Below are positions 1 to 36,585 of a DNA stretch of 36,585 nt, piece after piece. Within the stretch, counting starts at the first letter, position 1; every line of letters begins with the position of its first letter. This stretch comes from Bacteroidaceae bacterium (GTDB taxonomy: Bacteria; Bacteroidota; Bacteroidia; Bacteroidales; Bacteroidaceae). A model generated the notes under the pieces. The model was not told the origin of the DNA. It made no database searches and saw only the letters and a list, made by a program, of their open reading frames with translations. The stretch lies in contig JAFXDG010000126.1 in NCBI GenBank assembly GCA_017521285.1, positions 1-36,585 on the forward strand, in the 5' to 3' direction. Position numbers and translations under genes: made by a program.

Positions 1-1
1 C

Positions 2-661
2 CAGGCCTTCCTGACGCTCTCGCAGAACCGCATAGAGGGACGCTATGGCGAACCGGCTCCTGCCGCTCCTACCGTGACGCGCTCGCAGGACTACGATGGA
101 AAGATTACCTTCTCATCGAGCAATGAGAAAGTGGTCAAAGTGAATGTCGAGACGGGCGAGCTGACCGTCGTGGGTGCCGGCACTGCCATCATCAGTGTCA
201 GTGGCGCAGAGACCGACTACCGTCTGGCTCCCGTCACCAAGACCTATACCGTATGGATTGACAAGGCTACGCCTGTCTTCTCCTTCGAAAAGGTGGCTGT
301 CACTGCCAACCTTGGTGCTGCTGTGCCAGCGAACAAGCTCTGCGTCGGCCTCTACGACGGCGAGGTACAATACACCTCGAGTGATGAGCAGATTGCCACC
401 GTCAGTCAAGATGGCGTGGTAACGTCACTGGCCATTGGTGAAGTCACTATCACAGCCACAGGTGCAGAGACCGACAACTGCTACGAGGCCCAACAGGCTC
501 AGTATCAGCTGACAATATCCGACGCCTCTGGCATCAGCACCATTATGTCCGATGCTGCCAGCACAGGCAAGGCCTACAACCTGAAAGGACAGCAAGTAAA
601 CCTGCCGACATCTGGCAAAGGGGTATATATTATCGGTGGAAAGAAAGTGGTGAGGGATTGA
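2..661 (+). CDS. Partial secreted/surface protein with Ig-like (BIG2-type) repeats and C-terminal sorting-like tail
   Basis: The frame is open from the left edge, so the N-terminus lies outside the window; about 219 residues are visible. Two successive Ig-like repeats can be seen, each with the pattern of bacterial BIG2 domains: a stretch like ITFSSSNEKVVKV or VQYTSSDEQIATV, then a turn with G-x-V/L-T and an AxGxAxIxxxGAETD strand. The last 30 residues (AYNLKGQQVN...GVYIIGGKKVVRD) resemble the short por/type IX-like tails found on many Bacteroidales exported proteins. This suggests export and surface anchoring. The catalytic or binding part, if any, is upstream and unseen. The stop coincides with the end of an antisense ferredoxin remnant, and a bidirectional terminator lies about 190 bp downstream. 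The substrate is unknown. Confidence 0.8.
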   Translation, partial: QAFLTLSQNRIEGRYGEPAPAAPTVTRSQDYDGKITFSSSNEKVVKVNVETGELTVVGAGTAIISVSGAETDYRLAPVTKTYTVWIDKATPVFSFEKVAVTANLGAAVPANKLCVGLYDGEVQYTSSDEQIATVSQDGVVTSLAIGEVTITATGAETDNCYEAQQAQYQLTISDASGISTIMSDAASTGKAYNLKGQQVNLPTSGKGVYIIGGKKVVRD

Positions 662-776
662 ACACATACTGTCCGCGTTTCATCTTACCCCAGTGGATGG
701 CGTGTTGCGGGCAGTGGTGGTAACAGGCCAGGCAATTCGTGCAACTGCCATCATGCTTCCAGCGTGGTGGCAGTCT
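630..776 (-). pseudogene. Remnant of the C-terminus of an EFR1-type 4Fe-4S ferredoxin
   Basis: Reading the minus strand from about 770 gives PPRWKHDG, then a ferredoxin cluster motif C-T-N-C-L-A-C-Y-H-H-C-P-Q-H-A-I-H-W-G, then GKMKRGQYVF, and a stop at 630-632. The spacing CxxCxxCxxxCP is that of a [4Fe-4S] site, and the CLACYHHCPQHAI context is what I know from the second cluster of EFR1-family ferredoxins (flavodoxin fused to two clusters). Upstream, up to about 840, I find neither the first cluster nor the flavodoxin domain in any minus-strand frame. Only about 40 codons survive, and the end overlaps the stop of the opposite-strand gene. I read it as a decayed gene fragment, not a functional short protein. 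Confidence 0.65.
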
Positions 777-844
777 GACGAGTTGATGAGGGGCATGCGG
801 CGCTATTCCTTCTTGCTTACAACTGTTAGTCTGGTAGCCTTAAC

Positions 845-891
845 TGAAAAAAGGCCAATCGCGTTTCTTGATTTTTGCGATTGGCTTTTTT
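845..891. terminator. Bidirectional intrinsic terminator
   Basis: A 9-bp perfect stem (GCCAATCGC at 854-862 with GCGATTGGC at 877-885) has a 14-nt loop. It is flanked by an A-run on the left and six T on the right, so it can stop transcription from both sides. It lies between the rightward Ig-like gene and the end of the leftward M16 peptidase gene. Confidence 0.85.
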
Positions 892-911
892 GTATTGTCT
901 CTTTTTCCTTC

Positions 912-3782
912 TTACGGATTCATCACCACCTCAACTGTGTGCTTCGAGCGGACGAGCTTGCGGGCCAGCCGCTGCACATCCTTGGGAGTGACCTGTTGCA
1001 GGGTCTCGCCGTTGGTGAGCATGTCGTCCGAATGGTAACGCACGCGTTCGGTGAGGGCGGCCATCCAGAAAGCATCGGTGGCGCGGTAGGCGGTGTGTTG
1101 TTTCTGTAGGTATTCCTTCGCTTTGTTGAACAGGTCGGTTGAAGGACCCTCGTCGGCCACTTGGCGGAGCAGGCCGATGGCTTTCTGTAACAGGGACTGT
1201 GCCTGTTGGGGATTGGTGTTGAAGTTGAACATCAGCGTCAGTTCGTCGGCCGGCTGGCGCGAGATGCGCGAGGTGACGCTGACATTGTAGGTGCCGCCCT
1301 CCTGCTCGCGCAGAGTTTCGGTGCACAGGCTGTTCATCACTTCGCTGAGGATGGCGCAGGCCATGTTGTTCTTGGCAGTGTAGCGCTCTTTGGCCAGCAT
1401 GTTGTAGATGACGGTGGTGACGGAGTTCTCCATCGGCACCTGAACGTGGCAGACGTGCTTTCCGCGACGCAGGCGGGGCAGGGCACTGAGGTCGGCCTGC
1501 TCGCACTCCTTTGGATTGCCGGGCAGCGAGGCTATGTATTCACAGAGGAGCGGGCGGAGGGAATCGATGTCCATCTTTCCCACAAAGATGAAGGTGAAAT
1601 CGGCCGCATTGGCAAAGCGCTCTTGGAAGAGGGTGAGCGTGCGGGCGTAGTCAACGCTATCGGCCAAGGCCAATGATGCCTTCCGGCTACGCGGATGGGG
1701 CTGGTACATGGTGGCGCGCAGCGTGTCGCTGAACAGGGTCATGGGACTCTCCATCCGTTGGGTGAGTGTGTTCCGCATATTCTGTTGCCAGCGGAGGAAG
1801 GCTGTGCTGTCCTGACGGGGAGAGGTGGTGAAGCGCAGGTACATCAGTTGGAGCAAGTCCTCCACGTCAGCCCACTTGCTGCCGTCGCTGAAGGTTTCGG
1901 TGAGAGTCCCCACATTGGTCTGGTACGAAGCGGTGCTGCCTTCTAAAGCGCGTCCGAGCTGACGGACCGACAGATGGGCCAGTCCGCCCATGCCGGGCAG
2001 GGCGTTGATGGCATTGATGTTGTTGTACTCTTCATCGGGAATCAGTGAAGTGCCGCCGTGGCTGATGGCCGTCAGTTGCAGGATGCCGTTCGCGGCCTTG
2101 GTGGGTTTCAGTATCACTCGCGCTCCGTTGCTGAGGGTCAGTTCGTGCGTGCCATATTCCGTGTTTTCCACCTCTTTTACGATACTTCCTTTCATAGGCT
2201 TTTCCTTCATCAGTTCGGGTGCGGGCTCCGTTTCGGGTATCTGGTAGGGGGTGGTCTTCTGTCCCCACGCCTGACCATAGGCTTGTAACACTTCGGTCTC
2301 GGTGGGCCAATGGTTGCCTTCACGCTCTTGTCCTTGTAAGAGGATGGCCACACCGCCTTGACTGTAGATGAATTGGTTGAAACGGGCGTTCACGTCGGCC
2401 AAAGTCAGGCTCTGCAACAATTGGCGGTAGAGCTTCATCTCCTCGGCTTGGGAGAGCAGGGGATGGCTGTGCAGGAAGTGTGCCATACACTTCTGTACGA
2501 GAGTGTTGTTAGGCAATGCGGTGCCGATGTTCTCCTCGGTAATGCTGATGGAGCGGCGCAAATCGTTGCATACGCGCTCGAACTCAGCAGGGGTGAAGCC
2601 GTGTTCCATGGCACGCTTGAGCTGGAACACCAATGCCGACATGGCCTGCATCCAATTGTCCTCTTTGAAATTGGCATGGGCCGACAGGGCTTTCTTGGTC
2701 ATGGACAAAGAGTAGTCTCCATCGGAGAACCGTAGGGTGAGTCCTTGTGGGTTGTTGCCCGCTGTGGCTTGGTCATACAGACGGTAGGAGAGCATGGAGA
2801 TAATCATCTGTCGGCATAAGTTCTCTTTCTGACCAGCTAAGGTGAGGTTGGCTTCTGAGGGTTGGGGGGTGTACTTGTAGCTGATGCGCAGCGTGCCCGA
2901 AGATAGTTCAGGGTCAGTGCCTATGGCCACGATGGGCGAGGCATTGTCCGCCACGGTAAAGTAAGGACGCTCAGTGGCATTCTTTTTCCGTGGAATATCT
3001 GTCCAAAGGGTTTGGATGCGTTTCTCCACCCAATCGGCATCGACATCGCCTGCCACGATGATGGCCTGCAGGTCGGGACGATACCAACGGTGATAGTAGT
3101 CGCGCAGAGCCTTGTGGGGGAAGTTGTCCACCACCTCCATCAGCCCGATGGGCATCCGATGGGCATAGCGGTTTCCGTCGGGGAAGAGTTTGGGGAGTGT
3201 CTGCTCGTAGATGCGTTCGCGTGCACCTGTCTTGGTGCGCCACTCTTCGTGGATAACCTTGCGCTCGGCATCAATTTCCTTTCCTTCCAACGAGATGAAA
3301 CCGCTCCAGTCGTGGAGAATCAAGAGGCAGGAATCTACCAATCCTTCGCGCCGGGTGGGTACGTTGGAGAGGTTATAGACCGTCTGGTCAAAGGAGGTAT
3401 AGGCATTGATGTCGGTGCCGAAGCGCACTCCGTTTTCCTCCAAATACTCGATCAGCCGCTTGCCCGGGAAATTCTTGGTGCCATTGAAGGCCATGTGTTC
3501 CAGGAAGTGGGCCAGTCCGCGCTGATCTTCTTCCTCCAGGATAGAACCAACCCGTTGCACAATGTAGAACTCGGCCTGCCCTGTAGGCTTCTGGTTAGGA
3601 CAAATGTAGTAGGTCAGTCCGTTGGACAGCGTGCCGTAACGTACCGCCGGATCCATGGGAAGAGTTTGGGCAAAAGTAAGGAGAGGGAAGAAAAGGAGGA
3701 AGAAAAAAAAGACCCACCCCCTTGCCCCTCCCTGTATGGAGGGGAGTAGGTAGTTTAGACTATGATGATATTTCTTATTCAT
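912..3782 (-). CDS. M16 family zinc metallopeptidase (pitrilysin/PqqL-like), exported
   Basis: This 956-residue peptidase has the inverted zinc motif HFLEH at residues 92-96 and a likely third ligand Glu at about 173 (EIDAERKVIHEEW). The length fits a two-lobed M16 protein with N- and C-terminal halves in one chain; the second half lacks its own HxxEH, as usual. The N-terminus is a signal peptide: a basic start (MNKKYHH), a hydrophobic core (VFFFFLLFFPLLTFA) and cleavage near AQ. Between them sit 13 residues (LLPSIQGGARGWV) encoded by a palindromic repeat, see 3711-3749. No in-frame start lies after the repeat, so the insertion is part of the protein. It is the last gene of the SusC/SusD set, 91 bp after the PKD-like gene. 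The likely role is cleavage of peptides in the periplasm or at the outer membrane. Confidence 0.92.
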   Translation of the reverse strand: MNKKYHHSLNYLLPSIQGGARGWVFFFFLLFFPLLTFAQTLPMDPAVRYGTLSNGLTYYICPNQKPTGQAEFYIVQRVGSILEEEDQRGLAHFLEHMAFNGTKNFPGKRLIEYLEENGVRFGTDINAYTSFDQTVYNLSNVPTRREGLVDSCLLILHDWSGFISLEGKEIDAERKVIHEEWRTKTGARERIYEQTLPKLFPDGNRYAHRMPIGLMEVVDNFPHKALRDYYHRWYRPDLQAIIVAGDVDADWVEKRIQTLWTDIPRKKNATERPYFTVADNASPIVAIGTDPELSSGTLRISYKYTPQPSEANLTLAGQKENLCRQMIISMLSYRLYDQATAGNNPQGLTLRFSDGDYSLSMTKKALSAHANFKEDNWMQAMSALVFQLKRAMEHGFTPAEFERVCNDLRRSISITEENIGTALPNNTLVQKCMAHFLHSHPLLSQAEEMKLYRQLLQSLTLADVNARFNQFIYSQGGVAILLQGQEREGNHWPTETEVLQAYGQAWGQKTTPYQIPETEPAPELMKEKPMKGSIVKEVENTEYGTHELTLSNGARVILKPTKAANGILQLTAISHGGTSLIPDEEYNNINAINALPGMGGLAHLSVRQLGRALEGSTASYQTNVGTLTETFSDGSKWADVEDLLQLMYLRFTTSPRQDSTAFLRWQQNMRNTLTQRMESPMTLFSDTLRATMYQPHPRSRKASLALADSVDYARTLTLFQERFANAADFTFIFVGKMDIDSLRPLLCEYIASLPGNPKECEQADLSALPRLRRGKHVCHVQVPMENSVTTVIYNMLAKERYTAKNNMACAILSEVMNSLCTETLREQEGGTYNVSVTSRISRQPADELTLMFNFNTNPQQAQSLLQKAIGLLRQVADEGPSTDLFNKAKEYLQKQHTAYRATDAFWMAALTERVRYHSDDMLTNGETLQQVTPKDVQRLARKLVRSKHTVEVVMNP
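3711..3749 (-). repeat. 39-bp palindromic repeat inserted in frame in the M16 signal peptide
   Basis: Read on the minus strand this encodes L-L-P-S-I-Q-G-G-A-R-G-W-V, residues 12-24 of the M16 peptidase. It contains an inverted pair (CCCTCC...GGAGGG) followed by a G-rich arm ending GGTGGGTC. It differs from the copy at 6209-6247 by one base in 39. It lies between the basic and hydrophobic parts of the signal peptide. Confidence 0.85.
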
Positions 3783-3812
3783 AATGTTTTTAGGGTGACA
3801 AGCTATTTATTT

Positions 3813-3843
3813 CCCTCCCTGACAGGGAGGGTTAGGGTGGGTC
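3813..3843 (+). repeat. Related palindromic repeat, opposite orientation, before the M16 start codon
   Basis: CCCTCCCTGACAGGGAGGG followed by a G-rich arm ending GGTGGGTC is about 80% like the 39-bp element but faces the other way. It lies in the 91-bp gap between the PKD-like and M16 genes. Together with 3711-3749 it brackets the M16 start codon (3780-3782) as an inverted pair 63 nt apart. Confidence 0.75.
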
Positions 3844-3873
3844 TGTAGGGCTTGCTGGTCGGGTCTCTCTTTC

Positions 3874-5388
3874 TTACTTTTTCTTATACATAATCTTCAC
3901 CGGCTGGTAGCAGACGTTCTCATACTTGTTGAGCACGGTGCCCTTGTCAGTGTCGATGACCCACACACTGCCGTTAAGCCCCGGTTGGTCAGGTTCGTAG
4001 AAGGCAATATAAGTGCGGGTGTGGTCGGCGCTGAGCTCAAGACCAGTGATGATGGCCGATTCGGAGCCGACGGTCAGGAGGTCATCGGCAGCGGTAATCA
4101 TCTGTGAGGAGGTGTAGTTCCAACGTTTCACTTTGTTTCCCTCAGCAAAAAGCATGGAGTAATAAGTCCGGTTGGCTACGCAGGGAGTGGTTTCGGTGAG
4201 GGATAGCTGTCCGATGCCGCACATCTGGTAACCGCCGTTGTCGATGAGGACATTTTCCAATGTTTCGGAATTGTATTCCCAAAAATCAACGGAGAGCCGA
4301 CTCTTCTGGAACATGATGCCGGTGGCATTGGATGTGATGACGAGTGCTTCAGGATTACCTCCGGCCCGCTTCTGTTCGTCGGTCATGCGCACAAGCACCA
4401 TCTTGCGGATGCTGAGTCCATTGAAGAAGTTGGCTGTTCCCTGACATTCCTCGCGACTCAGGTGGTACTTCTTGCCACAATAGTAGGGGCCATATCCACG
4501 ATAAATCATGCAGAGGGCATTGATGTCGGTGTCCCAATAAAGGAGATTGTAGTTTCCGCCTGAGCCTCCGTCGCTGATGATAGCTGTCTGAGCATAAGTA
4601 TAGGGAAGTTTTACAGGCTTGGCCAACGCTCCTTCAGTGGTGGAGAACTCATAGACATGCCCGTTCTCACACAGCACAGGATAAGCCACACCCGAAGCTC
4701 CCACGGAGGGAATGCCCATCTGGGTAGGTTTGAAGTCGGGGTACTCTGGAGCCGTAATCATGTTTTCCACCACGAAGGTCTTTTCGTTGAGGTAATAGAT
4801 GGTGGCAGGTGAGGTGCCGTTCTCGTTGCCTTGGCAAGCAACGATGAGGCTTCCGCTGCTCTGTACCATGTCGGCCGGGTTGGCAGCAAAGGCATAATCT
4901 GTGTTGTTGGCACTGAATTGGTCGCCTGTCATGAACCCGGTCGGCTCACTTCCGTCGGCAGGCATGAGCATGAAGGAAAGCATACTGTTTCCCTCGGCAT
5001 CCTTGCTGATAAGGGTGATACCCTCTTCGTAAGGTGAGTTGACGTGAAGCTCAAAGGGGAAGAACGTTTTTCCATCACTGTTCTCTACAATCAGACGGCA
5101 TTGGTAGCTGCCCAACTCTTTGCCTTCATAGACAAACTCTTTGTCGTGACTGTATGTCTCCAGATTGATTTCCCACGTATAGGTAAGTTCTTTTTCACGG
5201 GTTGTCTGGCTGACGACGGGTGAAATGGTGAGTGTTTCGTTCTTGTTGATGTTGTACACCTGTTGGATGGAAGTACTGTCGATGACTATTTCCGAAATGG
5301 GGCGGTTGCCCAACGTGGTTTCATCGTCGAAACAAGAAGTGAGAGATGTTGTCAATAGGGCGATTGCCAATATATTCTTTAGTTTCAT
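3874..5388 (-). CDS. PKD-like family outer-membrane lipoprotein
   Basis: The protein has 504 residues with a lipoprotein signal ending LTSC (Cys19), followed by acidic residues (FDDE), typical of a lipoprotein exported to the surface in Bacteroidetes. Residues about 30-120 look like a PKD-like Ig fold (LTYTWEINLE, GSYQCRLIVENSDG, FFPFELHVNS). The rest (ITLISKDAEGNSMLSFML..., ending with a VWVIDTDKGTVLNKYENV strand) resembles beta-propeller strands. This family usually travels with DUF4843 proteins beside SusC/SusD pairs, as here; it starts 37 bp after the DUF4843 gene. The role is inferred to be surface binding of the imported substrate or assembly of the transporter. There are no catalytic residues I can name. 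Confidence 0.85.
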   Translation of the reverse strand: MKLKNILAIALLTTSLTSCFDDETTLGNRPISEIVIDSTSIQQVYNINKNETLTISPVVSQTTREKELTYTWEINLETYSHDKEFVYEGKELGSYQCRLIVENSDGKTFFPFELHVNSPYEEGITLISKDAEGNSMLSFMLMPADGSEPTGFMTGDQFSANNTDYAFAANPADMVQSSGSLIVACQGNENGTSPATIYYLNEKTFVVENMITAPEYPDFKPTQMGIPSVGASGVAYPVLCENGHVYEFSTTEGALAKPVKLPYTYAQTAIISDGGSGGNYNLLYWDTDINALCMIYRGYGPYYCGKKYHLSREECQGTANFFNGLSIRKMVLVRMTDEQKRAGGNPEALVITSNATGIMFQKSRLSVDFWEYNSETLENVLIDNGGYQMCGIGQLSLTETTPCVANRTYYSMLFAEGNKVKRWNYTSSQMITAADDLLTVGSESAIITGLELSADHTRTYIAFYEPDQPGLNGSVWVIDTDKGTVLNKYENVCYQPVKIMYKKK

Positions 5389-5425
5389 TGCTGAATGTAT
5401 ATTATCTGATTATTTTTCTGTCTAT

Positions 5426-6310
5426 CTACACTGCAAACGGGTCGGGGAAATCAAAGGGAAAGTCGGGGTATTCGTCCAGAATCATTTCCCTGTTGGCTGG
5501 GTCGTTGAAGTGCTCATACATGGGTTGGTAGATGTACTTCTTGAAGATGGTGCGATACTGGTATGGGTCGCCGTATTCTATGTGCTCCAGATTTTCGCCA
5601 TAGAGCTTCACCATTTTCTTGTAGGTCTCGGGTTGGATGGCTTCAATGGCATGGAAATATTCTACCATTTTGATGAACTTATACGGATGCCATACTCCAA
5701 GGGAACTGAGTGACCAGACCTTTTCTCCATGCGCATTGTACCAAGCCGGCTGTTCTACGGCATTGTCAAATTTGCTTTGGTGTACTTGGCTGAGTGAATC
5801 GAGCGTGGGAGTGAAGTGCTCATTCTTTACCAAACGGAGGGTCAGTTGGTAACGTTCGTACCCGTTGGCATAGTCGCCTTGCAGTCCGTCGCGCAGGATG
5901 CGGATGGGGATGTAGCCTGTGATGGAGTCGGGCAGAATGACAGCCTCGTCTATCTCGTACTGCACGCCTTCTATAGCTTTGCATTGGTCTGTCACCAATT
6001 CAAAGCCGATGGAGCGGGATACCTTTGACGGAGCGCCCATAATCTGTACCGGAACTTTCAGCGTGTATTCCCTTACTTCGATGGGGGTGACACTGAAGGA
6101 GTATTGGCTGGAGTCGCTGGTGAAATAGATACCTGTATAGGATGTGTCGAACTTCATGTAGTCTTCATCCTCGCAGGCTGTGAAGCCGAGGGCAAAGATT
6201 ACTACACAGACCCACCCCCTTACCCCTCCCTGTATGGAGGGGAGTAGATGGCTTGCACCTGATTTATTGAAGAATATTGTTTTCATATTTGAATATATAG
6301 TTTTTATCAT
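5426..6310 (-). CDS. DUF4843 domain lipoprotein with repeat-derived signal peptide insertion
   Basis: This lipoprotein of 294 residues (or 286 if the second ATG at 6284-6286 is used) has a lipobox GFTAC (Cys46, or Cys38 from the second Met) followed by EDED. The body (MKFDTSYTGIYFTSDSSQ..., YTLKVPVQIMGAPSKVSRSI) matches the DUF4843 family found beside SusD and PKD-like proteins. Residues 22-34 (LLPSIQGGVRGWV) come from the same repeat as in the M16 gene, making this signal peptide unusually long for a lipoprotein (45 residues before the Cys). There is no alternative start after the repeat. The gene lies 51 bp after susD. Its function is not known; it is probably a surface component of the uptake complex. 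Confidence 0.85.
   Translation of the reverse strand: MIKTIYSNMKTIFFNKSGASHLLPSIQGGVRGWVCVVIFALGFTACEDEDYMKFDTSYTGIYFTSDSSQYSFSVTPIEVREYTLKVPVQIMGAPSKVSRSIGFELVTDQCKAIEGVQYEIDEAVILPDSITGYIPIRILRDGLQGDYANGYERYQLTLRLVKNEHFTPTLDSLSQVHQSKFDNAVEQPAWYNAHGEKVWSLSSLGVWHPYKFIKMVEYFHAIEAIQPETYKKMVKLYGENLEHIEYGDPYQYRTIFKKYIYQPMYEHFNDPANREMILDEYPDFPFDFPDPFAV
6209..6247 (-). repeat. 39-bp palindromic repeat inserted in frame in the DUF4843 signal peptide
   Basis: It is identical to 3711-3749 except for one base, which changes the Ala codon to Val (L-L-P-S-I-Q-G-G-V-R-G-W-V). It has the same reading frame and the same place in the signal peptide, between the N-terminal Met-Lys part and the hydrophobic core. 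Confidence 0.85.
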
Positions 6311-6330
6311 ATTGTTCGTCCTATTTTTTT

Positions 6331-6360
6331 CTCCCTCCTTATAGGGAGGGGTGGGAGGCT
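6331..6360 (+). repeat. Related palindromic repeat between susD stop and DUF4843 start
   Basis: CTCCCTCCTTATAGGGAGGG followed by GTGGGAGGCT is a diverged member of the same repeat family, facing opposite to 6209-6247. It abuts the susD stop codon (6362-6364) and, with 6209-6247, brackets the DUF4843 start region. Confidence 0.65.
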
Positions 6361-6361
6361 G

Positions 6362-7786
6362 TCAAAGTCTGTTCTCGTATTCACTGTCGGGAATAGGAAC
6401 CACATATATCTTCTTGCTGGCTGGGATGACTTTTTCCTTTCCCGTGGCATTGTCCCATGCATTGATGTTCAGGTGTTGGCGTTTCAAGTTGAAGAACGTC
6501 TGTCCTTCGCCGAAATACTCCTTGAAGCGTTCGAGGTTGATAAGTTCCTGAGTCAGTGTCTGGTCTTTGATTGCTGATAATCCGCGCGACTCCAATACCT
6601 GGTTGTAATATTCGGTAGCCGATTCTATGTCGCTCTCCAACAGAGCTTCAGCCATGATGTAGTACATTTCGGGCAGGCGGATGAGGTTGATTCCTTGAAT
6701 CAGTTCTTTAGGACGCGATGAACCCATGTTCTGCAATTCATACGAATCGGTGAGTTTGCTCAGTCGCAATGTGGGAGTACCACCCAATTCAACCGAAGTG
6801 AAGTAGGCAGTTGTGCGGTAATCCAATCCGTCGGCCTGTTGTTCGTAAATGCTTTCAATGTCACCACGCGGATTCAAGGAGTAGTAGCTGGTGGTAGCTT
6901 GCAACTTGGCATACACATTGTTGTAGAACTCTGCAAAATAGATGCCGAAGAGTGTCTCTTTTTCGGAAAGCACGCCGGCAATGTCGCCATTGATGTCGGT
7001 CTTCACATTCAGTTTGTAAGGGCTTTCATCAATCACCTTCTTGGCATAGACGGCTGCATTTTCTTTGTCGCCCATGGTCAGATAGACGCGTGCCATCAGT
7101 GCCTGCACGGCATAGAGGTTGCAATGAATCTGACGGTCGGTCATGAAAAGTCGGTCGTTTACGTACTGTGCTTCGTCAGCCAACAGGCGCTCTGCTTCGT
7201 GCAAGTCGGCCAAGATGTGTTCATAGTTCTTGGTTAGCGGTTCGAAGTCTGGTGTATTCAGCGAGAACTCCGTGGCGTAGGGGATTCCTTCTGCTTCGGG
7301 GTTCTGTGTGATCTGTTCGGCATAGAGGCGCATGAGGTCGAAGTGCATGAAGGCGCGGAGTCCCAACGCTTCACCTTTATATATGGTATAAGGGTATTTG
7401 GAGGCTGAGGCTACGAGGTCGGCGGCCAAGATGCTGTTCACGTTGGAAATGTTCTTGTACATGGCCGTCCATATACCTTCGAACATACCTTTTACGTTGG
7501 TGTTGTCGTACTCATAATTCCCCATCGCTTCGATGGAGGTGTTGCCCTTGCAGGTAAGGTTTTGTGCCAATATCTCCATGGTGGAAAAGTGCAGCTCTTG
7601 TCCGTAGAGCGTTTGGTTACGCATCTGTGAATAGACTCCGTAGAGAGCATCCTCAATACCTTCGGGCGAGGTCAGCATTTCGTCACCCTTAATCTGTCCT
7701 TCGGGGGTGATGTCAAGGAAATCGTCGCAAGCGGTGAAAGTAACTCCACAAACGATGGCGAAAAGTATATATTTGAAAGTCTTCAT
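6362..7786 (-). CDS. RagB/SusD family nutrient uptake outer membrane lipoprotein
   Basis: The protein has 474 residues with a signal peptide ending TFTAC (Cys20) and DDFLDITPEGQI, the hallmark N-terminus of SusD-like proteins. Helical TPR-like segments follow (GIWTAMYKNISNVNSIL, GEALGLRAFMHFDLMRLYAEQ) and the C-terminus has the usual NLERFKEYFGEGQTFFNLKRQ pattern. SusD proteins are the surface lid that captures substrate for the SusC channel. It follows susC by 37 bp of T/A-rich direct repeats and is certainly cotranscribed. The sequence does not show whether the ligand is a peptide or a glycan. Confidence 0.93.
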   Translation of the reverse strand: MKTFKYILFAIVCGVTFTACDDFLDITPEGQIKGDEMLTSPEGIEDALYGVYSQMRNQTLYGQELHFSTMEILAQNLTCKGNTSIEAMGNYEYDNTNVKGMFEGIWTAMYKNISNVNSILAADLVASASKYPYTIYKGEALGLRAFMHFDLMRLYAEQITQNPEAEGIPYATEFSLNTPDFEPLTKNYEHILADLHEAERLLADEAQYVNDRLFMTDRQIHCNLYAVQALMARVYLTMGDKENAAVYAKKVIDESPYKLNVKTDINGDIAGVLSEKETLFGIYFAEFYNNVYAKLQATTSYYSLNPRGDIESIYEQQADGLDYRTTAYFTSVELGGTPTLRLSKLTDSYELQNMGSSRPKELIQGINLIRLPEMYYIMAEALLESDIESATEYYNQVLESRGLSAIKDQTLTQELINLERFKEYFGEGQTFFNLKRQHLNINAWDNATGKEKVIPASKKIYVVPIPDSEYENRL

Positions 7787-7823
7787 TCGGCTTTTAATTT
7801 TTAACTTTTAATTTTTAATTTAG

Positions 7824-10800
7824 TTAGAACGTTGCACTCACATTGATTTCAAATCCCTGGCTGTAGAGATAGCTGGTACCGCGTTCAATCTTTACGCTGG
7901 AGAGGCGCAGAATGTCGGTGAAGTTGATTCCGGCACGCAAGTTACGCAGATGGAGCGGCTTGTACAGTTTTTCGGGGAACTCATAGCTGAGGTTCAGGGT
8001 ACCCAAAGTCAAGGTGTTCTCCTCCTCGGCAAAGCGGTCTGTCTGGTTGGGACGGCTACTGTCGGCAATGTTTTTGTAGAAGGCAATGTCGCCCGGTTGT
8101 TTCCAACGATCGTCAAACACGCGCTGGTCGGCATTCTGCATCGGGTCGCTTCCTTCCACTTTCGTAATACGGGTTGTATTGTAAATCCAGGCTCCCAAGC
8201 GGAAGTTGAAGAGGGCATAGAGGCTGAATCCCTTCCAATAGATGTGTGTATTGAAGGTTCCCGTATATTTCGGTTCGGTGTCACCAATGAGTACACGGTC
8301 GGTGGGGTCGTAGTCGAAGGTCAGCGTTCCGTCGCGCTTGATATAGACCTCTTTACCCGTGGCAGGGTCGATACCGGCCGAGCGAACCAACTTCAGCGCA
8401 GTGGTGCTTTCTCCCTCAGCATACTGAGGTAGCGGAGCCAATGAGGTTCCTGCATTCTCTTGGTTTTCCTTGTTGATTTCCTCCAAGGCTTTGTTGATTT
8501 TGGTAATCTTGTTGCGGTTGAAGTAGCCCATGGTTCCAAGTTTCCACGAAAATTCGCTGTTGCGGAAGATGTAACCGTCCACTTGGATTTCGACACCTTT
8601 GTTTTGCATTTCACCCAAGTTGGAGGTGGCGGTGGTCACACCCGTGGAGGGCGCTTTGGCCTTATCCAACAGCAAATCGGTAGTGTTGCGGATGTAGGCG
8701 TCCACTACGATGTTCAGTCGTTTGTTGAACATGCTGAAGTCGAGTCCCACATTGTAGTTCATGGTGCGTTCCCAAGCCAAATCGACATTGCCTATGGTGA
8801 GGGGAATGGCACCGATGCCGTTCTTGTACTCATATTCATTGCTGTACTGGTACATAGTCATGGCTTGGAAGGGGCTGAAGCTGACCTTACCTGTGTAACC
8901 GGCACTGGCACGCACTTTGAAGAGGTCGAAGTGCTTCTTGATGTCCTTCATGAACGGTTCGTTCAGAATGTTCCATCCCACACCGCCTGACCAGAAGTGG
9001 CCGTAGCGGTTGTTGGCTCCGAATTGTGAAGAACCTGTCACGCGCCAGGTGGCATCGGCAAAGTAGCGGTTGCGCCATGAGTAGTTGCCAGTGACGAACA
9101 CACCCACATCGGATGACTCCGCCAAATCTCCATAGGGCTTTGAATTGGTGGGATAACCTGCTGCATTGCCGATGTAGGAGTTCTGGTCATTGAAAAATCC
9201 GAGGGCTTGCATTGTCTTGCTGCTCAGTTCCGAGTGGTTGATTTCCCATCCGGCATTGGCACTGACAAGTGACTCGTCTTCAAAGAATTTGTTGAATGTT
9301 GCTACAATGTTTCCATTATAACTGGTCGATTTACTGTCAATCTGTGTGCTGCTTCCCTTCTTTGTCAAGTCTGTCTCGTGTTTGAAGGTGCGCGATTTGG
9401 GCGACACGAATATGTCACTCCATCCCGTTTCGCTGGTGATGTTGAAGTGACCCGTCACGCGGAACTGGCTGTTGATGTCCCAACGGAAATCTGTCACGTT
9501 GGTGAAGGTGTTGGTCCCATTTCGGCTGTAGCTTCCGAGGCTGGCTTCGTATAGCGGATTGTCCAAGTCCCAAGCCAAGTCAGTGTTGGGTGTACCGTCC
9601 TCGTTGTACATCCGTTCGTAGGGGTTCATCAATACGTACTCGGCAAAGGTACCGTAGGGGGTATTTTGAGCCTTGATTTCGGCATAGGTTGTTCTGTTTG
9701 AAATTTGGATGGCGTTGTTGATGAAGTAATCCAACTTGAATCCAAGGTTGTAACGCTTACGGTAGTCTTCCTTCATGACACCTTTGGTGTCGGCGAAGCG
9801 GCCGGTAAGTTCGTAGCGTAAGTTTTGTGCACCACCATAGACGCGCAGCGAGTGGTCGTGGCTGAACGATGTGCGTGCCGGTTGCGATAGCCAGTCGCTG
9901 TTCTGTCCGGCCATTACGGCTTTGTAGCGTTGGTTGTAGAGCTCATCCAGTTTGTACTGCTCTTCGATGTTTCCACCCGCGTCGTAGAGTCCGGCCATCT
10001 GTTCGTAGCGCAGTTTGTCGGCAGCGTTCAGCACATCGTAGTCGCTAAGGATAGGTGTCTGTAGGTTTCCTGTAAAGTTGTATTGTACACGCAGGGTACT
10101 TTCAGCCAGTGGCTTGCGGGTGATGACAATCACACCATTGGCGGCCTTTGAACCATAGAGGGCGGTGGCCGAAGCATCCTTCAGTACGTTGATGGTTTCC
10201 ACCTCGTTGATGTCGAGGTCATAGAGATCCTGCATGGTGATTTCTGTACCATCCAGTATGATGGTAGGCTGGTTCACGTCCTGTCCGCTGTTGCTGAACG
10301 AAGTCATGCCGCGCAACACCAGTTCGGGCACGTGGTTGGGATTCGAACCTTGGGCGGTATTCTGTACCATAGCCATACCCGGAGTCAGTGCAGCGATGGC
10401 ACTGACAATGTTCACGCCGCTCACCTGCTTCAAGTCGGCACCGCTGATTTGTGTTACAGAACCGGTAAAACTGTTTTTGTTCTTGTTGAAGAATCCTGTC
10501 ACCACCACATCGTTGAGGCTGTTACTCTCTTCGCGCAGGCGTACGTGTACATTATCTGTTTTATCGCGGCCGGGTTTCAGGACATGTGTCTGGTAGCCGA
10601 TGTAGGAGATGTGTACTTCGTAGTCTCCGTCTGACGGTTTCAAGTCGAAGTTTCCATCAATGTCGGTAACTACGCCCGTTTCCACTGTTCCATTTTTCAC
10701 GATAGAAACGGTCACACCAATCAGTGGCTCCCCTGTTTGGTTATCTACTACTGTACCCGTAATGCGACGTGGTTGTGTCTGCTCGTTCTGCATCTCTCCG

Positions 10801-10904
10801 ACAGTTGCGCCCCAATTGTTAGCGCTTATTCCGAGAGGTGTGGTCAACAGACATCCGGCCATCAGCCATCCAGTGAGTGTTTGTCCGATAGGATTCTTTT
10901 TCAT
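7824..10904 (-). CDS. SusC/RagA family TonB-linked outer membrane transporter
   Basis: The protein has 1,026 residues with a signal peptide (residues 1-29). A carboxypeptidase-like regulatory domain runs from about 46 to 125 (RRITGTVVDNQTGEPLIGV, GNFDLKPSDGDYEV). Next are a TonB-box-like LNDVVVTGF (130-138) and a plug domain to about 265 (TPGMAMVQ, VLRGMTSF, PTIILDGTE, ETINVLKDASATALYGSKAA). The rest is a 22-strand-type barrel ending in an aromatic residue (VSATF). No STN domain is seen, so signalling to an anti-sigma factor is not expected. The ATG lies only about 17 nt after the U-tract of a strong hairpin (10917-10985), leaving no room for an ordinary promoter, so expression probably depends on read-through from upstream. 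Confidence 0.95.
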   Translation of the reverse strand: MKKNPIGQTLTGWLMAGCLLTTPLGISANNWGATVGEMQNEQTQPRRITGTVVDNQTGEPLIGVTVSIVKNGTVETGVVTDIDGNFDLKPSDGDYEVHISYIGYQTHVLKPGRDKTDNVHVRLREESNSLNDVVVTGFFNKNKNSFTGSVTQISGADLKQVSGVNIVSAIAALTPGMAMVQNTAQGSNPNHVPELVLRGMTSFSNSGQDVNQPTIILDGTEITMQDLYDLDINEVETINVLKDASATALYGSKAANGVIVITRKPLAESTLRVQYNFTGNLQTPILSDYDVLNAADKLRYEQMAGLYDAGGNIEEQYKLDELYNQRYKAVMAGQNSDWLSQPARTSFSHDHSLRVYGGAQNLRYELTGRFADTKGVMKEDYRKRYNLGFKLDYFINNAIQISNRTTYAEIKAQNTPYGTFAEYVLMNPYERMYNEDGTPNTDLAWDLDNPLYEASLGSYSRNGTNTFTNVTDFRWDINSQFRVTGHFNITSETGWSDIFVSPKSRTFKHETDLTKKGSSTQIDSKSTSYNGNIVATFNKFFEDESLVSANAGWEINHSELSSKTMQALGFFNDQNSYIGNAAGYPTNSKPYGDLAESSDVGVFVTGNYSWRNRYFADATWRVTGSSQFGANNRYGHFWSGGVGWNILNEPFMKDIKKHFDLFKVRASAGYTGKVSFSPFQAMTMYQYSNEYEYKNGIGAIPLTIGNVDLAWERTMNYNVGLDFSMFNKRLNIVVDAYIRNTTDLLLDKAKAPSTGVTTATSNLGEMQNKGVEIQVDGYIFRNSEFSWKLGTMGYFNRNKITKINKALEEINKENQENAGTSLAPLPQYAEGESTTALKLVRSAGIDPATGKEVYIKRDGTLTFDYDPTDRVLIGDTEPKYTGTFNTHIYWKGFSLYALFNFRLGAWIYNTTRITKVEGSDPMQNADQRVFDDRWKQPGDIAFYKNIADSSRPNQTDRFAEEENTLTLGTLNLSYEFPEKLYKPLHLRNLRAGINFTDILRLSSVKIERGTSYLYSQGFEINVSATF

Positions 10905-10916
10905 CAGTGTTGTTTG

Positions 10917-10985
10917 AATTAAAAAAGTTTTGAGTTTGTAAGTTGTGAGACTTTGATGGACTCACAAACTTACAAACTCAAAAAC
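10917..10985 (-). terminator. Strong hairpin with U-tract immediately upstream of susC
   Basis: Arms 10927-10949 and 10961-10985 form a stem of more than 20 bp with small bulges and an 11-nt loop. On the minus strand it is followed by six U (10926-10921). It lies between the stop of the repeat protein gene (10996) and the susC ATG (10904). Confidence 0.8.
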
Positions 10986-10995
10986 TATTCATTTA

Positions 10996-13551
10996 TTATT
11001 TTACAGCTACCTTGGCAACTGCATTTTTAACTTTTACAAGGTACAATCCCTTGTTCAATCCGCTTACCTGAGAAGCCACGCCGCTGAATACGGTGCGTCC
11101 GCTCATGTCGTAAACCTCGACAGTTTGTGCTTCACCGGCTACGTAGATAGTGCCGTTGGCTGACCATGCTTTCAAGGCAGGAGCAACTTCGGTGTCCTCG
11201 ATACCTACGGTTGCATATCCGCTTGTAGCGCTCACTCCGCTGTAGAGGGCGGCTGCTGCATGTTGCGGTATCCAGTTTGCATCGTAAGTCATATAGCTTA
11301 CACAGAAGTCGCTGATGGTCACTGTACCGTCACCATTATGAGTCAGTGTGATAGGTGATGTGTTGAGGTTCATATCTTTAAGTGTGAGGTAGCTTTCACC
11401 GCCTACGATAGTCTTCACATAAGCTGCCGTAGTTGCGATTTCAGCCTTGTTGGGATCTTCAGTTGAAGGAGTCAGACGAATACCTCCATTATTGAGGCTT
11501 ACTACATCGTTTCCGAGGAACTTGGTCACGAGGTACATGTCGTAGTCAGCATTGTAAGAGACCTCCATTTCAAATTCAGTAGGATAGGTGTAGCCTTCGA
11601 TTTCCTTGTAAACAGTTACGTTGGTAGCCTTCACGGTGAACTTGTCGGCCCAAGTGAATTCTGTGGGCAGAGGTTCTTCTTCCTCTTCTGCAACGGTTGC
11701 AGTTACGTCCTTATAAAGAGCTGCTGCTGCATGCTGTTGTTGCCAGTTGGCATCGTAAGTCATATATGTTACACAGAAGTTGCTGATAGTCACAGTTCCG
11801 TCTCCGTTATGAGTGAGTGTGATGGGTGAAGACTGTGCGTTCATGTCCTTCAGTGTGAGGTAGCTTTCACCTGCCACAAGAGTCTTCAAATAACCTGTGG
11901 TGGTTGCGATTTCTGCTTTGTTGGGGTCTTCGGTAGAAGGAGTCAGACGGATACCGCCATTGTTGAGGGCAGCCACATCATTTCCGAGGAATTTGGTTAC
12001 CATGTAGATGTCATAGTCGGCATTGTAAGTCACTTCCATCTCAAATTCTTTCGGATACTCATAACCTTCAATTTCTTTGTAAACATCTACACTACCTACT
12101 TTCACGGTGAAGGTGCTTGCCCAAGTGAAGGGAGCTGTTTCAGGTTCCTTTTCTGCCGTTACGGTCTGGTAAAATGCTGCAAGGGCATGTTGTTGTTTCC
12201 AGTCGGCATCGTAAGTCATGTAGCTGATGCTGAAATCGCTCAATGTGTATGTGCCATCCTCCAAACGAGTGATGACGATGTTTGATGCAGAGCTGAGGTT
12301 CAAATCTTTCAAAGTAAGATAGCTTTCACCTGCCACGATGGTCTTCAAATAGCCTGTTGAAGTGACAATTTCTGCCTTGTTGGGGTCGTCGGCAGAAGGT
12401 TTGAAGCTGATACCTCCGTTGTTGAGTGACTTTACATCACATCCGAAGAACTCAGTAACCAAATAAATGTCATAGTCGGCATTGTAGGTCACTACCATGT
12501 CGAACTCTTCGGGATATTCATAATCGGCAATAGCCTTGTAGATGCTACCGGCCTTAATCTTGTAAGTACCTTCCCATGTTACTTTTTCTGTTTCTCCACC
12601 TTGACGCTTGGCTGAACCGTTCAGATACCACTGCTTGTAGCCACCGAGCACTTCGGGACTGATAGAGTCCTGTGCGATGGTCATACCGCTGGTCAGAGTC
12701 AGCAAGTTCTCATTGGCCATATTGAAGGTGATGGTTCCCGGACGGGCAACTCCGTACATGTTTACGAGACCGATTTTCTGTTCTGCATCGAAGTAGTCTT
12801 CGTTGAAGGGGATAGTCAAGGTCACACCGTCAAAAGTGGCGGTCAAGGCCAAAGGAGCAAAGTCACCAAGAGTGAGGCTGATGTTGTATGCCTTCTTGCT
12901 GTCATCAGTTGCGGTCAAGGTCATGTCCCACTCGGTAGGCAGAGTTGAACCTTCCATGGTGTCGTATGTACCTTTGCCGGCTGTGTAGTGCCAATCGCCG
13001 CTGAGGTCAGTCACGTCAATGTTTTCGCTCTGTACCAAGGTCAGTTGGGCATTGGTGAAGCTGGCAGCAATAGTGGCTGCACTGTTGGCATGGTCACAAG
13101 TTACCAATGTGAAGTCGGGCAATGTGATAGTTTTGGTAGCAGGGTCGAAGGTGTAGAGAATGTCGTTGTAGTTGCCTCCAAAGGGGTAAACACCCTCAGA
13201 GTTACTCATGTACAAACCGCCTCCCCACAGACCGTTACCATTCGGATTGGTGATTTTGATGGTGTTTGCAGCTACATCTACGGCATTGATGCTCTGTGCA
13301 GCAGTTGCACCGGCCAATCCTTGGATTTCACCGTCAAAAATGTTGTATGAGCACTTGGTGATAACCACCTCGCACTCGCTCTTGAAGTTGTCCTTTAATG
13401 CCTGTCCGGCATCGGTTATGTTTACGTCAGCGGTGAACTTGTACGTACCGAACAAGTCTGCTGCCGAAGCCACTTGCGCACGGGCCGGAAGGGCCAGCAT
13501 GAAGGCGGCGATGAGTGCAAAGGCACTCTGTAGAAGTGTAATTTTCTTCAT
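10996..13551 (-). CDS. Secreted protein with three tandem ~150-residue beta-rich repeats and sorting-like tail
   Basis: The protein has 851 residues with a signal peptide (MKKITLLQSAFALIAAFMLALPARAQ). Residues about 30-320 contain two calycin-like stretches (ADLFGTYKFTADVNITDAG, LSGDWHYTAGKGTYD). Three tandem repeats follow at about 324-468, 475-620 and 632-777. Each holds YEYPxEFxMxVTYNADYDxYxVTxFxGxDV, LNNGGIxxxPSxxDPNKAEI, GESYLTLKDxN and a closing YMTYDAxWxxQHAxAA. Repeats 2 and 3 are nearly identical over long spans. The tail (VEVYDMSGRTVFSGVAS...GLYLVKVKNAVAKVAVK) resembles por/type IX C-terminal domains. The gene precedes susC in the leftward set and follows the TlpA gene by 74 bp. A surface or extracellular binding role is likely. 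The family name is tentative and I do not recognise a specific function. Confidence 0.8.
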   Translation of the reverse strand: MKKITLLQSAFALIAAFMLALPARAQVASAADLFGTYKFTADVNITDAGQALKDNFKSECEVVITKCSYNIFDGEIQGLAGATAAQSINAVDVAANTIKITNPNGNGLWGGGLYMSNSEGVYPFGGNYNDILYTFDPATKTITLPDFTLVTCDHANSAATIAASFTNAQLTLVQSENIDVTDLSGDWHYTAGKGTYDTMEGSTLPTEWDMTLTATDDSKKAYNISLTLGDFAPLALTATFDGVTLTIPFNEDYFDAEQKIGLVNMYGVARPGTITFNMANENLLTLTSGMTIAQDSISPEVLGGYKQWYLNGSAKRQGGETEKVTWEGTYKIKAGSIYKAIADYEYPEEFDMVVTYNADYDIYLVTEFFGCDVKSLNNGGISFKPSADDPNKAEIVTSTGYLKTIVAGESYLTLKDLNLSSASNIVITRLEDGTYTLSDFSISYMTYDADWKQQHALAAFYQTVTAEKEPETAPFTWASTFTVKVGSVDVYKEIEGYEYPKEFEMEVTYNADYDIYMVTKFLGNDVAALNNGGIRLTPSTEDPNKAEIATTTGYLKTLVAGESYLTLKDMNAQSSPITLTHNGDGTVTISNFCVTYMTYDANWQQQHAAAALYKDVTATVAEEEEEPLPTEFTWADKFTVKATNVTVYKEIEGYTYPTEFEMEVSYNADYDMYLVTKFLGNDVVSLNNGGIRLTPSTEDPNKAEIATTAAYVKTIVGGESYLTLKDMNLNTSPITLTHNGDGTVTISDFCVSYMTYDANWIPQHAAAALYSGVSATSGYATVGIEDTEVAPALKAWSANGTIYVAGEAQTVEVYDMSGRTVFSGVASQVSGLNKGLYLVKVKNAVAKVAVK
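11221..12582 (-). repeat. Three tandem in-gene repeats of about 435-440 bp
   Basis: These are the coding repeats of the secreted protein: about 12148-12582, 11692-12129 and 11221-11658. The last two share long near-identical DNA stretches, for example around the LTHNGDGTVTIS codons, which points to recent duplication or ongoing gene conversion. Confidence 0.75.
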
Positions 13552-13625
13552 ACGCTTTTTTGTTTTTAAAAGTTGATAATAATTAGGTTCGTTTTTGATT
13601 ATTTTTGAATTGAATGTTCAGTTTT

Positions 13626-14954
13626 TTACTTCAATCCCTCCAACAGCATCACCAATCCCGGGCCTTGGCTGGGGCGTGGTGCACCGTGCATGTAGAGCTT
13701 TCCTTCGGGATCGTAGATGGCGAAGAAGGGGATGCCTTTCACGTTCAGTGCCTGACCTAATGAGTTTGTTGGATCCCACAACTGGTTGCCGTGCATGTTT
13801 TTCTCCTGCATCTTCTTTTTCCAGGCATCTTCTTTAGCATCGATGGAGATGGAGAGGAAGACTACCTTGTCGTTCTTCAATTCCTTTTCCAGCTTCTGGA
13901 GGGCAGGAACCTCTTTCAGACAAGGCGTGCACCAGCTGGCCCACAGGTCGATATATACATATTTTCCGCGGAAGGTGCTGAAATCTACTACGTTACCGTT
14001 CGCATCTTTCAACTCTACATTTTCGGGGAAGGGTTGTCCGGGGACTGTAGCTTTCAGTTGGGCAAAGCGCTCAGCGTGGCTCGGGTCGAGACCGTACTTC
14101 TCGGTAGCTTTTTGCAGGCGTTCGAGTCCTTTTTCAAATTCGTCGGCATAGTTGAATCGGGTGACATAGCGCCCGGCAATGTAATCCTTCACTTTGGCTT
14201 TCAGCGTAGTGTCGGTATAGTGTGTGTCCAAGTAGATGAGTGCACTGTCCAGATTGTTTTGGTTGGGCAAACTTCCATAGACGATGGTATGGGCTTCGGG
14301 GAATAGTGTGGCCAACGGAGAGTCGAAAATTTTGTATGGATTGGGCAGCAGGTCTTCACGCTTATAGGGAACTTCTTCCTTCTTGCCCTTTTGGATGCGT
14401 GCTGCCAAATCGTAAGAGTTGTGGGTGTGGATGTAGCTCCATATCTTCAGGAACTCCTTCACTTCGTCTGAGCAGTCATAGACGCTCACGATGGAATCGG
14501 CCTTGGTTATGAATCCCTTCACCAAGGCGGGATTGCTCCAATTTGCATTTGAAGCAAAAAGGCTGCGAGTATAATTCACATAGTCATTCAGGTAAGCTGC
14601 CAATGCCTGGTTGTCGTCACTGCCTTCCATGGATATGGCTCCCTTTTCGCCGAATGTCAGGGTTGTTTCCGACTTGGCTTCAGTTACCGGCACATAGTAG
14701 GGGATGATGCTCTGTGTCTGTCCTTTGATGGACACCAGGTTGTAGAATCCCGTAGGGCTGGTGTTGATTGTGGTGCGATAGGCGTTTCCTTCGGGTGTCA
14801 TTTCAATGATTCCCTCATCATATCCCATAGGGATAAGCATCATTTTCCGGTCGTTCGCATCGTTGGTGGTGATGGTCACTTCCTGCTTCTCCTGTATGGG
14901 AGCTGTACATCCTATCAGGCTGATTGCCAGAATACTCAGAAATAAATTTCTCAT
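13626..14954 (-). CDS. TlpA-like thioredoxin-fold lipoprotein (disulfide reductase)
   Basis: The C-terminal third is a TlpA/AhpC-type thioredoxin domain with the active site WCTPC (Cys342 and Cys345 from my start) after GKYVYIDLWAS, plus the cis-Pro region VKGIPFF. The N-terminal 300 residues are the poorly characterised helical/beta region common to Bacteroidetes TlpA proteins. I chose the ATG at 14952-14954 (442 residues), which gives a compact lipoprotein signal, MRNLFLSILAISLIGC. The ATG at 14973-14975 would lie within a few bases of the predicted transcription start, and the longest frame begins with TTG. Such proteins keep periplasmic cysteines reduced. Here it heads the SusC/SusD/M16 set, so it may service those exported proteins. 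Confidence 0.87.
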   Translation of the reverse strand: MRNLFLSILAISLIGCTAPIQEKQEVTITTNDANDRKMMLIPMGYDEGIIEMTPEGNAYRTTINTSPTGFYNLVSIKGQTQSIIPYYVPVTEAKSETTLTFGEKGAISMEGSDDNQALAAYLNDYVNYTRSLFASNANWSNPALVKGFITKADSIVSVYDCSDEVKEFLKIWSYIHTHNSYDLAARIQKGKKEEVPYKREDLLPNPYKIFDSPLATLFPEAHTIVYGSLPNQNNLDSALIYLDTHYTDTTLKAKVKDYIAGRYVTRFNYADEFEKGLERLQKATEKYGLDPSHAERFAQLKATVPGQPFPENVELKDANGNVVDFSTFRGKYVYIDLWASWCTPCLKEVPALQKLEKELKNDKVVFLSISIDAKEDAWKKKMQEKNMHGNQLWDPTNSLGQALNVKGIPFFAIYDPEGKLYMHGAPRPSQGPGLVMLLEGLK

Positions 14955-14984
14955 AAGACATGTGTTTTGTTTCATAATAATGCG

Positions 14985-15016
14985 CAAAGATAATGCTTTT
15001 GTTGCAAATGACCAAA
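14985..15016 (-). promoter_or_regulatory. Bacteroidetes-type promoter for the TlpA/SusCD gene set
   Basis: On the minus strand, TTTG (15016-15013), a 20-nt spacer and TATCTTTG (14992-14985) match the known TTTG/TAnnTTTG consensus. The start of transcription should be near 14980, about 25 nt before the ATG I chose. I found no comparable promoter between this point and the M16 gene. Confidence 0.7.
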
Positions 15017-15177
15017 TGGGGAAACTTTTTTTGAGATTTGTTTAGATATTGTTGTTTGAACTTGTTTTTCTACTAAAAATGCTTTCTACGATAAAACTGG
15101 TGGTGATGTGTCACTCCATTGTCCTTCCATCAGTACACAAAAGAAAAGAAATGAAAGGAAAATAAACCTCATCCCCA

Positions 15178-15206
15178 ACCCCTTCTCCTGAAAAAGAAGA
15201 AGGGGC
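15178..15206. repeat. Palindromic intergenic repeat
   Basis: CCCCTTCT...AGAAGGGG forms a hairpin around a short A-rich loop, preceded by CCTCATCCCCAA. It resembles in style, but is not the same as, the palindromes at 3711 and 6209. Confidence 0.55.
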
Positions 15207-15290
15207 TTTGCGATGTGGAGGGGGAGGGTTTTATGGGGTGATTCAACTCATGAACTTCAGGAAATTGAGCTGACGAAACTGATGAGCAGA

Positions 15291-15397
15291 AAATGCGGCT
15301 CGCAAAATCTGAAATGCAGCCCGCAAAATCTGAAATGCAAGCCGGATTTTGGGCAAGTGCAAGCCGCATTTTTATTTTTGCAAGCCGCATTTTTGCC
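15291..15397. repeat. 21-bp repeat array in both orientations
   Basis: Units of 21 bp containing AAATGCGGCTCGCAAAATCTG begin at 15291, 15312 and (diverged) 15333. The motif TGCAAGCCGCATTTTT, the inverse of the same core, begins at 15358 and 15379, again 21 bp apart. The whole can fold as one large hairpin. Confidence 0.75.
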
Positions 15398-15429
15398 ATA
15401 GGAATTTCATGTTTTGCTTCGGGGGGATT

Positions 15430-15517
15430 CAGCCTTGGGATGATGTAGGCTCAGCCTTGGGATAAGGTAGGCTTAGCTTTGGGATGATGTGGGCTTAACC
15501 TTGGGATGATGTAAGCT
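15430..15517. repeat. Four tandem copies of a 22-bp unit
   Basis: Head-to-tail copies at 15430, 15452, 15474 and 15496 each follow the pattern yAgCyTTGGGATgAtGTrgGCT with 2-4 changes. There are no spacers. The array ends 37 bp before the -33 box of the prfB promoter. Confidence 0.85.
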
Positions 15518-15554
15518 TGTCTCTGAACAGTGAGTGAGCATGTGTGGTTGAAAT

Positions 15555-15585
15555 TTTGCTGTATCAAAAAAAATATCTACCTTTG
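15555..15585 (+). promoter_or_regulatory. Bacteroidetes-type promoter for prfB
   Basis: TTTG (15555-15558), a 19-nt spacer and TACCTTTG (15578-15585) match the consensus. The ATG of prfB is 21 bp downstream, which also argues against the longer GTG-initiated frame that would run through this promoter. Confidence 0.8.
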
Positions 15586-15606
15586 CGCACTGAAAAGAAA
15601 AAGACG

Positions 15607-16722
15607 ATGATAACGATAGAACAACTGAAAGACGTAAAGACACGCACTGAGGCGCTGAACCGCTACCTCGACATTGATGCCAAACTGATACAGGTGGAGG
15701 AGGAACAGCTTCGTACACAGGCTCCTGGATTTTGGGATGATGCCAAGAAGGCTGAGGCCCAGATGAAGAAAGTGAAGGGGCTGCAGGCTTGGATTGACGG
15801 CTACAAGGAGGTGAAGACCTTGGCCGATGAATTGGAGTTGGCCTTTGATTTCTGTAAAGACGAATTGGTGACTGAGGACGAGGTGGACGAGGCGTATGCC
15901 AAAGCCATCGAGGCCGTTGAGGCACTGGAGTTGAAGAATATGCTTCGTCAGGAGGCCGACCAGATGGATTGTGTGTTGAAAATCAACGCTGGCGCCGGAG
16001 GTACCGAGGCGCAGGATTGGGCCAGTATGCTGATGCGTATGTATATGCGCTATGCTGAGCAGAATGGTTACAAGTTGGCCATCAGTAACTTGCAGGATGG
16101 TGATGAGGCCGGCATCAAGACGGTGACGATGGAGATTCAAGGGCCATACGCATACGGCTATTTGAAGGGTGAAAACGGTGTGCACCGTCTGGTGCGCGTC
16201 AGCCCCTACAATGCACAGGGTAAGCGCATGACGTCGTTTGCTTCCGTCTTTGTCACTCCGCTGGTGGACGACTCTATCGAAGTGGTTGTTGAGACGGCAC
16301 GTATCTCGTGGGATACCTTCCGTTCGGGCGGTGCCGGAGGTCAGAATGTGAACAAGGTGGAGTCGGGAGTTCGCCTCCGCTATCAGTACAAAGACCCCTA
16401 TACGGGCGAAGAAGAGGAAATCCTCATTGAAAATACCGAGACGCGTGACCAGCCAAAAAATAAGGAGAATGCCATGCGCCAATTGCGTTCAATCCTCTAC
16501 AACAAGGAGCTTGAGCACCGCATGGCCGAGCAGGCAAAGGTGGAGGCCGGCAAGATGAAGATTGAGTGGGGCTCGCAAATCCGCTCTTACGTCTTCGATG
16601 ACCGTCGTGTGAAAGACCACCGTACCAATTGGCAGACGAGCGATGTGGGCGGTGTGATGGACGGTAAGATTGACGGATTCATCAAAGCCTACCTGATGGA
16701 GTTTGCCGGAGAAGGAGAGTGA
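15607..16722 (+). CDS. prfB: Peptide chain release factor 2
   Basis: The protein has 371 residues from ATG 15607. The GGQ motif that triggers peptidyl-tRNA hydrolysis is at residues 244-246 (GGAGGQNVNK), and AGAGGTEAQDWASMLMRMYMRYAE is the RF2-type domain 2 start. Two features are unusual against the Escherichia coli protein. First, the region equal to its frameshift site (RGYL, UGA, DYD) reads RYLDIDAK straight through at 15661, with no in-frame TGA, so the autoregulatory frameshift is absent. Second, the stop-codon-reading tripeptide SPF is SPY at 199-201. Whether both are normal for Bacteroidales I cannot check here. It is followed by a hairpin repeat, a small membrane protein and a CYTH protein. 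Confidence 0.95.
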   Translation: MITIEQLKDVKTRTEALNRYLDIDAKLIQVEEEQLRTQAPGFWDDAKKAEAQMKKVKGLQAWIDGYKEVKTLADELELAFDFCKDELVTEDEVDEAYAKAIEAVEALELKNMLRQEADQMDCVLKINAGAGGTEAQDWASMLMRMYMRYAEQNGYKLAISNLQDGDEAGIKTVTMEIQGPYAYGYLKGENGVHRLVRVSPYNAQGKRMTSFASVFVTPLVDDSIEVVVETARISWDTFRSGGAGGQNVNKVESGVRLRYQYKDPYTGEEEEILIENTETRDQPKNKENAMRQLRSILYNKELEHRMAEQAKVEAGKMKIEWGSQIRSYVFDDRRVKDHRTNWQTSDVGGVMDGKIDGFIKAYLMEFAGEGE

Positions 16723-16733
16723 TCGAAAATATT

Positions 16734-16838
16734 CAGAAGTTCAGGAGTTTGGAAGTTCAGGAGCTCAGACAATACACATCAGCAACATGTCGCGAGACAT
16801 TTGTCTGAACTCCTGTAACTCCTGAACTTCTGAACTCC
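16734..16838. repeat. Long imperfect inverted repeat after prfB
   Basis: Left arm 16734-16772 (CAGAAGTTCAGGAGTT...CTCAGACAA) and right arm 16801-16838 (TTGTCTGAACTCC...) pair over some 30 bp with bulges. Each arm itself contains repeated GTTCAGGAG-type units. No U-tract follows on the plus strand, so it looks like a mobile or extragenic palindrome, not a simple terminator. Confidence 0.75.
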
Positions 16839-16866
16839 AAAAAAAATAACTGAAAAAATAATAATC

Positions 16867-17007
16867 ATGGGAAAGAACAGACAAATGCAGCGTCAAGAGC
16901 GCCGCGCAAAACGTGAAGAAGAACAGGCACAGAAAGTGATGAAGTGGGTATTCATCGGTTTGGGAGTGTTGGCCTTGGTGGGTATCTGCTGGGCAGCGTT
17001 GATGTAA
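16867..17007 (+). CDS. Small single-pass membrane protein, 46 residues
   Basis: The frame begins at ATG 16867 and ends at TAA 17005-17007. The N-terminal 26 residues are strongly basic and hydrophilic (MGKNRQMQRQERRAKREEEQ...), likely helical. The rest is one membrane helix (VFIGLGVLALVGICWAALM). The next gene starts one base after the stop, so the two are almost certainly translated from one message. I do not recognise a named family. The charge pattern predicts the N-terminus in the cytoplasm. Short proteins of this kind are often missed by gene callers. Confidence 0.75.
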   Translation: MGKNRQMQRQERRAKREEEQAQKVMKWVFIGLGVLALVGICWAALM

Positions 17008-17008
17008 T

Positions 17009-17491
17009 ATGTCTCAGGAAATTGAACGGAAATTTTTGGTAGAGGATGATAGCTACAAACGGATGGCTGCATCCTCTGACCGTATTGTGCAGGGCTATAT
17101 CTGTCGCACCAGTGGGCGTACCGTGCGTGTCCGCATACGGGGAGAAAAAGGATTCCTCACCATCAAGGGACCTTCGCTCGACGGGGGCATCAGCCGCTAT
17201 GAATGGGAGCATGAAATCCCGGTTGATGAGGCCGATGAACTGATGGCGCTTTGCCAGGAAGGGTGCATCGATAAAATCCGCTATTTGGTTCCCTATGGCG
17301 AACACACTTTTGAGGTGGACGAATTCTTTGGCGACAACGAAGGGCTGGTCATTGCCGAAGTGGAATTAGGCACAATTGACGAGGCTTTTGATATTCCGCC
17401 TTTCATTGGCAAAGAGGTGACGGGTGACCGTCGCTACTATAACGCCAGCTTGACGGTGAATCCCTATAAAATGTGGCATAATCCCGAATAA
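17009..17491 (+). CDS. CYTH domain protein (triphosphate tunnel metalloenzyme family)
   Basis: The protein has 160 residues and begins MSQEIERKFLV, the ExExK signature (residues 4-8) of the CYTH/TTM fold that binds triphosphates with divalent metal inside a beta tunnel. Further tunnel strands are visible: TVRVRIRGEKGFLTIKG (basic residues), YEWEHEIP, KIRYLVPY, TFEVDEFFG and LVIAEVELG (acidic metal ligands). Known relatives hydrolyse inorganic triphosphate or other triphosphates; the substrate cannot be told from sequence. It is cotranscribed with the 46-residue membrane protein just upstream. A terminator follows at 17515. Confidence 0.9.
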   Translation: MSQEIERKFLVEDDSYKRMAASSDRIVQGYICRTSGRTVRVRIRGEKGFLTIKGPSLDGGISRYEWEHEIPVDEADELMALCQEGCIDKIRYLVPYGEHTFEVDEFFGDNEGLVIAEVELGTIDEAFDIPPFIGKEVTGDRRYYNASLTVNPYKMWHNPE

Positions 17492-17510
17492 AAGGGTAGA
17501 AATGGAAAGA

Positions 17511-17553
17511 AAAAGGGGGAAAATTATCTTTTTTGATAGTTTTTCCCCTCTTT
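17511..17553 (+). terminator. Probable terminator after the CYTH gene
   Basis: GGGGAAAATTATC (17516-17528) pairs with GATAGTTTTTCCCC (17535-17548) with one bulge around a T6 loop, followed by TCTTTGTT. The U-tract is interrupted. Confidence 0.6.
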
Positions 17554-17639
17554 GTTAATGCCTATTTCCTCTTTCTTGCGAGTAATCATTGTAATTTTGT
17601 CGTGCTTCTCAAAAAATAGAGGCGTAAAGGCATAGAGGA

Positions 17640-18152
17640 ATGAGTGCAATAGAATTTTCAGAAAGATTGGTGGCTCTTCAGAAAGATATGTGGAGGTTTG
17701 CATATAGTCTGACGGCTGACTACGATGACGCTTGCGACTTGTTGCAAGAGACATCGTTGAAAGCGCTGATGAGTATGCACATGTTCACGGAGAATACCAA
17801 TTTCAAAGGATGGCTCTGCATCATCATGCGCAATCTCTTCATCACTCACGTTCGTCAGACGGAGCACCATGCCTCCCTTTTCGAACCACTTCCCGACGAT
17901 TTCTCCTCTGCTTTGTGGAGCGAACCTTTGGCCGATGATGGTTCGGCTTTCGATGCCAATGAGAGTCGCGAGATATATAAGGTGTTCAGTTCGGTGCCGA
18001 TGGAAGAGAGACTGGTGTTTTCTTATTTTGTGATAGGATACAAATATCGTGAAATAGCGGAAATGATGCACCTGCCGATGGGAACCGTCAAAAGCCGTAT
18101 CTTTAACACCCGCCGTCGTTTGCAGATTTTGCTTAGGGATTTTATAGATTGA
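17640..18152 (+). CDS. ECF-type RNA polymerase sigma factor
   Basis: The protein has 170 residues. Region 2 lies at about 10-75 (DMWRFAYSLTADYDDACDLLQETSLKAL, then FKGWLCIIMRNLFI), and region 4 at about 117-162 (MEERLVFSYFVIGYKYREIAEMMHLPMGTVKSRIFNTRRRL), a helix-turn-helix for the -35 element. No anti-sigma factor gene is adjacent, unlike the usual SusC-linked ECF pairs. A TAATTTTG box at 17592-17599 may be its -7 element, but no good -33 box is evident. Its stop is two bases from the end of the convergent VanZ-like gene. Its regulon is unknown. Confidence 0.9.
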   Translation: MSAIEFSERLVALQKDMWRFAYSLTADYDDACDLLQETSLKALMSMHMFTENTNFKGWLCIIMRNLFITHVRQTEHHASLFEPLPDDFSSALWSEPLADDGSAFDANESREIYKVFSSVPMEERLVFSYFVIGYKYREIAEMMHLPMGTVKSRIFNTRRRLQILLRDFID

Positions 18153-18154
18153 CT

Positions 18155-18541
18155 TTACTTCTTCGGCTTAATCCATCTGGGAAGAATCCAGTAACCACCG
18201 ATGGTTGCCAACAGGGCACCTGTACAATTGGCTATCATGTCTGCCCAATCGCCACTTCGGTTTTCGGTGGCATATTCTTGCAACAATTCGATGATGCCGC
18301 TCAATGTAATGGGCAGTATTAAGGCTCCGACCAATGTGCGCAAGTGGTGAATGTTCGCGTGGCAACGCAGATACTCCCACCAGATGATGGTGCATAGGCC
18401 TCCATACATACAAATGTGGGCCAGTTTGTCGATGTTCGACACCGTGTCAAGCTCCGTCTTTGGGGGAGTGAAGAATGAGAGGTAGAGAATGACCCCCACT
18501 ATCAGGAGGGAGAACCTGTAATTGACAAAATAATGTTTCAT
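18155..18541 (-). CDS. VanZ-like membrane protein
   Basis: The protein has 128 residues and about four membrane segments. It has the VanZ-family pattern: SFFTPP after the first helix, NIDKLAHICMYGGL with a conserved KxxH motif, a third helix IELLQEY with conserved E and Q, and SGDWADMIANCTGALLA near the end. VanZ relatives are linked to glycopeptide tolerance in some Firmicutes, but in Bacteroidales they are common small membrane proteins of unknown role, so no resistance should be inferred. A TACTTTTG box on the minus strand (18574-18567) could be its -7 element, overlapping the divergent promoter region of the symporter gene. Confidence 0.85.
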   Translation of the reverse strand: MKHYFVNYRFSLLIVGVILYLSFFTPPKTELDTVSNIDKLAHICMYGGLCTIIWWEYLRCHANIHHLRTLVGALILPITLSGIIELLQEYATENRSGDWADMIANCTGALLATIGGYWILPRWIKPKK

Positions 18542-18650
18542 TGTAAGAATGATTGCTAAATTGTCGCAAAAGTAGAAAAAACTTTTGTAAATTTGCGGCT
18601 TTGAAGAGAAAAAATGAAATGTGGCACGTCCACCAAAAACGTATTTGATT

Positions 18651-20018
18651 ATGGAAACAAAGCAAAACAGAGTGAATTTTGGAAGTAAGATAGGGGCAAT
18701 TCTTGCCGCCGCAGGTTCGGCCGTAGGGTTGGGGAATATATGGCGTTTCCCCTACGAGGCTGGTAATCATGGTGGTGCCGCTTTCATCCTTATTTATCTG
18801 CTTTGCGTGGTGGTGATGGGTCTTCCTATCATGATGGCCGAGTTTACCATCGGTCGCCATTCGCGTGCCAATACGGCCGGTGCCTATAAGGTGTTGGCAC
18901 CGGGTTCTCCGTGGCGCGGTGTAGGATATATGGGTGTGTTGGCCGGATTTCTCATTCTCAGTTACTACTCCGTGGTGGCCGGATGGACATTGGAATATAC
19001 CTGGCAAGCCCTCAGTAACGGTTTCGCCGGGATGAGTGCCGAGGGATACACCCAGTTCTTTACCGATTTTTCGTCCAATCCGTGGCGCTCACTTTTGTGG
19101 ATGGTGGCGTTCATGCTGATGACCCATTGGGTAATCATTAAGGGAGTGAAGAAGGGTATCGAGAAATCGGCCAAGATTATGATGCCCATGCTTTTCATTC
19201 TCATTATCGTGTTGGCCATCTGTTCGGTGATGCTTCCCGGCGCCGACAAGGGATTGGAATTCTTGTTGAAGCCCGACTTCAGTAAGGTGACTCCTGACGT
19301 CTTCCTTGGAGCTATGGGGCAAGCCTTCTTCTCACTCAGCCTTGGTTTGGGGTGTCTTTCCACATACGCCTCTTATTTCGGTAAGGATACGAACCTTTCT
19401 AAAACGGCAATTAGTGTAGGAGCGATAGATACGCTGGTGGCCATCATGGCCGGTTTCATCATCTTCCCTGCCGCTTTCAGTGTGGGTGTGTCGCCTGATG
19501 CCGGTCCTTCGTTGCTTTTCATTACATTGCCCAACGTTTTCCAGATGGCATTCGGTAGTGTGCCCTTCTTGGCTTACATTTTCTCGGTGATGTTTTATGT
19601 GTTGCTGGCCTTGGCGGCTTTCACCTCTACCATCTCCATGCACGAAGTGGTAACCGCCTTTGTGCACGAGGATTGGAAAATCCCACGCGAAAAGGCAGCC
19701 CGTTACGTTACCCTCTTTTGCACCCTTTTGGGTGTCTTCTCGGCTCTTTCATTCGGAGTGCTGGGCGATATGAAGATTTTCGGGCTTACCTTCTTCGATT
19801 TCCTCGACACGTTCACCTCTAAGATCATGCTTCCCTTGGGTGGTATGCTCATCTCCATCTTTGCCGGATGGTATCTTGATCGTCGCATCGTGTGGGAGGA
19901 GATTTCCAATAACGGAAGTCTGAAGGTTCCTTTCTTCAAACTCTATATCTTTATCCTCAAGTATTTGGCTCCCGTCATCATCGGATTGATTTTTGTGAAC
20001 GAATTGGGATTGTGGTAA
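18651..20018 (+). CDS. Neurotransmitter:sodium symporter family transporter
   Basis: The protein has 455 residues from ATG 18651; a GTG 30 bp upstream lengthens the frame but starts in an unconserved stretch. The first helix holds GSAVGLGNIWRFPYEAGNHGG, the unwound sodium- and substrate-binding segment typical of LeuT-fold NSS proteins. Further helices include GLPIMMAEFTIGRHSR (helix 2), SYYSVVAGWTLEY (helix 3), FFSLSLGLGCLSTYASYF (helix 6) and the helix 8 region LAAFTSTISMHE. These carriers import amino acids or related solutes with sodium; the solute cannot be assigned. TAAATTTG at 18588-18595 is a likely -7 box. The helix-hairpin-helix gene follows after 23 bp. Confidence 0.93.
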   Translation: METKQNRVNFGSKIGAILAAAGSAVGLGNIWRFPYEAGNHGGAAFILIYLLCVVVMGLPIMMAEFTIGRHSRANTAGAYKVLAPGSPWRGVGYMGVLAGFLILSYYSVVAGWTLEYTWQALSNGFAGMSAEGYTQFFTDFSSNPWRSLLWMVAFMLMTHWVIIKGVKKGIEKSAKIMMPMLFILIIVLAICSVMLPGADKGLEFLLKPDFSKVTPDVFLGAMGQAFFSLSLGLGCLSTYASYFGKDTNLSKTAISVGAIDTLVAIMAGFIIFPAAFSVGVSPDAGPSLLFITLPNVFQMAFGSVPFLAYIFSVMFYVLLALAAFTSTISMHEVVTAFVHEDWKIPREKAARYVTLFCTLLGVFSALSFGVLGDMKIFGLTFFDFLDTFTSKIMLPLGGMLISIFAGWYLDRRIVWEEISNNGSLKVPFFKLYIFILKYLAPVIIGLIFVNELGLW

Positions 20019-20041
20019 ATTTCGGCTTTCTTTGAAAAGAT

Positions 20042-20758
20042 ATGCTTAAAGAGTGGTTTTTCTTCTCGAAAGGCGATCGTCGGGCCATCCTTCTTCTTGT
20101 ATTGTTGTTGGTGGGTGGATTGTGTGCCTTGTGGTGGAAGGAGGATTACCATGGGCTTTCAGACGGGGAAGTGGCTTCATCCGATAGTGTCGTGGCCAAT
20201 TTCCGAGAGTCGATTGTTCGGAAGGGTAGAGAAGTGGAGCATCCGTCGGCTCGTCGGGATTCCTTTTCCCGAAGTCACCGTTCGCACAAACAACAGAGAG
20301 GTTTGGCTAAAGATTTTTTCCGCCCTACGGAGAAAAAAGTTTTTCCAGGTAGGATAGAAAAATTCTCCACGGATACGGTGCTCGATTTGAATATGGCCGA
20401 CACTTTTTTGCTGAAGCGCGTGCCGGGCATTGGCTCGTGGCGTGCGCGTCGCATCGTGGAGTTTCGTGGACACTTGGGTGGCTATAGTCGGGTGAATCAA
20501 TTGCTGGAAATTGACGGGATGCCCGACTCCATTCTCCGATGGTTTGCCATTCACACCCCTGTCCATAAGAAGATAGACCTCAATCGCGCCACGGCCGACG
20601 AAATGGCGGCCCATCCTTATATTACTTACAAACAGGCGCGTGTCATTCTCCGCCACAAGCGTCTGCATGGCCCTTTGCAATCGCTCTCCCAACTTTCCCT
20701 CTACGATGAATTTACCCAAGAACAATTGGATAGATTGAAACCTTACGTCGCGTTCTGA
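20042..20758 (+). CDS. Membrane-anchored helix-hairpin-helix protein (ComEA-like)
   Basis: The protein has 238 residues. One membrane helix near the N-terminus (AILLLVLLLVGGLCALWW) is followed by a basic linker with SRSHRSHKQQR. Two helix-hairpin-helix units follow: LDLNMADTFLLKRVPGIGSWRARRIVEFR at about 121-150 and IDLNRATADEMAAHPYITYKQARVILRHK at about 183-212. The motif pattern LN..A....L...PGIG..AR.I matches ComEA-type DNA-binding modules. It could bind incoming DNA or act elsewhere at the envelope; no other competence gene is nearby. It is probably cotranscribed with the symporter gene. Confidence 0.85.
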   Translation: MLKEWFFFSKGDRRAILLLVLLLVGGLCALWWKEDYHGLSDGEVASSDSVVANFRESIVRKGREVEHPSARRDSFSRSHRSHKQQRGLAKDFFRPTEKKVFPGRIEKFSTDTVLDLNMADTFLLKRVPGIGSWRARRIVEFRGHLGGYSRVNQLLEIDGMPDSILRWFAIHTPVHKKIDLNRATADEMAAHPYITYKQARVILRHKRLHGPLQSLSQLSLYDEFTQEQLDRLKPYVAF

Positions 20759-20765
20759 AGAATAC

Positions 20766-20787
20766 CATTCTTTCGCGCGAAAGAATG
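20766..20787. repeat. Perfect 22-bp palindrome after the helix-hairpin-helix gene
   Basis: CATTCTTTCGC followed by GCGAAAGAATG is fully self-complementary with no loop. It lies eight bases after the stop codon. There is no U-tract, so it is not a standard terminator; it may be a protein-binding site or transcript end hairpin. Confidence 0.7.
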
Positions 20788-20870
20788 CTAATCTTGGTGG
20801 TTGAAGATTACGATTCTTTGTACAGATGGCAATTGCCTATATTTATAAAAAGTGGTTACAATTCTGTACT

Positions 20871-20912
20871 CCCCTGACGCTTGTCTGATAGAATTCAGGC
20901 ACGTGTCAGGGG
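20871..20912. repeat. Hairpin between convergent genes
   Basis: CCCCTGAC (20871-20878) pairs with GTCAGGGG (20905-20912), with an inner TGTCTGA/TTCAGGCA pairing. An outer GTACAGA (20820-20826)/TCTGTAC (20863-20869) hairpin encloses GGCAATTGCC just to the left. This may serve to end transcripts from both sides, but U-tracts are poorly placed. Confidence 0.5.
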
Positions 20913-20932
20913 ATAAAAAAGCGGAATCTTGA

Positions 20933-22261
20933 TTACTCTGTGTACTCGTAGTCGCGCAGATTACCGGCCAGGTAGTTGTCGTAAGCGGTCATGTCGATGA
21001 GGCCATGCCCTGAGAGATTGAACAGGATAACCTTTTGTGCACCAGCTAACTTGCAACGTTCGGCTTCGCGAATGACGGCAGCAATAGCGTGGCACGATTC
21101 CGGTGCAGGTACAATGCCCTCGGCTTTGGCAAAAAGGATACCGGCACTGAAGGACTCTAATTGCCGGATGTCCACCGCTTCCATCAGGCCATCTTTAAGC
21201 AACTGGCTCACAATCACTCCGGCACCATGATAGCGAAGTCCGCCTGCATGGATATTGGCCGGCATGAAGTCATGCCCCAATGAATACATCGGCAACAGAG
21301 GGGTGTATCCTGCTACATCACCAAAGTCGTAGCAGAATTTTCCGTGCGTTAGTTTGGGACACGAAGCCGGTTCGGCCGCAACGAAGCGCGTCTGTTTGCC
21401 GTCGGAAAGGTTGTGCCGCATGAAGGGGAAGGCAATGCCTCCAAAGTTGGAACCTCCCCCGAAGCAACCGATGACCACATCGGGGTACTCACCGGCCATC
21501 TCCATCTGCTTTTCCGCCTCAAGTCCGATGACAGTCTGGTGCAACGCTACATGGTTGAGCACCGAGCCTAAGACATACTTGCAATTGGGCGTTTCGCGTG
21601 CCAGTTCGATAGCTTCCGATATCGCAGTGCCTAAGGAGCCTTGATTGTTTGGGTCGTTTGTAAGAATGTCCTTTCCTGCGCGTGTTGACATGGAGGGCGA
21701 GGGGATTACCTGTGCACCATACAACTGCATTATTGAGCGTCGGTAAGGTTTCTGTTCATAACTGATCTTGACCTGATATACAGCGGCTTCCAATCCGAAT
21801 ACTTGGGCAGCATAGGCTACGGCAGTACCCCATTGTCCGGCTCCTGTTTCGGTGGTGATGTTTGTCACTCCTTCCTGTTTGCAATAGTAGGCTTGGGCAA
21901 GTGCCGAGTTCAGCTTGTGGCTACCCACGGGACTTACCGACTCGTTCTTGAAATAGATGTGAGCCGGAGTGTCGAGGGCACGCTCCAATCCGTAGGCACG
22001 TACCAAGGGGGTCGAACGGTAGGTGCGGTAGAGGTTGCGTACGGGTTCGGGAATGTCTATCCACGGATGTTGCTGGTCAAGTTCCTGCCGGCTGCACTCT
22101 TTACAGAATACACCATAAAGGTCTTCCGCTTTCAGTGCTTCGCGTGTGGCGGGATGCAAAGGAGGCATAGGTTTGTTGGGCATTTCAGCCTGAATGTTGT
22201 ACCACTGGGTGGGAATCTCTTTTTCACTAAGGAAAAAACGCTTTTGATTTGTTTTCATCAC
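20933..22261 (-). CDS. trpB: TrpB2-type tryptophan synthase beta chain, orphan
   Basis: This 442-residue PLP enzyme is of the TrpB2 class, which is longer than classic TrpB. PLP-binding Lys116 is in GSHKLNSA, the TETGAGQWG loop is at 137-145 and the glycine-rich phosphate loop CFGGGSNFGG at 266-275. It makes tryptophan from indole and serine. No trpA or other trp gene adjoins it, so an indole-salvage role is plausible. The leader carries a Trp-codon peptide and a terminator (see 22427 and 22328), which ties expression to charged tRNA-Trp and supports a true role in tryptophan supply. TrpB2 proteins do not always bind TrpA. The start at 22259-22261 (MMKTNQ) could equally be the next codon. Confidence 0.93.
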   Translation of the reverse strand: MMKTNQKRFFLSEKEIPTQWYNIQAEMPNKPMPPLHPATREALKAEDLYGVFCKECSRQELDQQHPWIDIPEPVRNLYRTYRSTPLVRAYGLERALDTPAHIYFKNESVSPVGSHKLNSALAQAYYCKQEGVTNITTETGAGQWGTAVAYAAQVFGLEAAVYQVKISYEQKPYRRSIMQLYGAQVIPSPSMSTRAGKDILTNDPNNQGSLGTAISEAIELARETPNCKYVLGSVLNHVALHQTVIGLEAEKQMEMAGEYPDVVIGCFGGGSNFGGIAFPFMRHNLSDGKQTRFVAAEPASCPKLTHGKFCYDFGDVAGYTPLLPMYSLGHDFMPANIHAGGLRYHGAGVIVSQLLKDGLMEAVDIRQLESFSAGILFAKAEGIVPAPESCHAIAAVIREAERCKLAGAQKVILFNLSGHGLIDMTAYDNYLAGNLRDYEYTE

Positions 22262-22327
22262 TTTTGTTCGTTAATGGGTTATTGAATAAATGAATCCGGA
22301 TTCTTCGTTGTTCTTGGATGAATATGC

Positions 22328-22379
22328 AAAAACAGGGAGGAAACCTGGTGCGTCGCGTGCACTGCAAGTTTCCTCCCTG
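22328..22379 (-). terminator. Attenuator terminator in the trpB leader
   Basis: On the minus strand, CAGGGAGGAAAC (22379-22368) and GTTTCCTCCCTG (22344-22333) form a perfect 12-bp stem with a 23-nt GC-rich loop. Five U follow (22332-22328). It lies 66 nt before the trpB ATG and 47 nt after the leader-peptide stop, so it acts inside the leader, not at a gene end. Confidence 0.88.
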
Positions 22380-22411
22380 GGTGTGATATGCTTAAAGATT
22401 TACTCTGCTTT

Positions 22412-22417
22412 CAGAGA
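22412..22417 (-). promoter_or_regulatory. Candidate antiterminator segment of the trp leader
   Basis: UCUCUG on the transcript can pair with CAGGGA at the start of the terminator stem (22379-22374), which would break it. A ribosome resting on the leader stop (22427-22429) would cover this segment; one stalled on the Trp codons would leave it free. This is the logic of trp attenuation, inferred by eye. Confidence 0.45.
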
Positions 22418-22426
22418 AATGTAATC

Positions 22427-22501
22427 CTATGCTATCCTTCGTCGGTATGGTGTACAAGGCAATTGCTCACGACTTTCCTGTCCTGAGCGCCACCACCACA
22501 T
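22427..22501 (-). CDS. trpL: Tryptophan leader peptide (three consecutive Trp codons)
   Basis: A 24-codon frame runs from ATG 22501-22499 to TAG 22429-22427. It begins Met-Trp-Trp-Trp-Arg-Ser-Gly-Gln and ends Tyr-Arg-Arg-Arg-Ile-Ala. TGG TGG TGG directly after the start is extremely unlikely by chance in front of a tryptophan synthase gene and a terminator. It is read as a sensor: lack of charged tRNA-Trp stalls the ribosome and lets transcription pass the terminator. A TACATTTG box at 22586-22579 (minus strand) is the likely -7 element, giving about 70 nt before the ATG; the -33 box is weak. Confidence 0.88.
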   Translation of the reverse strand: MWWWRSGQESREQLPCTPYRRRIA

Positions 22502-22674
22502 GTTATTATGACGAATGTTGATAAACATAGTCTGTTCTTTATGAAGGTTATTTCATGTTGTCTAACAAAACGACGGTGCAAATGTATGGCTTATTTGGGA
22601 AAAATCATCGTTTTTTATTGTTTTTTTTTCTATTTGTGGGCAAAAAATGACAAACAAGTACTGCTGATGGGGAT

Positions 22675-23445
22675 TTACCCCTCAATATTCTTCACCTCCA
22701 CCTCCTTTACCTTGCGGAGCAGGTCGCTGGCGAAGATGAAGTTGTTCAGGCGCTCGTTGGTGGAGGTGAACACATCGTCCTTGGTGCCTTCCCATTCCTT
22801 GTGTCCTTCAAAAATGAAGGAGACTTTGTCGCCGATGCCCATCACGGAGTTCATGTCGTGGGTGTTGATGATGGTGGTCATGTTGTACTCCTCGGTGATG
22901 CTATGGATAAGGTCGTCGATGACGAGCGATGTCTTTGGGTCAAGTCCACTATTCGGTTCGTCGCAGAAGAGGTATTTCGGATTCAGTGCAATGGCTCGTG
23001 CGATGGCTACACGCTTCTGCATACCGCCACTGATTTCACCGGGATATTTTCCTTGTGCATCGGTCAGGTTTACGCGTTCGAGGCAAAACTGGGCGCGTCG
23101 CACACGGTCGCGATAGGTGTCGTTGGAGAACATGTCGAGGGGAAACATGACGTTTTCCAATACACTCATGGAGTCAAACAAAGCCGCACTCTGGAAAATC
23201 ATGCCCATTTCGCGACGAAGGAGCTTCTTTTCCTTCTTCTTCATGCTCACGAAGTCGCGCCCGTCATAGAGGATTCTTCCTGTTTCGGGAGTGAGCAGGC
23301 CTACGATACACTTCATCAGCACCGTCTTTCCGCTTCCGCTCTGTCCGATGATGAGGTTGGTCTTACCGTTGTCAAACGTGGTGCTGATGTCCTTCAGTAC
23401 TTGTCTGTCCTCGAAGGATTTGCAAAGGTTGTTTATCTGTATCAT
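22675..23445 (-). CDS. mlaF: MlaF-like ABC transporter ATP-binding protein
   Basis: The protein has 256 residues. Walker A GQSGSGKT is at 34-41, the Q-loop at FQS, signature ISGGMQKR at 138-145, Walker B YLFCDEP at 158-164 and the H-loop in NTHD. The sequence style (ISGGMQKRVAIARAIALNPKYLFCDEPNSGLDP) is that of the Mla/Mkl phospholipid-transport ATPases. The ATG overlaps the end of mlaE by four bases, so the two are translationally coupled. The system moves phospholipids between the inner and outer membrane. An MCE-domain partner (MlaD) would be expected but is not in this window. A small GGGGTAAATCCCC hairpin contains the stop codon. Confidence 0.9.
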   Translation of the reverse strand: MIQINNLCKSFEDRQVLKDISTTFDNGKTNLIIGQSGSGKTVLMKCIVGLLTPETGRILYDGRDFVSMKKKEKKLLRREMGMIFQSAALFDSMSVLENVMFPLDMFSNDTYRDRVRRAQFCLERVNLTDAQGKYPGEISGGMQKRVAIARAIALNPKYLFCDEPNSGLDPKTSLVIDDLIHSITEEYNMTTIINTHDMNSVMGIGDKVSFIFEGHKEWEGTKDDVFTSTNERLNNFIFASDLLRKVKEVEVKNIEG

Positions 23446-24191
23446 ATCGAAAGCAGGTGGGTGAGAATCAAGTCGGAGAAAAGGATAAGTATGCTACTGT
23501 GCACCACGGCGTCGGTGCTGGCTTTGCCCACTTCGATGGAGCCGCCTTCCACGGTGTAGCCATAGAAGGATGAAACGCTGGCAATGATGAAGGCAAAGAA
23601 GAAACTCTTGATGATGCCGTACCATACGAACCATTCAGTAAACTCGTATTGGAGGCCGTAGGTGAGGTCTTCGGGATTGATGATGTCGGCAAACCATCCC
23701 GTGGCGTATGCTCCGATGATGCCGGCTCCGATGCTGAAGGTCACCAAGAAAGGAATCATGGTGACCAGGCCTGCGATTTTGGGGAGGATGAGGAAATTGG
23801 CCGAGTTGACTCCCATGATTTCAAGAGCATCAATCTGTTGGGTTACCCGCATGGTGCCTAATTCGGATGCTATGTTGCTCCCTACCTTTCCGGCAAGGAT
23901 GAGACACATGATGGCCGAGGAGAACTCCAGCAACATGATTTCGCGTGTGGTGTAACCGGTCACGAAGCGGGGCATCCAGGGACTCTGGATGTTCAATTTG
24001 ATCTGAATACAGATGACCGCACCGATAAAAAACGAAATCAAGAGGACGATGCCGATGGAGTCAACCCCCAATTGTGACATCTCCTTGACGTATTGTTTGA
24101 AGAAACTTCTCATGCGTTCGGGACGGGCAAAAACCTTGCCCATCAGTATCAGATACTGGCCGAATGTTTGAAGCGGTTTGATGAGTATCAT
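23442..24191 (-). CDS. mlaE: MlaE-like ABC transporter permease
   Basis: The protein has 249 residues and about five membrane segments. It has MlaE-family motifs: GVDSIGIVLLISFFIGAVI, the LAGKVGSNIASELGTMRVTQQIDALEIMGVNS cytoplasmic loop that contacts the ATPase, and VEGGSIEVGKASTDAVVHSSI near the end. It forms the membrane channel of the phospholipid transporter with MlaF. TACCTTTG on the minus strand at 24222-24215, about 24 bp before the ATG, is a likely -7 box, with no clear -33 box. It is divergent from lptB, giving an envelope-lipid cluster. Confidence 0.9.
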   Translation of the reverse strand: MILIKPLQTFGQYLILMGKVFARPERMRSFFKQYVKEMSQLGVDSIGIVLLISFFIGAVICIQIKLNIQSPWMPRFVTGYTTREIMLLEFSSAIMCLILAGKVGSNIASELGTMRVTQQIDALEIMGVNSANFLILPKIAGLVTMIPFLVTFSIGAGIIGAYATGWFADIINPEDLTYGLQYEFTEWFVWYGIIKSFFFAFIIASVSSFYGYTVEGGSIEVGKASTDAVVHSSILILFSDLILTHLLSI

Positions 24192-24325
24192 GTCCTTGTT
24201 TTTGTTAATTTCTGCAAAGGTAACTCTTTTTGTCCGAAAAATGATGCATTCTTTAAGTAGATTATTCCTTTAATAACCTTTTTTAAAGGGAATTTTTCGT
24301 ACTTTTGTACCCAAAATCTGAATAT

Positions 24326-25150
24326 ATGACTGAAATGAACAGTACAGAGGAAAATGTGAACACCGTTTCTCCGCAAGTTCCAACGTGGTCGGACGAGCAG
24401 ATGGTGCTCCGTTCGGAGGGATTGGTGAAGCGATATGGAAAGCGCACCGTGGTGAATCAGGCTTCGTTCAATGTGAAGCAGGGCGAGATTGTCGGCCTGT
24501 TGGGGCCTAACGGGGCGGGAAAGACAACCTCTTTCTACATGACCACAGGCCTGGTGGTTCCCAATGAGGGGCATATCTATCTGAACGATTTGGAGATAAC
24601 GAAATTTCCGGTATATAAGCGGGCGCAGAATGGCATTGCCTATCTGGCACAGGAGGCTTCGGTGTTCCGTAAGATGAGTGTGGAGGACAATATTGCTTCT
24701 GTTTTGGAGATGACTCCCACGACAAAAGAGTATCAGAAGGAGAAGTTGGAGAGCCTGATTGCAGAGTTCCGTCTGCAGAAGGTGCGCAAGAATCTGGGTG
24801 ATCAGCTTTCGGGAGGTGAGCGCCGACGTACGGAGATTGCCCGATGCCTGGCCATCAATCCTAAATTCATCATGTTGGACGAACCGTTTGCGGGCGTTGA
24901 CCCCATTGCCGTGGAGGACATCCAGCACATTGTGTGGAAACTGAAGGACAAGAATATCGGCATCCTGATTACTGACCATAATGTGGGTGAGACTCTCAGC
25001 ATCACTGACCGCGCTTATATGTTGTTCGAGGGAAAAATCCTTTTCCAAGGCTCTCCCGAGGAGTTGGCCGAGAATCCCATTGTGCGTGCGAAATATCTTA
25101 GCAATAGTTTCGTTTTGCGTCGTAAAGATTTCCAATTAAGCGGAAGATAA
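24326..25150 (+). CDS. lptB: LPS export ABC transporter ATP-binding protein
   Basis: The protein has 274 residues from ATG 24326 (a longer frame starts with TTG inside the promoter). Walker A GPNGAGKT is at 60-67, signature LSGGERRR at 161-168 and Walker B FIMLDEPFAGVDP at about 181-193, with TDHN as the H-loop. VGLLGPNGAGKTTSFYM and VRKNLGDQLSGGERRRTEIARCL are specific to LptB, the ATPase that powers lipopolysaccharide extraction from the inner membrane. About 25 residues precede the usual start; an internal ATG at 24401 (MVLRSEGLVKRYGKRTVV) would remove them. TACTTTTG at 24300-24307 is a probable -7 box. Confidence 0.93.
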   Translation: MTEMNSTEENVNTVSPQVPTWSDEQMVLRSEGLVKRYGKRTVVNQASFNVKQGEIVGLLGPNGAGKTTSFYMTTGLVVPNEGHIYLNDLEITKFPVYKRAQNGIAYLAQEASVFRKMSVEDNIASVLEMTPTTKEYQKEKLESLIAEFRLQKVRKNLGDQLSGGERRRTEIARCLAINPKFIMLDEPFAGVDPIAVEDIQHIVWKLKDKNIGILITDHNVGETLSITDRAYMLFEGKILFQGSPEELAENPIVRAKYLSNSFVLRRKDFQLSGR

Positions 25151-25212
25151 CCATTTTCGTGCGTAATAAGTAGGTAAAAGTAACTGTTTTAAGGCTTTTT
25201 TTGATTCTTGAA

Positions 25213-25243
25213 TTTGTTATTTGAAAGATTAACACTAATTTTG
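25213..25243 (+). promoter_or_regulatory. Bacteroidetes-type promoter for tig
   Basis: TTTG (25213-25216), a 19-nt spacer and TAATTTTG (25236-25243) match the consensus. This leaves a leader of about 90 nt before the tig ATG at 25339, containing only a small AGGC-TAA-GCCT hairpin. Confidence 0.75.
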
Positions 25244-25338
25244 CACCCTCAAATTCAAGGCTAAGCCTGTTTGTGCCCCTATTGGGTAGAGAAAAGTAAG
25301 GAATATTAATAACTCATTAAAAAATAAAATTGTCAGAA

Positions 25339-26688
25339 ATGGACATTTCATTGCAAAACATTGACAAGGTGAGTGCGAAACTCACCGTAAAGCTTGAGAA
25401 AGCTGACTATCAGGAAAAAGTAGAAAAATCATTGAAGGCTTTCCGTCAGAAGGCCAATATGCCCGGTTTCCGTCCGGGTATGGTTCCTATGGGAATCATC
25501 AAGAAGCAATACGGAACTGCCGTAAAGGCTGAAGAGGTGAACAAACTCTTGCAGGAAAAGGTATATGAATATCTGAGAGAGAACAAGGTGAACATGTTGG
25601 GTGAGCCTCTGCCCGTAGAAGGTCAGGCTATCGACATTGCCGCTCAGGACGATATCGAGTTCGTATTCGACATTGCTTTGGCTCCCGAGTTCGAGTTGAA
25701 CCTTGGCAAGGATGACAAGGTGGTTTACTACAACATCGACGTGAACGATGACATCGTAAACCGTCAGATTGGTATGTACACCCAGCGTGCAGGCAAGTAC
25801 GAGAAGGTGGATGCTTATCAGGAGAATGATATGCTGAAGGGTCTTTTGGCTGAGCTTGACGAAAACGGAAGCACCAAGGAAGGTGGTATTCAGGTAGAAG
25901 GTGCCGTGATGATGCCTTCGTATATGAAGAATGACGAGCAGAAGGCCATATTCGCAAACGCGAAGGTGAACGACGTGCTCGTATTCAACCCCAACACCGC
26001 TTACGATGGAAGCGAAGTGGAGTTGGCTTCTCTGTTGAAGATTCAGAAGGAAGAGGTTGCTGCCCATGCCGGTAACTTCAGCTATCAGGTAGAGGAAATC
26101 ACTCGCTTTGTAAGTGCAGAGCTTTCTCAGGAAATCTTCGACCAAGTGTATGGCGAGGGTGTAGTGAAGAGCGAAGACGAATTCCGTGCTAAGGTGAAGG
26201 AGAGCCTTCAGGAGCAGTTCACACCCGATAGCGACTATAAGTTTTTAATAGATGTACGCGAGTACCTTACTAATAAGGTTGGCAAGTTGGAATTCCCCGA
26301 TGCCCTGCTCAAGCGCATCATGTTGATGAACAACGAGGAAAAAGGCGAAGAGTTTGTGAACGAAAACTACGACAAGAGCATCGAAGAACTCACATGGCAT
26401 CTCATCAAGGAAGAGCTTGTCAGCAAGAATGAAATCAAGATTGACAACGATGACGTGATGAATATGGCTAAGGCTGCTACCCGCGCACAGTTCGCTCAGT
26501 ACGGTATGATGAACGTACCTGAAGAAATGCTTGAAAACTATGCTAAGGAGATGCTGAAGAAGAAGGAAAACGTGGATGGCCTTGTAAATCGTGCTATCGA
26601 AGCCAAGCTGGCCGTAGCGTTGAAGGAGCAGATTTCTCTGGACGAGAAAACAATCTCTTTGGACGAATTCAATAAGATGTTTCAATAA
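25339..26688 (+). CDS. tig: Trigger factor, ribosome-associated chaperone
   Basis: The protein has 449 residues from ATG 25339 (MDISLQNIDKVSAKL); the frame can be extended only by a TTG codon. The ribosome-docking loop GFRPGMVP is at about 44-51 (GFRxGKxP in other species, with Met for Lys here), followed by GIIKKQYG. The middle FKBP-type region (about 150-245) is poorly conserved, so prolyl isomerase activity is uncertain, and the C-terminal helical arms (FRAKVKESLQEQF, LVNRAIEAKLAVALKEQ) hold nascent chains. It lies upstream of clpP-clpX, the classic tig-clpP-clpX order. Confidence 0.93.
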   Translation: MDISLQNIDKVSAKLTVKLEKADYQEKVEKSLKAFRQKANMPGFRPGMVPMGIIKKQYGTAVKAEEVNKLLQEKVYEYLRENKVNMLGEPLPVEGQAIDIAAQDDIEFVFDIALAPEFELNLGKDDKVVYYNIDVNDDIVNRQIGMYTQRAGKYEKVDAYQENDMLKGLLAELDENGSTKEGGIQVEGAVMMPSYMKNDEQKAIFANAKVNDVLVFNPNTAYDGSEVELASLLKIQKEEVAAHAGNFSYQVEEITRFVSAELSQEIFDQVYGEGVVKSEDEFRAKVKESLQEQFTPDSDYKFLIDVREYLTNKVGKLEFPDALLKRIMLMNNEEKGEEFVNENYDKSIEELTWHLIKEELVSKNEIKIDNDDVMNMAKAATRAQFAQYGMMNVPEEMLENYAKEMLKKKENVDGLVNRAIEAKLAVALKEQISLDEKTISLDEFNKMFQ

Positions 26689-26778
26689 AAAATAGCAAGG
26701 ACACACTTTTTTTGCTAAAACTTCCTAAAAGGGAGGTCTCGGGTGTATTTTTTTTGTATTTTTGCTTGTCGGAAATAC

Positions 26779-26803
26779 GAGATGCCGGAGGCCTCTCTTT
26801 TTT
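26779..26803 (+). terminator. Hairpin with T6 tract in the tig-clpP gap
   Basis: GAGATGCC (26779-26786) and GGCCTCTC (26790-26797) form a stem with one mismatch and a GGA loop, followed by TTTTTT. It sits 46 bp before clpP and downstream of a possible clpP -7 box (TATTTTTG, 26757-26764), so it may work either as the tig terminator or as a leader attenuator. A weaker hairpin with T8 precedes it at about 26719-26754. Confidence 0.7.
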
Positions 26804-26848
26804 CTATAGATAATGAATAGGAATTTAATCAAGAATTAGACAGATTTT

Positions 26849-27517
26849 ATGATGGACGATTTTAGAAAGTATGCTACTAAACACTTGGGTATGAATAGTA
26901 TGGTGTTTGACGATGTTATCCGTTCTCAAGCCGGTTATCTGAACCCTTATATATTGGAAGAGCGTCAGTTGAACGTGACTCAGTTGGATGTGTTCTCTCG
27001 TCTGATGATGGACCGCATCATTTTTTTGGGAACCCAGGTGGATGACTATACCGCCAATACCTTGCAAGCCCAGTTGCTCTACTTGGATTCAGTGGATCCG
27101 GGTAAGGACATCTCCATTTACATCAACTCTCCCGGTGGCTCGGTATCTGCCGGATTGGGAATTTACGATACCATGCAATTCATCAATAGCGATGTGGCTA
27201 CCATTTGTACAGGTATGGCTGCTTCGATGGCTGCCGTTTTGCTGGTTGCCGGTGCTGAGGGCAAGCGTTCGGCGCTTCCCCATTCACGTGTGATGATTCA
27301 CCAGCCGATGGGTGGCGCGCAAGGACAGGCATCCGACATTGAGATTACGGCCCGTGAGATTCAGAAGTTGAAGAAAGAACTCTATACCATCATAGCCGAA
27401 CATTCACACACCGATTTTGACAAGGTGTGGGCTGACTCTGACCGTGACTATTGGATGACTGCTCTGGAGGCAAAGGAGTATGGTATGATTGACGAAGTAT
27501 TGTCACGTAAAAAGTAA
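26849..27517 (+). CDS. clpP: ATP-dependent Clp protease proteolytic subunit
   Basis: The protein has 222 residues. The catalytic Ser126 is in GMAASMAAVLL, His151 in VMIHQPMGG and probable Asp200 in DSDRDYW, the spacing of the ClpP triad. IYINSPGGSVSAGLGIYDTMQ supplies the oxyanion region. It forms the barrel protease fed by ClpX, whose gene starts three bases after its stop. The N-terminus is about 25 residues longer than in Escherichia coli; ATG 26849 and the next codon (also ATG) are equivalent choices. Confidence 0.96.
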   Translation: MMDDFRKYATKHLGMNSMVFDDVIRSQAGYLNPYILEERQLNVTQLDVFSRLMMDRIIFLGTQVDDYTANTLQAQLLYLDSVDPGKDISIYINSPGGSVSAGLGIYDTMQFINSDVATICTGMAASMAAVLLVAGAEGKRSALPHSRVMIHQPMGGAQGQASDIEITAREIQKLKKELYTIIAEHSHTDFDKVWADSDRDYWMTALEAKEYGMIDEVLSRKK

Positions 27518-27520
27518 TGT

Positions 27521-28759
27521 ATGGCAGGAAAGGTAAAAAGAAAATGTAGCTTCTGCGGACGCACGGATGGCGAAGTGGCACTTCTCATCAGTGGTATGGA
27601 CGGATACATCTGTAATGAATGCGCCGAGCAAGCCGTGGAGATAACCAAAGAATTTTTGCGCAGTACAGGGAATAAAAAAAATGCCGACACGGGAAAAAAA
27701 CTTCCCAAACCGAAAGAGATAAAAGCATTCCTTGACCAGTATGTGATTGGGCAGGACGATGCCAAGCGTTTCTTGGCCGTGTCAGTGTATAACCACTACA
27801 AGCGCTTGAGACAAGCAGAGAGTGCCGACGAGGTGGAGATTGAGAAATCCAATATAATTATGGTGGGAAGCACCGGTACGGGAAAGACCCTGTTGGCGCG
27901 TACTATAGCCAAATTGTTGGATGTTCCTTTCACCATTGTGGATGCTACGGTGCTTACCGAAGCCGGTTATGTGGGCGAGGACATTGAAAGTATTCTTACC
28001 CGCTTGCTTCAGGTAGCCGATTACAATGTGGAAGAGGCTGAGAAGGGGATTGTCTTCATTGATGAGATTGACAAGATTGCCCGCAAGAGCGACAACCCCT
28101 CCATTACCCGCGACGTGAGTGGCGAAGGTGTGCAACAGGGACTTTTGAAATTGCTCGAAGGTTCGGTGGTGAATGTGCCTCCTCAAGGCGGACGCAAGCA
28201 TCCCGACCAGAAAATGATTCCTGTCAACACAAAGAATATCCTCTTCATCTGTGGAGGTGCGTTCGACGGTATCGAGAAGAAGATTGCCCAGCGCTTGAAT
28301 ACCCATGTGGTCGGATATAATGCCGTAGGCAACATCCAGAAGATTGACAAGAACAACATGATGCAATATATCGCACCGCAAGATCTGAAGGCATTCGGCT
28401 TGATTCCCGAAATCATCGGCCGTCTGCCGGTGCTCACCTATCTCAATCCACTGGACAGAGATGCGCTCCGGAGCATCCTCACCGAACCGAAAAACTCCAT
28501 CATCAAACAATATGTGAAGCTCTTCGAAATGGACAAGGTGGCACTTACCTTCCAATCCGAAGTGTTTGAGTTTATCGTGGACAAAGCGGTAGAGTATAAG
28601 TTAGGTGCCCGCGGATTGCGTTCGATAGTGGAAACCATCATGATGGATGTCATGTTTGAACTTCCTTCCTCTGCCGACAAGAAGGAGTACGAAGTGACAC
28701 TTGACTATGCAAAAATGCAACTCGAAAAGGCCAATCTGTCGCGCTTGCAGAGCGTGTAA
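27521..28759 (+). CDS. clpX: ATP-dependent Clp protease ATP-binding subunit ClpX
   Basis: The protein has 412 residues. The N-terminal zinc-binding domain uses Cys9, Cys12, Cys31 and Cys34 (CSFC...CNEC). Walker A GSTGTGKT is at 116-123, GYVGED is the pore-loop motif and Walker B is VFIDEIDK, followed by [25 protein letters not shown]. It unfolds tagged proteins and threads them into ClpP. There is tight coupling to clpP (three-base gap). A T-rich/A-rich inverted stretch after the stop (28770-28810) can fold but has no clear U-tract. Confidence 0.97.
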
Positions 28760-28900
28760 AACGGAAAAAACAAGGCTTTTCTCCCTTTTTTTGAAAAAAA
28801 TGGAGGAAAATTATGGCAGTTTGAAAAATTGTTTATAGCTTTGTTTTCCCGCAACTTGACACGGGTGCTTTCTATGTAAAAATACAAAAACCGTATTCGT

Positions 28901-31081
28901 ATGGCTGAGAAGATTAATTTAACGGAGTGTTTGAAGAAATATTTTGGGTTTGACACATTCAAAGGTGATCAGGAAGCTATCATCCGCAATCTGCTCGATG
29001 GCAATGATACCTTTGTGTTGATGCCTACCGGTGGTGGCAAGTCTTTGTGCTATCAGTTGCCCTCCTTGCTGATGGAGGGAACGGCAATCGTCATCTCTCC
29101 CTTGATAGCCCTGATGAAGAATCAGGTGGATGCCGTGCGTAATATGAGTGAAGAGGACGGTCTGGCTCATTTCATCAATTCGTCGCTCAACAAGGCGGCC
29201 ATTGATACGGTGAAGTCCGACATCCTGAGTGGAAAGACCAAACTCCTTTATGTGGCTCCCGAGTCATTGACAAAGGATGAGAATGTCGAGTTTTTGCGCT
29301 CCATTAAAATCTCTTTTTATGCGGTCGATGAAGCACACTGTATTTCGGAGTGGGGACATGATTTCCGTCCCGAATACCGTCGCATCCGTCCCATCATTAA
29401 TGAGATTGGAAAGGCTCCGTTGATAGCCTTGACGGCTACTGCTACGGACAAAGTGCGTGGCGACATCAAGAAAAACTTGGGAATGGTTGATGCCAAGGAA
29501 TTCAAGTCTTCCTTCAATCGTCCCAACCTTTACTATGAAGTGCGCCCGAAAACAAAGAATATAGATAAGGAAATCATCAAATACATCAAGGCCAATCCTG
29601 GAAAATCGGGTATCATCTATTGCCTGAGCCGCAAAAAAGTGGAAGAGTTGGCCGAAATCCTGCAAGCTAACGACATCAATGCCCGCGCTTATCATGCGGG
29701 AATGGATTCGGTGACCCGTTCAACTACACAGGACGACTTCCTGATGGAGCAGATTGATGTCATTGTGGCTACCATTGCTTTCGGTATGGGTATTGACAAA
29801 CCCGATGTACGGTATGTCATCCATTATGACATTCCCAAGAGTCTGGAAGGATATTATCAAGAGACCGGACGTGCCGGACGCGATGGCGGAGAGGGTGTTT
29901 GCTTGACTTTCTATTCAAACAAAGACCTCCAGAAATTAGAGAAATTCATGGAGGGAAAACCTGTGGCCGAACAGGATATAGGTCGCCAACTGTTACAGGA
30001 AACGGCTGCTTATGCCGAATCTTCGGTGTGTCGCCGGAAACTCCTGCTTCATTATTTTGGTGAAGTGTATGCAGAGGCGAATTGTGGAAATTGTGACAAC
30101 TGTTTAAATCCAAAGAAACAAGTGGAAGCAAAAGAATCATTGTGTGCCGTGATAGAAACTATCCTGGCTGTAAAAGAAAACTTCAAGACCAATCATATTA
30201 TAGATGTACTCCTTGGTAAAGAAACGACCGAGGTGTTGGCTCAGAAACACGACGAACTGGAAGTGTTCGGCTCGGGTATGGGCGAAGAGGACAAACATTG
30301 GAATGCTGTTATCCGTCAGGCTTTGATTGCCGGTTATCTGAACAAGGAAGTGGAGAACTACGGATTGCTGAAAGTGACGGCCGACGGACGGAAATTCCTC
30401 AAATCTCCCAAGTCGTTCAAGATTACTGAAGACAACGATTTTACCGAAGAGGAGGAAGAGACACCTTTGCGCGGTGGAGGCTCGTGTGCCGTTGACCCGG
30501 CTCTTTACTCTATGTTGAAGGATCTCCGTAAGAAACTCTCCAAACAACTGGAAGTACCTCCTTATGTGATTTTCCAGGATCCTTCACTCGAAGCGATGGC
30601 GACCATTTACCCCGTTACATTGGAAGAATTGCAGAATATTCCTGGTGTGGGAGCTGGTAAAGCCAAGCGTTATGGTGAAGAATTCTGTCGTCTGATTAAG
30701 CGCCATTGTGACGAGAATGAGATTGAGCGCCCCGAAGATTTGCGTGTGCGCACCGTAGCCAACAAGTCTAAGTTGAAAGTGTCCATCATTCAGAGCATCG
30801 ACCGCAAGGTGGCGCTTGATGATATTGCCGTAGCCAAAGGTATTGATTTCAGTGATTTGCTCGACGAAGTGGAAGCTATTGTTTATTCGGGAACCAAACT
30901 GAATATCGATTACTTCCTTGACGAAGTGATGGATGAAGACCATTTGGACGACATCTACGAATACTTCAAGGAATCGACGACCGACAGCCTTGATGAGGCT
31001 TTTGATGAATTGGGTGACGACTACACTGAGGACGAAATCCGCCTCGTTCGCATCAAGTTCATCTCCGAAATGGCGAATTGA
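28901..31081 (+). CDS. recQ: ATP-dependent DNA helicase RecQ
   Basis: The protein has 726 residues, longer than the 609-residue Escherichia coli enzyme. Helicase motif I PTGGGKSL is at 42-49, the DEAH box at 143-146 and motif VI QETGRAGRDG at 320-329. The RQC zinc site uses Cys377, Cys395, Cys398 and Cys401. A winged-helix region follows, then an HRDC domain at about 524-605 (LRKKLSKQLEVPPYVIF...NIPGVGAGKAKRYG). The final ~110 residues are an acidic extension containing a helix-turn-helix-like stretch (VALDDIAVAKGIDFSDLL). It unwinds DNA in recombination and repair. TAGCTTTG at 28836-28843 is a possible -7 box. Confidence 0.95.
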   Translation: MAEKINLTECLKKYFGFDTFKGDQEAIIRNLLDGNDTFVLMPTGGGKSLCYQLPSLLMEGTAIVISPLIALMKNQVDAVRNMSEEDGLAHFINSSLNKAAIDTVKSDILSGKTKLLYVAPESLTKDENVEFLRSIKISFYAVDEAHCISEWGHDFRPEYRRIRPIINEIGKAPLIALTATATDKVRGDIKKNLGMVDAKEFKSSFNRPNLYYEVRPKTKNIDKEIIKYIKANPGKSGIIYCLSRKKVEELAEILQANDINARAYHAGMDSVTRSTTQDDFLMEQIDVIVATIAFGMGIDKPDVRYVIHYDIPKSLEGYYQETGRAGRDGGEGVCLTFYSNKDLQKLEKFMEGKPVAEQDIGRQLLQETAAYAESSVCRRKLLLHYFGEVYAEANCGNCDNCLNPKKQVEAKESLCAVIETILAVKENFKTNHIIDVLLGKETTEVLAQKHDELEVFGSGMGEEDKHWNAVIRQALIAGYLNKEVENYGLLKVTADGRKFLKSPKSFKITEDNDFTEEEEETPLRGGGSCAVDPALYSMLKDLRKKLSKQLEVPPYVIFQDPSLEAMATIYPVTLEELQNIPGVGAGKAKRYGEEFCRLIKRHCDENEIERPEDLRVRTVANKSKLKVSIIQSIDRKVALDDIAVAKGIDFSDLLDEVEAIVYSGTKLNIDYFLDEVMDEDHLDDIYEYFKESTTDSLDEAFDELGDDYTEDEIRLVRIKFISEMAN

Positions 31082-31084
31082 TAT

Positions 31085-32723
<1,639 letters not shown>

Positions 32724-32743
32724 TATAATATGTAGCATTAAGA

Positions 32744-32790
32744 AAAGAGGATATGTCAATGATTTTGGCATATCCTCTTTCGGTTTTATT
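32744..32790. terminator. Bidirectional terminator between guaB and the SGNH hydrolase gene
   Basis: AAAGAGGATATG (32744-32755) pairs perfectly with CATATCCTCTTT (32769-32780) around a 13-nt loop. T-rich sequence follows on the right (CGGTTTTATT) and A-rich sequence precedes it. It separates two convergent genes. Confidence 0.75.
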
Positions 32791-32795
32791 GCAAT

Positions 32796-33557
32796 TTATT
32801 TATTTGTCTGGATGAGTCGTTTGATTTCTTCCAATTGCACTTTGATGTCTCTCATCTCACTCTTTAGTGCTTTCAATTCCTTCTGCTCGGCTTCCTTTTC
32901 AATGAATTTGTGTAGTTGTTCACTGATGGCCTTCATGCCGGCTATAGAGGGGTGTCCGCGTTGTTTGTCGATGTCGTACAGAGTGACAACGGGAACGTCG
33001 TAATGGTTGCAAACGGTATAGACCGATTCATTGATGCTTCCTTTCAGTTCGCTGTTCAGCAGGTAATAGACACTGGCATTTGGGTAGAGATATTGCAATC
33101 CGTTGAGCAGATAAGCCAGTGCCGGACGGAAACTGTACAATTCTTCGCGCGTCCAACTGTCATATTTGTATTCTCCAATGGGAGCACCTGCCCAACTGTC
33201 GTTGGTGGCTCCGAAGATAAGGATAATATCCGGATTGCCCAAGTTGTTCATACGGGTAATGAAGGAGCGGTCGCTGTAGTCTTCCTTCTGGTAGCCGGTG
33301 TTGCAAATGGTTGAACCGCTGTATGAGTTGTTCACCTCTAATACGTAGCCATAGTTGTTCAGAAACTGTCTCCACCACGTTTGCTCAACTTTTGTAACGT
33401 CGTTTTGGTTGGCAGGATACCACACTAAGTTCTTGTCAGGGGTTACATACCCTTTGAAGGTTGAATACGAATCTCCCAAGATGGAGACTTTCTTCTGTGC
33501 CCATATTCCTGTGCAGGCAAGCAGGGCCAGACTGAATAGAATCAGATATTTTTTCAT
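32796..33557 (-). CDS. SGNH/GDSL hydrolase, exported
   Basis: The protein has 253 residues from ATG 33555-33557, which gives a clean signal peptide (MKKYLILFSLALLACTGIWAQ); the longer frame adds 21 residues with no such start. Block I LGDSYST carries the catalytic Ser, block III GATNDSW the Asn, and RGHPS the catalytic His. The core fold matches SGNH esterases, which act on acetyl or acyl esters of sugars or lipids. Unusual is the C-terminal 45 residues, a charged coiled coil with heptads (FIEKEAEQKELKALKSEMRD...), which may mediate oligomerisation. It stands alone, separated by terminators on both sides. Confidence 0.88.
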   Translation of the reverse strand: MKKYLILFSLALLACTGIWAQKKVSILGDSYSTFKGYVTPDKNLVWYPANQNDVTKVEQTWWRQFLNNYGYVLEVNNSYSGSTICNTGYQKEDYSDRSFITRMNNLGNPDIILIFGATNDSWAGAPIGEYKYDSWTREELYSFRPALAYLLNGLQYLYPNASVYYLLNSELKGSINESVYTVCNHYDVPVVTLYDIDKQRGHPSIAGMKAISEQLHKFIEKEAEQKELKALKSEMRDIKVQLEEIKRLIQTNK

Positions 33558-33592
33558 GGTCTGTTTTTGGAGTAAAATGAATAGTAGGAAAA

Positions 33593-33647
33593 ATTTGTCA
33601 TTCAGATTCCCTTCATACATCGTGTAACTGGAGTCTGAATGACAAAT
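33593..33647 (-). terminator. Long hairpin terminator after the NfnAB-type fusion gene
   Basis: ATTTGTCATTCAGATTCC (33593-33610) pairs with GGAGTCTGAATGACAAAT (33630-33647) over 18 bp with one mismatch and a 19-nt loop. On the minus strand it is followed by a U-run. The even, long stem resembles an extragenic palindrome reused as a terminator. Confidence 0.75.
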
Positions 33648-33662
33648 ATTATAGTATGCAAC

Positions 33663-36014
33663 TTACTTGCTCAACTGCTCGTGCATATTTTGTGCGGCAC
33701 GTCGGCCGTCGCCCATGGCGAGGATAACGGTCGCACCTCCACGTACAATATCTCCACCGGCATAGATAGTGGGGATGTTGCTCTGCATCTGGTCGTTGAC
33801 GGCAATGGTGTTCTTGCGGCCTAATTCCAATCCCTTCACCGAAGTCGGTACGATGGGGTTGGGGGATACGCCTACGGCTACTACGGCCATGTCGATGTCG
33901 AGTGTCACCGTTGCACCGGGGATAGCCACCGGACTGCGGCGTCCGCTGGCATCGGGCTCGCCCAGTTCCATCTTTTGCAATACCACTTGCTTCACGGCAC
34001 CTTTCTCATCGGCTATGTATTCGATGGGGTTGTGCAGTGTCAGGAATTCGATACCCTCTTCCTTGGCGTGCTTCACCTCTTCCAGTCTGGCAGGCATTTC
34101 GGCCTCGCTACGGCGATATACAATGTAAACCTTGTTAGCACCCAAGCGCTTGGCTGTACGGCATGAGTCCATAGCGGTGTTACCACCACCCACTACGATG
34201 ACATTCTTTGCCGGGTTGATAGGAGTATCGGTTTCGGGGTTCGATGCGTCCATCAGGTTTACACGGGTCAAATATTCGTTCGAAGACATGATGTTCACGC
34301 TGTTTTCGCCCGGTATGTTCATAAAGTTGGGCAATCCGGCACCGCTGGCGATGAAGATGCCCTTGTAACCTTCCTGTTGCAGTTCCTCTACGCTGATTGT
34401 CTTTCCGATGATGCAGTCCTTCACGAACTTCACGCCCATCTTTTCCAAGTTGTTGATTTCTACATCCACAATTTTGTTTGGCAAGCGGAATTCGGGGATA
34501 CCGTATTTCAGCACACCACCAATTTCGTGAAGAGCTTCGAACACGGTCACATCGTAACCATACTTCACCATATCACCGGCAAAACTCAGTCCGGCAGGGC
34601 CTGAACCTACAACGGCAATTTTTATTCCGTTAGGCTCGGCCAATTCGGGCAATACGATGTTGCCGCTCTCGCGTTCGTAGTCGGCCACGAAGCGCTCCAG
34701 ATTACCGATAGCAACGGCTGGTTTTCCCATCTTCAGGTGCATACACTGGCTTTCACACTGCTTCTCTTGCGGACATACGCGGCCACAAACGGCGGGCAGA
34801 GCCGAGGTGTGTTTCAGTACGCGGGCTGCTTCGAGGAATTCACCACGTTCTACATTCTTTATAAATGAAGGGATATTGATGCTTACGGGACAACCTTGCA
34901 TACAGGTGGGGTTCGCACAATCGAGACAACGCTTGGCTTCGACCATGGCTTGCTCCTTGGTGTAGCCAGTGTTTACTTCTTCTGTACGGGTCGTGGCACG
35001 ATATACGGGGTCGAGTTCATTCATTGGGCAACGCTCGATGCTGGTACGGTCTTTCGGCTTCATGCTCTTGCGGAGTTCGTCACGCCAAGGTGCATTGCGA
35101 TCGAGGAGTACTTCCATCGGTGCTTGGCAAGCCTTTTCGGCACAAGGTTTGCAACCTTCTTCTTTCGCCTCGGGTTGAGGCTCAACCTTGCATACATGTT
35201 GCTCAAGGTGGCTCATCTCTTCCAGTTCTACCTGCTTGAATGAACCCATGCGTTTGAACATTTCGTCGAAATCTACCTGATGACCGTCAAATTCGGGACC
35301 ATCCACGCACACGAACTTCGTTTTTCCGCCCACAGTGATACGGCAGGCACCGCACATACCCGTACCATCCACCATGATGGTATTCAGCGAAACGTCTGTC
35401 GGAATATCATATTTCTTAGTCAGGAGGCAGCAGAACTTCATCATGATGGCGGGGCCGATGGCGAAGCACTTGTCAACTTTCTCGCGCTTGATGACACTCT
35501 CGATTCCTTCGGTCACGAGACCCTTGGTTCCGTATGAACCGTCATCGGTCATGATGATGACCTCGTCAGACGAAGCGCGTACTTCGTTTTCCAGAATAAT
35601 CAGGTCCTTGCTACGGCCGGCCAGTACAGAAATGACACGGTTGCCTGCAGCTTTCAGCGCTTGAATGATAGGGAGCATCGGAGCTACGCCCACACCACCA
35701 CCGGCACATACCACAGTGCCGTAGTTCTGTATGTGGGTAGCCTGTCCGAGGGGGCCTACCACGTCCATCACATAGTCACCTACGCCCAATTGGCACAGTT
35801 TGGTAGATGACAGACCTACTGTTTGTACGACCAATGTAATTGTTCCCTTTTCTATGTCGGAACCTGCAATGGTCAGCGGCATACGTTCACCCTTTTCATC
35901 CACACGCACGATGACAAAGTGACCAGCCTTGCGTGAGCGGGCGATTAGGGGAGCTTCAATCTCCAGTTTGAATACTTTCTCGGAGAATTGTTCTTTGCTA
36001 ATAATTTTATTCAT
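33663..36014 (-). CDS. Fused FAD/NAD-binding reductase and glutamate-synthase-like subunit (NfnA/NfnB-type fusion)
   Basis: The protein has 783 residues from ATG 36012-36014 (MNKIISKEQFS). The first ~260 residues are a ferredoxin-reductase-like module with FAD- and NAD-binding parts (VVCAGGGVGVAPMLP) and a [2Fe-2S] site CGAC...C (Cys221, 224, 236), as in PyrK/NfnA. The rest is the GltD/NfnB type: two [4Fe-4S] sites (CLDCANPTCMQGCP, Cys363-375; CGRVCPQEKQCESQC, Cys410-424) and dinucleotide folds (VVGSGPAGLSFAG, VVGGGNTAMDSC). Such fusions are often annotated as dihydroorotate dehydrogenase B subunit plus glutamate synthase small subunit. Without large-subunit genes nearby, a bifurcating NADH-ferredoxin:NADP oxidoreductase is the better reading. 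The linker holds extra cysteines (Cys288, 291, 296). TAAATTTG at 36079-36072 (minus) is a likely -7 box. Confidence 0.9.
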   Translation of the reverse strand: MNKIISKEQFSEKVFKLEIEAPLIARSRKAGHFVIVRVDEKGERMPLTIAGSDIEKGTITLVVQTVGLSSTKLCQLGVGDYVMDVVGPLGQATHIQNYGTVVCAGGGVGVAPMLPIIQALKAAGNRVISVLAGRSKDLIILENEVRASSDEVIIMTDDGSYGTKGLVTEGIESVIKREKVDKCFAIGPAIMMKFCCLLTKKYDIPTDVSLNTIMVDGTGMCGACRITVGGKTKFVCVDGPEFDGHQVDFDEMFKRMGSFKQVELEEMSHLEQHVCKVEPQPEAKEEGCKPCAEKACQAPMEVLLDRNAPWRDELRKSMKPKDRTSIERCPMNELDPVYRATTRTEEVNTGYTKEQAMVEAKRCLDCANPTCMQGCPVSINIPSFIKNVERGEFLEAARVLKHTSALPAVCGRVCPQEKQCESQCMHLKMGKPAVAIGNLERFVADYERESGNIVLPELAEPNGIKIAVVGSGPAGLSFAGDMVKYGYDVTVFEALHEIGGVLKYGIPEFRLPNKIVDVEINNLEKMGVKFVKDCIIGKTISVEELQQEGYKGIFIASGAGLPNFMNIPGENSVNIMSSNEYLTRVNLMDASNPETDTPINPAKNVIVVGGGNTAMDSCRTAKRLGANKVYIVYRRSEAEMPARLEEVKHAKEEGIEFLTLHNPIEYIADEKGAVKQVVLQKMELGEPDASGRRSPVAIPGATVTLDIDMAVVAVGVSPNPIVPTSVKGLELGRKNTIAVNDQMQSNIPTIYAGGDIVRGGATVILAMGDGRRAAQNMHEQLSK

Positions 36015-36465
36015 AGCTGTATAATTTTGTTCTAATATTCCTCTTTTTGCTTTCAATTTGAAAGTTCGGTGCAAATTTACAGCTTATTTTTGAAAGAGAA
36101 AAAGAGAAAAGGAAAAACTTGTATAAAATAGGTGTGGATTACTCAGATTACACAGTTTTTCCTTTTTTTCTGCCAAAAATTATGATATGGGGGCAATCCG
36201 TCAGCGGATGCGTTTACGGTTTTATTGATTTGGCTATTCCAGTTGGGGGTGTGTCAAAGTGCCTTCTTTTCATTCTTTAGACGCGGATGACGCGGATAAC
36301 GCAGATAAATTATAACCTTTATTCGCCTTTTCGGCTCATCGAAAACCTCTTTTGATTTTTTCATTAAGGTATGGTCGGGTATAATAATCAAGAAAAATCC
36401 GCGTCATCCGCGTTATCTGCGTCTAAAAAGTAAATTATGACACCCCTCTTAGGGTGGGACTCCCC
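36015..36465. other. Gene-free spacer with palindromic repeats
   Basis: No gene is evident. From left to right it holds the probable promoter of the fusion gene, a diverged GTGGATTACTCAGATTACAC motif (36132-36151) like the GCGGAT repeat, a small ATCCG-TCAG-CGGAT hairpin (36196-36209) and the large inverted repeat 36276-36427. Confidence 0.65.
36276..36427. repeat. Large GCGGAT-type inverted repeat
   Basis: The left arm at 36276-36310 (TTTAGACGCGGATGACGCGG...) and right arm at 36393-36427 (...CGTTATCTGCGTCTAAA) are about 35 bp each with an 82-bp A/T-rich centre. Ends TTTAGA/TCTAAA match the TTTAGG/CCTAAA ends at 31085-31171. Confidence 0.85.
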
Positions 36466-36585
36466 TTACCCCTTGCAAATCTCATCTGCCGGATGGGCGG
36501 TTGCTGTCTTCCACACGCGCCAACCGACGCAGAGGGCGACGAGCAGCGCCACCATGAGGAAGATGCCGACGTAAATCCACCACGG
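36466..36585 (-). CDS. C-terminal end of an unidentified membrane protein (partial)
   Basis: The last 39 codons run off the right edge. They encode one hydrophobic segment (WWIYVGIFLMVALLVALCVGW) followed by a polar tail (RVWKTATAHPADEICKG) and a TAA stop. The GC-rich, codon-like composition and long helix support a real gene, but the family cannot be told. It is transcribed leftward towards the repeats. Confidence 0.6.
   Translation of the reverse strand, partial: PWWIYVGIFLMVALLVALCVGWRVWKTATAHPADEICKG

Follow-up and report, generated by a model that had tools for sequence, protein, structure and literature searches.

The window, by which we mean the whole 36,585-nt stretch of contig JAFXDG010000126.1 from a Bacteroidaceae bacterium, contains on its minus strand a lone trpB2 gene and, upstream of it, all the parts of an attenuator. 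The gene (20933..22261, minus strand) encodes a TrpB-like protein (TIGR01415/PRK12391) of 442 residues, read from GTG 22261, with an ATG at 22258. The product of 22261-20933 scores 595.3 bits against TIGR01415 trpB_rel, above the curated cut-off of 518.85, and its best solved-structure matches are tryptophan synthase beta chains, in agreement with the trpB2 assignment in the preliminary description. A terminator-like hairpin 3′ of the gene (20766..20787, minus strand) may end a single-gene transcript; as the region 20500-24500 holds four terminator-like sites against 3.6 expected from shuffles, the count lends this hairpin little weight. Two mla-type ABC genes lie upstream on the same strand (22675-23445 and 23442-24191), and a gene for a sodium-dependent transporter (18621-20018, plus strand; NF037979, 135.9 bits) lies near trpB2 on the opposite strand.

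In the direction of transcription, the leader region begins with TACATTTG (22579..22586, minus strand), a match to TAnnTTTG, which we take to be the Bacteroidetes-type -7 promoter motif. Of 67 leaders, the window's among them, 61 carry this motif in the 90 nt 5′ of their ATG, compared to 99 of 1340 shuffles. The leader ORF MFINIRHNNMWWWRSGQESREQLPCTPYRRRIA (22427..22528, minus strand), whose start was chosen by comparison with 66 other leaders, ends with the stop codon TAG 22429-22427. Inside it are three putative regulatory Trp codons, UGGUGGUGG (22490..22498, minus strand), which align with the Trp runs of relatives. The window holds a single copy of ATGTGGTGGTGG, at 22501-22490, and 100 shuffles hold none; for TGGTGGTGG alone the expectation is 0.34 occurrences per window. 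Directly 3′ of the Trp codons stands hairpin 1, GCUCAGGAC ... GUCGUGAGC (22465..22488, minus strand), assigned from folding and covariation. Its 3′ arm and the nucleotides downstream form the putative antiterminator strand GUCGUGAGCAAUUGC (22459..22473, minus strand), and an extra local hairpin, CUCUG-AAAG-CAGAG (22403..22416, minus strand), overlaps the sequence UCUCUG. The candidate partner of the antiterminator strand, GCAGUGCACGCGAC (22352..22365, minus strand), lies in the loop of an intrinsic terminator, CAGGGAGGAAAC...GUUUCCUCCCUG followed by U5 (22328..22379, minus strand). The 12-bp stem with U5 noted in the preliminary description is present (22379-22368 with 22344-22333, and U5 at 22332-22328) and extends to 15 pairs. 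Its fold has an energy of -31.2 kcal/mol (z -6.57), and none of 200 shuffles is as stable; for the fold of the whole 325-nt leader, z is -4.42. A simple terminator scan of 22262-22674 gave no match, probably because loops were limited to at most 8.

The host assembly is 86% complete. No trpA, trpD or trpB1 was found in it, and a TrpB2 query returned two TrpB2 genes. The trpD and trpA families were each found in 5 of 15 genomes of the genus. The trp operon is likely missing from this genome, with the qualification that one gap in the assembly could hide a whole operon. Absence of trpA, trpD and trpB1 fits indole salvage by the predicted enzyme, and if the operon is missing, trpB2 would be the remaining Trp-forming step, fed by outside indole. 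The second trpB2 (G000:C130:2-1297, L002) is 79% identical to the first and groups with the usual copy of the genus; its leader is unreadable because contig C130 begins inside the gene.

The preliminary description gave the leader 24 codons and placed Trp at positions 2-4, which it regarded as unusual. The Trp run is there, as is an ORF of 24 codons from ATG 22501-22499 (MWWWRSGQESREQLPCTPYRRRIA), but the position of the Trp codons is not supported. The same frame also opens nine codons earlier, at ATG 22528 (MFINIRHNNMWWW..., 33 codons), which makes the first Trp codon position 11 instead of position 2. For the other leaders, the start was first set at the most distant ATG inside a bounded search length, 40 nt in most trp-operon leaders, or, for L058, L080 and L085, at the nearest ATG; all in-frame ATGs were then enumerated for the 66. 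None of the 66 has an ATG immediately 5′ of the Trp run, and on this ground the early Trp codons were rejected as a peculiarity of the window. In all 66 the nearest in-frame ATG places the first Trp codon at position 5-11, and each of them has an ATG that makes it position 6-12; several in-frame ATGs occur in 25 of them, some as far off as 48 codons. The promoter box is 58 nt from ATG 22528 and 85 nt from ATG 22501. For 56 of the 61 promoter boxes the distance to the ATG is 28-47 nt; with either start the window exceeds this range, by less with 22528. Promoter spacing and the comparison with the 66 leaders both favour ATG 22528 over 22501.

Matches to trpB2 were found in 231 of 301 genomes of the family and in 88 of 247 genomes of the order, and the 176 upstream regions examined come from part of these genes. 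We counted a leader as present when an ATG-initiated ORF with TGGTGG 60-330 nt upstream of the gene was accompanied by a terminator within 30-175 nt. This combination precedes 33 of the 176 Bacteroidales trpB2 genes (5/30, 3/26, 9/60 and 16/60 by batch) and is absent from all 880 shuffles and all 176 reverse strands. Three loci with WW(W) leaders that failed the terminator score (L134, L136 and L138) are not among the 33, and the Trp-run ORFs L147, L156 and L158 were set aside as being far from the gene. In the set of named trpB2 loci, 3 of 80 are positive, two of which are already among the 33. The closest homologues in the named collection, those of Palleniella muris (84% identical, L276) and of the best MAG (85%, L277), lack the leader. 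A Trp-codon attenuator in front of trpB2, as first proposed from this one locus, thus recurs in Bacteroidales, and the upstream comparison suggested at that time does reveal TGG runs with terminators before some orthologues. Orthologues without the TGG run had been named as evidence against the proposal. They turn out to be the majority, as 143 of the 176 genes fail our criterion and so do L276 and L277; on this comparison, the Trp leader before trpB2 is a lineage-specific trait and not a universal one. On a TrpB2 tree of 97 proteins, built by a quick method and rooted at the midpoint for display, the leader label requires 10 changes compared to 26.5 for shuffled labels. The trait is clustered on this tree and common in the more divergent families, through either one origin or repeated gain. 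The window trpB2 forms a branch by itself, separate from the copy on contig C130, which is the genus's own.

Upstream regions of trpB2 in relatives have a motif in common, TGGTGGC..CTCA.GA..loop..GTCGTGAG. Scanning 399 family genomes with this pattern gives 28 sites in 24 genomes, and the reversed pattern gives none. By reading, with one example per gene verified with NCBIfam, the next ORF is trpB2 at nine sites, trpB1 at 11, trpD at seven and unassigned at one; a strict terminator is absent from three of the 28 loci (L064, L066 and L083). Rfam identifies two of eight such loci as Bacteroid-trp, RF01692 (63.4 and 55.5 bits), an element that Weinberg et al. 2010 (PMC2864571) list as a likely cis-regulatory RNA of Bacteroidetes. 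The novelty for the phylum that had been assumed at the outset is therefore lost, as Bacteroid-trp is a known relative. A search of 121 family genomes with RF01692 produced matches in 34, of which 21 were above the cut-off, and no match in the window's own genome, which was part of this search. Among 30 RF01692 loci listed, 26 stand before a trpB1-like ORF, one before trpB2 (G112, 46.0 bits) and three before unassigned ORFs, again by reading. RF01692 does not match the window at the gathering score (49 bits), nor positions 22200-22700 at E ≤ 1, and at E ≤ 0.1 none of ten other loci is identified as RF01692 (the trpB2 leaders L011, L018, L029, L030, L044, L045, L058, L060 and L085, and the trpB1 leader L072). 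The Rfam model of Bacteroid-trp thus misses most of the trpB2-associated leaders tried. As there is no RF01692 match by the Rfam cut-off, we file the window element as a relative of the family, not as a member.

We built a covariance model, R1, from 29 relatives; the window was left out, as were L141-L143, L145 and L146, five leaders that had misaligned. The top match of R1 in the window is 22504-22415 on the minus strand (27.7 bits, E 1.8e-4 over 36.6 kb). This match includes every pair of hairpin 1 but leaves the terminator of the window itself outside the alignment. The next match reaches 15.5 bits, at 840-940 on the minus strand, a terminator-like hairpin without a Trp run. On 27 loci outside the model R1 matches the leader, the E values ranging between 1.6e-18 and 2.2e-3. 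Because terminator hairpins read on the opposite strand in other loci score as high as 22.5 bits (E 2e-3), score alone does not secure the weakest of the 27. A search of the whole of the window's own genome, in which 150 of 672 candidates were scored, gave nothing at E ≤ 0.001 and did not recover the window site, whose E value becomes about 0.02 when rescaled to 3.4 Mb. Kinship with Bacteroid-trp-like leaders is indicated by the 36-kb search, the shared motif and the position of the element, and not by a genome-wide score. Like RF01692, the window has a Bacteroidetes leader ORF with a UGG run, a hairpin after the Trp codons with a GUCGURAG 3′ arm, and a terminator, all in front of a trp gene. 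It differs in that the gene is trpB2, not trpB1 or trpD, in that the leader reads through the 3′ arm, and in a longer gap and a different terminator sequence, besides the lack of an Rfam match at E ≤ 1. The GGCCUGUC-type terminator 5′ arm close behind hairpin 1 is absent in the window, where the arm is CAGGGAGGAAAC.

Duplex-energy and constrained-folding calculations covered 64 of the 67 leaders; L058 and L144, for which no terminator was obtained, and L064, in which the wrong hairpin had been taken, were left out. From these 64 leaders with a usable terminator, 35 including the window were taken into a structural alignment. In this alignment, 89.7% of the cells belonging to hairpin 1 and the terminator are paired, compared to at most 50.7% in slid versions. 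Both-sided changes occur in 15 of their 20 pairs (four of eight in hairpin 1 and 11 of 12 in the terminator helix), a level that none of 500 shuffles reaches. Hairpin 1 has a probability of 0.996 in the free window RNA. The antiterminator strand is probably GUCGUGAG(CAAUUGC), in the 3′ arm of hairpin 1, which is common to the relatives and would pair with the terminator loop. The helix of GUCGUGAG with the terminator loop and upper arm (CUUACGAC) has 87.5% of cells paired, compared to at most 63.5% when slid. It covaries weakly, with both-sided changes in two pairs, and 104 of 500 shuffles score as high. The window duplex with GCAGUGCACGCGAC has an energy of -21.6 kcal/mol, which nine of 200 shuffles equal; the corresponding duplex is better than 95% of shuffles in only 29 of the 64 leaders.

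When the Trp codons are covered and the 3′ arm of the terminator is not yet made, the minimum-energy fold of the window holds a 13-pair long-range helix with the terminator loop. When the RNA is free or a ribosome sits at UAG 22427, hairpin 1 forms and the antiterminator helix is absent. The expected number of antiterminator pairs in the window is 18.5 with the ribosome on the Trp codons, 0.6 in free RNA and 0.07 with the ribosome at the stop codon. At least five expected pairs are found in 62, four and none of the 64 leaders in these three states; a ribosome placed on the start codon yields them in 12 of 64. Among 384 controls in which the antiterminator region was shuffled, 200 still reach at least five pairs (mean 5.6 compared to 11.3 in real leaders) and 145 appear switch-like, because blocking a region frees pairing by itself; for the window, one of six shuffles lies above the real value. 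The constrained-folding result fits a switch but is not decisive alone. In the full-length window RNA the terminator prevails in every state tested (P at least 0.98), which implies that antitermination must be kinetic.

With good though not full confidence, we regard the element as a ribosome-mediated transcription attenuator by which Trp-tRNA charging governs the lone trpB2. Sequence and comparison support its parts, the kinship with Bacteroid-trp-like leaders, the covariation of hairpin 1 and terminator, and the shared antiterminator complementarity; from these we infer ribosome stalling, antitermination, a response to Trp and the use of indole by the enzyme. With Trp available, the ribosome would clear the UGG run, hairpin 1 (22488-22465) would reform and mask GUCGUGAG, and the terminator would form, ending transcription near 22328. 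With Trp in short supply, the ribosome would stall on the UGG codons and thereby occupy the 5′ arm of hairpin 1. GUCGUGAG(CAAUUGC), set free in this way, could then pair with the terminator loop before the 3′ arm of the terminator exists, and RNA polymerase would continue into trpB2; the enzyme made from it would couple serine with scavenged indole.

The window departs from its relatives in ways that could also mean decay. Measured from where GUCGUGAG begins, the stop codon falls between -5 and +8 nt in 26 of the 27 other pattern loci, at +24 in L066 and at +44 in the window, so masking by a ribosome at the stop codon would be lost here. The loop of hairpin 1 is shorter than in those relatives that have their UGA stop inside GUCGUGAG, and the leader continues to UAG 22427. 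The gap between hairpin 1 and the terminator is 86 nt, with an inserted hairpin, compared to 30-51 nt in 24 other leaders measured. On this evidence, together with the second trpB2 in the genome and the blindness of the Rfam model to this copy, a former Bacteroid-trp-type switch, with its usual stop position and spacing gone, may now be a partial constitutive terminator of a spare trpB2. We consider this unlikely. Leaders running on for 11-18 codons past the last Trp codon occur in six of the 66 others (L029, L066, L088, L094, L111 and L138), so the run-on of 20 codons in the window need not be a defect. Hairpin 1, the promoter box and the complement to the terminator loop have been kept, and the terminator is very strong.

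It is very improbable that hairpin 22379-22328 mainly terminates transcripts of the upstream mla-type ABC genes (22675-24191), with the Trp ORF incidental. These genes are on the same strand, and the simple scan saw no other terminator in 22262-22674, but about 300 nt with the promoter box and the Trp-run ORF lie in between, related leaders precede trpB1, trpD and trpB2 in other genomes, and the combination of leader and terminator occurs in none of the 880 shuffles. Scarcely any probability attaches either to the attenuator of the preliminary description, in which UCUCUG (22417-22412) acts as antiterminator on the terminator 5′ arm and is masked by a ribosome at UAG 22427: six pairs with CAGGGA at the start of the terminator stem are possible by eye and such a ribosome would cover UCUCUG, but we rejected this strand since it falls within an insertion confined to the window row of the alignment and missing from the other 34, it mostly pairs locally with CAGAG in predicted folds when ribosome-free, and the strand common to relatives is GUCGUGAG. 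We retain the Trp attenuator related to Bacteroid-trp, probably in working order.

Attenuators of the trpL type, in proteobacterial trp operons, likewise combine a Trp-codon leader, alternative hairpins and an intrinsic terminator; the likeness is one of layout, and in the window the putative antiterminator pairs with the terminator loop. Among Actinobacteria, both trpB1EDGC and trpB2A of C. diphtheriae are described as being preceded by candidate attenuators (Seliverstov et al. 2005, PMC1262725). In that account actinobacterial trp attenuators resemble the window in their double or triple UGG codons, terminator and complementary triples, and differ in phylum and in that the gene, likened to ours by name, is in a trpB2A pair. 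Clues to leader-peptide attenuation before amino-acid operons are mentioned for psychrophilum (PMC9723704), and indole salvage by TrpB1/TrpB2 for Thermococcus kodakarensis (Hiyama 2014, as cited in PMC11085991). Among the matches listed in open-access literature on trp attenuation, Bacteroid-trp and TrpB2 salvage, the portions consulted held no report of a Trp leader before trpB2 in Bacteroidetes. The principle itself is ordinary, and the interesting part is its widespread link with trpB2.

The results add to the targets of a known RNA switch of Bacteroidetes a gene that probably enables these bacteria to form tryptophan from the indole of others. We tentatively suggest, as a possibility with somewhat less than even prospects, that the control of trpB2 by Trp-tRNA-sensing attenuation is ancient and widespread in Bacteroidales and has often been lost. 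Indole capture would in that case be a starvation response controlled apart from de novo synthesis, and it would persist in genomes that have no trp operon, with trpB2 as the sole Trp-producing step and indole coming from neighbours. If true, Trp starvation would turn on the capture of indole for tryptophan in many Bacteroidales, which bears on indole levels in gut and rumen communities.

Other arrangements were seen during the survey. In genus g54 the trpB2 leaders (L141-L146) have another sequence, in which UGAGC pairs with GCUC of the terminator, in the same layout, and are positive in six of six genomes examined. One assembly carries two trpB2 copies, each with a Trp leader (G212:C6 and G212:C82; L080 and L085), which could be a strain mixture. 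Three genomes, G228, G104 and G121, each have paired Bacteroid-trp-like elements about 5-6.6 kb apart (L063/L082, L068/L083 and L070/L084), the two preceding, by eye, a trpB1-like ORF and a trpD-like ORF respectively, as in a split trp operon in which each unit has its own attenuator.
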